Shown: one piece after another, positions 1 through 57,057 of the stretch
How positions within the stretch are numbered: position 1 is the stretch's first letter
Layout of the letters: each line of letters starts with the position of its first letter
NCBI GenBank assembly: GCA_029252805.1
Contig: JAQXAR010000005.1
Span: 1 to 57,057, forward strand
DNA from: Rickettsiales bacterium
GTDB taxonomy: Bacteria > Pseudomonadota > Alphaproteobacteria > Rickettsiales > JALZUV01
Reading direction: 5' to 3'
Length of the DNA: 57,057 bases
The notes under the pieces: model-generated
Seen by the model: the letters and a program-made list of their open reading frames with translations, nothing else
What the model was told of the DNA's origin: nothing
The model's database searches: none
Program-made: the position numbers and the translations under genes

Positions 1-25
1 AAGAATATTATTAGGTGTCAGCCCC
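1..25 (+). mobile_element. Terminal fragment of an IS1595-like insertion sequence (left edge)
   Basis: These 25 bases are the exact reverse complement of 56940-56964 at the other end of the window. Reading the plus strand, the last codons of the transposase (Glu-Tyr-Tyr, then TAG at 12-14) are followed by GTGTCAGCCCC, the outer end of the element. The flanking sequence differs from base 26 onward (T here, against A at the matching position of the other copy), which places the IS boundary at 25/26. The rest of the element lies outside the window. Confidence 0.8.
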
Positions 26-66
26 TTATTTTTTATCTTATATTTTTTTATTATCAAAAAATTTCT

Positions 67-402
67 ATGAAAACTTTAAAAAACCTTTCAAAGGTTACGG
101 CTGATTTCTTTAAACTTAATATTCAAATTTCTTACAAAGAAGAGGATGAGAGTTTAGCTAAAACAATTTGTGCAAATATCGAACAAATTCGCTCTCAAAG
201 ATTTTACACTTTTGACAGAGATGAAGCAGATTCTCAATCCAGCTCTATGTTTGGAGTGAGATTGAGAGCTAGCTGTTTGCATGTAAAACTTCATTTACCT
301 CTATCGCAAAAGGAGAAATTCTTAGAGATTGAGAAAGCAATTGATGCACAACTTCAAGGGATTGAGGTTTCATCTGATGCTGAAGTCCAGAAGTTGAGTT
401 GA
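67..402 (+). CDS. Hypothetical protein, AT-rich orphan next to the IS
   Basis: A 111-residue soluble protein with no signal peptide or membrane segment, which I do not recognise. It is rich in Lys, Glu, Ser and Leu. The N-terminal half looks alpha/beta and the C-terminal third (Leu-Pro-Leu-Ser-Gln-Lys-Glu-Lys) looks helical. The start lies only 41 bases inside the IS end, has no clear Shine-Dalgarno and sits in a very AT-rich stretch. The coding region is visibly more AT-rich than the rest of the window, which suggests recent acquisition or a relic of a gene displaced by the IS. It ends just before a strong hairpin at 431-457. An upstream extension lost to the IS cannot be excluded. Confidence 0.5.
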   Translation: MKTLKNLSKVTADFFKLNIQISYKEEDESLAKTICANIEQIRSQRFYTFDRDEADSQSSSMFGVRLRASCLHVKLHLPLSQKEKFLEIEKAIDAQLQGIEVSSDAEVQKLS

Positions 403-430
403 GTAATTCGCAAAATTTTGTAATAAGATT

Positions 431-457
431 AGAGGTCGTTCCGGTGGGACGACCTCT
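431..457. terminator. Bidirectional hairpin terminator between convergent genes
   Basis: A perfect 9-bp stem (AGAGGTCGT pairing with ACGACCTCT) with a 9-base loop lies between the convergent stops of the 67-402 gene and the LytM gene. It overlaps the LytM stop codon. On the plus strand it is followed by AATTGTTT, a modest U-tract. It probably ends both transcripts. Confidence 0.65.
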
Positions 458-1229
458 AATTGTTTAGAGCGATATTTTTCGTGCCTGAGCGTTTTAAGTG
501 CTTGGCTGGGTCGATGGGTTCGCCATCTTTGCGTAAGGAATAATCTAAATGGGGGCCAGTGGAGCGCCCGGTACTGCCAACTTCGCCAATTTTTTGGCCC
601 TGGCGGACTTTTCTGCCCGGGTGGGCGGTAATTTTGCTTAAATGGCCATAGAGGCTGTAGCTGCCATCTGCATGTTCTACTTTCACATAATTTCCGAGAT
701 TTTGGTGTTGGCCAATATCGCTTACTTCGCCTTGTTCAGAGGCCAGCACGCTTGTGCCGGTCGGTGCGGCGATATCCAATCCAGCATGGAAGGCGTATTT
801 CCCGGTTACGGGATGGGTGCGATAGCCGAAAGGCGAACTGATGCGTGATTTCACATTCTCATCGACCGGCCAGATATGGTCGATTGTTTTCGAGGCAGGT
901 TTAATCGCCGTGATAAGTTCTTCTTGGGTCTGTTTGGGCTCTTGTTTTAGCGCCTCGCGTGATTCGAGTCGTTGCTCTTTAATCGGTTTCGGTTCGACAT
1001 AAGTGGGTGCGGGAAGAGGGTTTAATTGTCTGCGTAAACTAAAGAAATCTTGCCTCTCTTGCGCCAGTCTAATCGGGTCTTTGCCGCCGCCTAATCCCAT
1101 AAAATGCTTGCCGTTAATGAGGGTATGTTCCGCCGGTTTAAGTGTCATGAACTTGTTTCCTGCATGCGCAGGAATACTCGCAGCGAGTGCAAGTAGTAAG
1201 ACTGTGATGTATTTCATACAATTTTTCAT
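456..1229 (-). CDS. M23 (LytM-type) peptidase family protein with altered metal site
   Basis: A secreted LytM-domain protein of the kind that cuts peptidoglycan cross-links or activates amidases. The ATG at 1229 is preferred over an upstream one at 1298 because it directly precedes a clean Sec signal peptide (MKNCMKYITVLLLALAA, ending Ala-His-Ala). A Pro/Glu/Lys-rich linker leads to the C-terminal M23 domain. The first motif HAGLD and the middle HLSK histidine are intact. The last motif reads GPHLDY instead of GPHLHY (Asp codon GAT at 543-545), so the third zinc ligand is Asp, not His. It may be a degenerate, regulatory LytM protein like EnvC or NlpD, or a peptidase using Asp as ligand. It is divergent from the TPR gene. 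Confidence 0.85.
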   Translation of the reverse strand: MKNCMKYITVLLLALAASIPAHAGNKFMTLKPAEHTLINGKHFMGLGGGKDPIRLAQERQDFFSLRRQLNPLPAPTYVEPKPIKEQRLESREALKQEPKQTQEELITAIKPASKTIDHIWPVDENVKSRISSPFGYRTHPVTGKYAFHAGLDIAAPTGTSVLASEQGEVSDIGQHQNLGNYVKVEHADGSYSLYGHLSKITAHPGRKVRQGQKIGEVGSTGRSTGPHLDYSLRKDGEPIDPAKHLKRSGTKNIALNN

Positions 1230-1337
1230 GGCGTTTCTCACAAAATTACTTTGCAAGCCTCGTGCCACATTAATAAGGCGTGACCGTAACGGTTTCAACG
1301 GCTTAGCTGAAATTAGAACGGTGGGAAAGCTGTATCA

Positions 1338-3701
1338 ATGGATAAAAACAAGAAAAACATCCACGAATTACGTGGTTACATGGTGCCTTTATTGGCTGGA
1401 GTTGCTTTATGTGCGATCTCCTCAACAACCGTTTATGCGGATGATGCCGAGCCAGAAGTGGTGCCGGCTTATAAAATTTCTGACCAGACGTCTGGCGCGA
1501 GTCCTTATCTAAAAGATTCGCCTTATGTCGCGCGTAATCGGAAGCTGGAGGCGCAGAAAATAGCGCCGATTCGTCGCCGGCCCATGCGTTTTAGTAAGGG
1601 TGGAGCATTGCCTGCTGCGCCAAAATTTGATGATGGTTTTGGAGAGCCGCTCGTAACGGTTGGTGATGCTGTCCCTGCAGTGCTGGAGCCATTACAGCCT
1701 GCTGAGCTGGATCCCGTTTTGGAGAAATCTATCGGAGCAGGTATTCCTTCGGTTGAAACGCAAGTGGTGCCTATTGCTCTGCCAAGCGAAATTGATGATG
1801 TTGAGATGCGAAATGTTGAAATGGTTGCTCCACTTGAGATAGAGCAGCCGGTTGATGACATGGCCGAATTTGTTGAAGAGATACATCCAGTTGAAATGGA
1901 AGTTCCTTTCGAGGGAGAGTTTTCTGCCGAGGTGGTTCCCGCAATGGTGGCCGAGCCCACGGTTACTGTTCAGGCAGCAGAGGTGGAGGGGGGCGTTCCG
2001 GAATCTTTCATGGATACTATTCTTTCTGTTTTTGATAGCGAGAAAGAACCTGAAGTTAAGGCCGACATTGCGATGCCTGAAGGCTTGAGAGTGAAGCCTA
2101 TCGTGAATCCTAATCCGTCAGCGCCGATGATGGTTCGGCCTAAAGCGACGGGTCTGGGTGCGCCGTTAAAGACGATTGTGATTGAAAGAGCGCCTGAAGA
2201 GCATAGCTCAATTGAGCGGACGCGCCAGATTATCATTCCGCCGGAAATCCAAAAAATTGAACGTGAAGAGAGAATGGCGCACGCGGGGGTTCCTCCGCTA
2301 GTGCTTATGCGCGAACGGTTTCAAGAGAATTTAATAAATGTACCGCCCGTATCAAATCTCGCTTCTATTTCAAAAGAAGTTGCGAAACCAATGGCAGCCA
2401 AAATTCCTGTAGCGGCAGCTGTAGAAGAATTGCCAGAAGTTGCGGCAATTGTGGAGCAACTAGAGGAAGTGGCAACTCAGCTGCCTGAAGAACTTCCTGT
2501 AGAAGCGCTTGCTGTTGCTAGTGTGGAAATGCCATCAGAGAAACCTACTACAATTTTAGCACAAGAAGTTGTGCCTGTTGTTGAGCAAGCACCTATGCCT
2601 GTGATGTCTGAAGAGATGGCTGCTATAGAGCCTATAGTGGAGGAAGTCGCTAGCTCTTCTATTGCTGCGGTTGTGCAAGAAATTGTAGAGGAACCTGCAG
2701 CTGTTATAGCAGAACCTGTAGCCGTTGTGGCAGGAACGGTTGAAGCGTCTGAACCTGTAGCCGTTGTTACAAAAGCGCTTGAAGTGACTGAGTCTGTGCA
2801 GGAGATGGCTGCAAAGCAGGCGCCTGTGCCGGTGAAAAGTGAAGTCATTATGCAAAAGCTTCCAGGGGCTCATAAGTCTATTGCAAAGCTGAGTGATGCG
2901 AATGTGGTGATTGAAGAAGCCAAGCAAGTAGAACTCGCTAAAGAGAGCAAGATGATGCTCAGGAATTTTCCAAGCGGGCTAAATGCACCGCAAGTGAAAA
3001 TGGTTGATGAGAAAGTGGAAATTTCACGTGCGACAGTGCCTGATTTAGAAATTTCAAAACCGCTTATCAGAAAACATGAAGCATTGGGTATTTCGATCGA
3101 AATTAAAAAGCCGGATCTAAATGTGAATGATTATTTAGTCATGGCTTATGAGGCGATGCAAGGGGAGAGATTCTCTCTCGCATCGCAATATTATCAGGCT
3201 ATTTTGGATAATGATGCGAGCCACGAAGATGCAATCTTAGGGCTTGCGACGGTAAGTCATCGTCTGGGTGATAATGATACTGCGCGCGCTTTGTACCGTA
3301 AGCTTTTAATGAGCTCGCCGCGTAACACAGCGGTGCTGAATAACTTCCTTGTGCTCGTCAGCGAAGAAGCGCCTGAAAAAGCCTTGCGTGAGTTGTTGGA
3401 CTTAGAATCTAAAAACCCGCATTATGATGTTCTTCCGGCGCAACTTGCGACGATCTATGCCAATCAAGGTGACATGGAAAATGCGATCGAGAAGATCGCC
3501 CGTGCGATTGAGTTGAATCCAGAGCATTTGCTCTATCGTTATAATCTGGCGGTCATGCTGGATCATGCGGGTCAGAAGAATGAAGCGATTCAGGTTTATT
3601 CTGCAGTGAAAAGCGCGATTGAAAAAGGCGATAAAATCCCAACTGATATCTCACATATTCAGGAAAGATTAACCTTTTTACTGTCTAATCAGTCCAGCTA
3701 A
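1338..3701 (+). CDS. Secreted TPR-repeat protein upstream of pilT/pilU
   Basis: A 787-residue protein with an N-terminal signal or anchor segment (LLAGVALCAISSTTVYA, roughly residues 18-35). A long low-complexity region of about 500 residues rich in Pro, Glu, Val and Ala follows. The C-terminal ~160 residues hold tetratricopeptide repeats (for example ALLGLATVSHRLGDND-like and ATIYANQGDMENAIEKIARA units). The design resembles periplasmic or envelope scaffold proteins with a flexible Pro/Glu spacer. Only 36 bases separate it from pilT, so the three genes probably form one operon, suggesting a role in type IV pilus assembly or function. No specific family was recognised; repeat domain and export are well supported, function is inferred from context. 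Confidence 0.75.
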   Translation: MDKNKKNIHELRGYMVPLLAGVALCAISSTTVYADDAEPEVVPAYKISDQTSGASPYLKDSPYVARNRKLEAQKIAPIRRRPMRFSKGGALPAAPKFDDGFGEPLVTVGDAVPAVLEPLQPAELDPVLEKSIGAGIPSVETQVVPIALPSEIDDVEMRNVEMVAPLEIEQPVDDMAEFVEEIHPVEMEVPFEGEFSAEVVPAMVAEPTVTVQAAEVEGGVPESFMDTILSVFDSEKEPEVKADIAMPEGLRVKPIVNPNPSAPMMVRPKATGLGAPLKTIVIERAPEEHSSIERTRQIIIPPEIQKIEREERMAHAGVPPLVLMRERFQENLINVPPVSNLASISKEVAKPMAAKIPVAAAVEELPEVAAIVEQLEEVATQLPEELPVEALAVASVEMPSEKPTTILAQEVVPVVEQAPMPVMSEEMAAIEPIVEEVASSSIAAVVQEIVEEPAAVIAEPVAVVAGTVEASEPVAVVTKALEVTESVQEMAAKQAPVPVKSEVIMQKLPGAHKSIAKLSDANVVIEEAKQVELAKESKMMLRNFPSGLNAPQVKMVDEKVEISRATVPDLEISKPLIRKHEALGISIEIKKPDLNVNDYLVMAYEAMQGERFSLASQYYQAILDNDASHEDAILGLATVSHRLGDNDTARALYRKLLMSSPRNTAVLNNFLVLVSEEAPEKALRELLDLESKNPHYDVLPAQLATIYANQGDMENAIEKIARAIELNPEHLLYRYNLAVMLDHAGQKNEAIQVYSAVKSAIEKGDKIPTDISHIQERLTFLLSNQSS

Positions 3702-3737
3702 CAAGGGGTAATCCCTAAAAAACTGGAGTAGATCAAC

Positions 3738-4832
3738 GTGGATATTACCGAACTTTTAATGTTCGCTCAGAAGAACAAAGCGTCAGATTTACATCTTTCG
3801 ACGGGCAATCCGCCTCTATTACGTATCAATGGCGATATGGTGGCGATGAAAATGGATGCATTGGAAGCCGATGTCGTCAAGCAACTGCTCTATTCTATTT
3901 TGACAGAAAGCCAGCGTACAAACTACGAACGTGATTTAGAGTTGGATTTTGCCATTACCTTTGGCGATGGTATGCGTTTTCGGGTGAATGCATTTAATAC
4001 GCTAGCCGGGCCTGCGGCTGTATTGCGAAGTATCCCCTCAACCATCATGTCACTTGATGAGTTAAATGCTCCGCAAATTTTAAAACGTCTGGTTGAATTA
4101 CCGCGTGGTTTGGTTCTCGTAACGGGGCCAACAGGTAGCGGTAAATCAACGACATTAGCCGCAATGGTTAATCATATTAATGAGACTTCTGCGAAACATA
4201 TTCTGACAATCGAAGATCCCGTTGAATTCATTCATGATTCAAAAAGATCATTGATCAATCATCGTGAAGTGGGGGTTTCAACCAAGTCTTTTTCACAGGC
4301 GCTGAAGAGTGCTCTGCGTGAGGACCCTGATATCATTCTGGTAGGTGAGATGCGTGATTTGGAGACGATTCAATTAGCGATGACGGCGGCAGAAACTGGT
4401 CACTTGGTGATGGGTACATTGCATACAAGCACTGCGGCTAAAACGGTGGATCGTATTATCGATGTTTTTCCTGCAGAGGAAAAAGAGATGGTGCGCGCGA
4501 TGCTTTCAGTCTCCATTGAAGCGATTGTGACGCAGACGCTTATTAAGCGTGCCGATGGAAAAGGGCGTGTTGCGGCACATGAAATTTTGATTGGAACGTC
4601 AGCCGTACGAAATTTGATTCGTGAAAATAAAATTCCACAACTTAATTCAATGATCCAAACGGGCAGTAAGTCTGGAATGATTCTGATGAAAGATGCGATT
4701 AGAAACTTGCTGGAAGAGGGGGTTATTGGTTCAGAAGAAGCACGTCGTTTATTGCTGACCGATGCAGATGAAGATAAAAATAGTGGCGGACATACGCCAA
4801 AGCCCATTACGGCTAACCCAGGGCAATTCTAA
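3738..4832 (+). CDS. pilT: Type IV pilus retraction ATPase PilT
   Basis: A hexameric cytoplasmic ATPase that powers pilus disassembly and twitching. The 364-residue length fits the family. Walker A is GPTGSGKST at residues 130-138, followed by the Asp box (TIEDPVEF), Walker B (DIILVGEMRD) and the His box (GHLVMGTLHT). The C-terminal region has the PilT-type AIRNLIRE-like motif (VRNLIREN). The start is GTG, 10 bases after a GGAG Shine-Dalgarno. The stop overlaps the pilU start by one base (TAATG). No pilin, pilB, pilC or pilQ gene is present in the window, so the rest of the machine must be encoded elsewhere. Confidence 0.93.
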   Translation: MDITELLMFAQKNKASDLHLSTGNPPLLRINGDMVAMKMDALEADVVKQLLYSILTESQRTNYERDLELDFAITFGDGMRFRVNAFNTLAGPAAVLRSIPSTIMSLDELNAPQILKRLVELPRGLVLVTGPTGSGKSTTLAAMVNHINETSAKHILTIEDPVEFIHDSKRSLINHREVGVSTKSFSQALKSALREDPDIILVGEMRDLETIQLAMTAAETGHLVMGTLHTSTAAKTVDRIIDVFPAEEKEMVRAMLSVSIEAIVTQTLIKRADGKGRVAAHEILIGTSAVRNLIRENKIPQLNSMIQTGSKSGMILMKDAIRNLLEEGVIGSEEARRLLLTDADEDKNSGGHTPKPITANPGQF

Positions 4833-6010
4833 TGAGCGAGCAAACACTGAATCGTGATGTTTTACTTCAGACCATGTTGGAGCAGCAGGCTTCGGATCTT
4901 TATATTACCGTTGGTTGTCCGGCGAGTTTTCGCTCAGAAAAAGGCATTCAAGCGATTGGTGAGCCTCTGACACGTGATATTATTTATGGCTTAATTGACG
5001 AAATTCTAACGCCGAAGCAGCGTGCGGAATTTGATGAAGTCATGGAATTTAATTCCGCTTACGGGTGGCAGGATAAAGGGCGTTTTCGTATCAATGTGTT
5101 TATGCAGCAGCATGAACCGGGTATGGTGATTCGCCGTATCAACACCGTCATCCCAACTTTTGAAGATCTTAATCTAGGGGAGGCCTATCGAGATTTAGTC
5201 ATGCATAAGCGTGGTCTTGTATTGGTTGTGGGGCCCACAGGTTCAGGAAAATCTTCGTCATTAGCGGCGATGATTGGGCATCGTAATGAAAAGGGATCAG
5301 GCCATATTATTACCGTCGAGGATCCGATAGAGTTTCAACATTCGCATAAGGGCTGTATCGTGACCCAGCGCGATGTGGGGATTGATACGGCCTCTTTTGA
5401 GGCTGCTTTGAAGAATGCGCTACGTCAACGTCCAGATGTCGTGTTGGTCGGAGAAATCCGCGATAGGGATACGATGGAACATGCGATTAACTTTGCGGAG
5501 ACGGGGCATTTGTGCCTTGCGACGCTGCATGCGAATAACTGTCCGCAAACGATTGAGCGTATCCTCAGTTTCTTCCCAGAAGAAAAACACCGTCAGGTGC
5601 AGATGAATTTAGCATTGAACCTGAAGGGAATTCTTTCGCAACGTTTGGTCAAGAACCGTATGGGAGGTCGTTGTATTGTGAGTGAGGTTATGCTTAATGA
5701 AGGTCTCATTCGCGAGCTTATTGAAGAAGGTAACGTGAAGGAAATGCGCCAAGTGATGGAGCGTAATAGCGACATTGGTATGCAGACATTCGATCAGGCA
5801 TTGTTGGCGCGTTATATCCGCGGCGAAGTGACAGAGGAAGTGGCTTTGGCGGAATCAGATAACCCGCAAAACTTGAAACTGAAAATGAGGCAAGCAGCGG
5901 GCGCGGTTACGACGGCAGGTCTCGTAAATGCTGCTAATGTGAGTCCTACTAATAATACCGAAGATAGTAGCGACGGCGGTGGCGCGGCCAGGCATCATTT
6001 AGAAATTTGA
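4832..6010 (+). CDS. pilU: PilT-like ATPase PilU
   Basis: A paralogue of the preceding PilT and the accessory retraction motor that works with it. It is 392 residues long, with Walker A GPTGSGKSS around residues 134-142, Asp box TVEDPIEF, Walker B DVVLVGEIRD and His box GHLCLATLHANN. The C-terminus has a Gly/Ala/Asn-rich tail instead of a PilT-style end, typical of PilU. It is translationally coupled to pilT by the TAATG overlap. Its last 12 bases overlap the convergent DUF1294 gene. The pilTU pairing is classic in gammaproteobacteria and less common in alphaproteobacteria. Confidence 0.9.
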   Translation: MSEQTLNRDVLLQTMLEQQASDLYITVGCPASFRSEKGIQAIGEPLTRDIIYGLIDEILTPKQRAEFDEVMEFNSAYGWQDKGRFRINVFMQQHEPGMVIRRINTVIPTFEDLNLGEAYRDLVMHKRGLVLVVGPTGSGKSSSLAAMIGHRNEKGSGHIITVEDPIEFQHSHKGCIVTQRDVGIDTASFEAALKNALRQRPDVVLVGEIRDRDTMEHAINFAETGHLCLATLHANNCPQTIERILSFFPEEKHRQVQMNLALNLKGILSQRLVKNRMGGRCIVSEVMLNEGLIRELIEEGNVKEMRQVMERNSDIGMQTFDQALLARYIRGEVTEEVALAESDNPQNLKLKMRQAAGAVTTAGLVNAANVSPTNNTEDSSDGGGAARHHLEI

Positions 6011-6427
6011 TATCCAAATTCCTAATCCCACTGCGATCACTTGCATTATGACGACCGCGACGAACATCTGTTTAAAGGCCCCTTTAATGGTTTTATGTCG
6101 GAAGAATTTACTGCCCGCAAGGGCACCTAAGGTGCCGCCGATAAAGGTGAGTGCATGGAGGGTTTTTTCAGGCACACGCCAGCCACCCCTTTGGGCCTGC
6201 CTTTTATCCCATCCATAAGCCGCGAAGGTGATGAGTGTGATAAGCACTAGATGTGATAGTCCGAGGAAATAGATATAATAAGGGTGCCAAATTGTGATCT
6301 CTAAACTGGGGAAGCGCCACCAGCTAATGGCTGCCAGTAGCACTATATGTATGCCATAGAACCAGTGACGTAATCCAGAAAGGAGGCCGGCTAAAGGTAG
6401 AAAAATAATCAAAACAGTGAGTAGCAT
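5999..6427 (-). CDS. DUF1294 membrane protein
   Basis: A 142-residue integral membrane protein with about four predicted transmembrane helices. The C-terminal half has the DUF1294 signature: AYGWDKRQAQ, then WRVPEKTLHAL, FIGGTLGALAG and FRHKTIKGAF. The biochemical function of the family is unknown. The first ~65 residues are an extra pair of hydrophobic helices ahead of the DUF1294 core. The start codon immediately follows the acs stop, so the two are likely co-transcribed. It converges on and overlaps pilU. Confidence 0.85.
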   Translation of the reverse strand: MLLTVLIIFLPLAGLLSGLRHWFYGIHIVLLAAISWWRFPSLEITIWHPYYIYFLGLSHLVLITLITFAAYGWDKRQAQRGGWRVPEKTLHALTFIGGTLGALAGSKFFRHKTIKGAFKQMFVAVVIMQVIAVGLGIWISNF

Positions 6428-8323
6428 TTAGAGTTGTCCCTCTACTAATTTATCGACGGCTTCGGGGTTTAGCAGGGTGGAGATATCGCCTAGTTTACTA
6501 AAATCAGCATGCGTTTTAATGTCACCTGCCGCAATCTTACGCAAGATGCGACGCATAATTTTGCCGCTACGGGTTTTGGGTAGGCCGGTGGTCGCATCTT
6601 GAATCTTGCTGCAAAGCGCAATAGGGCCGATATCGGCGCGAATTTGTTGATTCAGGCTACGACGTAATTCATCGTCCAATGTGAAGCTGTCGTTTAGAAT
6701 AACATAGGCGTAAATGCATTGACCCTTAATATCATGCGGATAGCCGACGACGGCAGATTCAACTACGGCAGTATGGCCATTTAAGGCGGCTTCCACTTCT
6801 GCTGTGCCAATACGATGGCCAGATACATTGATCACATCATCCATGCGACCTTCAATCCAGATGTAGCCCTCCTCATCTTTGCGCGCGGCATCGCCGCTAA
6901 AATAATATCCCGGATAGGCGCTGAAATAGGTCTCAACGAAACGTTGATGGTCGCCCCAGATGGTGCGAGCCTGTCCCGGCCAGCTATCGGCAATGCAAAG
7001 CGCGCCTTTCGTTGGGCTCTCAACACCTTCCGCGTCAAATAAGCGCGGTTGAATGCCGAAATAGGGGAAAGTCGCGGAACCCGGCTTCGTTTCCCATTCA
7101 CCGGGCAGTGGCGTAATCATATGGCCACCGGTTTCGGTCTGCCACCATGTATCGACAATGGCGCAGCGCTTCTCGCCGACGACTTCGTTGTACCAGTTCC
7201 AAGCCTCAGGGTTGATGGGTTCGCCAACGGAACCAAGGATACGCAGCGAGCTTCGGTCAGTGCCTGTTACATGTGCATCGCCTTCCTTCATTAACATACG
7301 GATGGCCGTGGGCGCGGTGTAGAAAATCGAGACCTTATATTTATCGACCACCTGCCAGAAGCGCGAGGCATCTGGGTAATTCGGGACACCTTCAAAAAGG
7401 AGTGTCGTGGCACCGGCGGCGAGTGGGCCGTAGATCATGTAGCTATGGCCAGTAATCCAACCGACATCCGCCGTGCACCAAAAGACCTCACCTTGCTTAT
7501 AGTCGAATACATTTTGGAACGTATGCATGGCGTAAAGTAAATAGCCGGCGCAGCTATGCTGCAGCCCCTTTGGTTGTCCGGTCGAGCCTGAGGTGTAGAG
7601 AATGAAAAGCGGATGCTCTGCATCGAAAGGCTGCGGCGGGCATTCATCGCTGACCGTCGCTTCCAGTTCATGCCACCAGATATCACAATTTTCGATCCAG
7701 TTAATATCGCTGCCCGTACGTTTGAGGACGAGGGTTTTTTGCTCGCTTAACCCTTCAATCGCTTTATCGACATTGGCTTTTAAGGGAATGTGTTTACCGC
7801 CACGCAATCCTTCATCGGCGGTGATTGTCAAATGGCTATCGCAATCTTCAATTCGGCCGCGTAAAGCGCTGGGCGAGAAGCCGCCAAAGACGACGGAATG
7901 AATGGCCCCGATACGTGCGCAGGCCAGCATCGCAATGGCCGCTTCAGGCACCATCGGCATATAAATTGTCACGCGGTCGCCGGATTGCACGTTCAGTTCT
8001 TTGAGCATGTTGGCACATTGATTTACGCGCCTGTGCAGCTGTGCGTAGGTGAGGGTGATGTTCGCCTCCGACGGATCATCCGGTTCCCAGATGATGGCAG
8101 GCTGATTGGCTTTTGTCGCCAAATGACGATCAACACAGTTCTCAGCTACATTCATTTGTCCGCCTTCAAACCAGCGAATATGCACCTCGTCTTTCGTGAA
8201 GGATGTGTCTTTCACCTTTGTCCATGGCCTGTGCCAATGTAGGCCCTCGGCAGCGTTACCCCAGAATTGTTCAGGCTCGGTGCAGCTAAGATTATATTTT
8301 TCCTGATAGTGTTCGTGGTTCAT
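6428..8323 (-). CDS. acs: Acetyl-CoA synthetase (AMP-forming)
   Basis: Activates acetate to acetyl-CoA through acetyl-AMP, feeding the TCA and glyoxylate pathways. The ~631-residue length is normal. Visible motifs are the AMP-binding P-loop [11 protein letters not shown], the adenylation core TWWQTETGG, and the C-terminal [11 protein letters not shown] carrying the lysine controlled by acetylation in this family. Two ATGs lie in tandem (8326 and 8323); the second is better spaced from the AAGAGG Shine-Dalgarno. It is divergent from icd with about 60 bases between, so acetate activation and the TCA cycle share a control region. Confidence 0.95.
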
Positions 8324-8383
8324 CATTGCCTCTTAACGCTATTAAGGTTAACTATAGAGCAACAAAATAAAGAGGCAAAGCAC

Positions 8384-9613
8384 ATGGAAAAAATTAAAGT
8401 AGCAAACCCAATTGTTGAAATTGACGGTGATGAAATGACACGCATTTTATGGGCGTGGATTAAAGAGCTGTTGCTTGAGCCTTATATTGAGGTGGATACG
8501 AAGTATTTTGACCTCGGCATTGAGTCGCGCGACGCGACGGATGATCAAATTACGGTGGATGCTGCCAATGCGATTAAAGAGCATAGCGTGGGCGTAAAAT
8601 GTGCGACCATCACGCCGGATGAAACACGTGTGGAGGAGTTTGGTTTGAAGCGTATGTATCGCTCACCAAATGGCACTATCCGTAACATCCTTGGCGGTAC
8701 GATTTTCCGTGCGCCGATTATTTGTAAGAATATCCCGAAATATGTTGGCGGCTGGAATAAGCCTATTATCGTGGGTCGTCATGCGTTTGGTGACCAGTAT
8801 CGTGCAACTGATATGGTCGTCTCTGAGCCGGGCACATTAACGATGCGCTTTGAACCTGAGGGCGGTGGTGAACCCGTCGAATGGGAAATTTTTAAGTTTG
8901 ATGCACCGGGTGTAGCGATGGGCATGTACAATCTGGATGAATCGATCAAAGGCTTTGCACGTGCGTGTTTTAATTATGGCTTGTTGCAGAATATGCCAGT
9001 CTATCACAGTACGAAAAATACTATCCTTAAGAAGTATGATGGTCGTTTTAAAGATATCTTCCAGCAAGTGTATGAAGAGGAGTTTGAAGCGAAATTCAAA
9101 GCGAAAGAACTTTGGTACGAACATCGCTTGATTGACGATATGGTGGCTTTTGCTCTCAAAACTGAAGGTGGATTCGTTTGGGCCTGTAAAAATTATGACG
9201 GTGATGTGCAATCCGATATTGTTGCACAAGGCTTTGGTTCGCTTGGGCTGATGACATCGGTGTTGATCACTCCAGATGGAAAAACAATTGAAACCGAAGC
9301 TGCGCATGGCACGGTAACACGCCACTTCCGCCAGCATGAGCAAGGTAAAGCGACCAGCACCAATCCGATGGCGACAATTTTCGCCTGGAGTGGGGCCCTA
9401 CGCTATCGCGGTCAATTTGATAATACGCCCGAAGTAGTAGCCTTTGCCGAAGCGCTAGAGAAAGCCTGTATCGATACGGTTGAGGATGGTCAAATGACGA
9501 AAGATTTGGCGTTGCTGGTTGGTAAAGATCAAGGTTATCTCACCAGCCGTGAGTTCCTAAATGCGATCGCTGCGAAGTTGAAAGCGAATTTGAGTGTTAA
9601 GGCTGCGGCTTAA
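8384..9613 (+). CDS. icd: NADP-dependent isocitrate dehydrogenase (eukaryote-like type)
   Basis: Converts isocitrate to 2-oxoglutarate and makes NADPH. The ATG at 8384 (after an AGAGG Shine-Dalgarno) starts the conserved N-terminus [14 protein letters not shown]. An upstream in-frame extension to 8267 runs into acs and is not used. The 409-residue length and motifs [31 protein letters not shown] and [12 protein letters not shown] match the dimeric eukaryotic IDH1/IDH2 subfamily common in alphaproteobacteria, not the E. coli type. Confidence 0.95.
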
Positions 9614-9662
9614 ACTGTAATGCTTTTCATTTCCTGTACGAAGAATAGGGAAAGGAGTTCAT

Positions 9663-10160
9663 ATGTTTAAAGTGATTTTAATGGCAGGGTTGGTGGTCTT
9701 AGCGGCCAATTATGTCTTTGCCAAAGAGGAGCCTAGAATGAGTGTAAATGGAACAAAGTTGACAGAAATGCAGGCTTATGTAACGCAAGAGGATGGCACG
9801 GAGCCTCCTTTTAAGAACGCCTATTGGGATAATAAAGCCGAAGGCATTTACGTTGATGTGCAAAGTGGGGAACCGTTATTTTCTTCGACTGATAAGTTTA
9901 AATCAGGCACGGGCTGGCCGAGCTTTACCAAGCCCATTAAAGCCGAGAATGTTGTCAATAAAACGGATTTTAAATTGTTCTCGCCGCGTACAGAAGTGCG
10001 CTCTCAAGGAGCGGATTCGCATCTAGGGCATGTGTTTGATGATGGTCCTGTTGATGCAGGTGGTAAGCGTTTCTGCGTTAATTCAGCGGCGTTACGGTTT
10101 GTGGCTAAAGCAAATTTAGAAAAAGAAGGTTACGGTGAGTTTTTGAACTTATTTGAATAG
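9663..10160 (+). CDS. msrB: Exported methionine-R-sulfoxide reductase B
   Basis: Reduces methionine-R-sulfoxide in proteins. The start has an AAGGAG Shine-Dalgarno. An N-terminal hydrophobic stretch ([17 protein letters not shown]) predicts export or membrane anchoring. The MsrB domain is clear: [26 protein letters not shown] and the active-site [11 protein letters not shown] with the catalytic Cys. The zinc-binding CxxC pairs of many MsrBs are missing ([13 protein letters not shown] at the first site). It probably repairs envelope proteins. It is a separate unit after icd. Confidence 0.92.
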
Positions 10161-10165
10161 GGTTC

Positions 10166-10702
10166 TTATTCAGCGGTTTCTTTGATTTTCTCAACGGCGG
10201 ATTTGATTGCGTCAGGCACTTCGTTTGGACTCTCTTTGGGAACTGCTTCTGTTTCACCTGCCTCGGCAGGCTCTTCTTCAACCTCCTCAGCGATGCATTC
10301 AAGCATCGTGATATCATAGACAGGGTGTTTGAGCGATGACAGGGCAGGCGAGCTGCTAAACATCCAGCCATAGAATACGAGTGAAGGTTTCTCGCCTTGT
10401 TTCCAATACCACACTTCCATCAGGCCTGCTTGTTCAGGGCGTTTGTCGGGGGGGGCGATCCAACAGCCACGCGGGATGATCTCTAAATTACCAAAGCGGG
10501 TGACGGTGCCCATGGTGGCTTCAGTCTCTTGCGAACGGGTGGTGACTTTATTTAAGCCACGAAAGCGCATGCCGGTATAATTTTTCTGGATAATGGGTTC
10601 TTCTTCGAAGATTTCATCTTCGCTCTCTTCAGCAATGATGGTTTCCTGCGCCTGCACAGGCAGGGCGAAAAAGAATAATAAGCAAAGTAGGTAGCGTAGC
10701 AC
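10166..10702 (-). CDS. DUF2155 domain protein
   Basis: A 178-residue secreted protein with a short signal peptide (LLCLLFFFALPVQA). The DUF2155 core spans about residues 45-140, including LNKVTTRSQE, PRGCWIAPPDKRPEQAG, VFYGWMFSSSPALSSL and HPVYDITMLEC. A Glu/Pro-rich acidic tail follows. DUF2155 is conserved in alphaproteobacteria and commonly sits beside the NDUFA12 gene, as here. Its role is unknown. It starts two bases after the mlaD stop. Confidence 0.88.
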   Translation of the reverse strand: MLRYLLCLLFFFALPVQAQETIIAEESEDEIFEEEPIIQKNYTGMRFRGLNKVTTRSQETEATMGTVTRFGNLEIIPRGCWIAPPDKRPEQAGLMEVWYWKQGEKPSLVFYGWMFSSSPALSSLKHPVYDITMLECIAEEVEEEPAEAGETEAVPKESPNEVPDAIKSAVEKIKETAE

Positions 10703-10704
10703 GC

Positions 10705-11178
10705 TTACTCACTATCGTCGGAAGATTGTGCTTCCACGCCGCCGCCGCTATGGACCATTTTACCAATTAGAGATTCAAAATTCACGGAAGATTGCGTGAA
10801 AGATATTTCATCGCCATCGCCGAGCATATCTTCCATGCCACCTGGCTCAACGCTGACATACTTTCCACCAAGTAGGCTGGCGCTTACGATGGCTGCGGTT
10901 GAATCTTCCGGTAATTTGATATCTTCACGTAATTGTAGGCTCACCACGGCTTCGTAGCTTTTAGGGTCTAAATCCATTTCCACCACTTGGCCGATTTTAA
11001 TGCCGCCAATGCGCACTTCAGAGCCGCTGCCTATGCCATCGACGCTGTTAAAGCGAGCATTCACCGTATAGCCCTCAATCTCTTTGAGGTTACTGCTATT
11101 GTAAGCGAAGTAAGAAAAAGAAAGTGCGATACCGATAACGGCTGTGCCGACCAGTGTTTCAAGTTTTGTTTTATTCAT
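10705..11178 (-). CDS. mlaD: MlaD-type phospholipid transport protein (MCE domain)
   Basis: The substrate-binding MCE subunit of the Mla system, which shuttles phospholipids between the membranes and keeps the outer membrane asymmetric. It is 157 residues, with one N-terminal transmembrane anchor (TAVIGIALSFSYFAYN) and one MCE domain (ARFNSVDGIGSGSEVRIGG, IVSASLLGGKYVSVEPGG). The MlaE and MlaF partners are not in the window. It lies between NDUFA12 and DUF2155 in one tight operon, three bases after the NDUFA12 stop. Confidence 0.9.
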   Translation of the reverse strand: MNKTKLETLVGTAVIGIALSFSYFAYNSSNLKEIEGYTVNARFNSVDGIGSGSEVRIGGIKIGQVVEMDLDPKSYEAVVSLQLREDIKLPEDSTAAIVSASLLGGKYVSVEPGGMEDMLGDGDEISFTQSSVNFESLIGKMVHSGGGVEAQSSDDSE

Positions 11179-11181
11179 TTG

Positions 11182-11541
11182 TTAGGGTCTCCATGCTTCG
11201 TAATCGCCACTGGCAGACGCGTCACGTTGACCGCCTTTATCTAAGTGGCCCGGGGGTAGGTAGCGTTCAGATGTTCCGGTCATATTCGGACGATGCGGCT
11301 TCTGCCAAAAGAAACGGCGAGCGTTATCATTATCTGGAATTTCGTTGCTGGTATAATGTAGCCAGCCATGCCAGTGCGCGGGCACTTGGCTTGGTTCAGC
11401 CAGTCCTGCGTAAATCACCCAGCGTTTACGGATGCCGTCCGCTGCTTTGCGACGACCTTCAAAATAGCGGTTTCCGAACTCATCGAACCCCACTTGTGTG
11501 CCCTTCAACCATGTGAAGAGATGTGTACCTATTGTTGCCAT
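11182..11541 (-). CDS. NDUFA12 family complex I accessory protein
   Basis: A homologue of the mitochondrial complex I subunit NDUFA12 (B17.2), one of the few supernumerary subunits already present in alphaproteobacteria. The 119-residue protein carries the family pattern: GTHLFTWLKGTQVGFDEFGN, RYFEGRR, RWVIYAGLAEPSQVPAHWHG, WLHY and the C-terminal W-KPHRPNMTGT. It is the first gene of the operon with mlaD and DUF2155. The nuo core genes are not in the window. Confidence 0.92.
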   Translation of the reverse strand: MATIGTHLFTWLKGTQVGFDEFGNRYFEGRRKAADGIRKRWVIYAGLAEPSQVPAHWHGWLHYTSNEIPDNDNARRFFWQKPHRPNMTGTSERYLPPGHLDKGGQRDASASGDYEAWRP

Positions 11542-11572
11542 GCATCCTAATTACTGCAGGGCGCCTGTAGAA

Positions 11573-12115
11573 TCAAGTATAACGCTTGCCGCGTCCCAGT
11601 TCTTTTGACAATCGTGCCTGAGTTTGTCCACGTGAGGCTTTATAGCGGTTGCTGGAATCTTGCGAACGCTCTGTTTCATTGCGAGTGGTTTTATCGCGAT
11701 TAAAAAGGCTCTCGAATAGCTCCTTAGTGGCTTTCCGCGTGATACGCGATAGAGAGCTGGAAAGCGTGTTCTGGCTGTTATTGCGAGATTGGGTGGTTAG
11801 GTTACCTTCAGTTTCCTCGGTGAGGATATCGACGAGTTGGCTCAGTGCGGTTAGGCTTTCGCGGATTTCCTTATCGGTATTACGCAGCCAGTAATCGAGG
11901 GCTTTATCGGCGGTGTGGCGAAAACTCTGCTCCAACTCATTCTCAAATTGGGTGAGCCATAGGCCGTTACCTTGCATCACCTCCAGCACTTGCTCGGGGG
12001 TGAGTTGAAATCCGTCGGTTGAATTATCGAGAGATAAGCCATTTATCTGGCGGCCACTTTGGACAATGAGGTTGGCAACTTCACGTGCCACGATTTGAGT
12101 AAAAGCATCAGTCAT
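11573..12115 (-). CDS. Hypothetical helical protein
   Basis: 180 residues, no signal peptide or membrane segment. The N-terminal ~100 residues look amphipathic-helical; the C-terminal ~80 are rich in Ser, Thr, Asn, Arg and Lys and probably disordered (SQDSSNRYKASRGQTQARL). I do not recognise the family. It lies 22 bases after the next gene in the same orientation and may belong to the response-regulator operon. Confidence 0.6.
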   Translation of the reverse strand: MTDAFTQIVAREVANLIVQSGRQINGLSLDNSTDGFQLTPEQVLEVMQGNGLWLTQFENELEQSFRHTADKALDYWLRNTDKEIRESLTALSQLVDILTEETEGNLTTQSRNNSQNTLSSSLSRITRKATKELFESLFNRDKTTRNETERSQDSSNRYKASRGQTQARLSKELGRGKRYT

Positions 12116-12137
12116 GCCGTTACGGTATGTTTAATGG

Positions 12138-12629
12138 CTATTTGCCGGAAGGGTGAAAATGGGCGATGAGTTCCGGCAGTGCTTCGAGAATTTCATTGCT
12201 GGTTTTGCTGCCATCCCCCACGACTTTCTCGCGTAAGGCAATTTCTAAAAGATCGATATGTTTGCCCACGATAATAGCGGCATGTTTGTCGTCAGGAAGG
12301 TAGTTCTGGCTATATTCGCTGAGTGAATTGAGAGTGAGGGCGAGTACTTTATAACCAAGGCTTTCCGCCTTCCCTTTTTGGCTGGCAGCGGTTGAAATAA
12401 ACAATCCCCTCGCTCTGGCAGAATTAGGGTTTTTGCGGCCCATTTCGATGAGAGGGGTGATTTGCGCTGTCATATCGCTGATGAAGTCATCTTGCACTTC
12501 TTGAATGGCTTGTTGCCCTGCAGCAATCCGCTCCTCGTTAAAGATATTTTTCAAATTAACATTTTTTCCGAGTTTATTCTTCAGCGAAAGATCGGCTGTA
12601 ATTAACTGCGGGTGAGGCTTCTTCGTCAT
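12138..12629 (-). CDS. Hypothetical all-helical protein paired with a response regulator
   Basis: 163 residues, predicted almost entirely helical (VQDDFISDMTAQITPLIEM, ALTLNSLSEYSQNYL, HIDLLEIALREKVVGDG). No signal peptide and no recognised domain. Its start overlaps the stop of the response regulator gene by one base (TAATG), so translation is coupled and the proteins probably act together. It could be an output or dephosphorylation partner of the receiver domain; this is inference from the coupling only. Confidence 0.6.
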   Translation of the reverse strand: MTKKPHPQLITADLSLKNKLGKNVNLKNIFNEERIAAGQQAIQEVQDDFISDMTAQITPLIEMGRKNPNSARARGLFISTAASQKGKAESLGYKVLALTLNSLSEYSQNYLPDDKHAAIIVGKHIDLLEIALREKVVGDGSKTSNEILEALPELIAHFHPSGK

Positions 12630-13291
12630 TACTCGCTCATTCCTTTATGGTCTTGAAATTTTATTATCTCAATGCGGTGAGTTCGGCGCTCTTCGCGTCC
12701 GCCCCAACCCATTTCTTTGCGGCGGCGGCATGGGCCTTGATAGCCGGTACCGGTAACAAAGGGGCGTGGTTTCTCAATGATGTTGATGATGCGGTTACAC
12801 AGATTGCGTGAATCGAGTGGTTTCATCAAGACTTCGTTCACCCCAGAGTCGCGTGCATAAATAACGGCGTCAGGTTTGGTGGGCCCCGTTAACATGATGA
12901 TAGGGACAAAGCGGTTAGGTGACCTTACATTGCTGCGAATATGTTTTACAAAATTGGCGCCATTATCGGGCGGGAACTCACCCCAATCCATTTCCAGACT
13001 ATCGGAAGATTCCTCTTCTTCCTCTTTTTCTTTCGGAAAGGGGGAAGGTTTTTCTCCTGTTGCTGAAAAACTCAATTCCCAGTCGGTGACGATCAAATCA
13101 ATGCGTTTGCTTTGCATAATTTTAATGGCTTCAAAGCCATCTGTCGCTTGGTCTATCATCTTGAAACCCAAGTGGCCGAGAACTTTGGTGACCAATTCGC
13201 GGATAGTTTCGTTGCCATCGACAACGAGCACGGAAAGCTTGCGTAATGCAGATTCAGCTCTTTTTTCAGATAATGTAAGTGGAATAGACAT
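12629..13291 (-). CDS. CheY-like response regulator with an acidic insertion
   Basis: A 220-residue single receiver domain plus a basic tail. VLVVDGNETIRELV forms beta-1 (only one of the usual acidic pair is clear), RIDLIVTDWELS carries the phosphoacceptor Asp, IIMLTGP the conserved Thr, and EVLMKPLDS the Lys. Between beta-3 and alpha-3 is an insertion of about 35 residues with a run of Glu and Ser. The C-terminal ~40 residues (CRRRKEMGWGGREERRTHR) are strongly basic. No DNA-binding output domain is present, so it likely works by protein interaction, plausibly with the coupled helical protein downstream. Confidence 0.8.
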   Translation of the reverse strand: MSIPLTLSEKRAESALRKLSVLVVDGNETIRELVTKVLGHLGFKMIDQATDGFEAIKIMQSKRIDLIVTDWELSFSATGEKPSPFPKEKEEEEESSDSLEMDWGEFPPDNGANFVKHIRSNVRSPNRFVPIIMLTGPTKPDAVIYARDSGVNEVLMKPLDSRNLCNRIINIIEKPRPFVTGTGYQGPCRRRKEMGWGGREERRTHRIEIIKFQDHKGMSE

Positions 13292-13327
13292 TGTTGTGAC
13301 TCGTAATAAGCTCTACTAACGCGTGTA

Positions 13328-13774
13328 ATGCAAGCAAAACAGAAACTCTTATTTGTCTGTACGGGAAATATTTGTCGTTCACCGACGGCTGATGCAGTGA
13401 TGCGTCAGGAGGTAATGTTCGAGGGGATCAAGCATGTTGAGTGCGATTCCGCTGGGACGCAGTCTTTTCATCGTGATGAAGCGCCTGATTCGAGAGCGCA
13501 ACTGGCGGCGCAAATGCGTGGTTATGATATGTCGATGCTTCGCTCGCGCAAGGTGACGCCGCAAGATTATACGGCGTTCGATTATCTTTTAGCGATGGAT
13601 GGCTCTCATCTGAAATGGTTGCAGGATAATCGCCCCGGCGGCGCTACGGCTAAGGTCGAGATGTTTACGGATCGCGATATGCCGGACCCCTATTATGGCG
13701 GGGATCAAGGGTTCGAACTGGTGTTAGATTTGGTCGAAGCCGGTATACGCGAATGGATTCGCAAGCTTAGCTAA
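13328..13774 (+). CDS. Low-molecular-weight protein-tyrosine phosphatase
   Basis: A 148-residue LMW-PTP family enzyme. The catalytic P-loop CTGNICRSP sits near the N-terminus (nucleophilic Cys and binding Arg). The general-acid motif DMPDPYYGG lies near the C-terminus. Such enzymes remove phosphate from tyrosine kinases and regulate exopolysaccharide in some bacteria, but no kinase or capsule genes are nearby. The last 8 bases overlap the convergent apbE gene. Confidence 0.9.
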   Translation: MQAKQKLLFVCTGNICRSPTADAVMRQEVMFEGIKHVECDSAGTQSFHRDEAPDSRAQLAAQMRGYDMSMLRSRKVTPQDYTAFDYLLAMDGSHLKWLQDNRPGGATAKVEMFTDRDMPDPYYGGDQGFELVLDLVEAGIREWIRKLS

Positions 13775-14681
13775 AGCGCGCTTCGACATTGTCCAATGTA
13801 TGGATAATGGCTCTTGCTTGCGCATAAGGCATGATGGAAAGGCCTGTGGATAGAGCATCGGCTAAAGTCGCATTGGGCGCGAGGATAGACACGCTCGTAT
13901 GATGCTTGGCGCTCTTACCCGTGTGTGGGTTGAGCAAATGGTGATGCTGACCCAGCGCCGTTCCATAAGCGCCAGAAGTGGCGAGGGCGCGGTTATCAAG
14001 GCTTACGATATCGCTAATATCACCGGCACTATCACGCAAACCGATATTCCAGTTCCGACCATCTGCATGGCCCCCAAGCGCGCGAGTCTCACCGAGTTCG
14101 ACCAGTGTGTTGGTAATGCCTTCGGTTTTGAGCATTTGCGTGATGTGATCGGTGATAAACCCTTGTGCGATTCCATTGAGGGTGATTTGTGATTGGTGGG
14201 CTAAGCGTAGGGAATTCTCATCAATTTCGACATGGCGATAATCAATTTTCGCGAGCGTCTCTTGCAGTTGTTTTGGTGTGGGCGAGGGGTGCTTACTATA
14301 GAGCTTCCAGAGCGGCTGGACGGTCACATCAAATGCGCCCTTGGTAAGCTGACTATAGTGATTTGCCTGTGTTAAGAGGGTTGTGAGCTCATTCGGCGCT
14401 TCGTGCAGATAACCGTCTCGGTTCAGTTTTGATAAAGCGGAGTTTGCTTGATAGAGGCTGAAGATGCTCTCTAGCCGCTGAATTTCGCTGACGGCTTTGT
14501 CGATGAGCGCTTTGGCAGCACCCGCTTCCTCATGGTAAAGTTGGAAACCGGTCTCTGCGCCCAGTAAAATACCGCGCCAGCGATAGAGTTTTTGGTCTTT
14601 GATCGCTGCAAGTAACGGCATGGGGAGCATTGCCGTGCCCGCGGTCGCACCCATCAATGTTAGGAAGCGACGGCGGTTCAT
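13767..14681 (-). CDS. apbE: FAD:protein FMN transferase ApbE
   Basis: Attaches FMN from FAD to a Thr or Ser of extracytoplasmic target proteins. The ATG at 14681 is chosen because it overlaps the PepSY stop (ATGA) and begins the twin-arginine signal MNRRRFLTLMG. The ORF's upstream start at 14711 is not supported. The ApbE fold motifs are visible: TLNGIAQGFITDHI, VELGETRALGG, ALATSGAYGT and HLLNPHTGKSAKHH, followed by the metal-site region ADALSTGLSIM. The substrate is very likely the FMN-binding protein encoded two genes upstream. Confidence 0.93.
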   Translation of the reverse strand: MNRRRFLTLMGATAGTAMLPMPLLAAIKDQKLYRWRGILLGAETGFQLYHEEAGAAKALIDKAVSEIQRLESIFSLYQANSALSKLNRDGYLHEAPNELTTLLTQANHYSQLTKGAFDVTVQPLWKLYSKHPSPTPKQLQETLAKIDYRHVEIDENSLRLAHQSQITLNGIAQGFITDHITQMLKTEGITNTLVELGETRALGGHADGRNWNIGLRDSAGDISDIVSLDNRALATSGAYGTALGQHHHLLNPHTGKSAKHHTSVSILAPNATLADALSTGLSIMPYAQARAIIHTLDNVEARFS

Positions 14682-15061
14682 TTCTTCATCCTGCGTGGGC
14701 TGCGGTACCAATTATAGATGCCGGTAAAGGTAAGCAGCAGCAAGATAATCGCCGCCGCATCCATCATGATCGTACCGTAGCTGCCAAAGAAACTTCCTGT
14801 ATGTAAATCGAGCATCACGCGGTCAAGCGAGAGGGGGGCGGTATAGCCTTCTGCCACTTGTGCAGGGTCGATATCATACCAATTCATCAGCCACTCACTG
14901 CTGATTTCCTGATGTTGTAATTCGAGTGCGCTATTATGGTTTAGGATAATACCGGTGACGGCCAGCAGCACCATGAGCAGTGATGCGGCAAGGCCGATTT
15001 GGCGATGCCAGCGTAGTACGCGTAAGCGCCATCCCATTTTGCGGCGAGGTTTTTTATCCAT
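14678..15061 (-). CDS. PepSY-associated membrane protein
   Basis: A 127-residue inner-membrane protein with two transmembrane helices: WHRQIGLAASLLMVLLAVTGI after a basic N-terminus, and AAIILLLLTFTGIYNWYRS at the end. The His-containing first helix (LRWHRQIG) is typical of PepSY-TM proteins. The periplasmic loop is short. It is coupled to the FMN-binding gene by an 8-base overlap and to apbE by ATGA. Family proteins are thought to move electrons across the membrane together with flavinylated partners. Confidence 0.8.
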   Translation of the reverse strand: MDKKPRRKMGWRLRVLRWHRQIGLAASLLMVLLAVTGIILNHNSALELQHQEISSEWLMNWYDIDPAQVAEGYTAPLSLDRVMLDLHTGSFFGSYGTIMMDAAAIILLLLTFTGIYNWYRSPRRMKK

Positions 15062-15584
15062 TTTCCATTACCTGCTTATGGAAAAAGAGTGCGAGCTGGC
15101 CAAGGCGCGTCAGTGCCTTTACCGAAAGGGTCGCACCAGAGATGCCGTCAATAGGTGTATCGAGCTTATTATTGTTTTTGAGTTTCGCGTTTTTAAACTG
15201 ATCGGTGAAGCTAGGGTAGCGCACTTCCCAGCCATGACTTTCGCGGTAGACCAATACTTTGAGCGTTTCAATCACACCCTCTTTTACCACAATGCCGGTG
15301 GTGATGGGTTTATATTTCCCAATTTCTTCTAAAATCCAAACCGTGCGATCACCTTTGCGCCAGTAAGGAAATGCCCGCAATTTATATTTATGGCGCATGA
15401 TCTTATTGATTGGTTTCTGTAGCTCTTCGTCTGGAAGATAGCGCTGCATTTTAGGCGCCTTATCGTCAAAACTCTCCGCAACGAATGTGTCAGGGTCTTG
15501 ATAGACATCTTTTGCTGATGCCGTCAATGGCATCAGCAAAACTGTCACGAGTAGGAGTAAAAATTTCACGTACCCTTTGTACAT
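15054..15584 (-). CDS. FMN-binding domain periplasmic protein
   Basis: A 176-residue exported protein with a Sec signal (FLLLLVTVLLMPLTASA). The C-terminal FMN-binding domain contains the flavinylation motif DGISGATLS, where ApbE would attach FMN to the Thr. Upstream there are basic and aromatic stretches (RAFPYWRKGDRTVWILEEIGK). It follows the porin gene by two bases and overlaps the PepSY gene. Likely function: an extracytoplasmic one- or two-electron carrier or reductase linked to iron uptake. Confidence 0.9.
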   Translation of the reverse strand: MYKGYVKFLLLLVTVLLMPLTASAKDVYQDPDTFVAESFDDKAPKMQRYLPDEELQKPINKIMRHKYKLRAFPYWRKGDRTVWILEEIGKYKPITTGIVVKEGVIETLKVLVYRESHGWEVRYPSFTDQFKNAKLKNNNKLDTPIDGISGATLSVKALTRLGQLALFFHKQVMENG

Positions 15585-15586
15585 GC

Positions 15587-16840
15587 TTAGAATTGGAAGC
15601 CAACGCCCAAATTCACAAGCTCATCATCGGCGGTGCCAGACGGATTATCCAGAATCGCATAATCTGCTTTCAGCACCACATTGGGGTGAGGCCAGTAATT
15701 TACACCGAAATCAACTTGGGTAAATTTGGTGTCGGTGCTGGTGCTTGCGCTGTTATCATATTCGTTATAACGCGCAAATAACCCGATCTCATCTTCGTCC
15801 GTCACTGCAAAGCGGTACGATGGTTCAACATACCAACCATATTGCTCGTCTTTGCCCGCAGCGGCGGCGTCAGCACCATTGATATCCCAACGCGCATAGA
15901 GAGCACGTAGGCCAAAGCCATTTTTGTTGATCGCGGCATGGGTTTCCCACAATGTCGCATCTGCTGACTCCGTCAAAGAACCTTGTGCCACATCTTGCTG
16001 ATATTGAAGTGAGGTGGCGAGTTCAACGCCCGGCAGGCCTGTCCATTTGATACGACCCGTTGCTGCACCATCTTTTGCAGAAGCTTTCGCCACTTTTTGA
16101 CGACCCGAACGGATGTTAAAGGTTTTGCTGCCCGTGGTTGGCGTGTTTAGGCCAGAGTGAAGCGCGACATCATAGCTGAAGCCTTCGCCAAGCTCACCAT
16201 TGAGGCCAACACCCGCTTCCCACCATGTGGCCGGGATGATGTTTTTCTCAATAGGGTTACGCTCAACACCGTAGAAAGTGTTCGGTTCGTGTGTTTCGTT
16301 CAGGATACCAACAGGAAGCAAGAATAGACCGGCTTTCGCATGTTGCGTATCCGTGATGTTATATTCGAGGAAGGCTTGTTCTAGCTCTACTTCGCCGGGC
16401 TTGCCTTCGCCTGCAAGCGCATGTTCTATTTCGAGTTCACTAAAGAAACGTAGGCGGTCGTTAAACTCATGACCTACGAAAAGGACGAAGCGGTGGAAGT
16501 CGATTTCGTCTGTATCGCCGCCATTATAGTGAAGCTCGCCGTAACCGCCGAGGGAGGTTTTATCCCACCAGCCCATGCTGCTATCATTAGAACTGTAGCT
16601 TCCAGCATTGGCGATTTTTTCGACGTTCTGAACTTTCTTTTCTGCTTTTTTAACCTGCTTAACGGTCTTTTCTACGGTCGCCTCTGTTTGCTTTTGGCCT
16701 TTTTGTAGGGCTTCAATCTGCTTTTGCTGGAGCTGGATCATTTTCCAAAGTTCAGCTTTAGAAGGCAGGGTATCTGCCGCGTAAGCAAAAGAAGAGGTAA
16801 GCATAAGGCTCGTGGCGGCCAGAGTAGAAAGTTTAAGCAT
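15587..16840 (-). CDS. Outer-membrane porin with N-terminal coiled coil
   Basis: A 417-residue beta-barrel porin, possibly OprO/OprP-like. A Sec signal peptide (LMLTSSFAYA) is followed by a coiled coil of about 45 residues (LQQKQIEALQKGQKQTEAT, then Lys/Val heptads), which would form the periplasmic trimer stalk. The rest is a barrel with alternating aromatic strands (WETHAAINKNGFGLRALYA) ending in the terminal Phe expected for outer-membrane insertion. Two Fur-like boxes lie upstream. It is the first gene of an iron-regulated operon with the FMN-binding, PepSY and ApbE genes. Its substrate is unknown. Confidence 0.82.
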   Translation of the reverse strand: MLKLSTLAATSLMLTSSFAYAADTLPSKAELWKMIQLQQKQIEALQKGQKQTEATVEKTVKQVKKAEKKVQNVEKIANAGSYSSNDSSMGWWDKTSLGGYGELHYNGGDTDEIDFHRFVLFVGHEFNDRLRFFSELEIEHALAGEGKPGEVELEQAFLEYNITDTQHAKAGLFLLPVGILNETHEPNTFYGVERNPIEKNIIPATWWEAGVGLNGELGEGFSYDVALHSGLNTPTTGSKTFNIRSGRQKVAKASAKDGAATGRIKWTGLPGVELATSLQYQQDVAQGSLTESADATLWETHAAINKNGFGLRALYARWDINGADAAAAGKDEQYGWYVEPSYRFAVTDEDEIGLFARYNEYDNSASTSTDTKFTQVDFGVNYWPHPNVVLKADYAILDNPSGTADDELVNLGVGFQF

Positions 16841-16867
16841 GGGGAGGGCTCCTTTTAGTTTTAGTAG

Positions 16868-16882
16868 TGAGAATCATTCTCA
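16868..16882. promoter_or_regulatory. Fur-like box upstream of the porin operon
   Basis: TGAGAATCATTCTCA is a 7-1-7 inverted repeat, symmetric in both arms and matching the Fur pattern TGATAATNATTATCA except for one symmetric T/G change per arm. It lies about 28 bases before the porin start codon, where an iron repressor would block transcription. Confidence 0.75.
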
Positions 16883-16932
16883 ATTAAGAAAGATGGATGT
16901 ATTGGGTATAGGTAAGGGTGTCAATAGTTAAA

Positions 16933-16947
16933 TGAGAATCATTCGCA
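16933..16947. promoter_or_regulatory. Second Fur-like box upstream of the porin operon
   Basis: TGAGAATCATTCGCA repeats the 7-1-7 pattern of the first box with one arm position changed. It lies about 50 bases upstream of that box in the same control region. Two tandem boxes suggest cooperative Fur control. Confidence 0.65.
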
Positions 16948-16990
16948 TTTTATTGTCATCGTATTTGATGCGAATGTTATGTAGCTTTCT

Positions 16991-17047
16991 GTCAACCTGA
17001 GCGTAAGCGAAGGATCAAAAGATTCTTCGGCGCAGCCTCAGGATGAT
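16991..17047. repeat. Palindromic interspersed-repeat-like element
   Basis: Two imperfect arms face each other: CCTGAGCGTAAGCGAAGGATC and, after AAAA, the approximate complement ending CCTCAGGATGA. The wording (CCTGAGC...AAGGATC...CCTCAGGATGA) resembles REP-type palindromes common in proteobacterial genomes. Only this copy was found in the window. It lies after the 17062-17505 gene and could end its transcript. Confidence 0.5.
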
Positions 17048-17061
17048 AGAAGTGCAGCGCT

Positions 17062-17505
17062 TTAAAGTTTACCTGAAGCGGTCACTAACTTACCGAACCA
17101 TTCCCGTGTTACGGCTTCTTCATGGTTCTCCGAGGCGTAATGTAGAGCTTGAATTGCTTCATCTGCTGCGTCAATAATTTTTTCCTCAGCGCCTTTATCG
17201 GCACGGATTTTATCAATTGCCGTTTCGAGCGAATAGCTATGCTCATGGATGCTCTCTAAATCAGCACCTTCTAATTTTGGTTTGGCGATGATCTTGCCAA
17301 TCCGCATGATCTTTTTATTCAGGAGGGCTTTAGCCATTTCGGTCGTTGCAACGACCTCGCCTTCATAATGCTGCAAGCGGGTTTCGGTCGATGCATGCTC
17401 TATCGGTTCGGCTGGTTTTTCAACTTCCGTGAGTTCAGGGCCAACGAAACGGATTAGGGTAGAAATCGCGAGAATAGCGATAATGAGTTTGAATTTAAAC
17501 GACAT
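17062..17505 (-). CDS. Iron-regulated small exported helical protein (possibly DUF6746)
   Basis: A 147-residue protein with an N-terminal signal or anchor (LIIAILAISTLIRFVG). The mature part is helical, with LQHYEGEVVATTEMAKALL, an IHEHSYSLETAIDKI segment and LHYASENHEEA. This pattern resembles DUF6746-type proteins, but I recall that family only loosely. A Fur-like box lies directly upstream (17521-17535), so it is probably induced by iron limitation with the neighbouring porin operon. Function unknown. Confidence 0.7.
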   Translation of the reverse strand: MSFKFKLIIAILAISTLIRFVGPELTEVEKPAEPIEHASTETRLQHYEGEVVATTEMAKALLNKKIMRIGKIIAKPKLEGADLESIHEHSYSLETAIDKIRADKGAEEKIIDAADEAIQALHYASENHEEAVTREWFGKLVTASGKL

Positions 17506-17520
17506 GGTAATCCCTGTAAT

Positions 17521-17535
17521 TGATAATCATTCGCA
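17521..17535. promoter_or_regulatory. Fur-like box upstream of the 17062-17505 gene
   Basis: TGATAATCATTCGCA matches the 7-1-7 Fur pattern in its left arm exactly and in five of seven positions of the right. It starts 15 bases upstream of the start codon, within the expected promoter. It shares its right arm with the second porin box. Confidence 0.7.
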
Positions 17536-17577
17536 TTTTCTAGGCGCAATGGAAAGAAGATGCAAGTCTTAATCTTT

Positions 17578-17608
17578 CGTCATGAGCCGAACAAGTCGGG
17601 TAATGACG
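17578..17608. terminator. Two-part hairpin after the polyprenyl synthase gene
   Basis: A nested stem: CGTCAT pairs with ATGACG, and inside it CCGA pairs with TCGG around a 5-base loop, separated by a symmetric three-base internal loop. It follows the stop of the minus-strand polyprenyl synthase gene. There is no strong U-tract, so it may be a weak terminator or an mRNA-end structure. Confidence 0.4.
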
Positions 17609-17616
17609 TTATGGGT

Positions 17617-18621
17617 TTAATACGCGCGTTTTATACAGAAATCGGTGATTTCAAGCAGTGCTTGCTTTTCTTCACTCTGCGGAAGGGCGGCGATCTCTTG
17701 TAGCGCTTTGTCGCAATATTGGCGTGCGACATTCACCGTATGTTCAACCGCATCGTATTTTCTAAGGAGTTTTAACGCCGTCATGAGGTCAGCTTCCTCT
17801 TGCTCCTGTTCACCCATGGTACGTTCCCAGAACGCCTTCTCCTCATCGGTTCCATTGGCGAAAGCATGGATGACGGGCAGGGTAATTTTTCCATCGCGGA
17901 AGTCGTCGCCGATGCTCTTTCCGAGGGCTTCTTGCTTGGCGCTATAGTCGAGTGCGTCATCCATCATTTGGAAGGCAATGCCGAGATTCATGCCGAAGCT
18001 GCGTAACGGCGCTTCCCATTCATCACGCTCTGTCACTACGGCGCCGAGTTCGCAAGCAGCGGCAAAAAGCGTCGCCGTTTTACCGATAATTACTTCAAGA
18101 TATTGCTCCATCGTCGTCTCTAGGACATTGGCGGTGGTTAGCTGTAGTACCTCGCCTTGCGCGATAATAGCGGAGGCATCGGAGAGAATCTTCAGCACTT
18201 TGAGTGAGCCGTCGGACACCATCAGCTGGAAAGCGCGGCTAAGCAAATAATCGCCGACAAGCACGCTGGCAGAATTTCCCCAAACTTCATTGGCCGTATC
18301 TTCGCCACGGCGTAACGCAGATTCATCTACTACATCATCATGCAGCAAGGTAGCAGTATGGATAAACTCAACCGCAGAGGCGAGGGCGATATGGCGGGTA
18401 CCGTCAGTATTATAGCCCATCATGCGCGCGGAGAGCAAGGTAAGGGCCGGGCGTAGGCGTTTGCCGCCGGAAAGTACAACATGGCGAATCATTTGCCCGA
18501 TCAGCGGAATATCGCTTTCAGCATAGGCAATGATCAGCTCATTAACACGCCCAATATCGCCTGCAACGAGCGCACGCGTGTGGGCAAGTTCTTGTGGAGC
18601 ATTGGTAGCAGTCGCAGTCAT
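17617..18621 (-). CDS. ispB: Polyprenyl diphosphate synthase (IspB type)
   Basis: Makes the long isoprenoid tail of ubiquinone by adding isopentenyl units to a short allylic diphosphate. It is 334 residues, normal for the family. First Asp-rich motif LLHDDVVDESALRRG, substrate region GGKRLRPAL, and second Asp-rich motif FQMMDDALDY are intact, as is the KTATLFAAACELG region. Product length cannot be read reliably from sequence, so octa-, nona- or decaprenyl is open. It is divergent from the S49 peptidase gene. Confidence 0.92.
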   Translation of the reverse strand: MTATATNAPQELAHTRALVAGDIGRVNELIIAYAESDIPLIGQMIRHVVLSGGKRLRPALTLLSARMMGYNTDGTRHIALASAVEFIHTATLLHDDVVDESALRRGEDTANEVWGNSASVLVGDYLLSRAFQLMVSDGSLKVLKILSDASAIIAQGEVLQLTTANVLETTMEQYLEVIIGKTATLFAAACELGAVVTERDEWEAPLRSFGMNLGIAFQMMDDALDYSAKQEALGKSIGDDFRDGKITLPVIHAFANGTDEEKAFWERTMGEQEQEEADLMTALKLLRKYDAVEHTVNVARQYCDKALQEIAALPQSEEKQALLEITDFCIKRAY

Positions 18622-18670
18622 GGGCGATTATGTATAGACTTCTGCGGGTTGAGGCAATAAGTAAGGCAGC

Positions 18671-19537
18671 ATGAACCCAGCAAAACGTTGTATTGGCTTT
18701 TTATGTAAAGTCGCCGAACCGGTGCAGAGAAAACTTATCTCACCTCCAGGAAATGTTGTCGTGGTCCGCCTTGAGGGCGTGATTGGTCAAGGTGGACGCT
18801 TTAGTAAAGGCGGTCTTACGGCGGATACTTACGCACCGCTTATCAAAAAAGCATTCTCAGTTGGGAACCTAAAAGCGGTCGCGGTGGTGATTAATTCGCC
18901 CGGTGGTTCACCGGTGCAATCCGCACTTCTTGCACAAGAAATTCGCTATCATGCAGATAAGAAAAATGTACCAGTACTTTGCTTTATTGAAGATTGTGGT
19001 GCGTCAGGTGGCTATTGGCTGGCCTGTGCAGGCGATGAAATTTTTGCGATGGAGGCTTCCATCGTCGGCAGTATTGGCGTGATCGCGGCAGGCTTTGGTT
19101 TCCAAGACTTGCTGGCTAAGCATGGCATTGAGCGCCGAGTGCATACATCCGGCAAGAGCAAAGCGTTGCTTGACCCCTTCCAGCCGGAAAAACCGGCCGA
19201 TGTGAAAGTACTTAAAGAAGCACAAACTGATATTTACGAAGGCTTTGTTGATTACGTGAAAGAGCGTCGTGGCGATAAACTTAAAGGCACGGATGCGAAG
19301 TTATTTTCCGGTACGATCTTCTCCGGTAAAAAAGCACATGAGTTGGGCTTGGTCGATGGCTTAGGCGATTTCCGTTCAGAGTGTCGCGATCGTTTCGGCG
19401 AAAAAGTAGAGTTCAAAACGCTCATCGTCGCCAAAGGTTTCTTTGAACGCAAAATGGGTATGCTAGCGCCAAACGTATGGGCCGATGCCGTGGTCGATGC
19501 GATTCAGCACCGACTGACCCAAGTGCGTTTATTTTAG
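18671..19537 (+). CDS. S49 family signal-peptide-peptidase-like serine protease
   Basis: A 288-residue SppA/SohB-like protease. The nucleophile region is CGASGGYWLACAGDEIFA and the general-base Lys lies in SGKSKALLDPF, giving the Ser/Lys dyad of the family. GSIGVIAAGFGFQDLLAKHGI and GLVDGLGDF are also characteristic. There is no clear transmembrane anchor at the N-terminus, unlike E. coli SppA, so it may be a soluble or peripheral form. It converges with the thiolase gene. Confidence 0.9.
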   Translation: MNPAKRCIGFLCKVAEPVQRKLISPPGNVVVVRLEGVIGQGGRFSKGGLTADTYAPLIKKAFSVGNLKAVAVVINSPGGSPVQSALLAQEIRYHADKKNVPVLCFIEDCGASGGYWLACAGDEIFAMEASIVGSIGVIAAGFGFQDLLAKHGIERRVHTSGKSKALLDPFQPEKPADVKVLKEAQTDIYEGFVDYVKERRGDKLKGTDAKLFSGTIFSGKKAHELGLVDGLGDFRSECRDRFGEKVEFKTLIVAKGFFERKMGMLAPNVWADAVVDAIQHRLTQVRLF

Positions 19538-19548
19538 TTCGAACGGCT

Positions 19549-20658
19549 TTAGATTTTTTCTAATACCGTCGCAATGCCCATACCGCCGCCGATGCACATG
19601 CTAGAGACGGCGTAATTGCCGCCTGTATCATGCAAAAGCTGTGCGGCTTTACCGGTGATACGCGCGCCTGATGCGCCGAGTGGGTGCCCAAGGGCAATCG
19701 CACCGCCATCAATATTGAGTTTGTCGGCAGGGATGTTTAACTCCGCTTGCACAGGGATAGCTTGCGCGGCGAATGCCTCGTTAATTTCCCAGATATCAAT
19801 ATCAGCGGCAGTTAAACCTGCGCGTTCTAAGGCGAGCTTGCTGGCGGGGATGGGGCCGAGTCCCATAATCTCAGGCTCCAAACCTGCCACTGCCATCGAT
19901 TTAATGCGGGCGAGTTTGGGGAGGCCGAGTCGATCTGCGGCTTCTTCGCTAGCGACGATAACCGCTGCTGCTCCATCGGTTAGAGGCGAGCTCGTGGCTG
20001 CAGTTACACGTCCCTCTGCGCGGAAGGCTGGGTTCAATGTCGCCATTTTCTCAACGGTGGAATCACCACGTATGCAGCCATCTGTTGTGACGCCGTTAAC
20101 GGGAATGATCTCTTTGCTGAAATCTGCCGCCGCTGCTTTTTGATGGCTAGTGAGTGCGAATTGCTCCATCGCTTCGCGGGAGACATCTTTGAGCGTGGCC
20201 ACTTCTTCCGCCGTTTCGCCCATATTCATATAGGCTTCTGGATAGCTTTCATAAAGCTCAGGATTCGGCATTGGGTTAAAGCCACCGATCGGAATACGCG
20301 TCATGCTTTCTACACCGATAGCGATGAAAATTTCACCGGCGCCTGTTGCGATACTGCCTGCAGCCATATGGATCGCTTGCATAGACGATCCACACCAGCG
20401 GTTAACGGTGCTACCACCGGTTCTATTTTCGAGTTTGCTTAAGAATACCAGTTGGCGGCCTAGATTGAAGCCTTGCTCTCCTTCAGGAAAAGCACACCCG
20501 CAAACCACATCTTCAACTAATGCTGGATCGAGACCTGTTTTTTCCAATAAACCATCAATCACGGCAGCGCCGATATCATCTGGGCGGGTTTCAATTAACT
20601 CGCCTTTATGGGCTGGGGTGAAGGGGGAGCGGGCATAGCCACAAATTACGGCACTCAT
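19549..20658 (-). CDS. Acetyl-CoA acyltransferase / acetyltransferase (thiolase)
   Basis: Cleaves or condenses acyl-CoA and acetyl-CoA. The nucleophilic Cys lies in NRWCGSSMQA (near residue 89), the His in GGAIALGHPLGASGAR, and the second Cys in SSMCIGGGMG; the NEAFAAQ motif is also present. At 369 residues it is slightly shorter than the usual ~390. Substrate range cannot be told from sequence; an FadA-type beta-oxidation enzyme or an acetoacetyl-CoA thiolase are both possible. No FadB partner is in the window. Confidence 0.9.
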   Translation of the reverse strand: MSAVICGYARSPFTPAHKGELIETRPDDIGAAVIDGLLEKTGLDPALVEDVVCGCAFPEGEQGFNLGRQLVFLSKLENRTGGSTVNRWCGSSMQAIHMAAGSIATGAGEIFIAIGVESMTRIPIGGFNPMPNPELYESYPEAYMNMGETAEEVATLKDVSREAMEQFALTSHQKAAAADFSKEIIPVNGVTTDGCIRGDSTVEKMATLNPAFRAEGRVTAATSSPLTDGAAAVIVASEEAADRLGLPKLARIKSMAVAGLEPEIMGLGPIPASKLALERAGLTAADIDIWEINEAFAAQAIPVQAELNIPADKLNIDGGAIALGHPLGASGARITGKAAQLLHDTGGNYAVSSMCIGGGMGIATVLEKI

Positions 20659-20767
20659 AAATCTATCCTGTCAGTTTATCTTTTCTCTATAGTGTGCAGG
20701 TATCACCGAAAAATCTAGTATAAATGTAATCTTACGGTGTTTCGGAGGGAAAGAATAAAGTGGAGGG

Positions 20768-22798
20768 TTATTTCATACGGATGGCTGGAATGATGTGTGA
20801 GTAGTTATCGGTCCAAAGCGGTGTATCAGGATCACTGGTTTGTAATTTGAAACCAAGTTCCGTAATTTGTGAGGTCCATGGGGAATTTGCAGGGACCACG
20901 ATCACCCAATCAGAAGTGAAGCTGAGTTCGTTTGAGTTAGACTTAAATCTATTTTTATAGGCCAGCACTCCCAGCTCTTCAGAAATTCGTGTGATAAAGG
21001 GAGTGAGGTTATAGTAGCGATTTGAAACATTGAAGGCGAGCATGCCAGTTTTAGGACTAAGCTTCTTCAAGTATAGTTCGGCTGCTTCTTTGGTCACTAA
21101 ATGCATTGGAATTGCATCCGAAGTGAAGGCGTCTATGACGAGTAAATTATAGCCGATCGTGTTCGGTTGTTGGTCCAGCATAATGCGCCCATCCCCTTCA
21201 ATAATACGGATGGTGGGAGGGCATTGATCAAGATAGGTGAAGAGGTTGGGGGCTTGGGAAATTTTTATGACATCTGGGTCAATCTCGAAGAAGTCGAAAC
21301 TCTGACCTTTGCGTCCGTAGCACGCCGTCGTGCCTGTTCCTAAGCCAATAACTGCAAAGGGTTTCTTGTAATAACTATCAGGGAAATGTTTGATGAGTTT
21401 GGCAATTGGTGAATAATAACTGGTGGGTTCTAAAGCGAGTTCAGGGACTGTTGACTGCATGCCATGAAGAGTGGTGCCGTGTAGATATCTGTTAATAAAA
21501 TGGCCGTTTTCTAGAGGAGTTTGCTGCACTTTCGAAACGCCGTAGAAATTACGTGACTGGTATAATGTTTTTTCAAATCCAGTAGTGGGTGGGTCAGAAG
21601 GTAACCAAAAGGTGGTAATAGCGATTCCGATAATACTGAACCCACCAAGGATTTTCAATTTTTCCTGTTTAGGAAGTGCAAAGAGATCTGAGACTTTTCT
21701 TTTTGCGGGTAGTGCAAGTAGCGAAATGATAACTAAACCAGCATATTCATACGTGTCATTGAAAAGGCTAGGAGCGAGTACGTTAAAGAACCCGCCTAAG
21801 GCACCGCCCAAAGAAACGAAGAAAAAGAAGAAGGTAAGTTTTTCGGGAGTGGGACGAATACGGGCGAGCTGGCCATGACAACTGATGGCAATAATCATAA
21901 ACGCCAGAAAATGCATGATAATAATTTCTGGCATAGGGGGGAGCAAGGTGCCGACAACCGCCATCATCATAGCGATAGGGTGGAATTTCTGACATGCCAA
22001 AATAACGTTTTCTCCCCAGGCGGCAAAGGCAATCACAAAGCTAAGCAGGTAGAGGGCTAAAGGGATGATCCAGATCAGAGGGAAAGACCCAAGATCGGTG
22101 GTGATATAGAGGGTCAGTGCGAGGAAAAGCGCCGAGGGTAGAAAGGCGCAAAAAAGCGTATGCAGTATCACAAGAGCGCCTAAAGAAGAGGAGGTTTTTT
22201 GCTTTGAATTTTTTTCAAGATCCGCTTTTAACCAGAGGTAAAGCCCTGAAAAAAGTAACAACAGCAAGATAAAACCATAACCGAAATAAAGCAATTGCTG
22301 TTCAAGATCGAGTACCCATTCAAGCAGAAGCGGATAAGAGAATAAGCCGAGAAAACTCCCTGCGTTACTTGCACTAAAAAGGAAATAAGGTTCCTCACCA
22401 GTAGAGCTATGATACCAGCGTTGTAGTAAAGAAGAGCTAGCGGATAAAATGAAATAGGGAGCGCCAATGGTAAAAGTCAGGCTCAGAAGTACCCAACTAA
22501 CAGGCTGGCCAGTTGCTGAAAACTCAGGCAGCTTGAGTGCGACGGGAATAGCAATAGCGATGGCTGCAACGAATAATCCGAGATGAAATTTCCATTGGGT
22601 TTTTGAATCTAAGTAACGGGTGGTTAATGCAGCATAACCATAGCCTGCGAGCAACATGGTTTGGAAGAAAAGCATGCTTGCGATCCAAACAGAAGGAGCA
22701 CCACCGACATGAGGCAAAAGCATTTTCGCCAACATGGGTTGAACGAGTAAAAGCAAAAACGCGCTTACTAAAATGGTTAGAGAATAGTAAGCGCGCAT
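20768..22798 (-). CDS. Fused MFS-like membrane / spermidine synthase-like protein
   Basis: 676 residues. The N-terminal ~400 hold about a dozen hydrophobic segments like a transporter (starting YYSLTILVSAFLLLLVQPML). The C-terminal ~250 residues form a spermidine-synthase-like methyltransferase fold: VIGLGTGTTACYG glycine loop, FDFFEIDPDVI acidic residue, IIEGDGRIML and LLVIDAFTSDAIPMHLVT. Fusions of this kind are widespread and mostly uncharacterised. The aminopropyltransferase activity is not assured. Confidence 0.88.
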   Translation of the reverse strand: MRAYYSLTILVSAFLLLLVQPMLAKMLLPHVGGAPSVWIASMLFFQTMLLAGYGYAALTTRYLDSKTQWKFHLGLFVAAIAIAIPVALKLPEFSATGQPVSWVLLSLTFTIGAPYFILSASSSLLQRWYHSSTGEEPYFLFSASNAGSFLGLFSYPLLLEWVLDLEQQLLYFGYGFILLLLLFSGLYLWLKADLEKNSKQKTSSSLGALVILHTLFCAFLPSALFLALTLYITTDLGSFPLIWIIPLALYLLSFVIAFAAWGENVILACQKFHPIAMMMAVVGTLLPPMPEIIIMHFLAFMIIAISCHGQLARIRPTPEKLTFFFFFVSLGGALGGFFNVLAPSLFNDTYEYAGLVIISLLALPAKRKVSDLFALPKQEKLKILGGFSIIGIAITTFWLPSDPPTTGFEKTLYQSRNFYGVSKVQQTPLENGHFINRYLHGTTLHGMQSTVPELALEPTSYYSPIAKLIKHFPDSYYKKPFAVIGLGTGTTACYGRKGQSFDFFEIDPDVIKISQAPNLFTYLDQCPPTIRIIEGDGRIMLDQQPNTIGYNLLVIDAFTSDAIPMHLVTKEAAELYLKKLSPKTGMLAFNVSNRYYNLTPFITRISEELGVLAYKNRFKSNSNELSFTSDWVIVVPANSPWTSQITELGFKLQTSDPDTPLWTDNYSHIIPAIRMK

Positions 22799-22836
22799 TG
22801 ATTATTTCCGATGAATAAAAATGTGAAGGGTGGTTA

Positions 22837-23664
22837 TTATTGGACGTCTTTCCAAACACGTTTCTTAGCAACGTAGAAGAAGCCAGAGAAGACGAGTAAG
22901 AATAAGAGAACCTTCAGGCCCATGCGCTTACGCGCTTCCATTTCAGGTTCAGCCGCCCATTGCAGGAACGTCACGACATCTTTCGCCATTTGATCCATGC
23001 TGGCATCGGTTTCATCTTCGTATGACACTTGACCATCCATCACGAGTGGCGCAGCCATCGCAATCTGGCGACCTTCGAAATAGGGATTGTAAGATTGACC
23101 TTCACCCAGTGCAAAACCTTCCGGTGCATCTTCGTAACCAGTGAGCAGCGAGTGCATGTAGTTTGCCCCATCCGGGCGAGCTTTCGCCATCAAGCTCAAG
23201 TCAGGAGGGAAGGCGCCGTTATTGGCTGCACGTGCGGCATCTGCATTCGCGAAGGGGCTAGGAATACGGTCAGACGGTTTGCCTGGGCGTTCAATTTCTT
23301 CGCCTTCACCATCCAATGCCGCGTAGCTATATTCAGCCGCAAGAGATTTCACTTCTGCTTCTGAGAAGCCCACTTCTTGCAAGTTACGGAAGGCGATACG
23401 TGACATGCCGTGGCAGGCTGAACAGACTTCGCGATAGACTTGGAAACCACGTTGGATAGCAGCACGGTCAAATGTACCAAAATGGCCGTCAAATGCCCAG
23501 TGGCTTTGTTTTGCATGGCGAGCAGTTTTGGTTGCTGGGAGTTCTTCGCCATCACCATGTCCGCCGCTGAACACCGCATAAGCGAGGCTCGCCACGATGA
23601 CTAAGCCGATAAGCATGGCAACGCCTTGGAGTTTTCCGTTTAGATCTTGCTGTTTTTTAGCCAT
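22837..23664 (-). CDS. petC: Cytochrome c1 of the bc1 complex
   Basis: Carries electrons from the Rieske centre to cytochrome c. The ATG at 23664 after AGAGAAA is chosen over an in-frame TTG at 23679. An N-terminal hydrophobic signal/anchor (GVAMLIGLVIVASLAYAVF) precedes the haem motif CSACH, and the axial Met region (IAMAAPLVMDGQVSYEDETD) follows. A C-terminal transmembrane helix (KVLLFLLVFSGFFYVAKKR) anchors it. It is the last gene of petABC. Confidence 0.93.
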   Translation of the reverse strand: MAKKQQDLNGKLQGVAMLIGLVIVASLAYAVFSGGHGDGEELPATKTARHAKQSHWAFDGHFGTFDRAAIQRGFQVYREVCSACHGMSRIAFRNLQEVGFSEAEVKSLAAEYSYAALDGEGEEIERPGKPSDRIPSPFANADAARAANNGAFPPDLSLMAKARPDGANYMHSLLTGYEDAPEGFALGEGQSYNPYFEGRQIAMAAPLVMDGQVSYEDETDASMDQMAKDVVTFLQWAAEPEMEARKRMGLKVLLFLLVFSGFFYVAKKRVWKDVQ

Positions 23665-23679
23665 GGTCTTTTCTCTCAA

Positions 23680-25095
23680 TTACGCGCTTGCACGCTTACG
23701 TGTGATGACAGGTTTATTAATGCTATCGGGCAATGGTAGCGGTTTTTCGAAGTAACTTACCAACGGCATAACCACAAGGAAATGTGCAAAATAATAAGCC
23801 GTTCCGATGATTGAAAGTATGACATAGATACCTTCAGCCGGTTTCGCACCGAGGTAGCCTAGTAAGATGCAATCAGCCAGCAATATCCAGAAGAAGAGTC
23901 GGTAAACCGGACGGAAACGCGCTGAACGAACTTTGCTGAAATCTAACCATGGGAGGAAGAAAAGTACAATCAAAGCGCCGAACATAGCGAGTACACCCCC
24001 AAGTTTTGATTCGATAACCGTACCTGTGAAGCACATGATGATGGCGAATGTTACGCCCCCTGCGATTAAGCTGGCTTTGCCACCTTTAGTCAGTTCGATC
24101 GGCAGTTCAATGCCAATACGTTCAAGCATTTTAATGCCGAATGGAATGGCTGCAATACCTGCACCGATTAACCATAATGGAATATCGAATACGACGGCAC
24201 GAAGGATCGCGTAGAACGGTAAGAAATACCACTCAGGCACGATATGCGCCGGTGTGACAAGTGGATTTGCTTCAATATAGTTATCCGGATGACCTAAGCT
24301 ATTGGGTGCGAAGAACAAGAACCATGCGAAGATAAGGAAGAAGATGCCAAAACCAAACATATCTTTAGTCGAATAGTAAGGGTGGAATGGAATTGTGTCT
24401 TTATCCGACTTTACATCAATGCCAAGCGGGTTGTTTGAACCATGCGCATTCAACGCAAGAATGTGCAGTCCAACCACGCCAATGAGTAAGAATGGCATCA
24501 GGTAGTGAAGCGAAAAGAAACGGTTCAATGTTGCATTATCAACCGAGAACCCGCCCCAAAGAAGCTGTACGATACTTTCGCCCACCAATGGGAAGGCCGA
24601 GAATAAGTTGGTAATCACCGTCGCACCCCAGAAGCTCATTTGGCCCCATGGTAGGACGTAACCCATAAACGAAGTTGCCATCATTAGAATAAGAATAATG
24701 ACACCCATCCACCAGAGAACTTCACGTGGTCCTTTATAAGAACCGTAATAGAGTCCGCGGAAAATGTGGATATAGACGACGATAAAGAACATCGAGGAAC
24801 CAACGGCGTGCATGTAACGAATCAACCAACCGTAATTGACGTCACGCATAATGCGCTCAACTGAATCGAACGCCATATCAACATGGGCGGTATAATTCAT
24901 CGCCAAGAAAATACCGGTGAGAATTTGCACCATGAGGCAAATGCCCGCTAGTGAACCAAAGTTCCACATATAATTGAGGTTTTTCGGCGTTGGATGACGT
25001 GTTCCCACGACTTTATCAGCCGCATATAAAACAGGAAGTCGTTCGTCGAACCAGCCAACCCAGCCCTTATAAGGAGATTTGTGATTTAGTGCCAT
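23680..25095 (-). CDS. petB: Cytochrome b of the bc1 complex
   Basis: The quinol-oxidising, membrane-embedded core of complex III. It is 471 residues, longer than the ~420 of many bacterial forms because of an extended C-terminus with extra helices. Eight-helix core motifs visible: [18 protein letters not shown] with haem ligands, [18 protein letters not shown], and [14 protein letters not shown] near the Qo site. It is preceded by the Rieske gene six bases away. Confidence 0.95.
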
Positions 25096-25101
25096 AAGTC
25101 G

Positions 25102-25653
25102 TTATCCGATTTTAATGCGTGTATCGTTTAGGAAAGTGTATGCTGGAATTGCAAGGTTCGTCGGAGCAGGGCCCTTACGAATACGGCCTGCGGTATCATA
25201 GTGCGAACCGTGACATGGGCAGAACCAACCGCCAAAATCACCTGCTTCACCGAGTGGAACGCAACCCAGATGCGTACAAACACCGACCATAACAAGCCAT
25301 TCAGGCTTGCCTTCGGTGATGCGTTCTGCATCGGTTTGTGGATCCGGTAGGTCAGCCATCTCAGTGGCTTGTGCATCCGCAATTTCTTGCGGCGTACGGT
25401 GACGGATAAAAACAGGCTTGCCGCGCCACTTAATGGTAATGCTTTGGCCTTCTGCAATTGCGCCAAGGTCTACTTCAGTTGAAGCGAGAGCCAAGGTATC
25501 GGCTGCCGGGTTCATGCTATCGATGAACGGCCAAATGGCACTCGCGCCACCCACAGCTGTGAGAGCCGTTGCTGTTAGTACCATAAAGTCACGACGGGTT
25601 TCGCCTTCGTGTTTCTTTTTAGAGTTTTTAGCGCTTGCGCTTTTTGTAGACAT
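25102..25653 (-). CDS. petA: Rieske iron-sulfur protein of the bc1 complex
   Basis: The mobile 2Fe-2S subunit of complex III. It has an N-terminal basic region and anchor with a twin-arginine-like [19 protein letters not shown]. The cluster ligands lie in [10 protein letters not shown] and [12 protein letters not shown] (two Cys, two His). 183 residues is normal. It opens the petABC operon and is divergent from trmL. Confidence 0.95.
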
Positions 25654-25696
25654 GCTTAAATCCAGAATAGATTAGTTTATTGGAGACACTAATAGG

Positions 25697-26137
25697 ATGC
25701 AGCTCGCAGTTTTTCAACCGGATATTCCACAAAATCTCGGAACCTTGATACGTTTTTGTGCATGTATGGGGTTGCCGTTGCATATTATCGAGCCTTGTGG
25801 CTTCCCCTTGGATGAGAAAAAGATGCGTCGAGCGGCGATGGATTATTTCGATAAAGCTGAGGTTATCCGCCATGTTGACTGGAATTCATTCCAAAAATCG
25901 ACGGAAGGTTCGAGGCTTATTCTAGCGACGACCAAGGCGGCGAAACCTTATACGGAAATAAATTATAAAAAAGATGATATTCTTTTAATGGGGCGCGAAA
26001 GTGCGGGCGTTCCTGATGAAGTGCATGCTGCTGCAGATGAAAGAGTGCTCATTGAAATGCAAAATGAGTGTCGTTCGCTCAATATTGCTGTCTCTGCTTC
26101 TATGATCGCTGGCGAGATGATTCGGCAGGCGGGCTGA
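25697..26137 (+). CDS. trmL: tRNA (cytidine(34)-2'-O)-methyltransferase TrmL
   Basis: A SPOUT methyltransferase that 2'-O-methylates the wobble position of tRNA-Leu isoacceptors. The 146-residue length and motifs match: N-terminal FQPDIPQNLGTLIRFCACMG, LHIIEPCGFPLDEKKMRRAAMDY, then LLMGRESAGVPDEVH and the knot end RSLNIAVSASMIAGEM. The start ATG at 25697 lies after a GGAG. It is a single gene. Confidence 0.92.
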   Translation: MQLAVFQPDIPQNLGTLIRFCACMGLPLHIIEPCGFPLDEKKMRRAAMDYFDKAEVIRHVDWNSFQKSTEGSRLILATTKAAKPYTEINYKKDDILLMGRESAGVPDEVHAAADERVLIEMQNECRSLNIAVSASMIAGEMIRQAG

Positions 26138-26142
26138 TACTT

Positions 26143-26451
26143 TTACCAACCGTGGCCCATACCAATATGACCGCCACTGCGTCCGCCGATGCCATAACCG
26201 ATGCCGAAACTTGGGCGTAAATCACGTCCGCGGCGATTTGCTTCGATATTATATTTCCAATCTTGAGCGAGGTCTTTGCGGCATTCGGCCATGGCGGGGG
26301 TGCTATCTTGAAAGCCAAGAACAAGGCACTCGGCTTTCATACGTTCAAGTATTTCAGGGTGCAAAGTACCATGCTTATAGTAGTGAGCATTATGTGGGTT
26401 TGCACAGGCTGCTAGCAAAAGAAGTACGAAAAGTGATAGAAACTGTCTCAT
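26143..26451 (-). CDS. Small lipoprotein
   Basis: A 102-residue exported lipoprotein: signal peptide with lipobox LLAAC (acylated Cys about residue 16), then a short helical region with two more Cys and a Gly/Arg/His-rich tail (IGYGIGGRSGGHIGMGHGW). The family is not recognised. It is divergent from rpmE, with which it shares a 9-bp inverted repeat. Confidence 0.75.
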   Translation of the reverse strand: MRQFLSLFVLLLLAACANPHNAHYYKHGTLHPEILERMKAECLVLGFQDSTPAMAECRKDLAQDWKYNIEANRRGRDLRPSFGIGYGIGGRSGGHIGMGHGW

Positions 26452-26463
26452 AAGAACTTAAAA

Positions 26464-26504
26464 CTAACGCTTTTTTACTTGATTGCAAAGAGATTAAGCG
26501 TTAG
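26464..26504. promoter_or_regulatory. Inverted repeat in the lipoprotein/rpmE control region
   Basis: CTAACGCTT at 26464-26472 is the exact reverse complement of AAGCGTTAG at 26496-26504, 23 bases apart. It is a 9-bp dyad in the region between the divergent lipoprotein and rpmE genes. It could be an operator or an RNA stem in a leader. No known factor can be assigned. Confidence 0.5.
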
Positions 26505-26538
26505 ACAACCGCCTCGAATAAAACATTAGGAGCGCGCC

Positions 26539-26817
26539 ATGAAAGAAGGCATCCACCCGAAATACGAAGAAATCACTGTTGAAATGACAGATGGTACGAA
26601 ATTTAAAACACGTTCAACGCTTGGTCAAAAAGAGATGCGTCTCGATATTGATCCTTTAACTCATCCAGCATGGGTGGGTGGCGTTCACTTTAAGAAGACC
26701 GGTCAAATGGAGAAATTCAACAATAAGTTCTCTTTCCTTGGCAAAGGTCCTGGTGAGCAACAAGAAGCAAAAGCTGAAGCTAAAAAAGACGATGCATCAG
26801 GTAAAGAAGACGCATAG
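26539..26817 (+). CDS. rpmE: Ribosomal protein bL31
   Basis: Large-subunit protein L31: IHPKYEEITVEMTDGTKFKTRST, MRLDIDPLTHPAWVGG and FNNKFSFLG. It lacks the zinc-binding Cys pairs of the primary E. coli form. A lysine/Ala/Glu-rich C-terminal extension makes it 92 residues. The start follows AGGAGCG. A strong terminator follows at 26846-26874, so it is a one-gene unit. Confidence 0.95.
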   Translation: MKEGIHPKYEEITVEMTDGTKFKTRSTLGQKEMRLDIDPLTHPAWVGGVHFKKTGQMEKFNNKFSFLGKGPGEQQEAKAEAKKDDASGKEDA

Positions 26818-26845
26818 TCAAGGTTTCTTATATAGATACAAAGAG

Positions 26846-26874
26846 AGCATCGATTTAATCGGTGCTTTTTTTTT
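26846..26874 (+). terminator. Rho-independent terminator of rpmE
   Basis: AGCATCGAT pairs with ATCGGTGCT (9 bp, one G-T pair) across a 3-base loop, followed directly by a run of nine T. This is a textbook intrinsic terminator. Confidence 0.9.
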
Positions 26875-26922
26875 GCATGGATGTTAAGTATTTGTACATA
26901 AATAAAGAGTAGTTTAGGCCCA

Positions 26923-27759
26923 ATGTCAGATAAAGGTAAGTTTTTGGTGAGTTTTTGGGGAGTGCGTGGGTCCATCGCATGCCCAGGAGAAGATACGCTT
27001 AAATACGGGGGGAATACCTCCTGTGTAGAGGTGAATTGCGGCGATTTTAACCTGATTTTTGATGCGGGTACGGGCATGAAAAATTTAGGTGATAAGCTTT
27101 CCGGTAAAGAACTCAACTATGATATCTTCATGAGCCACACCCATATTGACCATGTGGTGGGGTTCCCTTTTTTCAAGCCGGCTTATTCTGCGAAGAGTCG
27201 TTTAAAAATGTGGGCGGGGCATTTAAAGCCACGTGGCCGTACGTTAAAAGGCGTGATGGAATCAATCATGGATACGCCGCTCTTTCCAATTGGAGTCGAT
27301 GTTTTGGAAGCAACGATCATCTGGACGGATTTTGAAGCCGGTGAAACCATTTTTCTGAGCAATGATGTAACGCTTGAAACTGCGCCGCTGAATCATACGG
27401 AAGGCGCAACGGGCTATCGTGTGAATTTCGATGGTAAAGCCGTTTGCTATGTGACCGATACGGAGCATACACCAGGCAAGCTAGACGAAAATATTTTAAA
27501 ATTGATCCAGGGTGCAGATCTCGTGATTTACGATTCCACCTATACGGATGAAGAATACCCAACCTACACAGGTTGGGGGCACTCGACCTGGCAAGAGGGA
27601 GTGCGCTTATGCGACGCTGCCAATGTGAAGCAATTAGCGGTGTTCCATCATGATCCAAGCCATACAGATGGATTTATGGATGGGGTCGCGCGCGAGCTTG
27701 AACAGATGCGTCCGGGTGGCGGTCTTGTAGCCCGTGAAGGTGTGACCCTAGAGATTTAA
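26923..27759 (+). CDS. MBL-fold metallo-hydrolase
   Basis: A 278-residue metallo-beta-lactamase-fold hydrolase. N-terminal WGVRGSIACPGEDTLKYGGNTSC is typical of the phosphodiesterase-like branch; the metal-binding motif is SHTHIDHVVGFPF, with later ligands in NHTEGATGYRV, CYVTDTEH and FHHDPSHTD. Substrate unknown; cyclic nucleotide or phosphonate-type substrates are seen in related proteins. A monocistronic unit before the cell-wall cluster. Confidence 0.88.
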   Translation: MSDKGKFLVSFWGVRGSIACPGEDTLKYGGNTSCVEVNCGDFNLIFDAGTGMKNLGDKLSGKELNYDIFMSHTHIDHVVGFPFFKPAYSAKSRLKMWAGHLKPRGRTLKGVMESIMDTPLFPIGVDVLEATIIWTDFEAGETIFLSNDVTLETAPLNHTEGATGYRVNFDGKAVCYVTDTEHTPGKLDENILKLIQGADLVIYDSTYTDEEYPTYTGWGHSTWQEGVRLCDAANVKQLAVFHHDPSHTDGFMDGVARELEQMRPGGGLVAREGVTLEI

Positions 27760-27775
27760 TTTTGCACCCGCTATC

Positions 27776-27813
27776 GCGACATACTGTCGCTCACATGGCA
27801 CGCCGCTTCGCGG
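27776..27813. other. Tandem hairpins upstream of murE
   Basis: The 135-base gap between the MBL gene and murE holds a perfect 6-bp hairpin (GCGACA, loop TAC, TGTCGC) and, 12 bases on, a 4-bp stem CCGC/GCGG around TTC, followed by GCTCGCTTGC and ACTCGCTTC repeats. No ORF or clear promoter was seen. It may be a terminator, an attenuator or a dispersed repeat. Confidence 0.4.
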
Positions 27814-27895
27814 GCTGATGGCTCGCTTGCCTACTGACTCGCTTCTTTTATGACTCATGCTTGCGTGTAGGTTACTAGTTGCATAAGCTCTTCTT

Positions 27896-29353
27896 ATGCC
27901 ATTATTATCTCAATTGCTTGAAGCTTTCCCGCGTGAATTAAATCGAATCGATAAAGGCCGTAAGGATCCCGAAATTACGGCACTTACCGCTGACTCGCGC
28001 AATGCTGAAGAAGGCTCGCTTTTTGCGGCGATTCGCGGGGTTGAACAAAATGGTGAAACGTATATCCCGCACGTGAAGAAAGCAAAAGCGGCAGCGGTGC
28101 TAACCTGTGATGATGTGGAGCCGCTCAAAGGCATCGCCCATGTGGTTGCGCAGAATGAGCGTCAGGTTTTGGCAAAGTTGGCGGCGCATTTCTATCCAAG
28201 CCCTGCGCTTAAAATAGTGGCGATTACCGGGACGAATGGCAAGACTTCAACGGCTGAATTCTTCCGTCAATTATTAGAAATTGAAGGCGTGAAGGCCGCG
28301 AGTATCGGCACCATGGGACTGGAGACGAATAGCATTAAGCGGTTGAATGTTCCGGTGCTTAATACCTCGCCTGAACCCATCCTGTTACATAAAACGTTGC
28401 AGTATTTAGAGAAAAAAGGCGCGCAAGCGGTTGCATTAGAGGCATCAAGCCACGGATTACATCAGCATCGTATGGATGGGGTCAATCCGGTAGCGGCGGC
28501 GTATACGAATCTATCGCGCGACCACCTAGATTATCATAAAACGGAGAAATCTTATTTCGAGGCAAAACAAAGACTCTTTGCCTATGTGCTACCGCGTGAA
28601 TCAACCGCAGTGCTCAATAAAGATGATCGCTATTTTGACGCGCTGAAGAAAATGTGCGAGTTGCGCAAACATAAAGTGGTGAGTTTTGGTTCAGATGATT
28701 CGGCCGATTTGTTTATTCGTCGAATTGATCGCACTCCGCACGGGATGGAAGTGCGTTTGAACCTCTATGGGCAGGCGGTCGAGGCTTCGTTGCCATTGAT
28801 CGGTGATTTTCAGGTGATGAATTTACTCGCGGCACTCGGACTTGCCGAAGCATGCGGGCATGATATGTTAGGGCTGACGCATGGTTTGCGTGAACTCAAA
28901 CCCGTGCGCGGGCGGATGGAGCAAGTGGCAACGGGCATTTATGTTGATTATGCGCATACGCCGGATGCGTTGGAAAAGGCACTCAATACCATGCGCGCGC
29001 ATTGCAAAGGCAGCTTAGGTGTTGTGATGGGCTGCGGCGGTGATCGTGATGCAGGTAAGCGTGTGCCGATGGGTCGTTTAGCGTCTGATCTCGCAGATTT
29101 CGCCTTCATTACCGATGATAATCCGCGTCACGAAGATGCCGCCGAAATTCGCAAGCAAGTGATGGCAGGTGCGCAAGGCAAGCATTGTAAAGAAGTGGCA
29201 GGTCGTCGAAATGCGATTGAGGCGGCGATGAATGAAATGAAGTTAGGTGATATGTTATTGGTGGCCGGTAAAGGCCATGAAACGTATCAAATTATCGGCG
29301 ATGAGAGGCATGATTTTGACGATGCCGCCATCGTGCGGGAATTGATAAAGTGA
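27896..29353 (+). CDS. murE: UDP-MurNAc-tripeptide ligase MurE
   Basis: Adds meso-diaminopimelate to UDP-MurNAc-dipeptide. The 485-residue protein has the ATP loop ITGTNGKTSTAEFF and the Asp-Asn-Pro-Arg motif (DDNPRHEDA) specific for diaminopimelate. DYAHTPDALEKAL marks the third domain. The ATG has no clear Shine-Dalgarno. This is the first gene of the visible cell-wall cluster; the upstream genes mraZ, mraW, ftsL and ftsI usual in this cluster are absent here. It overlaps murF by GTGA. Confidence 0.96.
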   Translation: MPLLSQLLEAFPRELNRIDKGRKDPEITALTADSRNAEEGSLFAAIRGVEQNGETYIPHVKKAKAAAVLTCDDVEPLKGIAHVVAQNERQVLAKLAAHFYPSPALKIVAITGTNGKTSTAEFFRQLLEIEGVKAASIGTMGLETNSIKRLNVPVLNTSPEPILLHKTLQYLEKKGAQAVALEASSHGLHQHRMDGVNPVAAAYTNLSRDHLDYHKTEKSYFEAKQRLFAYVLPRESTAVLNKDDRYFDALKKMCELRKHKVVSFGSDDSADLFIRRIDRTPHGMEVRLNLYGQAVEASLPLIGDFQVMNLLAALGLAEACGHDMLGLTHGLRELKPVRGRMEQVATGIYVDYAHTPDALEKALNTMRAHCKGSLGVVMGCGGDRDAGKRVPMGRLASDLADFAFITDDNPRHEDAAEIRKQVMAGAQGKHCKEVAGRRNAIEAAMNEMKLGDMLLVAGKGHETYQIIGDERHDFDDAAIVRELIK

Positions 29354-30699
29354 GCTTTTGGACGTCCGATAGAATTACCGAAGCGACAAACGGCAAGTTA
29401 ATCGGCAAAGCGTTTACGACGGGTGCCGTTAACACAGACACGCGAACGATCGGGAAGGGTGAGTTTTTTATCGCGCTTGCGGGCGAGAATTTCGATGGTC
29501 ATCAGTATTTAACGAAAGCCGCTGAGCGTGGTGCAGTGGCGGCGCTTGTATCCTATATTCCAGACGAGGTGCCGCAAGAGTTAGCGTTGGTAAAAGTCAG
29601 TAATACGCTCGAAGCTTTGCAAGAAATGGCGCGCTATCGTCGGGCGCATACGGAGACGAAAATTCTGGCTATTACGGGCAGTGTGGGTAAGACCTCGGCT
29701 AAAGAAATGCTCAAACTTGCTTTGTCCGAGTATGGCGAAACCTATGCGACGAGCGGCAATTATAATAACCATATTGGTCTGCCGATTACGCTGTGTAATA
29801 TGCCGGAAACGAACGATTATGCCATCCTTGAAATGGGGATGAACCACGCCGGTGAAATTTCATTTCTTTCGAAAATTGCAAAGCCTGAGGTTGCCTTAAT
29901 TACGAATGTTGAGGCGGTGCATCTAGAGTTTTTCGACTCGGTTGAAGCAATAGCCCATGCAAAAGCGGAAATCTTTGAGGGAATGGCAAAGGGCGTTGCA
30001 GTGTTACCTATTGATAATGTGTATTATCAAATTCTGAAATCAGCGGCAGCGCATTGTGAGGTTTTGAATTTCGGTGAAAGTGTGCAGAGCACTCTGCGTT
30101 TAGTATCGGCCGATGTGGAATATGAATATGCCAATCAACTTCGCAGTTTTAAACTTGCGACGCATGGGGCGCATTGGCCAAAGGCAGCGCTGGGTGTGTT
30201 GGCCTGTGTTGCAGCGCTAGGCTTGCCGTTAAAAAAAGCTGAGCATGCATTATCTTGCTATCAAGAGCAAAAAGGCCGTGGCGCGGTGGTTGAATTGCCG
30301 TGGTCGGGCGGAAAAATTACCCTGATGGATGATGCCTATAATGCCAGTCCTGTTTCGATGGCAGCAGCACTTGCGACCTTGGCGACATTAGGGCAGGGAC
30401 GAAAGTTGGCGATTCTAGGAGAGATGTTAGAGCTGGGAGAGACCTCCGCTCAATTGCATGCCTCTATGGCAGAACCGATCGCGCAGAACCGCATTGATGC
30501 GGTGGTTACGGTGGGGGCAGGCATGCAGCCATTGACTGATATTTTGCCGTCGCACGTTCATCTGGCGCATTTTGCCAATGCAGAAGATGCATCCGCGCGC
30601 ATAGAAACACTGGTCAAAGCAGGGGATGCTGTGTTATGCAAAGGGTCGCATGGAAGCGGAGTGCATCGCTTTGTCGGAGTACTGAAACAACAACAATAG
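29350..30699 (+). CDS. murF: UDP-MurNAc-pentapeptide ligase MurF
   Basis: Adds D-Ala-D-Ala to complete the pentapeptide precursor. The 449-residue protein has the ATP loop ITGSVGKTSAKEML, YNNHIGLPITL, EMGMNHAGEI and the C-terminal DDAYNASPVSMAAAL. The start is GTG, overlapping the murE stop by four bases, so translation is coupled. Confidence 0.95.
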   Translation: MSFWTSDRITEATNGKLIGKAFTTGAVNTDTRTIGKGEFFIALAGENFDGHQYLTKAAERGAVAALVSYIPDEVPQELALVKVSNTLEALQEMARYRRAHTETKILAITGSVGKTSAKEMLKLALSEYGETYATSGNYNNHIGLPITLCNMPETNDYAILEMGMNHAGEISFLSKIAKPEVALITNVEAVHLEFFDSVEAIAHAKAEIFEGMAKGVAVLPIDNVYYQILKSAAAHCEVLNFGESVQSTLRLVSADVEYEYANQLRSFKLATHGAHWPKAALGVLACVAALGLPLKKAEHALSCYQEQKGRGAVVELPWSGGKITLMDDAYNASPVSMAAALATLATLGQGRKLAILGEMLELGETSAQLHASMAEPIAQNRIDAVVTVGAGMQPLTDILPSHVHLAHFANAEDASARIETLVKAGDAVLCKGSHGSGVHRFVGVLKQQQ

Positions 30700-30712
30700 T
30701 AAGAGATTGTAA

Positions 30713-31801
30713 ATGCTCTATAATTTCCTCTTTCCACTCGCAGATCAATTTCCGCTATTTAACCTGTTTAAATATCTGACTTTTCGTAGCGGTGGCGCGG
30801 TTCTCACTGCATTGCTGATTAGTTTTATTTTGGGCCCGAAAATTATTCGTTGGTTGAAAAATAAGCAAACGCATGGCCAACCGATTCGCGAAGATGGACC
30901 GGAATCTCATTTGCTAACCAAGCAAGGTACGCCCACTATGGGCGGCGTGATGATCTTGCTGGCGGTGGGCCTCTCGACGATTCTTTGGGCTAATTTAGCG
31001 AACCCTTACGTGTGGATTACGTTATTTGTGACCATGGGTTACGGTACGATTGGTTTTATTGATGATTATATCAAACTGACGAAACGTCACCATGCCGGGC
31101 TGCCGGGGAAGGTGAAGTTACTGCTGCAATTTATCATTGGTGTTGCCGCCGTCTTATGGATTCAAAAAGTGTCCAATCCTGAGTTTTCGAGCCATTTAGC
31201 CTTCCCGTTTGTGAAAGACTTTATGCTGGATTTAGGCTGGTTTTATATCCTGTTCGCATCCGTGGTGATGGTGGGCGCAAGTAACGCAGTGAACTTAACC
31301 GATGGCTTAGATGGTCTCGCAATTGTACCGATTATGATTGCAGCAGGCTGTTTTGCGCTGATTGCTTATTTAATCGGAAATACCGTTTTCGCAGATTATT
31401 TGCAAATTACGCATGTTAAAGGTTCCGGGGAATTGGCTATTTTCTGCGCGGCATTGATTGGCGCAGGTTTAGGCTTCCTATGGTATAACGCGCCGCCAGC
31501 GATGGTGTTTATGGGCGATACAGGTAGCCTCGCTTTCGGGGGTGCGCTTGGCACGATTAGTGTGATTGTGAAGCATGAATTAGTCCTCGCTATCATAGGC
31601 GGATTATTCGTGATGGAGGCGGTTTCGGTCATCTTACAAGTGGCTTCGTTTAAGTTGACGGGTAAGCGTATTTTCCGCATGGCGCCGATCCATCATCACT
31701 TTGAGAAAAAGGGCTGGGCTGAGCCCACGATCGTGATTCGGTTTTGGATCATTGCCGTTATTCTGGCGCTCATTGGACTTAGCACGTTGAAGCTTCGTTA
31801 G
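30713..31801 (+). CDS. mraY: Phospho-MurNAc-pentapeptide transferase MraY
   Basis: Transfers phospho-MurNAc-pentapeptide to undecaprenyl phosphate to make lipid I. The 362-residue polytopic membrane protein has about ten helices. Signature motifs: [29 protein letters not shown] and HHHFEKKGW. The stop is immediately followed by the murD ATG. Confidence 0.96.
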
Positions 31802-33193
31802 ATGATTTTGCTTCCCGCATATAAAGGCAAAAAAATTGCTGTGATGGGTCTGGGTATTTCTGGCCAAGCCACGGTGGCGAGCCTTTCTGCGAGTGGCGCC
31901 GAAGTTTATGCATGGGATGAAAGCGAAGCGAATCTGGCACTCTGTCAATCAGCGCATCGTGATGTGGTTTATGCTGACTATCGCAAATGGCCATGGAAGG
32001 AAATTGATGCTCTGGTGTTGAGTCCAGGGGTTCCGCTGCACTATCCGCAACCGCATCCGATTGTCGGTATTGCGATGGTTTATGGCTGTGAGATATTTGG
32101 TGATGTTGAGTTGCTAATGCAGGCACAGCCTGACGCTAAGTTTGTGGGCATCACCGGTACGAATGGAAAATCGACCGTGACGGCTTTAACGGCACACCTT
32201 TTGGAAAAAGTCGGCGCGAAGGTGCAAATGGGAGGCAATATTGGCAATGCGGCCCTGTCATTGGAGCCTCTAGGTAAGGGCGGCATTTATGTGATTGAGA
32301 TGTCTTCTTACCAAAATGATTTAATGATGCGCAGTACGTTTAATGTGGCGGTTTTATTGAATATTAGCCCAGACCATTTGGAGCGCCATGGTGGTATGGA
32401 GGGGTATGTTGCCGCGAAAAAACGCATCTTCGATGGGATGGGGGTGCAAGATACGGCCATTATTTCAGTCGATGATGCGCATTCAAAAGGGATATTGAAA
32501 GACCTTAGAGACGGTAAAAATCTCTATAGTTGGCAAAATATGAAACCGCAATTTGTTGAGTTGAAGCTGGATGAATCATCGGATCGAAAACTGCCGGTTG
32601 ATCTATCCGTTATTTCTACGTTGCAGGGTAAACACAATAAGCAAAATGCTCTAGCGGCAATCGCCATTTGTGAAGCGCTTGGTTATAAAGCGTCGAAGCT
32701 TGCATCGGGTTTGCGTAGCTTTAGCGGGTTGGCGCATCGCATGCAGCCTTTGGGTAAGAAAAATGACGTGAAATTTATCAATGATAGTAAAGCAACGAAT
32801 GCTGAGGCCGCCGCGCGTGCCTTGGATACCTATGATGATATTTACTGGATTTTGGGGGGGATTGCGAAAGAGGGCGGTATTGAATCTCTGACTGAATATT
32901 TTCCTAAAGTGACCAAAGCTTATGTGATTGGTGAAGCGGCAGATGAGTTTGCTGAACTACTTAAAGAACATAAGGTGCAATGCGTAAAATCTGCAACGTT
33001 GGATAAGGCAGTTGCGAGCGCGACTGAAGATGCAATGCAAGCCGAGCAGGGAGTTGTTTTGCTTTCGCCGGCCTGCTCCTCTTTTGATCAATTTCCCAAT
33101 TTTGAGAAACGGGGCGAGTATTTTGCCACACAGGTGACCCAAATTTTGAAAGGCAAAAATACAGATAGTGCCTCAAAGAGTGACGTTGCCTAA
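31802..33193 (+). CDS. murD: UDP-MurNAc-L-alanine D-glutamate ligase MurD
   Basis: Adds D-glutamate to UDP-MurNAc-Ala. The 463-residue protein has the N-terminal nucleotide fold AVMGLGISGQATVASL, the ATP loop GITGTNGKSTVTAL, GGNIGNAALSL and the late NDSKATNAEAAARAL motif. There is no gap after mraY. Confidence 0.95.
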   Translation: MILLPAYKGKKIAVMGLGISGQATVASLSASGAEVYAWDESEANLALCQSAHRDVVYADYRKWPWKEIDALVLSPGVPLHYPQPHPIVGIAMVYGCEIFGDVELLMQAQPDAKFVGITGTNGKSTVTALTAHLLEKVGAKVQMGGNIGNAALSLEPLGKGGIYVIEMSSYQNDLMMRSTFNVAVLLNISPDHLERHGGMEGYVAAKKRIFDGMGVQDTAIISVDDAHSKGILKDLRDGKNLYSWQNMKPQFVELKLDESSDRKLPVDLSVISTLQGKHNKQNALAAIAICEALGYKASKLASGLRSFSGLAHRMQPLGKKNDVKFINDSKATNAEAAARALDTYDDIYWILGGIAKEGGIESLTEYFPKVTKAYVIGEAADEFAELLKEHKVQCVKSATLDKAVASATEDAMQAEQGVVLLSPACSSFDQFPNFEKRGEYFATQVTQILKGKNTDSASKSDVA

Positions 33194-33244
33194 AAAAGGG
33201 CAGATGATTGTTAAGCATAATTATTGAATGGTGACGAGAGTTTT

Positions 33245-34363
33245 ATGGCGACTGTAAGGCGCATAAATCATCCATTAGGCCGTTGGTGGTGGACTATCGA
33301 TCGCACATTAGTGGCGGCGTTGTTTCTATTGATGGCGATTGGTGCGGTTTTAGTGACTGCCTCTAGCCCGCCTGTTGCGGAGCGTATCAATCTGGATTCT
33401 TTTTATTTCGTCAAACGTCAGCAGATTTATTTGACTCTAGCCTTTGTTATTATGATGGGGCTTTCGGCGCTTTCGTCCAAAACAATTCGACGCATTAGTA
33501 TGATCGGCCTGACGGGGAGTCTCCTGCTATTGGTAGTACTTCCCTTCGTAGGCACCGAAATTAAAGGCGCGACGCGGTGGATTAATTTCTTTGGCGCCTC
33601 ATTGCAGCCATCGGAGTTTGTAAAACCTTTCTTTGCGGTGGTTACGGCTTGGATCTTTACGGTGCAGCAAAAGCAGCAAAATTTCCCCGCCTTTAGGTTT
33701 TCACTGATGCTCTATTTACTCTTTGCTGCATTACTTATCGCGCAGCCCGATTTCGGAATGACGGTGACGCTCTCGGTTATTTGGGGCGTGCAGATATTTC
33801 TTGCGGGCTTGCCGCTTATTTGGGTGGTTGGATTGTTAGGGTTAGGCATTTTAGGCGGCATTGCAGCCTATCAACTTTTACCCCATGTAACGGCTAGGAT
33901 TGATCGTTTCCTGGATCCGACAACGGGCGATAATTTTCAGGTAGAGAAGTCATTAGAGGCGTTTCAAAATGGCGGACTGCTTGGGCGTGGGCCGGGTGAA
34001 GGGGAGGTGAAAATTCATCTTCCCGATTCGCATACGGATTTCATTTTTGCCGTCGCCGCTGAAGAGTTCGGCGTGATCTTTTGCTTATTGATTGCAGGGT
34101 TATTCCTGTTTGTGGTGATCAAAGCGGTCTTGCGCCTATGGGATGAGCAGGACACGTTTGTGATTATCGCAGTGGCAGGCTTACTGACTCAATTTGCCAT
34201 GCAGGCACTTATTAATATGGGGGTATCGGTGCAGATGTTTCCCGCCAAAGGTATGACCTTACCCTTCCTGAGTTATGGGGGGTCCTCAGCAATTTCGATG
34301 GCGCTTTGCATGGGAATGGTGCTGGCACTTACACGCAAACGTATTGGTGGGCGATTATCATGA
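33245..34363 (+). CDS. ftsW: Lipid II polymerase FtsW (SEDS family)
   Basis: Septal peptidoglycan glycosyltransferase. The ATG at 33245 is preferred over the in-frame TTG at 33224 and sits just after a GACGAGAG stretch. About ten transmembrane helices; SEDS motifs GASLQPSEFVKP, the DSHTDFIFAV extracytoplasmic loop and the terminal FLSYGGSSAISMAL are present. Four bases overlap murG (ATGA). Its partner transpeptidase ftsI is not in the window. Confidence 0.93.
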   Translation: MATVRRINHPLGRWWWTIDRTLVAALFLLMAIGAVLVTASSPPVAERINLDSFYFVKRQQIYLTLAFVIMMGLSALSSKTIRRISMIGLTGSLLLLVVLPFVGTEIKGATRWINFFGASLQPSEFVKPFFAVVTAWIFTVQQKQQNFPAFRFSLMLYLLFAALLIAQPDFGMTVTLSVIWGVQIFLAGLPLIWVVGLLGLGILGGIAAYQLLPHVTARIDRFLDPTTGDNFQVEKSLEAFQNGGLLGRGPGEGEVKIHLPDSHTDFIFAVAAEEFGVIFCLLIAGLFLFVVIKAVLRLWDEQDTFVIIAVAGLLTQFAMQALINMGVSVQMFPAKGMTLPFLSYGGSSAISMALCMGMVLALTRKRIGGRLS

Positions 34364-35457
34364 GTCAGACGATCTTACTTTCTGCAGGAGGCACAGGCGG
34401 CCATCTATTTCCAGCGATTGCTTTGGCGCAAGAGTTGTACAATCGTGGGCATAAACCCGTGTTGGCGACGGATTCTCGCACGGCAAATTATGATTTTCCG
34501 GAGTGGCTAGAGGTGCATGTGCTGGCGGCGAAAAGCCCGGCCGGTGGGCTGACTCAAAAAGTAAATGGCGTGTTAGGTTTGCTGAAATCTTGTGTGCAAG
34601 TTTGGGGTGTCATGCGTAAGATAAAGCCAGACACAGTCGTGGGTTTTGGTGGTTACCCGTCTTTCCCGGCAGTTGCGGTGGCCATGGCGCGCGGCACGCC
34701 CCTCGTTTTACATGAGCAAAACCGTTATTTAGGTAAAGCGAATCGCATGGCGGCAAACCGTGCTAAAGTGATCGCTCTTTCATTTCCGCAGACGCAAGGC
34801 ATTCGCGAAGAAGATAAAGATAAGTGTCTTGAGATCGGAAACCCCACGCGCCCAGAGATTTTGGCGTTACGAGATATTCCTTATAATGCTCCACAGATTG
34901 GTGCGTTGGAGCTATTAATCTTTGCGGGAAGTCAGGGGGCAACCCTGTTTAGTGAAGTCGTGCCCGCCGCAATCGGTCTATTACCAACAGAGATTCGCTC
35001 GCGCTTACGCATTACCCAGCAATGCCGCGCAGAGGATGTGGCGCGTGTGACAGCTGAATATGGAGATTATGGTATTCAGGCCGAGATCAGCCCTTTCTTC
35101 GAGGATATGGCCGAACGTTTGAAGAAAGCCCATTTGGTGGTGAGCCGTTCTGGGGCCTCGACCGTCACGGAAATGATGGTGGCGGGGCGTCCAGCGATTT
35201 ATGTGCCCTTGGCGCTCGCGGCGGATAATCATCAATATTTGAATGCAGAGTATTTGGAAAAGAATAATGCCGGTTGGTTGCTGCCTTCTTCGCAATTTGA
35301 AGCGGAAGCGTTAGCCGCCCGTTTAGAATATTGCCTGAGCTATCCAGAAATACTGGAAAAGACCGCAAAAGCGGCTTATGATCTCGCGAAAGTCAATGCA
35401 GCCAGCGCCTTAGCCGAAGCTGCCTTGAACGTGAATAAGAAATTTAGAGTGATGTAA
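34360..35457 (+). CDS. murG: MurG, lipid II-forming GlcNAc transferase
   Basis: Adds GlcNAc to lipid I, giving lipid II. The ATG at 34360 overlaps the ftsW stop (ATGA) and precedes the N-terminal glycosyltransferase motif SAGGTGGHLFPAIALA. A longer frame start at 34306 lies inside ftsW and is rejected. VVGFGGYPSFPAV, HEQN and VVSRSGASTVTEM are typical of family GT28. About 365 residues. Confidence 0.95.
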   Translation: MSQTILLSAGGTGGHLFPAIALAQELYNRGHKPVLATDSRTANYDFPEWLEVHVLAAKSPAGGLTQKVNGVLGLLKSCVQVWGVMRKIKPDTVVGFGGYPSFPAVAVAMARGTPLVLHEQNRYLGKANRMAANRAKVIALSFPQTQGIREEDKDKCLEIGNPTRPEILALRDIPYNAPQIGALELLIFAGSQGATLFSEVVPAAIGLLPTEIRSRLRITQQCRAEDVARVTAEYGDYGIQAEISPFFEDMAERLKKAHLVVSRSGASTVTEMMVAGRPAIYVPLALAADNHQYLNAEYLEKNNAGWLLPSSQFEAEALAARLEYCLSYPEILEKTAKAAYDLAKVNAASALAEAALNVNKKFRVM

Positions 35458-35466
35458 TCCCAGAGA

Positions 35467-36909
35467 ATGTCTAGTCCTATGAACGCAATGAAAATCCTTC
35501 CTTTATCCCACACCATGTCTTTGGAAGTGGGGATTATCCATTTTATCGGTATCGGTGGTATCGGCATGAGCGGCATTGCCGAAGTGCTGCATAACCAAGG
35601 CTATAAGGTGCAGGGGTCTGATCTTTCTGACTCAGCGAATGTGGAGCGTTTGCGCAGCAAAGGGATTGAGGTCTTTATCGGTCAGAAGGCTGAGAATATT
35701 GAAAACGCGGATGTGATCGTAAAATCCACGGCGGTAAAGGAAGATAATCCAGAAATTATTGCCGCACGTGAAATGCGTATCCCGGTTGTGCGTCGTTCGG
35801 AAATGCTGGCCGAAGTGATGCGTCTGAAAATGTGTGTCGCTATTGCAGGCACGCATGGCAAAACTACGACGACGTCAATCACGGCGACCTTGTTGGAGGC
35901 GGGTGGCTTGGAGCCAACGGTTATTAATGGCGGTATCATCAATGCTTACGGCACCAATGCGAAAGTAGGCAAGGGCGAATGGATGGTGGTTGAGGCCGAT
36001 GAGTCTGATGGAACCTTCACACGCCTGCCAATTTCGGTCGGCATCATCACGAATATTGATCCTGAGCATCTTGATTACTATGGTGATTTTGAAACGCTTA
36101 AGGGCGCCTTCGCGCAGTTCTTAGATAATCTCCCATTTTACGGATTTGCGGCACTTTGTGTGGATCACCCTGAAGTGCAAAAGCTAGCGGCATCCGTGCG
36201 TGACCGTCGTATTATCACCTACGGAACGAGCCCGCAGGCGGACATCCGTGCGGATAATATTCGTGGCAATGTGCACGGGCAGACATTCGATCTCTACATG
36301 AATAAGTCGAGCGAAGAAGACGAGCAGGTGTGGCATGGTATGCACCTTCCGATGCATGGAAAACATAACCTCCTGAATGCGATGGCATCGATTGCGGTGG
36401 CGGAAGATCTCGGTATGCCAATGCTGGAAATTAAAGACGCTCTGGCCGGCTTTGCGGGAGTGAAGCGTCGTTTCACTTTTGTGGATGAGATTGATGGCGT
36501 GCGCATCATTGATGATTATGCACATCACCCGGTGGAGATTGCCGCGACGTTAAGTTCCGCGCGTCAGGCCGTATCGGAAAATGGTGGACGGGTGATTACC
36601 GTCGTGCAGCCGCACCGTTACACGCGTGTAGAAAGCCTGTTTGAGGAGTTTTGCACTTGCTTTAACGATGCTGATACCGTGTTTGTGACGCCGATTTTTG
36701 AGGCCGGCGAACAGCCGATTGAAGGCATTAGCAGAGAAAGTTTGGTCGATGGCATTCGTGCAGCGGGACATCGCAATGTCATGCCGGTTGATGCGCCAGA
36801 AAAGCTAGCCGAAACGATTAAAGCACATACGCAGCCTAATGATATTGTCGTGTGCATGGGCGCAGGCAGTATTAGCCTTTGGGCGAATAAATTACCCGAA
36901 GAAATGTAA
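35467..36909 (+). CDS. murC: UDP-MurNAc-L-alanine ligase MurC
   Basis: Adds the first residue of the peptide stem. The 480-residue protein has the N-terminal [20 protein letters not shown] loop [24 protein letters not shown] and the third-domain [13 protein letters not shown]. It follows murG by nine bases. The first ATG is used; two further in-frame Met codons lie within eight codons, so the exact start is uncertain. Confidence 0.95.
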
Positions 36910-36915
36910 TCTCGG

Positions 36916-37809
36916 ATGGATGAGTCTCAACTTCCCAAGGTTCGTGGGCGCTATCGTTTTGGTGCGGATCTTTCAAAGACCAATTGGTTCCAAGTAGGTG
37001 GTCCGGCTGAGGTGATGTTTAAGCCCGAAGATGCTGAAGATTTAGCCCTATTTATGCGCGAAAAACCGGCTGATTTACCCGTAACGGTGATTGGCGTGGG
37101 CAGTAACCTCATCGTGCGTGATGGCGGTATTGAGGGGGTGGTTATTCGCCTAGGGCGTGGCTTTGCTAAGATGGAACGAGAGGGTGATATCCTCACCGTC
37201 GGTGCGGGTTGTTTGGATGTGAATGTCGCGCATTATTCGGCGGAATGTGCCTTAAGCGGTACGGAGTTTCTCTCTGGCATTCCGGGAACCATTGGCGGCG
37301 CGCTGGCGATGAATGCCGGAGCCTATGGCAGCGAGATTAAAGATGTGCTGGTTGAAGTGCAGGTGGTGACGCCGGAGGCGCAAGTGAAGTGGGTTTCACC
37401 TGAGTTATTCAATTATGCGTACCGTCATGCTGATCTGCCAGAAGGCTGGATTTTTACCGCCGCGAAGTTACGAGGTGTGGCGGGGGATTCGGCTACAATC
37501 TCAGCACGTATTGATGAAATTCAGAAAGCACGCGAGGAAACTCAGCCGATTCGCTCCAAAACGGGCGGCAGCACCTTCCGTAATCCGGAAGGTCATAAAG
37601 CATGGGAGTTGGTGGATAAAGCAGGCTGTCGCGGCCTTACCATTGGTGACGCTCAAGTTTCAGAGAAACATTGTAACTTTATGATTAATATTGAGAATGC
37701 GACGGCTAAAGATATCGAAACTTTAGGCGATGAAGTGCGCAAACGCGTCAAAGAAACCAGCAACATTGACTTGCATTGGGAAATTAAACGTATCGGTAAA
37801 GTGCAGTAA
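36916..37809 (+). CDS. murB: UDP-N-acetylenolpyruvoylglucosamine reductase MurB
   Basis: An FAD-dependent reductase making UDP-MurNAc. The 297-residue protein is of the short type: VIGVGSNLIVRDGG, SGIPGTIGGALAMNAGAYG, and C-terminal SEKHCNFMIN. It ends the cluster in the window. The usual downstream ddl, ftsQ, ftsA and ftsZ genes do not follow; a cyclase does. Confidence 0.95.
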   Translation: MDESQLPKVRGRYRFGADLSKTNWFQVGGPAEVMFKPEDAEDLALFMREKPADLPVTVIGVGSNLIVRDGGIEGVVIRLGRGFAKMEREGDILTVGAGCLDVNVAHYSAECALSGTEFLSGIPGTIGGALAMNAGAYGSEIKDVLVEVQVVTPEAQVKWVSPELFNYAYRHADLPEGWIFTAAKLRGVAGDSATISARIDEIQKAREETQPIRSKTGGSTFRNPEGHKAWELVDKAGCRGLTIGDAQVSEKHCNFMINIENATAKDIETLGDEVRKRVKETSNIDLHWEIKRIGKVQ

Positions 37810-37843
37810 CGCTTTTTTCATATTTACCTTCTATGCTGAGCTC

Positions 37844-40129
37844 ATGATCAAATGGCTGACATCGCATTTCTTTTTAGGGTTCTTGATGCTCGCGGCATTA
37901 TTGGTGCTTCACCGAACCAATATGGATTGGATTGAGAGCCTTCGCCACCATACGTTTGACTTCTATCAACAGACTCAGCCACGCATTCCGACTCCAGATA
38001 AGCAGGCCGCTCCGGTGCATATTATTGATATTGACGAAAAGGCGTTACGTGAGGTGGGGCAGTGGCCTTGGCCTAGGACAAAGCTAGCGGAGCTTGTTGA
38101 GAAACTGACTGCTTACGGCGTCGCGGTGACCGGATTTGATATTGTTTTCGCCGAAGAAGATCGTGCCTCGGCGCATCAAATTTTGAAACAGCGTGATGAT
38201 ATTCCGCAAGTGGTTGTTACTGCGCTTGAGGCCTTGCCAAATAATGAGAAAGTCTTTGCTGAAGCGATTAAAAAGGCGCGTGTCGTGGCGGGGCAGGTCG
38301 GTGTATTTGAAGAGATTCAAGATCATGAACTTCCGCGAAAAGTAGGATTCGGTATTCTCTCACCCGATGGGGATAGGCTCGTTAAGCCGATGCTTAACCG
38401 TTATGCAGGGGTCGTTGAGAATCTCGAAATTATCGAAGATGCGGCAACAGGTATCGGGTTATTCTCGACGCGCTCCGGCTATGGGGGGGCGATTCGTAAA
38501 GTTGCTTTGGTCGAGAAAATTAATGACACACTTTATCCGTCACTGAGTTTGGAAATGCTACGCGTGGCGCTGGGGGGTAAGGATGATTATCTCATTAAAG
38601 GCCTTAAAGACGGTACGCCCGGGATTCAATCGATCTTGGTGAAGGGCGCGACGCCGCAAATGAAGTTTGAAATTCCGACCGACATTCATGGTCGCGTCTA
38701 TGTTCATTTTGCGAAATATTCGACCGCCAAAGAGCCGCTTTATATCTCGGCCGCAGATGTGCTGAACCCAAAAAACGAGGCAACACATAAACGAATGGCG
38801 AATTTGTTAGCGGGTTCACTCGTGGTGATTGGGACCTCTGCGGTGGGTTTGAAAGATATAAGAAAGACGCCAATCAATCCGGTATTGCCAGGGGTGGAAG
38901 TGCATGCTCAATTGCTTGAAACTATTCTCTCAGATGCGCATCTAACGCGCCCATTCGAAGTGGTGATGATTGAGTGGGCTATTATCTTTATCGGTGGCAT
39001 GATGATGATTTTGTTCATCCCTCTTTTGAATTCTTTGTGGACCTTTATGCTAACGAGCACGATCATTAGTGCCGCTGTGGCGGTTGCATGGTATTATTAT
39101 ACGCAACATAATCAGCTGCTAGATGCGAGCTATCCGATAGTGTCGCTCTTTAGTTTATTCCTCGTTTTAGGGTATCTCAATTATGCGCGTGAAGAGAAAG
39201 AGCGAAAGCAAGTAAAGGAGGCTTTCAGCCATTATGTTTCTCCGGATTTGCTAGATCAGTTGGCTGATAATCCTGAGCAGCTAGTGCTCGGCGGTGAGAC
39301 CCGAAATATTACCGTGCTCTTTAGTGATATTCGCGGGTTTACGACGATCTCTGAACGGTTCAATGCGCAAGAGCTGACACGTTTTATTAATAGTTTCCTC
39401 ACGCCGATGACCAATGTAATTTTGGATCGAAAAGGCACGATTGATAAATATATGGGCGATGCCATTATGGCCTTCTGGAATGCGCCATTAGAAGTGAAAA
39501 ATCATGCGCATCACGCCTGTCATGCTGCGTTAGAAATGCAAGCGGCGGTCAAAGCGCTAAATGCTAAATTAAAGGCTGAAGCCGATGCGGTTGATTTGCC
39601 AGAGGGTTATAGCCGTCGCCGTTATGCTCCGATCGCGATTGGGGTAGGGGTGAACACGGATGATTGCTGTGTCGGCAATATGGGCTCTGATCAGCGGTTT
39701 GATTATTCTGCCTTGGGCGATGGTGTTAATTTAGGCGCGCGGCTTGAGGGGCAATCGAAGATCTACGGCGTGGATACGATCTTGGGCTATAATACAGCAA
39801 AACAGGTGATTGATGATTTTGCGGTGATCGAACTGGATCTTTTGCAGGTGAAGGGAAAGACGGAGCCGGTCCGCATTTTTGCGCTTCTAGGCGATGCTGA
39901 AATCAAAGTATCTGAGAGTTTTAAAAAGACAGAAAATTTGGTGAATGACTTGCAAAACTCGTATCGTGCGCAGAAGTGGGGTGATGCAAAGGCGTTTGCA
40001 GAGGAATTATCGAAGCATAATAAGGACTTGCAAAAGTTTTCAGAATTGCTTATATCGCGCATAGTGGCTTTTGAGCAACAACCTCCCGGCGCTGACTGGG
40101 ACGGCGTTGCCATAGCTTTAAGTAAATAA
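37844..40129 (+). CDS. CHASE2-domain adenylate/guanylate cyclase
   Basis: A membrane sensor that makes cyclic nucleotide. The ATG at 37844 is taken because a longer frame start lies inside murB. One N-terminal transmembrane helix precedes an extracytoplasmic CHASE2 domain (HIIDIDEKALREVGQWPWPR onward), then three helices near residues 365-450 and a class III cyclase domain. Catalytic Asp residues lie in VLFSDIRGFTTISERF and DKYMGDAIMAFWN; the transition-state and Arg/Asn region is YSALGDGVNLGARLE. The substrate-selecting residues do not decide ATP against GTP by eye. A 35-base gap separates it from murB. Confidence 0.9.
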   Translation: MIKWLTSHFFLGFLMLAALLVLHRTNMDWIESLRHHTFDFYQQTQPRIPTPDKQAAPVHIIDIDEKALREVGQWPWPRTKLAELVEKLTAYGVAVTGFDIVFAEEDRASAHQILKQRDDIPQVVVTALEALPNNEKVFAEAIKKARVVAGQVGVFEEIQDHELPRKVGFGILSPDGDRLVKPMLNRYAGVVENLEIIEDAATGIGLFSTRSGYGGAIRKVALVEKINDTLYPSLSLEMLRVALGGKDDYLIKGLKDGTPGIQSILVKGATPQMKFEIPTDIHGRVYVHFAKYSTAKEPLYISAADVLNPKNEATHKRMANLLAGSLVVIGTSAVGLKDIRKTPINPVLPGVEVHAQLLETILSDAHLTRPFEVVMIEWAIIFIGGMMMILFIPLLNSLWTFMLTSTIISAAVAVAWYYYTQHNQLLDASYPIVSLFSLFLVLGYLNYAREEKERKQVKEAFSHYVSPDLLDQLADNPEQLVLGGETRNITVLFSDIRGFTTISERFNAQELTRFINSFLTPMTNVILDRKGTIDKYMGDAIMAFWNAPLEVKNHAHHACHAALEMQAAVKALNAKLKAEADAVDLPEGYSRRRYAPIAIGVGVNTDDCCVGNMGSDQRFDYSALGDGVNLGARLEGQSKIYGVDTILGYNTAKQVIDDFAVIELDLLQVKGKTEPVRIFALLGDAEIKVSESFKKTENLVNDLQNSYRAQKWGDAKAFAEELSKHNKDLQKFSELLISRIVAFEQQPPGADWDGVAIALSK

Positions 40130-40230
40130 ATGAACAAATTTAGCTGAAAAGCGATGAATAACTAAGCCGCTGTTAAGGTTTGAGCTACTATACTTAAATA
40201 ACGCAAGCTTAAGATTTCGGAGAAGCTGAT

Positions 40231-41727
40231 TTGACGGATAGGTTAGGGCGCTTTGATAAAGAGCGCATTGAAAAGATGTTACGAAAAGCAGATGGCTCGT
40301 TAAATGACGCCGCCTTCATGGGTGTTGGCGCTGTGTTCAGCGCGATGTTGATGGTGGTGACATTGTCGATTGCGACTTTAGAACAGTCAGGTGCTGTGAT
40401 GGAGATGGAATTCGCTGATTCGCAAGAAGCGGTAGCCGAAGAACAAACCGTCAATATCCGTGATGCGCTGGTTGCGGCGTGGAAGAATCTCGAGCTAAAA
40501 GATCCTATCCAGCAGACGACAGTAACCGAAGAAGTAATAGAAATTACTGCAGATGAGATAGCCGCCCAGGCCGTGCCGGCGGCACCAGAAATTATTTATC
40601 CCGTTGATGAAAAATTGAGCGTGAAAGTTAACTCTGGCGATACGATGGCTGAGATTTTTCAGCGTCAGAATATTGGTATTGATGATACAAATTTGATCAT
40701 TAAAGCGATGAAGAAGCATTTTAATCCGCGCAATATTCGTGTTGGGCAGACGTTTGATTTAGAGCTAACACGCCAGTCGGCAGAAAAGTCGATCCTTACT
40801 AAATTTGAAGTCAAAACTGGTAAGTTGACGCATGTAGAGGTCTTGCTAAAGGGTGAAACGTTTGCGGCTAAAAAAATCACGGTCGAAACGAATAAGCAGA
40901 TTGCGCGTGCCGGTGGAGTCATTAGTTCTAGCTTCTATGAAGCCGGTGACGATGCAGGCTTGCCGCGTGCGATTACCTCGGAGCTTGTGAAAGCCTACAG
41001 TTACGATATTGATTTTGGTCGCGATATTAAGCCGGGCCAAACGCTTGACGTATTGTTCGAGCAATTAGTATCGAAAGATACAGGTGAAGTAGTCGGGCAT
41101 GGGGATCTCAAATATGCGGCTTTCAAGTTGAAGACCAAGCCGGTTGAGATTTACAAATACACCGATCGCAAAGGCAATACCGGATATTACAAACCTAATG
41201 GTGAGTCTGTGCGAAAAGCACTCCTGAAAACGCCAGTAAATGCGCGTATCTCTTCGAAATTTGGAATGCGTAAACACCCTATTTTAGGCTATTCAAAAAT
41301 GCATACGGGTATCGATTTTGCTGCCCGTAGTGGCACGCCCATCTATGCGGCAGGCGATGGCCAGATCAATTATGCAGGTCGCAAGGGTGGTTACGGTAAT
41401 TACATTAAAATCAAACATAATGGTAAATACGAAACCGCTTATGCGCATATGAAAAATTTTGCTAAAGGCATGCGTAATGGCCGTCGCGTCAAGCAGGGCC
41501 AAGTGATTGGTTATGTTGGATCTACCGGGCGTTCTACGGGCCCTCATTTGCATTATGAGATCCTCAAAAGCGGCAAACGTATCAATCCGAATGGTGCAAA
41601 ATTCCGCACGGGTCGTGTGTTGAAAGGCAAAGACTTGGTGGCTTTCAAAAAAGAAAAAACCAAGCTGAAAAACCAGTTAGCGGCGCTTCCAAGGATTCGC
41701 GAACAAGTCGCCCAAGCGAGCGAGTAA
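40231..41727 (+). CDS. M23 peptidase with LysM-like (OapA) domain
   Basis: A MepM/CsD3-like peptidoglycan endopeptidase of 498 residues. The start is TTG, eight bases after a GGAG; a later ATG at 40276 would remove the conserved-looking amphipathic N-terminus. One transmembrane anchor (VFSAMLMVVTLSIAT), then an OapA/LysM-like segment (VKVNSGDTMAEIFQRQNI), and the C-terminal M23 domain with all zinc ligands: HTGIDFAAR, AYAHMKN and GPHLHYEI. Unlike the LytM protein at 456-1229, this site is intact. A four-base gap separates it from ruvC. Confidence 0.9.
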   Translation: MTDRLGRFDKERIEKMLRKADGSLNDAAFMGVGAVFSAMLMVVTLSIATLEQSGAVMEMEFADSQEAVAEEQTVNIRDALVAAWKNLELKDPIQQTTVTEEVIEITADEIAAQAVPAAPEIIYPVDEKLSVKVNSGDTMAEIFQRQNIGIDDTNLIIKAMKKHFNPRNIRVGQTFDLELTRQSAEKSILTKFEVKTGKLTHVEVLLKGETFAAKKITVETNKQIARAGGVISSSFYEAGDDAGLPRAITSELVKAYSYDIDFGRDIKPGQTLDVLFEQLVSKDTGEVVGHGDLKYAAFKLKTKPVEIYKYTDRKGNTGYYKPNGESVRKALLKTPVNARISSKFGMRKHPILGYSKMHTGIDFAARSGTPIYAAGDGQINYAGRKGGYGNYIKIKHNGKYETAYAHMKNFAKGMRNGRRVKQGQVIGYVGSTGRSTGPHLHYEILKSGKRINPNGAKFRTGRVLKGKDLVAFKKEKTKLKNQLAALPRIREQVAQASE

Positions 41728-41731
41728 TCGG

Positions 41732-42217
41732 GTGCGTATTCTCGGTATTGATCCCGGCCTTCGTTATTGCGGAGTCGGGTTGATTGAGGTGGAGGGCTCC
41801 AACCTCCGTTACCTGCATAGTGCTACGATTAAGCCGAAAACGACCCTCCCATTAGAGCAGCGCTTGCTTATCTTGAATGAAGAACTTCGCAAAGTGATTG
41901 AAGCCTATCAACCAGATGAGATTGCATTGGAAGAAACCTTTGTTTCGGTAAATGGACAATCGACCTTGAAGCTTGGGCAAGCGCGTGGCGCGATTATGCT
42001 TACTATTTCGCAAGCCGGATTTTCGGTGAATGAATATGCTGCGAAGCTCGTAAAGAAATCGCTTACCGGCTCCGGCGCGGCGGATAAAACCCAAATGATG
42101 CATATGGTAAAGTTACTGCTGCCAAAATCCGATGCACAAACCGAGGATGAGGCTGATGCATTGGCCATCGCCATTACTCACGCCCATCACCGTAATGCGC
42201 CTGGGGTGGCGGCTTAA
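41732..42217 (+). CDS. ruvC: Holliday junction resolvase RuvC
   Basis: Cuts Holliday junctions in recombination. The start is GTG, giving RILGIDPGLRYCGVG with the first catalytic Asp. LEETFVSVNGQSTLKLGQARG supplies the Glu, and DEADALAIAITHAH the last acidic residues. 161 residues is normal. ruvA and ruvB are not adjacent. Confidence 0.95.
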   Translation: MRILGIDPGLRYCGVGLIEVEGSNLRYLHSATIKPKTTLPLEQRLLILNEELRKVIEAYQPDEIALEETFVSVNGQSTLKLGQARGAIMLTISQAGFSVNEYAAKLVKKSLTGSGAADKTQMMHMVKLLLPKSDAQTEDEADALAIAITHAHHRNAPGVAA

Positions 42218-42279
42218 GCGACGGTCATAAAATCGAACCCGTTTCTCGACACTATCTCTATTTTACGCTACGCAAGCCT

Positions 42280-43323
42280 ATGCGATTTTTGCTCCTCTCT
42301 CTGTTTATTATGTTCGGTACGGTTTCGTCGGCGATGGCACAACCGGCTGCGGCCCCAAACTTCCATGATAAAATCCCTAAGGAATTATTCGAACGCAAGG
42401 ATACTTCTTTCATCACTTTTACCAGTGAGAATGATCTCTATAGCGGCAATGGGGCGGATGAGAATTATACGAATGGCGCTCGATTTACCTATTACGATAC
42501 AGGCCGCAGCGCTTCGCGTTTGATCGAAAAGTTAGATAAATTTCTTCCCTTCTTCAACGTCAATGAAACGACCAATACCTATTTCTCGTTAGGGCAAAAT
42601 ATGTATACCCCGCGCGATATTACTGCGCGTATCCCGGATAGTGCGGATCGGCCTTATGCTGGTTTCCTCTATGGTTCGGTCGGATCGAACACCATTAATG
42701 AAAACCATATGGATGATGTGGAAATCACGTTCGGCGTGGTTGGGCTATGGGCGTTAGGTGAGCCGATTCAGAAATTCGTGCATCAGCAGATTGATTCGCC
42801 TGATCCGAAAGGATGGGATCATCAATTGGAAAATGAACCCGGATTGATGGTGGCCTATCAGCGTAGTTGGCCGGAAGCTTTTGCCGCAGACTTAAATCCA
42901 TTTTATGTGCGCGTGGCGCCCCATCTCGGGGCGACGCTCGGTAACATCTATACGTATGGTGCGGCTGGGGTGACGTTGCAGATCACGCCGAGTCATGCCA
43001 TTTGGCAGGCGCCGCCGCCACGCGTTCGACCGGCTATGCCGGGATCAGGCTATTTCGCCGTGCCGGATGGCAGCTTTGCGTGGTCGCTGTTTGCCGGAGT
43101 AGAAGGTCGCGCTATGGCCCGCAATATTTTTCTCGATGGTAATACCTTTCGCGACAGTGCGTCGGTCGATAGAGAGATTGGCGTGTTAGATGCCAATGCA
43201 GGCTTAACCCTCGCTTATGATAGCGTACAGGTGGCCTACACGCTTAATTGGCGCTCACGCGAATATGAAGGCCAACGTGATAATTCGCTCTTTGGTTCCG
43301 TCTCGCTAGGTTATCGTTTTTAA
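42280..43323 (+). CDS. LpxR-family outer-membrane lipid A deacylase
   Basis: A DUF2219/LpxR-type beta-barrel that removes 3'-acyl chains from lipid A. 347 residues with a signal peptide (LLLSLFIMFGTVSSAMA). The N-terminal END (TSENDLYSG) and DENYTNG residues match the Asn-Asp and Tyr-Thr-Asn-Gly signature of the family; RPYAGFLYGS, ENEPGLMVAYQR and GVEGRAMARNIFLDGNTF also fit. It ends in Phe. It converges on valS with a four-base overlap. Confidence 0.85.
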   Translation: MRFLLLSLFIMFGTVSSAMAQPAAAPNFHDKIPKELFERKDTSFITFTSENDLYSGNGADENYTNGARFTYYDTGRSASRLIEKLDKFLPFFNVNETTNTYFSLGQNMYTPRDITARIPDSADRPYAGFLYGSVGSNTINENHMDDVEITFGVVGLWALGEPIQKFVHQQIDSPDPKGWDHQLENEPGLMVAYQRSWPEAFAADLNPFYVRVAPHLGATLGNIYTYGAAGVTLQITPSHAIWQAPPPRVRPAMPGSGYFAVPDGSFAWSLFAGVEGRAMARNIFLDGNTFRDSASVDREIGVLDANAGLTLAYDSVQVAYTLNWRSREYEGQRDNSLFGSVSLGYRF

Positions 43324-45791
43324 GCGGCGTCGCTCTCTGCAGCGAATTCTAAAGATAGGCTATGTTGTTCAGATTCGGTTTTCGTATCGCCTTCGCCCTG
43401 TGTGATTAGGGCGATGTTACCGGCACCGGCTAAATCTGCTTTCGCAGAATCACTCAAGTCGGCTGAGATTGTTGCCTGTGTGATGGGCCATTTGATCGAC
43501 ACGCCTTTTTCTGACTTGGCTTTGCGCACGGCTTCGAGCAAATCAACGACGGCGATGCCTTCGACTTCTGCCGCTTCATCGAGCAGATAATCGCTCGCTT
43601 TTGGCCAGTTCCCACGTGCATGGATAGAGCCCATTGCTTGTGCTTTAGCATCAAAAATATGGCTCCAAAGCTCTTCGGTGACATGCGGCACAATCGGCGC
43701 GAATAGACGTAAAATGCCATCCAAACACTGGTGGATGGTGTACACAGCGCTCATTTGACCGTCTCTATTCTCACCTGCTTCATCGTAAGCACGCTTCTTG
43801 ACGAGCTCTAAATAGTTATCGCAAAAATCATTCCAGAAAAAATCTTCAATCGCGCGAAGGGCAGAGGCATATTCGTATATTTCAAATTCTGCAGTCGCTT
43901 TTTCCGTTGCATGGTGCAGGCGTGAGATGATCCATTTATCCAGCGTTTCTGTCACTTCACCCGGTTCACCCTCTAGCTTCTCGAGGTGAATGGCAGCGAA
44001 CTTCGTCGCGTTCCAAAGTTTATTGACGAGCTTCTTACCAATCTTGAGCAGATCACGAGAAAAGGCGGTATCTTGGCCCAGTTTCGACGTACTCGCCCAA
44101 TAGCGAACCACGTCAGAGCCATGCTCTTCGATCAGCGCAATCGGTGTCACCACATTGCCTTTAGATTTCGACATTTTGGTTTTATCTTCCGCCAAGCACC
44201 AGCCGGAAATCATCAAGTTTTTCCACGGAATCGTATCGCCATGTAAGTGCGCTTTAACGACTGTGTAAAACGCCCAAGTACGAATAATTTCATGCGCTTG
44301 CGGGCGTAAATCTGCCGGGAATAGTTTGCTGTGGCGTTCTGCATCAATGGCCAATTCAGGCGTGATTGCCTTACTGCTAAGCTGCGGCGAGATGGACGAA
44401 GTTGCCCATGTATCCATCACATCCACATCTGCGTCGACCTCGTCGCGGCTATAGCCTTCAGGTAAATCGACCAGCGGGTTGCACGGTAGCTGATCGGCTG
44501 AGGCGATCAGCACTTTGCCTTCTTCGCTAGCACGATTGGAATACCAAATAGGGAACGGAACGCCGAAATAGCGCTGGCGCGAGATGCACCAATCCCAGCT
44601 TAGACCGTCAATCCATTGATCCATGCGTTTGCTCATCCATTCAGGATGCCAGTTGCATTCGGCGGACTTGGCTTTGAGAGCTTCTTTCTTATCCATCACG
44701 CTCACGAACCATTGTGGCGTTGGTAGAATTTCCAACGGCGCGCCCGAGCGTTCTGCACATTTCACAGCATGGGTGATCGGTTTTGATTCAACGAGAACTC
44801 CCGCTTCATCGAGTTGTTTGATGATTTCTTCGCGCGCCATTTTGGCTTTCTTATTCGCCATCCATTCAGGCGCGCCTTCAAACTCAATCTTGCCATATTT
44901 ATTGAGGATAAGCTTGAGCTCTAAATTATGCTTACGCCATTTTTCGATATCGGCTTCGTCACCAAAGGTACAACACATCATGATGCCGGTTCCTTTATCG
45001 ATCTCAACGGAGTCATCCTCCAAGATAGGAACCTTTACGCCGAAGAGAGGAGTGATCGCCACTTTGTCTTTTAAATGCTGGTAGCGGGTATCTTCAGGGT
45101 GGTAGAAGATGCCGACACAAGCCGGGATAAGCTCAGGACGAGTGGTCGCGATCGTGAGTTTCTCATCGGAGCCCTCCACACCAAAATAAATATCGCAAAA
45201 ATGCGAGGGCAGCTCTTTATCTTCAACTTCGGCCTGCGCGATGGCGGTTTGGTCGATCGGATCCCACAGCATCGGCTCTAATTTACGTGTCACATGGCCT
45301 TTTTGGAAAAGATCTAGGAACGAAAGTTGCGACATTTTACGGCTATCTTTGGACACCGTATGATACTCCTGATTCCAGTCTACCGAAAGGGCGGTAGATT
45401 GAAACAATGCGCGATAGGCTTTGCGTGATTCATCCGATACACCCATGCAGGCTTCGATAAATTCTTCACGGCTGGCGAAATCAACGGCCCGTTTTTTGGT
45501 CGCTTTTTCAACGAGGCGTTCGGTTGGTAGGCCGTTATCGTCAAATCCCATCGGATAGAATACGGTTTTGCCATTCATGCGCTGCCAGCGCGCGACAAAA
45601 TCGGCCTGAGTGTAGCTAAAGACATGCCCCATATGCAGGTGGCCAGAGACGGTAGGCGGCGGTGTATCAATGACGAAGGTTTCGTCGCGTGGCGCGCTCT
45701 CATCCCAATTGTAGGTTCCAGCTTCAAGCCAATGTTCCTGCCAGCGTTTTTCGGTCGCAGCAGTATCGTATTTTTGCGGTAATGTTTTCAT
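43320..45791 (-). CDS. valS: Valyl-tRNA synthetase (short, Rickettsiales-type)
   Basis: Charges tRNA-Val. The 823-residue length and wording (DTPPPTVSGHLHMGHVFSYTQ, GFDDNGLPTERLVEK, HAVKCAERSGAPLEILPTPQWF, FPADLRPQAHEIIRTWAF) match the short form known from Rickettsia and resembling archaeal ValRS, not the ~950-residue E. coli form. The HMGH catalytic motif and KMSKSKGNV are intact. It is a single gene. Confidence 0.95.
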   Translation of the reverse strand: MKTLPQKYDTAATEKRWQEHWLEAGTYNWDESAPRDETFVIDTPPPTVSGHLHMGHVFSYTQADFVARWQRMNGKTVFYPMGFDDNGLPTERLVEKATKKRAVDFASREEFIEACMGVSDESRKAYRALFQSTALSVDWNQEYHTVSKDSRKMSQLSFLDLFQKGHVTRKLEPMLWDPIDQTAIAQAEVEDKELPSHFCDIYFGVEGSDEKLTIATTRPELIPACVGIFYHPEDTRYQHLKDKVAITPLFGVKVPILEDDSVEIDKGTGIMMCCTFGDEADIEKWRKHNLELKLILNKYGKIEFEGAPEWMANKKAKMAREEIIKQLDEAGVLVESKPITHAVKCAERSGAPLEILPTPQWFVSVMDKKEALKAKSAECNWHPEWMSKRMDQWIDGLSWDWCISRQRYFGVPFPIWYSNRASEEGKVLIASADQLPCNPLVDLPEGYSRDEVDADVDVMDTWATSSISPQLSSKAITPELAIDAERHSKLFPADLRPQAHEIIRTWAFYTVVKAHLHGDTIPWKNLMISGWCLAEDKTKMSKSKGNVVTPIALIEEHGSDVVRYWASTSKLGQDTAFSRDLLKIGKKLVNKLWNATKFAAIHLEKLEGEPGEVTETLDKWIISRLHHATEKATAEFEIYEYASALRAIEDFFWNDFCDNYLELVKKRAYDEAGENRDGQMSAVYTIHQCLDGILRLFAPIVPHVTEELWSHIFDAKAQAMGSIHARGNWPKASDYLLDEAAEVEGIAVVDLLEAVRKAKSEKGVSIKWPITQATISADLSDSAKADLAGAGNIALITQGEGDTKTESEQHSLSLEFAAESDAA

Positions 45792-45853
45792 GCTGCACAG
45801 ATAGCCTGACTGCGGTTTTTACGCAAGAGTGCAGTTAATTTCTATTATAGCAG

Positions 45854-45881
45854 TAGACAAAGAAATTTTTTATGTTATCAA
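45854..45881 (+). promoter_or_regulatory. Possible promoter of tRNA-Leu
   Basis: TAGACA (45854-45859) and TATCAA (45876-45881) are 16 bases apart and the -10 element ends 16 bases before the tRNA. The -35 matches five of six positions of the consensus TTGACA, the -10 four of six. Confidence 0.4.
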
Positions 45882-45897
45882 GCTGATTCCAATTTGT

Positions 45898-45982
45898 GCG
45901 GATGTGGTGGAATTGGTAGACACGCTAGATTTAGGTTCTAGTGCCGCGAGGCGTGAAGGTTCAAGTCCTTTCATCCGTACCA
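45898..45982 (+). tRNA. tRNA-Leu (anticodon UAG)
   Basis: An 85-base class II tRNA. The acceptor GCGGATG pairs with CATCCGT (one G-U), the anticodon stem CTAGA/TCTAG closes a seven-base loop TTTAGGT with anticodon TAG, and the variable arm is long (GTGCCGCGAGGCGT region), as expected for leucine. The T arm GGTTCAAGTCC is present and CCA is encoded at 45980-45982. Confidence 0.95.
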
Positions 45983-46011
45983 TCTTTTCTCTTAAACTTT
46001 GTGAGTTGAAC

Positions 46012-47751
46012 TTATCCTCCGCTTGGAGAGATAATCGTTCCTTCATTTAAGAGTTCCAGTAAGATATCTGATTGTAGCTGATTGGTTTGCGCCGCGACGG
46101 CGATCGCTGCACTATTTTGCACCTGTAATGATGCAAATGTAGTGGAAGTTGCCGCGATATCGGTATCGCTTAAGACGGCCTTAGCGTCGCTCTGGTTTTG
46201 GATTAACTGTGCAGCATTATTCGTGATATAATCAGAGCGTTCGGCCAGTGAGCCGACATAAGCGCGCATTGCGGTGACCGCCCGGGTCGCTGTTTGTAGC
46301 TCAGTGATGGCAAAACTGGCTTCTGCGCGGGTTCGCACCCGTATATCTCCTGGTATGGTGAAGAGCGAATCGAGTGTTGCATCCACAATATCATATTCAA
46401 GCACTTCTGAACCCACGCCTGAAATATCGAATGAGAGCGTTTCAGTACCTGCCAGTGCGCTACCAAGGATAAAGCCACCATCGCTAAATTGAAGTTGTTC
46501 GACATTACTGAGCACGTCGGTTCCGTTAGGGCTACCCGCGCGGTTATCGGTAACGATATAATCACCCTTATAGTTTTGAGAAATACTGTAATCTGCTCTG
46601 GCACCATCGAACGAGACAATGTCCGTTCCGGCGCCGCCATCTATCGTGTCATTGCCGTCGAGGCCTCCTGCGCCTGAGGTGCTGAGTACGGCGCTAGTGA
46701 CGATACCTCCGCCTGTTAACGAGCTGACGACTTCTAACCCTTCGCCGCCACCATTTTCCCAATAAAGAACACGTATATCATGCAAGCCTGCCGTTAGGTT
46801 TACATTGCCATTTGAAAAAGCGAATCCGCGGTTGGTGGTTCGTTCTGTTACTGTCGTGCCATCAATAGAGAGGTTGAACCCATCGTCTGATCCGACGCTG
46901 AAATTATAAATTCCCGCAGCGGCTACATCAATTTGACCGTCAAATACAAAAACCATCCGGTTGGTAATGCTCGCGGCTAATACGGGGTCGCCTAACGAAG
47001 CGGTATCAACACCAAGAAAATTTGCGACGGTATTATTATGGCTGTTAATGGCTCCGTTTGGATAGTCGAGCGCGGTGGCAATAAAGCTCCCGGAAAGAGG
47101 TTGACCGCCTGCGACGATTGCCTCCGCCTGAGCTAAGGAGGTAATAGCGCCGGGGTTCCGGTATAAGCTTCCCGTCAATCCAGGAATCGTATTGGCGCCG
47201 GACATGATAAGATCATCGCCCGCTCCGGCTAAAATCGTATCATCGCCGCCAAAGCCTGTGATGGTTTCGCTTAATTCGCTGCCAAAAATCGTTTCATTTG
47301 TATTGTCACCGGTAATGATTTGGGTTTCATTTTGGTAACGATAGCCGTTAAGCACTTCAACGCCGTTAAAGTTGGTGGTTTGGGCGATGCGCTCAATCTC
47401 TTGTTTGAGGTTTTGAAACTCAGTATCTAAATAAATGCGTTCGTTTCCAGTAATGCCATCGCTATTGGCTTGGGTGGAAATCGCTGTCATTCGTAGTAAA
47501 ATATCTTGAATGTTTGAGAGCCCGCCCTCTGCGACCTGAAACAAGCTGCTTGCTTGTGCGACATTCGTTTGTACGGAGCGTGTTGATTCAATTTGATTGC
47601 GTAATGTTGAGGAAATGGAGAGACTCGCCACATCAACCTGTGCGCTGGTAAGCCGGTTACCAGACGAAAGTTGATCAATCGTCGTTTCAATCTTCTTCCT
47701 CAAACGTGAAGAAGAAAAGTTTGAACGACTATTTAGTGATGTAAGGTCCAA
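46012..47751 (-). CDS. Flagellin with an inserted RTX and PA14-like region
   Basis: 579 residues. Residues 1-137 form a flagellin N-terminal D0/D1 helix region (SSGNRLTSAQVDVASLSIS, AEGGLSNIQDILLRM, TNFNGVEVLNG). Residues ~475-570 form the flagellin C-terminal helices (RAYVGSLAERSDYITNNA, VQNSAAIAVAAQTNQLQ). The variable centre is replaced by glycine/aspartate RTX-type repeats (147-185, GFGGDDTILAGAGDD), a PA14-like beta domain (~188-345, GIYNFSVGSDDGFNLSIDG, AGLHDIRVLYWENGGG) and a second RTX-type block with an adhesin-style tail (~362-430, GLDGNDTIDGGAGTD; SNVEQLQFSDGG). The usual N-terminal motif is weak. It is a solo gene, with a sigma-54 promoter and no flagellar neighbours. Confidence 0.88.
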   Translation of the reverse strand: MDLTSLNSRSNFSSSRLRKKIETTIDQLSSGNRLTSAQVDVASLSISSTLRNQIESTRSVQTNVAQASSLFQVAEGGLSNIQDILLRMTAISTQANSDGITGNERIYLDTEFQNLKQEIERIAQTTNFNGVEVLNGYRYQNETQIITGDNTNETIFGSELSETITGFGGDDTILAGAGDDLIMSGANTIPGLTGSLYRNPGAITSLAQAEAIVAGGQPLSGSFIATALDYPNGAINSHNNTVANFLGVDTASLGDPVLAASITNRMVFVFDGQIDVAAAGIYNFSVGSDDGFNLSIDGTTVTERTTNRGFAFSNGNVNLTAGLHDIRVLYWENGGGEGLEVVSSLTGGGIVTSAVLSTSGAGGLDGNDTIDGGAGTDIVSFDGARADYSISQNYKGDYIVTDNRAGSPNGTDVLSNVEQLQFSDGGFILGSALAGTETLSFDISGVGSEVLEYDIVDATLDSLFTIPGDIRVRTRAEASFAITELQTATRAVTAMRAYVGSLAERSDYITNNAAQLIQNQSDAKAVLSDTDIAATSTTFASLQVQNSAAIAVAAQTNQLQSDILLELLNEGTIISPSGG

Positions 47752-47783
47752 ATTTCTCTCATAAAAGTTACAAATATTTTTAC

Positions 47784-47801
47784 GTGAGAGGGAAATCTCA
47801 C
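47784..47801 (-). other. Hairpin at the 5' end of the flagellin transcript
   Basis: GTGAGA pairs exactly with TCTCAC across a six-base loop. With the sigma-54 promoter placed upstream, transcription would begin about 47801, putting this stem at the very 5' end of a ~50-base leader. It may stabilise the mRNA or be a protein-binding site. Confidence 0.5.
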
Positions 47802-47811
47802 ATTAAATATA

Positions 47812-47827
47812 AGCAAAAATTGTGCCA
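47812..47827 (-). promoter_or_regulatory. Sigma-54 promoter of the flagellin gene
   Basis: On the minus strand this reads TGGCACAATTTTTGCT. It matches the sigma-54 pattern TGGCACGNNNNTTGCW at all fixed positions except one (A for G), with the GG and GC at the required spacing. The predicted start lies about 12 bases downstream, 50 bases before the ATG. Confidence 0.8.
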
Positions 47828-47939
47828 AAAAGAGGGATTGAGCGGTATTGGCTTTACATTGCTAAAATAAAGGCGAGGGGGCGGCTTTGCTTAAATCAAA
47901 GCTTTGGCATTTGTGAAAATTCACGTTAGAACAGCTCCT

Positions 47940-49331
47940 ATGACAGAAAAATCTTCAAATCCGATGTGGGGTGGGCGCTTTAGTGGCGGTCCTGCCAAAA
48001 TTATGGAACAGCTTAATGCGTCGATCGATTTCGATAAGCGTATGGCCGGACAAGATATTGCAGGCTCGCTTGCGCATGCAGAAATGTTGGCGAAAACCGG
48101 TATCTTAACCGAAGAAGAAGCGGCGGAAATTAGTCAAGGTTTGCGCGAAATTTTGGTGGAAATTCAGGCAGGAGACTTTACTTTTAGACCTGAGCTTGAA
48201 GATATTCATATGAATGTCGAATCGCGTTTGCGTGAAAAAATTGGTATGGTTTCAGGTAAGCTACACACGGCGCGTTCGCGTAACGACCAAGTAGCGACCG
48301 ATTTTAGGCTCTGGGTGCGTGATGCGATTGATGGATTGGATAGCGATCTGCAATTGGTGCAAGCGGCTTTGCTTGGTCAAGCGGCGGTACATGCAGAATC
48401 GGTTATGCCCGGTTTCACCCATTTACAGCCCGCACAGCCCGTGACGTTTGGCCACCACCTGCTCGCTTATGTTGAAATGTTTGGACGAGATCGTTCTCGT
48501 TTGAGCGATGCGCGTGTGCGTTTGAATGAATGTCCGTTAGGTTCTGCCGCTTTGGCCGGTACTGGTTTTGCGATTGATCGTGATCAAACCGCCAGTGCAT
48601 TAGGCTTTGATAGGCCCACCGTGAATTCACTCGATGCCGTGTCCGATCGTGACTTTGCGCTAGAGTTTTTGAGCGCCGCAGCCATTGCGGCAATGCATCT
48701 TTCACGTCTAGGCGAAGAGCTTGTCATGTGGGGTGCGCCTGCCTTTGGCTTCGTGACCCATTCCGATAGTTTTTCGACCGGTAGCTCTATCATGCCGCAG
48801 AAAAAGAACCCAGATGCCGCGGAATTAGTGCGCGGGAAAATGGGCCGTATTGCGAGCCAGTTTGACCGTTTACTCTTTGTGATGAAGGGGCTGCCATTGG
48901 CCTATAATAAAGATACGCAGGAAGATAAAGAACCGGTATTCGAAGCGGCTGAGCAGCTCTCGCTTTGCTTGCAAGTGACGGCGGGAATGATCGAAGAACT
49001 CACCGTGCATCCGCAGAAAATGCGCGCCGCATGTAATGCCGGCTTTCTTACGGCAACGGATCTAGCCGATTGGTTAGTGCGCGAGTTAGGCTTGCCTTTC
49101 CGCGATGCGCACCATGCGACGGCCGCCGCCGTACAAAAAGCCCAAGCCGCCGAGTGCGAGCTACATGAATTGCCACTCGCCGCCCTTAAGGAAGTGCATG
49201 CGGATATTACGGAGGCGGTGTTTGAGGTGTTATCGGTAGAGGCGTCAGTTGCAAGCCGTACGAGCTTCGGCGGAACCTCGCCCATGCGTGTGAAAGAATC
49301 CATTGAAGCGGCGATTGCGCGTTACCTTTAA
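47940..49331 (+). CDS. argH: Argininosuccinate lyase
   Basis: Final step of arginine synthesis: splits argininosuccinate into arginine and fumarate. The ATG at 47940 begins [17 protein letters not shown]; an upstream TTG (47904) is not supported. 463 residues is normal. Motifs: [33 protein letters not shown], and the catalytic loop [13 protein letters not shown]. It overlaps the next convergent gene by four bases. Confidence 0.95.
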
Positions 49332-50467
49332 ACGGTTCGGTCAGTGCCTGCAGGTGCTTGGTTTGAACGATCAACCCAGTTATCAGCCTTTGCTTCTTGG
49401 CTGAGTGCTTGGGTGATTTTATCCACGACTTCTTCCGTGTTCATCTGACTGAAGCCTAATTCGCGATTCTGTATCAAGTATCTTGAGGTTCTCTCAATCA
49501 GTTCCGTTTGCTCGGCTTTAGGTAAATTAGCGAGCATTGAAGCCGCTTCTTGTATGATCCCATCTTTGGCATCATCGCCTTTCTTGCCGGTGCCACTTTC
49601 TTTGGAAGTGAGGCCAAGCACACTTGCACCAAAAAGGTAGGTGGCTAAAGCGCCCGCGCGGACCTGCCATACATTATGGAAGGCGGTAGATTGCTTGGCT
49701 GTGCCTTTCCAGTTTTTTTCAGAGAAGTCCTTTTTATCATCCATGACGCGTTTTGCAGAAAAGCCATTATTTGCCAAATAAAGACCAGAAGTTGCCTTAT
49801 TTGCATGCTGTTGTAAGAAGCGTCCCGCTTGTTCAAGTTTGGTACGAGCAGGGGGCATTTTTGCAATTTGTTCAGCAGTCTTTTCGGGCACAAATATCCC
49901 GATTAAGGCGCCGATAAGGACTGATACCCCCATGCCGAGTGTGCCGATGTTGTTTTTCTTTCCGTCTTTGCCAATACCATTGGCGATGACTCCGACAGAT
50001 CCTACAGCGAAACAGGTATGCATAATTTCAGAAGGAAAACGGTACGCAAAGTCGGTGACCTTATCGAACAGATTTTTATTCTTTTCTTCCATGGCGCGTG
50101 CTAATGCGTCGCCTTCAAGGTTCACGCCTTCATCTTTTAGATAAGCCGCTAATTTGTTCGAGAGTGCTTTCATCTCTTTGGCGGTTGATCGATTGCCAAA
50201 AAGAGCCATGGTAATGCCGCCAGCTGCCCAGAGGCCCATGCCAGCTACTTCTTTTATCTCACCTTTACGAGCTACATCGAGCTCTTTATAGCGTTTAGAG
50301 TTCTTGTCTGTAATGGCTTTCATCTCTTCTTTATAGCCATGTGCTAGGATCAAAGAGCGCGCGCCATAAGCACCGTCCGCGACGACGTAAGACGCGCCAA
50401 CGACGCGTCGTAAATTATCGGCGAAAAGATTGCTCTTTGCTTCTATCTCTGTGTTCTGTGAGTTCAT
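49328..50467 (-). CDS. Hypothetical integral membrane protein
   Basis: 379 residues with several hydrophobic segments ([34 protein letters not shown]-like, [29 protein letters not shown]) separated by charged, Lys/Glu-rich loops. No recognised domain. It is not part of an obvious operon. A perfect 6-bp dyad (50471-50486) lies just before the start codon, and the gene overlaps argH at its 3' end. Confidence 0.6.
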
Positions 50468-50470
50468 CTC

Positions 50471-50486
50471 ATGCTAAATATAGCAT
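50471..50486. promoter_or_regulatory. Short dyad before the hypothetical membrane protein gene
   Basis: ATGCTA at 50471-50476 and TAGCAT at 50481-50486 are a perfect inverted repeat with a four-base spacer, three bases upstream of the ATG. It could occlude ribosome binding or be an operator; there is no Shine-Dalgarno in this stretch. Confidence 0.35.
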
Positions 50487-50501
50487 TTCTATGTTACGGT
50501 C

Positions 50502-50530
50502 TTGTGAAGGTGGAGCGAATTTGTTAGATA
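50502..50530 (+). promoter_or_regulatory. Possible promoter of lysK
   Basis: TTGTGA (50502-50507) and TAGATA (50525-50530) are 17 bases apart and read toward lysK. The start codon lies 38 bases further on, with AAGGA just before it. Confidence 0.4.
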
Positions 50531-50568
50531 TAACACCTTATTTTCGCTGCATTTTTTAAGGATACCCC

Positions 50569-52170
50569 ATGACAGACTCAAAAACACTCGCGCTACAAGC
50601 CAAAGCGTGGCCCTTTGCCGAAGCTCGTAACTTAGTGAAGCGCTTTAAAAATAAAGCTCCTTCAAAGGGTTATGCGTTATTTGAGACCGGGTATGGGCCG
50701 TCTGGCTTGCCGCATTTGGGCACGTTCCAAGAAGTGGCGCGTACCTGCTTGGTGATGCGTGCTTTTGAGGAAATGAGCGACATTCCGACTAAACTTTTCT
50801 GTATTTCGGATGATATGGACGGAATGCGTAAAATTCCGGAAAATTTACCGCAGCAAGAAATGCTAGCAGAACATCTCCATAAGCCGCTCACGCATGTGCC
50901 AGATCCATTCGGCACACATAAGAGCTTTGGCGATCATATGAATGCGAAATTGAATGAATTTTTGGATCATTTTGGCTTTGATTATGAGTTTAAATCGGCC
51001 ACCGATCTTTACAAAGATGGCACGTATGATGCTATGTTGAAAAGGGTGTGTCAGCGTTACGATGCGATCATGAAGGTGATGTTGCCAAGCTTAGGCGAGG
51101 AACGTCAGGCGACTTACAGCCCCTTCCTGCCGATCTCGCCTTCAACAGGCCGCGTGCTTTACGTACCAATGAAGCGTGTTGATAAAGAAAATTACACCAT
51201 CACCTTTGATGATGAAGATGGTACCGAACATACGATTCCTGTGACGGGTGGCCAATGTAAGCTACAATGGAAGCCCGATTTTGGCATGCGTTGGGCGGCG
51301 TTGGAAGTTGATTTCGAGATGTATGGCAAAGATCACCTCGTTAACGGAAAGCTCTATTCAGCCATCACACATATTCTGGGCGGAAACCCGCCGGAGCAAT
51401 TTAGTTACGAGTTATTTTTGGATGAAAAAGGCGGTAAAATTTCGAAATCCAAAGGCAATGGCCTGACGATTGATGAATGGCTGACTTATGCGCCGCGTGA
51501 ATCACTTGCTTATTATCTCTACCAATCACCGAAGAAGGCAAAACGTCTTTATTTCGATGTGATTCCCAAAGCGGTGGATGAGTATCGTACTCATCTTGCA
51601 AAATATCAAAGCCAAGATGAGTTGGTGAAGTTAGAGAATCCCGTTTGGCATATTCACGCTGGAAATCCGCCAGAAGTGGAGCTAGCAGATGTGAGTTTCG
51701 CATTGCTGCTTAACTTGGCAAGCGTCTGTAATCCTGAGGATAAATCGGTTTTATGGGGCTTTATTGGTCAATATGCAGAAGGCGCAACACCGCAAAAATA
51801 TCCTGCATTAGATGCACTTGCGGGTTATGCAGTACGCTATTATCACGACTTCGTGAAGCCGATGAAATCTTACCGCGCGGCGACGGAGAAAGAGCAAAAT
51901 GCGCTTCGTTATTTAGTGGAATTATTGTGTGCAGAGACCTCTCCTGAAGAAGGTGAAAGCATGTCTAGCCACTATATGAACAAGGTCTATACCGTTGGGC
52001 GCGAGCATTATGGCAAAGAGAATATGCGTGAATGGTTCGGCGCGATGTACGAAGTGTTACTTGGCCAAATGCAAGGCCCGCGCATGGGGAGTTTTATCGC
52101 CCTTTACGGCAAAGATGAAACGCTTGGCCTCATTGAAAAAGCCCTAAAGGGCGAGGATATGGCGGCGTGA
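50569..52170 (+). CDS. lysK: Class I lysyl-tRNA synthetase
   Basis: Charges tRNA-Lys with the class I fold found in archaea, alphaproteobacteria and spirochaetes. The 533-residue protein has the HIGH-equivalent GPSGLPHLGTF near residue 43 and the KMSKS-equivalent KISKSKGNG near residue 287; CISDDMDGMRKIPENLP is characteristic. It overlaps the HAD gene by four bases (GTGA). Confidence 0.95.
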   Translation: MTDSKTLALQAKAWPFAEARNLVKRFKNKAPSKGYALFETGYGPSGLPHLGTFQEVARTCLVMRAFEEMSDIPTKLFCISDDMDGMRKIPENLPQQEMLAEHLHKPLTHVPDPFGTHKSFGDHMNAKLNEFLDHFGFDYEFKSATDLYKDGTYDAMLKRVCQRYDAIMKVMLPSLGEERQATYSPFLPISPSTGRVLYVPMKRVDKENYTITFDDEDGTEHTIPVTGGQCKLQWKPDFGMRWAALEVDFEMYGKDHLVNGKLYSAITHILGGNPPEQFSYELFLDEKGGKISKSKGNGLTIDEWLTYAPRESLAYYLYQSPKKAKRLYFDVIPKAVDEYRTHLAKYQSQDELVKLENPVWHIHAGNPPEVELADVSFALLLNLASVCNPEDKSVLWGFIGQYAEGATPQKYPALDALAGYAVRYYHDFVKPMKSYRAATEKEQNALRYLVELLCAETSPEEGESMSSHYMNKVYTVGREHYGKENMREWFGAMYEVLLGQMQGPRMGSFIALYGKDETLGLIEKALKGEDMAA

Positions 52171-52985
52171 ATTTTCTAACGATTGCCGAAAATTATGATG
52201 CATTCCTTTGTGATCTTTGGGGGGTTATCCACGATGGAGATGAGCTGTATGATGGTGTGTTAGAATCGCTCGAGGCGTTGCATGCGATGGGTAAGAAGCT
52301 TCTCTTTCTATCCAATGCACCGCGACTGGCGGAGACGATCTTTACCCGTATGGATGATATGGGTGTAAAGCGCGAATGGTATCTCGGTGGGATGACATCG
52401 GGCGAAGGTGCTGTCAAATACTTGCAGCAAATGCCAGAGCCATTCACCGGAAAATATTATTATCTAGGTCTTGAAAAAGATACAGGCATGTTGCCGTTAA
52501 TTTCTCAAACCCGCGTTGGTTCGGTTGATGAAGCTGATTTTATTCTCAACGGTAATTTTGAGGCGTTGGGCCAGACCTATCCCGATATCCAGTCTATTGT
52601 AGAAGCCGCTGCTGCGCGCAAATTGCCGATGCTTTGCATCAACCCCGATATGGAAGTCACCAAAATGGATGGCACGCAGATTCTATGTGCGGGCCTGATC
52701 GCAGAGAAATATATCGAGCTGGGCGGACAGGTCGAATATATCGGCAAGCCTTATCCTTACGTGTTTGAGCTGGGGATGCAGATGCTGGGTAATCCGTCCA
52801 AAGACCGCGTGTTGATGATTGGCGATAATGTGCTGACCGATATTAAAGGCGGGAACGTGGCCGGTATCGACACCGTGTTTATCACGCAGGGGATCTTGCA
52901 GAATCAGAAATCAGGCGAGCAAACGGCGCAAGAATATTGTGTTGAGCGCGGTGTTACGCCGACGCATATTGTGAAAAGCCTATAG
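52167..52985 (+). CDS. HAD hydrolase of the TIGR01459 type
   Basis: A HAD-superfamily phosphatase of 272 residues. Motif I is FLCDLWGVIHDG, the cap substrate loop LFLSNAPRLAETI, and the last motif MIGDNVLTDIKGGNVAG. This family is found mainly in alphaproteobacteria and its substrate is unknown. The start is GTG overlapping the lysK stop, so the two are translationally coupled. It converges on lysA with a six-base overlap. Confidence 0.85.
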   Translation: MNFLTIAENYDAFLCDLWGVIHDGDELYDGVLESLEALHAMGKKLLFLSNAPRLAETIFTRMDDMGVKREWYLGGMTSGEGAVKYLQQMPEPFTGKYYYLGLEKDTGMLPLISQTRVGSVDEADFILNGNFEALGQTYPDIQSIVEAAAARKLPMLCINPDMEVTKMDGTQILCAGLIAEKYIELGGQVEYIGKPYPYVFELGMQMLGNPSKDRVLMIGDNVLTDIKGGNVAGIDTVFITQGILQNQKSGEQTAQEYCVERGVTPTHIVKSL

Positions 52986-54227
52986 CCAATCCGGCATTTG
53001 CTGATTGGCAATCATCTCTTCGTAGCTTGGGCGTTTGCGAATCACGGCCCAGTCGGCGCCATTGACCAATATTTCAGGAATCATCGGGCGTGAGTTATAT
53101 TCATTGCTCATGCTGCCGCCATAAGCTCCGCAAGAACGGATGGCGATCAGGTCCTCTGATTTTGGATTAACGAGCGGGCGATCTTTACCGAAAATATCAC
53201 TGCTCTCGCAAACAGGGCCTACGATATGGTGAGGCGCTGGCGTATCGTTACTCTCAACAACCGGCACAATCTCATGGTATGAGTCGTAAAGGGCAGGGCG
53301 CATGAGGTCATTCATTGCCGCATCGACAATCACGTATTTATCTTTGAGATAGATCACTTTGGTGATCATAATTCCGGCATTGGCAGCGATCATGCGGCCT
53401 GGCTCGAACAGTAAAGTACCCTCAAATTCGCCGATCTCTTCACGTACGGCTTTGGCGTAATCGGTCGGCAGGGGTGGGGTTTGCGTTTCATCGCCGTAAG
53501 GCACGCCGAGGCCGCCGCCTAGATCGAGCGTTTGGATACCATGACCGCTCGCGCGTAACTCATTCGTCATTTGCAAAATAGCGCGGAAAGCTTGGCGGAA
53601 CGGCGTGAGTGAGGTGAGCTGCGAGCCAATATGCATCGACACGCCTTGTACTTTTAAGTGCGGTAAGCTGGCAGAGTAATCATAAGCCTCGCGTACCACA
53701 TCAAAGGCGATCCCGAATTTACTTTCTTTTTGCCCGGTCGAGATTTTCTCGTGCGTTTGTGGGTCAACCGCCGGGTTTACGCGTAATGCAACAGGCGCTT
53801 TTAAATTTAGCGAACCGGCGACTTCATTCAGTGCATTTAACTCGGCCTGAGACTCGGCGTTAAATTGGAAGATGCCTTCTTTTAACGCATAAGCCATTTC
53901 GTCTTTGGTTTTGCCGACGCCAGAAAATACGATATCGCAGGCAGGGATACCCGCTTTGCGTGCGGCACGAATTTCACCAGCAGAAACTGTATCGGCGCCG
54001 CAACCTTGTGCGGCAAGCGTTTTCAGAATGGCGAGATTGCTATTGGCTTTGACAGCGAAACAAACCTTATGATCATAATCGCCGAGCACATCGTTAAACA
54101 CGTTAAAATGGCGGATGAAGGTCGCGCTAGAATAGCAATAAAACGGCGTGCCAACTTGCGCTGCAATTTCGTGCAGCGCTACATTCTCCGCATGGAGTTG
54201 GCCATTTTTATAAGTGAAATGATCCAT
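52980..54227 (-). CDS. lysA: Diaminopimelate decarboxylase
   Basis: Last step of lysine synthesis: decarboxylates meso-diaminopimelate. The 415-residue PLP enzyme has the Schiff-base Lys in CFAVKANSNLAIL, plus HIGSQLTSL, TLDLGGGLGVPYG, FEPGRMIAANAG and the CESSDIFGKDR motif. Its ATG overlaps the stop of the small lipoprotein gene lptM by one base. Confidence 0.95.
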   Translation of the reverse strand: MDHFTYKNGQLHAENVALHEIAAQVGTPFYCYSSATFIRHFNVFNDVLGDYDHKVCFAVKANSNLAILKTLAAQGCGADTVSAGEIRAARKAGIPACDIVFSGVGKTKDEMAYALKEGIFQFNAESQAELNALNEVAGSLNLKAPVALRVNPAVDPQTHEKISTGQKESKFGIAFDVVREAYDYSASLPHLKVQGVSMHIGSQLTSLTPFRQAFRAILQMTNELRASGHGIQTLDLGGGLGVPYGDETQTPPLPTDYAKAVREEIGEFEGTLLFEPGRMIAANAGIMITKVIYLKDKYVIVDAAMNDLMRPALYDSYHEIVPVVESNDTPAPHHIVGPVCESSDIFGKDRPLVNPKSEDLIAIRSCGAYGGSMSNEYNSRPMIPEILVNGADWAVIRKRPSYEEMIANQQMPDWL

Positions 54228-54325
54228 TAGCGAGTCGCCGTTTGTTGCGTTTCAGGCAATGCTAGATCGGTCTTATGGCCGCAAGCGGTGAGGGATAGGA
54301 TAAGGATGATGAGTAGAAATCGCAT
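54227..54325 (-). CDS. lptM: LptM-like small lipoprotein
   Basis: A 32-residue lipoprotein too short for ordinary gene calls: MRFLLIILILSLTACGHK, then Thr-Asp-Leu-Ala-Leu-Pro-Glu and a Gln/Thr tail. The lipobox LTAC gives Cys15 as the acylated residue. The CGHKTDLALP core resembles CGxKGPLxxP of LptM (YifL), a partner of the LptD LPS translocon. The location directly before lysA matches other alphaproteobacteria. The TAA stop shares its last base with the lysA ATG, so it is coupled. Confidence 0.75.
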   Translation of the reverse strand: MRFLLIILILSLTACGHKTDLALPETQQTATR

Positions 54326-54334
54326 GGCTAGCCT

Positions 54335-55804
54335 TTAAGCAGTTTTGAATAAATCAGCTTGAGTTTTACCACTCTTCCCAGCTTCTTGGTCCGTCAGTGG
54401 GATCGCATATTCGCCGGTGAAACAGGCATCGCAATATTCAGGCGATTCATTGTTGCGGCCTTCGGCTTTTCCGAGTGCGCGATAAACGCCGTCAATACTA
54501 ATAAAGGCGAGCGAATCAACACCGATATGTTCGGCCATTTCTTCGATAGATTTATTGGCCGCGAGCAGTTTATCGCGGCTTGGAGTATCGACACCATAGA
54601 AGCAGCTATGGGTGGTTGGTGGGCTGGCGATGCGCATATGCACTTCTTTTGCCCCAGCTTCGCGCACCATATTGACGATCTTTTGGCTGGTGGTTCCGCG
54701 CACGATAGAATCATCGACGAGTATCACCCGTTTGCCTTCTAATATCACGCGGTTAGCATTGTGCTTTAGCTTGACGCCAAGGTGACGCACTTGGTCGGTC
54801 GGTTCAATAAAGGTGCGGCCCACATAGTGATTACGGATGATACCAAGTTCGAAAGGCAAGCCTGCGGCTTCCGCATAACCGATGGCAGCAGGTAGGCCAG
54901 AATCTGGTACAGGAGCCACGAGGTCCGCTTCCACCAAGGCTTCTCTTGCGAGTTCAGTGCCGATGGCTTTACGCGCGGTATAGACGTTATTATTATCGAC
55001 GTAAGAGTCAGGGCGGGCGAAATAAATATACTCAAATACGCAGAAGCGGCTTTTCGTGCGTGCTTCAGGCGTTGTATCAAAAGGGCGGTAGCTTGTGATT
55101 TCGCCCTCTTTAATCACGACCATTTCACCGGCCTCAATATCGCGCACCAAAGTCGCGCCGATAATATCCAATGCGCAGCTTTCACTTGCGAGCACGTAAG
55201 CATTGCCGAGTGTTCCCAGTACGAGCGGGCGAACGCCATGCGGGTCGCGCACGCCAACCATGCCGTCATGTGACAGTGCAACGAGCGAATATGCGCCTTG
55301 AATTTGTTTTAAACCGTCAATGATACGATCTGCGACAGAGGCTTTTTTGCTGCGTGCGATCAGGTGGATCATGACTTCCGTATCGGACGTAGATTGGAAA
55401 ATTGCGCCGCCCTTGATGAGTTCTTCGCGCAAGGTGTAAGCGTTGGTGAGATTACCGTTATGCGCGAGCGCTAAGCCGCCAAATGAAAATTCAGCGAAGA
55501 GCGGTTGCACGTTGCGAAGATGTGGTTCGCCGCTTGTTGAGTAACGGTTATGGCCGATCGCCATATGGCCTTTGAGGCGTTCGATGGTGCTTTGTTTGTT
55601 GAAGTTATCGCCAACAAGACCGAGTGCGCGATGGGTGAAAAACTGGTTTCCGTCAAAGCTGACAACGCCAGCGGCTTCCTGTCCGCGATGCTGTAATGCG
55701 TGCAACCCAAGGGCGGTGTGTGCCGCTGCCTCATCTGTTACACCGCTAATGCCAAATACACCGCACTCCTCATGGAGTTTATCATCATCTAAAAACATGG
55801 CCAT
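54335..55804 (-). CDS. purF: Amidophosphoribosyltransferase
   Basis: First committed step of purine synthesis: makes phosphoribosylamine from PRPP and glutamine. The 489-residue enzyme has a short N-terminal propeptide before Cys15 (DKLHEECGVFGISG), which is exposed by self-cleavage. GHNRYSTSGEPHLRNVQP belongs to the glutaminase half and the PRPP loop is LVDDSIVRGTTSQKIV. It is divergent from the methyltransferase gene. Confidence 0.95.
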   Translation of the reverse strand: MAMFLDDDKLHEECGVFGISGVTDEAAAHTALGLHALQHRGQEAAGVVSFDGNQFFTHRALGLVGDNFNKQSTIERLKGHMAIGHNRYSTSGEPHLRNVQPLFAEFSFGGLALAHNGNLTNAYTLREELIKGGAIFQSTSDTEVMIHLIARSKKASVADRIIDGLKQIQGAYSLVALSHDGMVGVRDPHGVRPLVLGTLGNAYVLASESCALDIIGATLVRDIEAGEMVVIKEGEITSYRPFDTTPEARTKSRFCVFEYIYFARPDSYVDNNNVYTARKAIGTELAREALVEADLVAPVPDSGLPAAIGYAEAAGLPFELGIIRNHYVGRTFIEPTDQVRHLGVKLKHNANRVILEGKRVILVDDSIVRGTTSQKIVNMVREAGAKEVHMRIASPPTTHSCFYGVDTPSRDKLLAANKSIEEMAEHIGVDSLAFISIDGVYRALGKAEGRNNESPEYCDACFTGEYAIPLTDQEAGKSGKTQADLFKTA

Positions 55805-55850
55805 GATTTAACCCATTGCGCAGCTTTTGTCATCCCAATAGAGTAGGTAA

Positions 55851-56504
55851 ATGAGACATGATGATAAAATTCTAGATTATATTCGTTCCACCTTCGCGCC
55901 GGAGGATGAAGTTTTGCAAGAGGCTAAGGCACGTTTATCCGCACATGATGACCATTTAGTCGGGATTCAGGTGGGAGCCGAAGAAGGCAAGTTACTGCAA
56001 TTTCTGATTAAACTCGCCGGGGTTGCGAGCATTGTCGAGATTGGCTCGCTCGCCGGATATTCCGCCGTTTGGATGGCGCGGGCGCTCCCGCAAGGTGGCG
56101 TGGTTCATGCCATCAACAAAGATAAAGCGCATTATGATCTGCTGTGCGAGACGGTGGAACGTTCCGGCCTAAATATCCAACCGCATTTAGGCGATGCGAA
56201 TGCGGTGTTGCAGCAATTAGAAACGGAGGCGCCCTTCGATATGGTGTTCATTGATGCGGATAAGGGCGGCTATACCGGATATCTCGATTGGGCGGAAAAG
56301 CACGTGCGTAAAGGCGGGCTTATTGTGGGGGATAATAGCTTGTTATTTGGCCATGTCATTGCACCGATAAAACCAGAAGGAACCAGCCAAAAAGCGTGGG
56401 TTGCTATGCGTGAATTTAATCAGAGATTGGCCGATGAGAGCCGGTATGAGTCGATATTAATTCCGACCGCAGAAGGGCTCACAGTCGCGCGGAAGTTGTT
56501 TTGA
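55851..56504 (+). CDS. Class I SAM-dependent O-methyltransferase
   Basis: A 217-residue catechol-type (OMT family 3) methyltransferase. SAM-binding motifs VEIGSLAGYSAVWMA, the post-motif acidic residues in MVFIDADKGGYTGYLDW and the GDNSLLFGHV segment are typical. No partner pathway lies nearby; the substrate could be a phenolic or caffeoyl-like compound. A single gene. Confidence 0.9.
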   Translation: MRHDDKILDYIRSTFAPEDEVLQEAKARLSAHDDHLVGIQVGAEEGKLLQFLIKLAGVASIVEIGSLAGYSAVWMARALPQGGVVHAINKDKAHYDLLCETVERSGLNIQPHLGDANAVLQQLETEAPFDMVFIDADKGGYTGYLDWAEKHVRKGGLIVGDNSLLFGHVIAPIKPEGTSQKAWVAMREFNQRLADESRYESILIPTAEGLTVARKLF

Positions 56505-56562
56505 TTTCATAACCTTAACAGTTCAGTAATATTTTGGTGCTAGGGTTACTGAGGATGTAACT

Positions 56563-56967
56563 ATGAGCACGCGACAAAAAGAATTGAGAGAAAAATTCCA
56601 GCAAGGTCTTGCTGATTCAATTGCGCTATTGCAGGGCGATGGCGCTCAGGATGTGTCCGCACAGCTCAACACCCTCATTAGCTCCTACGAACAACCCCAC
56701 CGATATTACCATGATCTTGAACATATCTATACGTTATTGACTCCGCTACGGAAGACCGATGATAAAAAAGAGATTGTGGAAGCATTAGCATTAGATGGCA
56801 GAAATGCTAATCAAGAACAGAAATTTAATGCCCTCAAATTTATAGCAGCCCTTGGCCATGATTGTGTTTATCAAGGCACGGATGGTGGCCTAGGGGGCTG
56901 CGGGCCGCTGTTAGCGCCTTATGTTAAAGAAAAAGAGATGGGGCTGACACCTAATAATATTCTTTGA
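56563..56967 (+). pseudogene. HD-family hydrolase gene cut by the IS
   Basis: A predicted metal-dependent phosphohydrolase of the YHDLEH type: PHRYYHDLEHIYTLL and FIAALGHDCVYQGTDGG carry His and His-Asp pairs of the HD fold. Only about 125 native residues remain of an expected ~200. From 56940 the frame runs into the insertion sequence and ends eight codons later in IS-encoded residues (GLTPNNIL). It is probably inactive. Confidence 0.75.
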
Positions 56968-57057
56968 GCAACTTTTTCAGGTCTGCCAGTAAGTCACTTG
57001 GTGTGCCCATATTAAACCTCCACTCACATTCTTTCAAGAACAGATTAAAATGCTCTT
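56940..57057 (-). mobile_element. Terminal part of an IS1595-like insertion sequence (right edge)
   Basis: The element's outer end GGGGCTGACAC begins at 56940; 56940-56964 equals the reverse complement of bases 1-25. It carries the transposase C-terminus on the minus strand and is inserted in the HD-family gene. It continues beyond the window. The target-site duplication cannot be checked because the other side is missing. Confidence 0.8.
56951..57055 (-). CDS. IS1595-family transposase, C-terminal fragment
   Basis: The last 34 codons and TAG stop of a transposase: HFNLFLKECEWRFNMGTPS, then a basic Leu/Lys helix ending KEYY. The FLKECEWRFN block is the hallmark of IS1595-family (ISXO2-like) transposases near the C-terminus. 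The catalytic Asp/Asn/Glu residues lie outside the window. The first part is cut off by the window edge. Confidence 0.7.
   Translation of the reverse strand, partial: EHFNLFLKECEWRFNMGTPSDLLADLKKLLKEYY

Follow-up and report, generated by a model that had tools for sequence, protein, structure and literature searches.

The window analysed here (the whole 57,057-nucleotide stretch, which is contig 5 of a Rickettsiales genome) carries at positions 456-1229 a gene, lytM-HxD, whose M23/LytM-type product has aspartate at the place taken in active M23 enzymes by the third zinc-ligand histidine. We consider it probable that this secreted HxD-subtype protein is still able to bind a divalent metal and to cleave peptidoglycan. 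The replacement is ancient and conserved, and in most cases a second residue next to the metal site differs as well; this suggests a modified but functional enzyme and not an error or a dead copy.

The lytM-HxD gene and its product

The features of the window on which the comparison is built are as follows.

456-1229, minus strand: lytM-HxD gene, coding for a signal peptide, a low-complexity N-terminal part with a repeated F-x-x-L-like motif and a C-terminal M23/LytM domain
507-791, minus strand: M23/LytM domain (Pfam match region), whose predicted fold agrees with solved M23 domains
540-557, minus strand: GPHLDY motif, with the Asp229 codon GAT (543-545) at the position of the third zinc-ligand His of active M23 enzymes
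537-539, minus strand: Ser231 codon (ligand +2), a position holding Glu or Gln in 162 of 168 His-type intact-site domains
40231-41727, plus strand: paralogue with canonical HxH (GPHLHYE), MepM/ShyC-like with a Csd3_N2 domain, used for comparison only
67-402, plus strand: open reading frame of 111 residues at the contig edge, without Pfam or NCBIfam match

The reading frame opens with ATG at 1229 and its stop codon ends at 456, giving a product of 257 residues which begins MKNCMKYITVLLLALAASIPAHAG and whose signal peptide, judged by eye, is MKNCMKYITVLLLALAASIPAHA with cleavage before G. The match to PF01551 (113.1 bits against a Pfam cut-off of 28.7) places the product in the M23/LytM family by homology, and it is one of six M23 matches in its own genome (G000, 2.19 Mb in 63 contigs). 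Numbered from Met = 1, its active-site residues are H148 and D152 (HAGLD), which form the H(x)nD pair of catalytic M23 proteins, H196 in YGHL, which is the further catalytic His some 30 residues ahead of the HxH, and H227 and D229 in GPHLDY; the HxH itself, whose second His is a zinc ligand, is lacking, as the protein reads H227-L-D229. According to the available part of PMC4594094, LytM binds its metal by H210, D214 and H293 and activates water by H260 and H291; lytM-HxD keeps the counterparts of H210, D214, H260 and H291, and Asp stands at H293.

Re-reading of the sequence bore out the initial annotation on GPHLDY with GAT at 543-545, on the normal His of the paralogue and on the otherwise intact M23 site, since H148, D152, H196 and H227 are all kept. 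Its description of a single-base change holds as a comparison of codons (GAT and CAT), but the change is old and is accompanied by Ser at +2, where His-type domains usually have Glu.

Residues 26-67, which follow the signal peptide, contain a short motif that is repeated in the orthologues (KFMTL, DFFSL and RFFAL are examples); it occurs 17 times, in 9 of 9 proteins, compared to 0.6 occurrences expected in shuffles, although the pattern was chosen post hoc. This N-terminal motif might serve to bind a partner.

Asp at the last ligand is conserved in orthologues

The lytM-HxD protein was used to search 55 genomes of the order, 52 of which gave some M23 match. The closest among the matches listed (G001, G035, G013, G005 and G028, 53-63% identical over the stretch matched) have HLD without exception, and a more distant orthologue, in G046, reads GAHLDY. 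A scan of named genomes yielded six further loci (L067-L072), all six with Asp, although three of the six duplicate proteins already among the closest matches from the order. This shared identity makes the window's organism a relative, within one genus, of 'Rickettsiales bacterium isolate g2_MAG_00008', an uncultured alphaproteobacterium. Asp therefore stands at the last-ligand position in 10 of the 10 orthologues read, nine of which were aligned (the tenth being that of G046), and H148, D152, H196, H227 and D229 are invariant across the alignment of nine. Against a same-genus orthologue the M23 part gave dN 0.22 and dS 1.6, hence dN/dS of about 0.13, with dS near saturation.

GAT and CAT are one base apart, and the initial annotation had raised a sequencing error at 543-545, which was expected to show itself by His in close orthologues. 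All ten orthologues have Asp instead, at the same place in proteins of other genomes that are 37-63% identical overall, and the +2 residue departs from the usual one as well, so a sequencing or assembly error was rejected and we regard its likelihood as negligible.

Asp and other replacements of the last His within the order

For the order as a whole, 120 further matches of the same search were fetched, chosen by similarity to the window protein from the matches listed only, giving 156 M23 domains, or 150 when contained ones are left out. His occupied the last-ligand position in 113 of the 150, and 89 of these had the other four residues intact. Asp was found in nine, eight of them with the other four intact, while another residue or a gap was found in 28, none of which had the other four intact. 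Loss of the last His to residues other than Asp accompanies loss of the remaining site, and its replacement by Asp does not. The ninth Asp domain (L275, G024:C4:118097-118621) reads E-H-G-V-D, a shifted Hx2D, together with FPHLD, and its metal motif is thus doubly altered.

HxD recurs in other M23 groups

Asp with the rest of the site intact was also found in a YGSQR...PHLD[WF] family from Alpha- and other Pseudomonadota (L055-L058, L147, L149-L160 and L232), in which all the members found by HLD patterns have Asp, with Arg at +2. Further such domains came from L037, two Clostridia (L073 and L097), Alkalibacterium (L126) and viral contigs (12 domains). One viral Asp-type domain, L306, has Asn in place of the first ligand His.

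A tree of 145 domains, from which the last-ligand column was withheld and on which gains and losses are indistinguishable, requires seven changes of the Asp state, at least three of them being forced by branches with support of 95 or more. A tree of 212 domains gave 14 changes with two forced, the latter number being small because 116 columns resolve few forks. It is likely from these trees that Asp arose repeatedly in M23 proteins, with the number of origins uncertain.

The pattern GPHLD[YF] occurred class-wide at 40 places in 39 of 385 genomes, and of the 30 loci read six were M23 domains (L037, L055-L058 and L060, the last being the window), while the other 24 were rejected as chance matches, in other proteins or outside an M23 reading frame; a reversed control pattern also matched, so this tally is no count of HxD enzymes. 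A tighter pattern matched in 14 of 299 genomes, and all 14 loci, the window's own included, were M23 domains. Among relatives on plasmids and phages no Asp-type domain was found in the eight regions read, six of which have HxH and two of which have the first ligand His replaced (Cys in L340, Asn in L342).

The residue two positions after the ligand covaries with it

Across 192 distinct intact-site domains (160 His-type, 32 Asp-type), the position two residues after the last ligand (+2) was the column most strongly associated with ligand identity: Glu stands there in 141 of 160 His-type domains (and Gln in 14), compared to none of 32 Asp-type domains (Fisher P = 1.7e-23, uncorrected for kinship). 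With viral domains added (212 intact-site domains), Glu or Gln was found in 162 of 168 His-type domains (Glu 148, Gln 14) and in 1 of 44 Asp-type domains, where the +2 residues are Arg (23), Ser (10), Lys (4), Thr (2) and Ile, Gly, Val, Asn and Glu (one each). The search patterns that brought in the Asp-type domains left +2 open; the counts include near-copies, such as L309 and L329, twice, and 18 of the 44 Asp-type domains belong to one family.

The association is not phylogenetically independent. Kinship-corrected comparison left four pairs with the starred branches (three for, none against and one tie) and two pairs on the larger tree (about one for, none against), too few for significance in either case, the independent pairs being few because the M23 domain is short. 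The cleanest matched case is in Alkalibacterium subtropicum (L126), where sister M23 genes (3-1007 and 1906-3357, both on the plus strand, about 0.9 kb apart, support 98) read HLHFE in one and HLDFK in the other. There are exceptions on both sides: His-type domains without Glu at +2 occur in the YGSQR family (Gly in L206, Asn in PDB 2HSI) and in two of six HxH relatives from plasmids and phages (L341 Gly and L344 Thr, both from plasmids), and among viral Asp-type domains L327 has Glu at +2 and the partial domain L299 has Gln.

The +2 residue corresponds to Glu113 of EnpA, to which the zinc ligand His111 is bound according to the available text of PMC8269130. A neutral His with a backing carboxylate resembles an Asp alone in the charge that it offers to the metal, and so the pair looks to have been exchanged as a unit. 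We read this, from the sequence comparison, as a coupled switch from HxHxE to HxDx(S/R/K) that would retain a metal site.

Apparent permuted M23-like domains in phage proteins

In some viral proteins the M23 motifs stand in permuted order, GxSTGPHLD coming first, then TSPYG...HxGxD and then the third His. The following were recognised by motif order.

L302, 218-835, minus strand: apparent circularly permuted M23/LytM domain
L330, 1-1326, plus strand: apparent circularly permuted M23/LytM domain
L332, 331-1134, plus strand: apparent circularly permuted M23/LytM domain
L333-L337, plus strand: apparent circularly permuted M23/LytM domains, a near-identical set
L299, 3171-3479, plus strand: apparent permuted domain, cut before its last part
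L346 and L347: apparent permuted domains at further loci

The permuted viral domains do not vary in their HLD and HxGxD residues, and most of them are Asp-type with Arg, Ser or Gln at +2. Pfam M23 scored over its cut-off in one of the four permuted proteins scanned (L330, 41.8 bits). Searches by tblastn with two permuted proteins returned 24 and 25 records, nearly all from Acinetobacter phages, and of the ten matches listed for each query most carry an annotation as tail tape-measure or tail protein. The permuted order was also found in both named records read, Acinetobacter phage YMC11/11/R3177 (HLDVR) and cyanophage S-TIM54 (HAHIE), where once more Glu at +2 accompanies His and is absent beside Asp. 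Phage tail proteins thus appear to carry circularly permuted M23-like domains, a case of which was not found among the best matches to a single query of the open-access literature.

Predicted fold and comparison with known M23 proteins

In a model predicted from the nine orthologues, ten-residue blocks between residues 121 and 240 have pLDDT values of 86-97, and the best structural matches of the model were M23 chains (Z 12 to 20.4, the next fold being at 8.8), as expected of a LytM fold. The model is without metal and resembles solved active and inactive M23 domains alike, so that it cannot decide activity. There was no Asp-type chain from the PDB among the best three or five alignments of each search. 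NCBIfam models of active endopeptidases gave the highest scores, ShyA 108.5 bits (cut-off 700) and MepM 95 bits (341), followed by the regulators DipM (71 and 69 bits, cut-offs 900 and 740), EnvC (49 bits, 270) and NlpD (40 bits, 311), all of these scores being under cut-off.

With the M23B DD-endopeptidases ShyA, MepM and NMB0315/Mpg, lytM-HxD shares the M23 domain, Hx3D, YxH and the first His of HxH, and ShyA, NMB0315 and the gonococcal enzyme are 45-49% identical to its domain over the Foldseek alignment; it differs from them in having HxD in place of HxH, Ser in place of Glu at +2 and no Csd3_N2 domain by Pfam. EnvC, NlpD, DipM and Csd2 have the same fold and likewise an altered metal motif, but the first three are without several active-site residues and in Csd2 another ligand is changed, whereas in lytM-HxD, with four of the five residues kept in the nine aligned orthologues, only the last is changed, and to Asp, itself a possible ligand. 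The YGSQR...PHLDW family, which comprises relatives of Pseudomonas PDB 2HSI, is like lytM-HxD in combining HxD with four intact residues, with Arg at +2, but forms a clade apart on the domain tree (support 99), and 2HSI itself has His (HMHW).

Zincins offer examples of a swapped third ligand. The Asp-zincins have had this ligand swapped within one superfamily, going by the available part of PMC3890501, although their fold is unrelated to that of lytM-HxD and they serve as precedent only. The EnpA catalytic domain has the Hx3D/HxH ligand layout found in lytM-HxD, and its His111-Glu113 contact, as far as the source available to us describes it, locates the second shell; unlike lytM-HxD, EnpA has both the His and the Glu.

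Gene neighbourhood and the type IV pilus

Next to lytM-HxD, and divergent from it, lies a group of three genes.

1338-3701, plus strand: divergent neighbour gene, whose product has a signal-peptide-like start, a long repetitive region and C-terminal TPR repeats
3738-4832, plus strand: PilT-family type IVa pilus ATPase (TIGR01420, 469 bits, cut-off 319)
4832-6010, plus strand: second, PilU-like PilT-family ATPase (TIGR01420, 408 bits)

The repeat region of the 1338-3701 product is very long and rich in Pro, Val and Glu, and the gene is kept with PilT and PilU across families while evolving fast (31-42% identity). Among the lineage's loci, eight have flanks long enough for comparison (G000, G001, G005, G013, G028, G035, G046 and L068), and in all eight lytM is divergent from TPR-PilT. 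PilU comes after PilT in the seven whose sequence extends that far (partly so in G035), that of L068 ending within PilT; the upstream flank of L071 is too short for the arrangement to be read. L072, from a Rhodospirillaceae bin outside the order sample, has neither the TPR nor the PilT neighbour within 3 kb. PilT-family matches over cut-off were present in 34 of the 55 relatives and lytM-HxD was found in seven, so pili do not require lytM-HxD. The window's own genome also encodes a PilB-like ATPase (490 bits, below the 676-bit cut-off) and secretin-like proteins below the PilQ cut-off.

The gene is in this way linked to pilus genes, as would be expected of a pilus-associated M23 protein of the Mpg kind. 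Gonococcal Mpg is an M23 enzyme that serves pili and is needed for full piliation, going by the accessible part of PMC11980366. By analogy, the neighbourhood suggests that lytM-HxD may help a type IV pilus to pass the cell wall.

Proposed working and alternative readings

For lytM-HxD we infer metal binding, catalysis, substrate and pilus link alike, as follows. A divalent metal (Zn2+ or another) would be held by His148, Asp152 and Asp229, with His196 and His227 still activating water. The imidazole would have been lost together with its buttressing Glu (HxHxE to HxDxS here, HxDxR or HxDxK elsewhere), with the net charge around the metal staying much the same. The enzyme would then cut stem-peptide cross-links in the periplasm as a DD-endopeptidase, so opening the peptidoglycan locally for the PilT/PilU pilus machine encoded beside it.

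The initial annotation had left the choice between a dead regulator and a protein that binds metal through Asp. The four kept residues, the recurrence of HxD and the covariation at +2 favour Asp in a retained site, although a conserved non-enzymatic role keeps a minor but real share of the likelihood. Under that alternative Asp would abolish metal binding or catalysis, and the domain would bind peptidoglycan or a partner (an amidase or a pilus part), as in EnvC, NlpD and DipM. Degenerate LytM regulators are well known (available parts of PMC8416486 and PMC9662197), and substituted sites have been found empty: in H. pylori Csd2, whose first ligand His is replaced by Glu and whose remaining ligands are both retained, no zinc was bound and the crystal contained no metal (PMC5053510, in the part available), so there a carboxylate in place of another ligand left the site unfilled, and LytM structures substituted at the motif lack Zn (PMC8416486, likewise in part). 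A conserved pseudoenzyme is for these reasons still to be reckoned with, and the repeated N-terminal motif could be its means of binding a partner; EnvC and DipM rank high in the structure comparison, but the fold is common to active and inactive members. Against a pseudoenzyme, the other four residues survive in 8 of 9 order domains with Asp and in 0 of 28 with other replacements, His227 and His196 are kept in all nine aligned orthologues, and the best-scoring curated models, albeit under cut-off, are those of active endopeptidases.

It is improbable, though a little less so than an error in the sequence, that the protein is an active enzyme which uses a metal other than zinc (Mn, Fe or Co) or has been adapted to hold its metal less tightly. 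The one-His two-Asp ligand set is shared with histone deacetylases, whose catalytic site of this kind accepts Zn or Fe. Exchange of the metal has a strong effect on the activity of M23 enzymes, Co in LytU being an example (PMC9662197, as far as its available text goes), but the lytM-HxD sequence gives no pointer to which metal would be bound.

Returning to the reading of lytM-HxD as a working enzyme with Asp in its metal site, its extension to the family is more tentative, at somewhat under even chances: bacteria and phages may repeatedly have reached a second, catalytically competent design of the M23 metal site, combining His-Asp-Asp ligands with a rearranged second shell (HxDx[S/R/K]). Titles and the starts of abstracts in the open-access literature, from which subscription journals are mostly absent and which are thus weak evidence on this point, yielded neither an Asp-ligand class of M23 proteins nor an experiment on HxD. 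The HxH motif is the current means of sorting active from regulatory M23 proteins, and if HxD proteins work then this rule fails for a recurrent group; if they are inactive, they would be pseudoenzymes that oddly preserve the rest of the site. The paired difference in ligand and second shell offers a direct test of zinc-site rewiring. If the design proposed here is real, motif-based annotation that takes absence of HxH for degeneracy would be giving the wrong label to a class of functional cell-wall hydrolases, among them one linked with a type IV pilus module.
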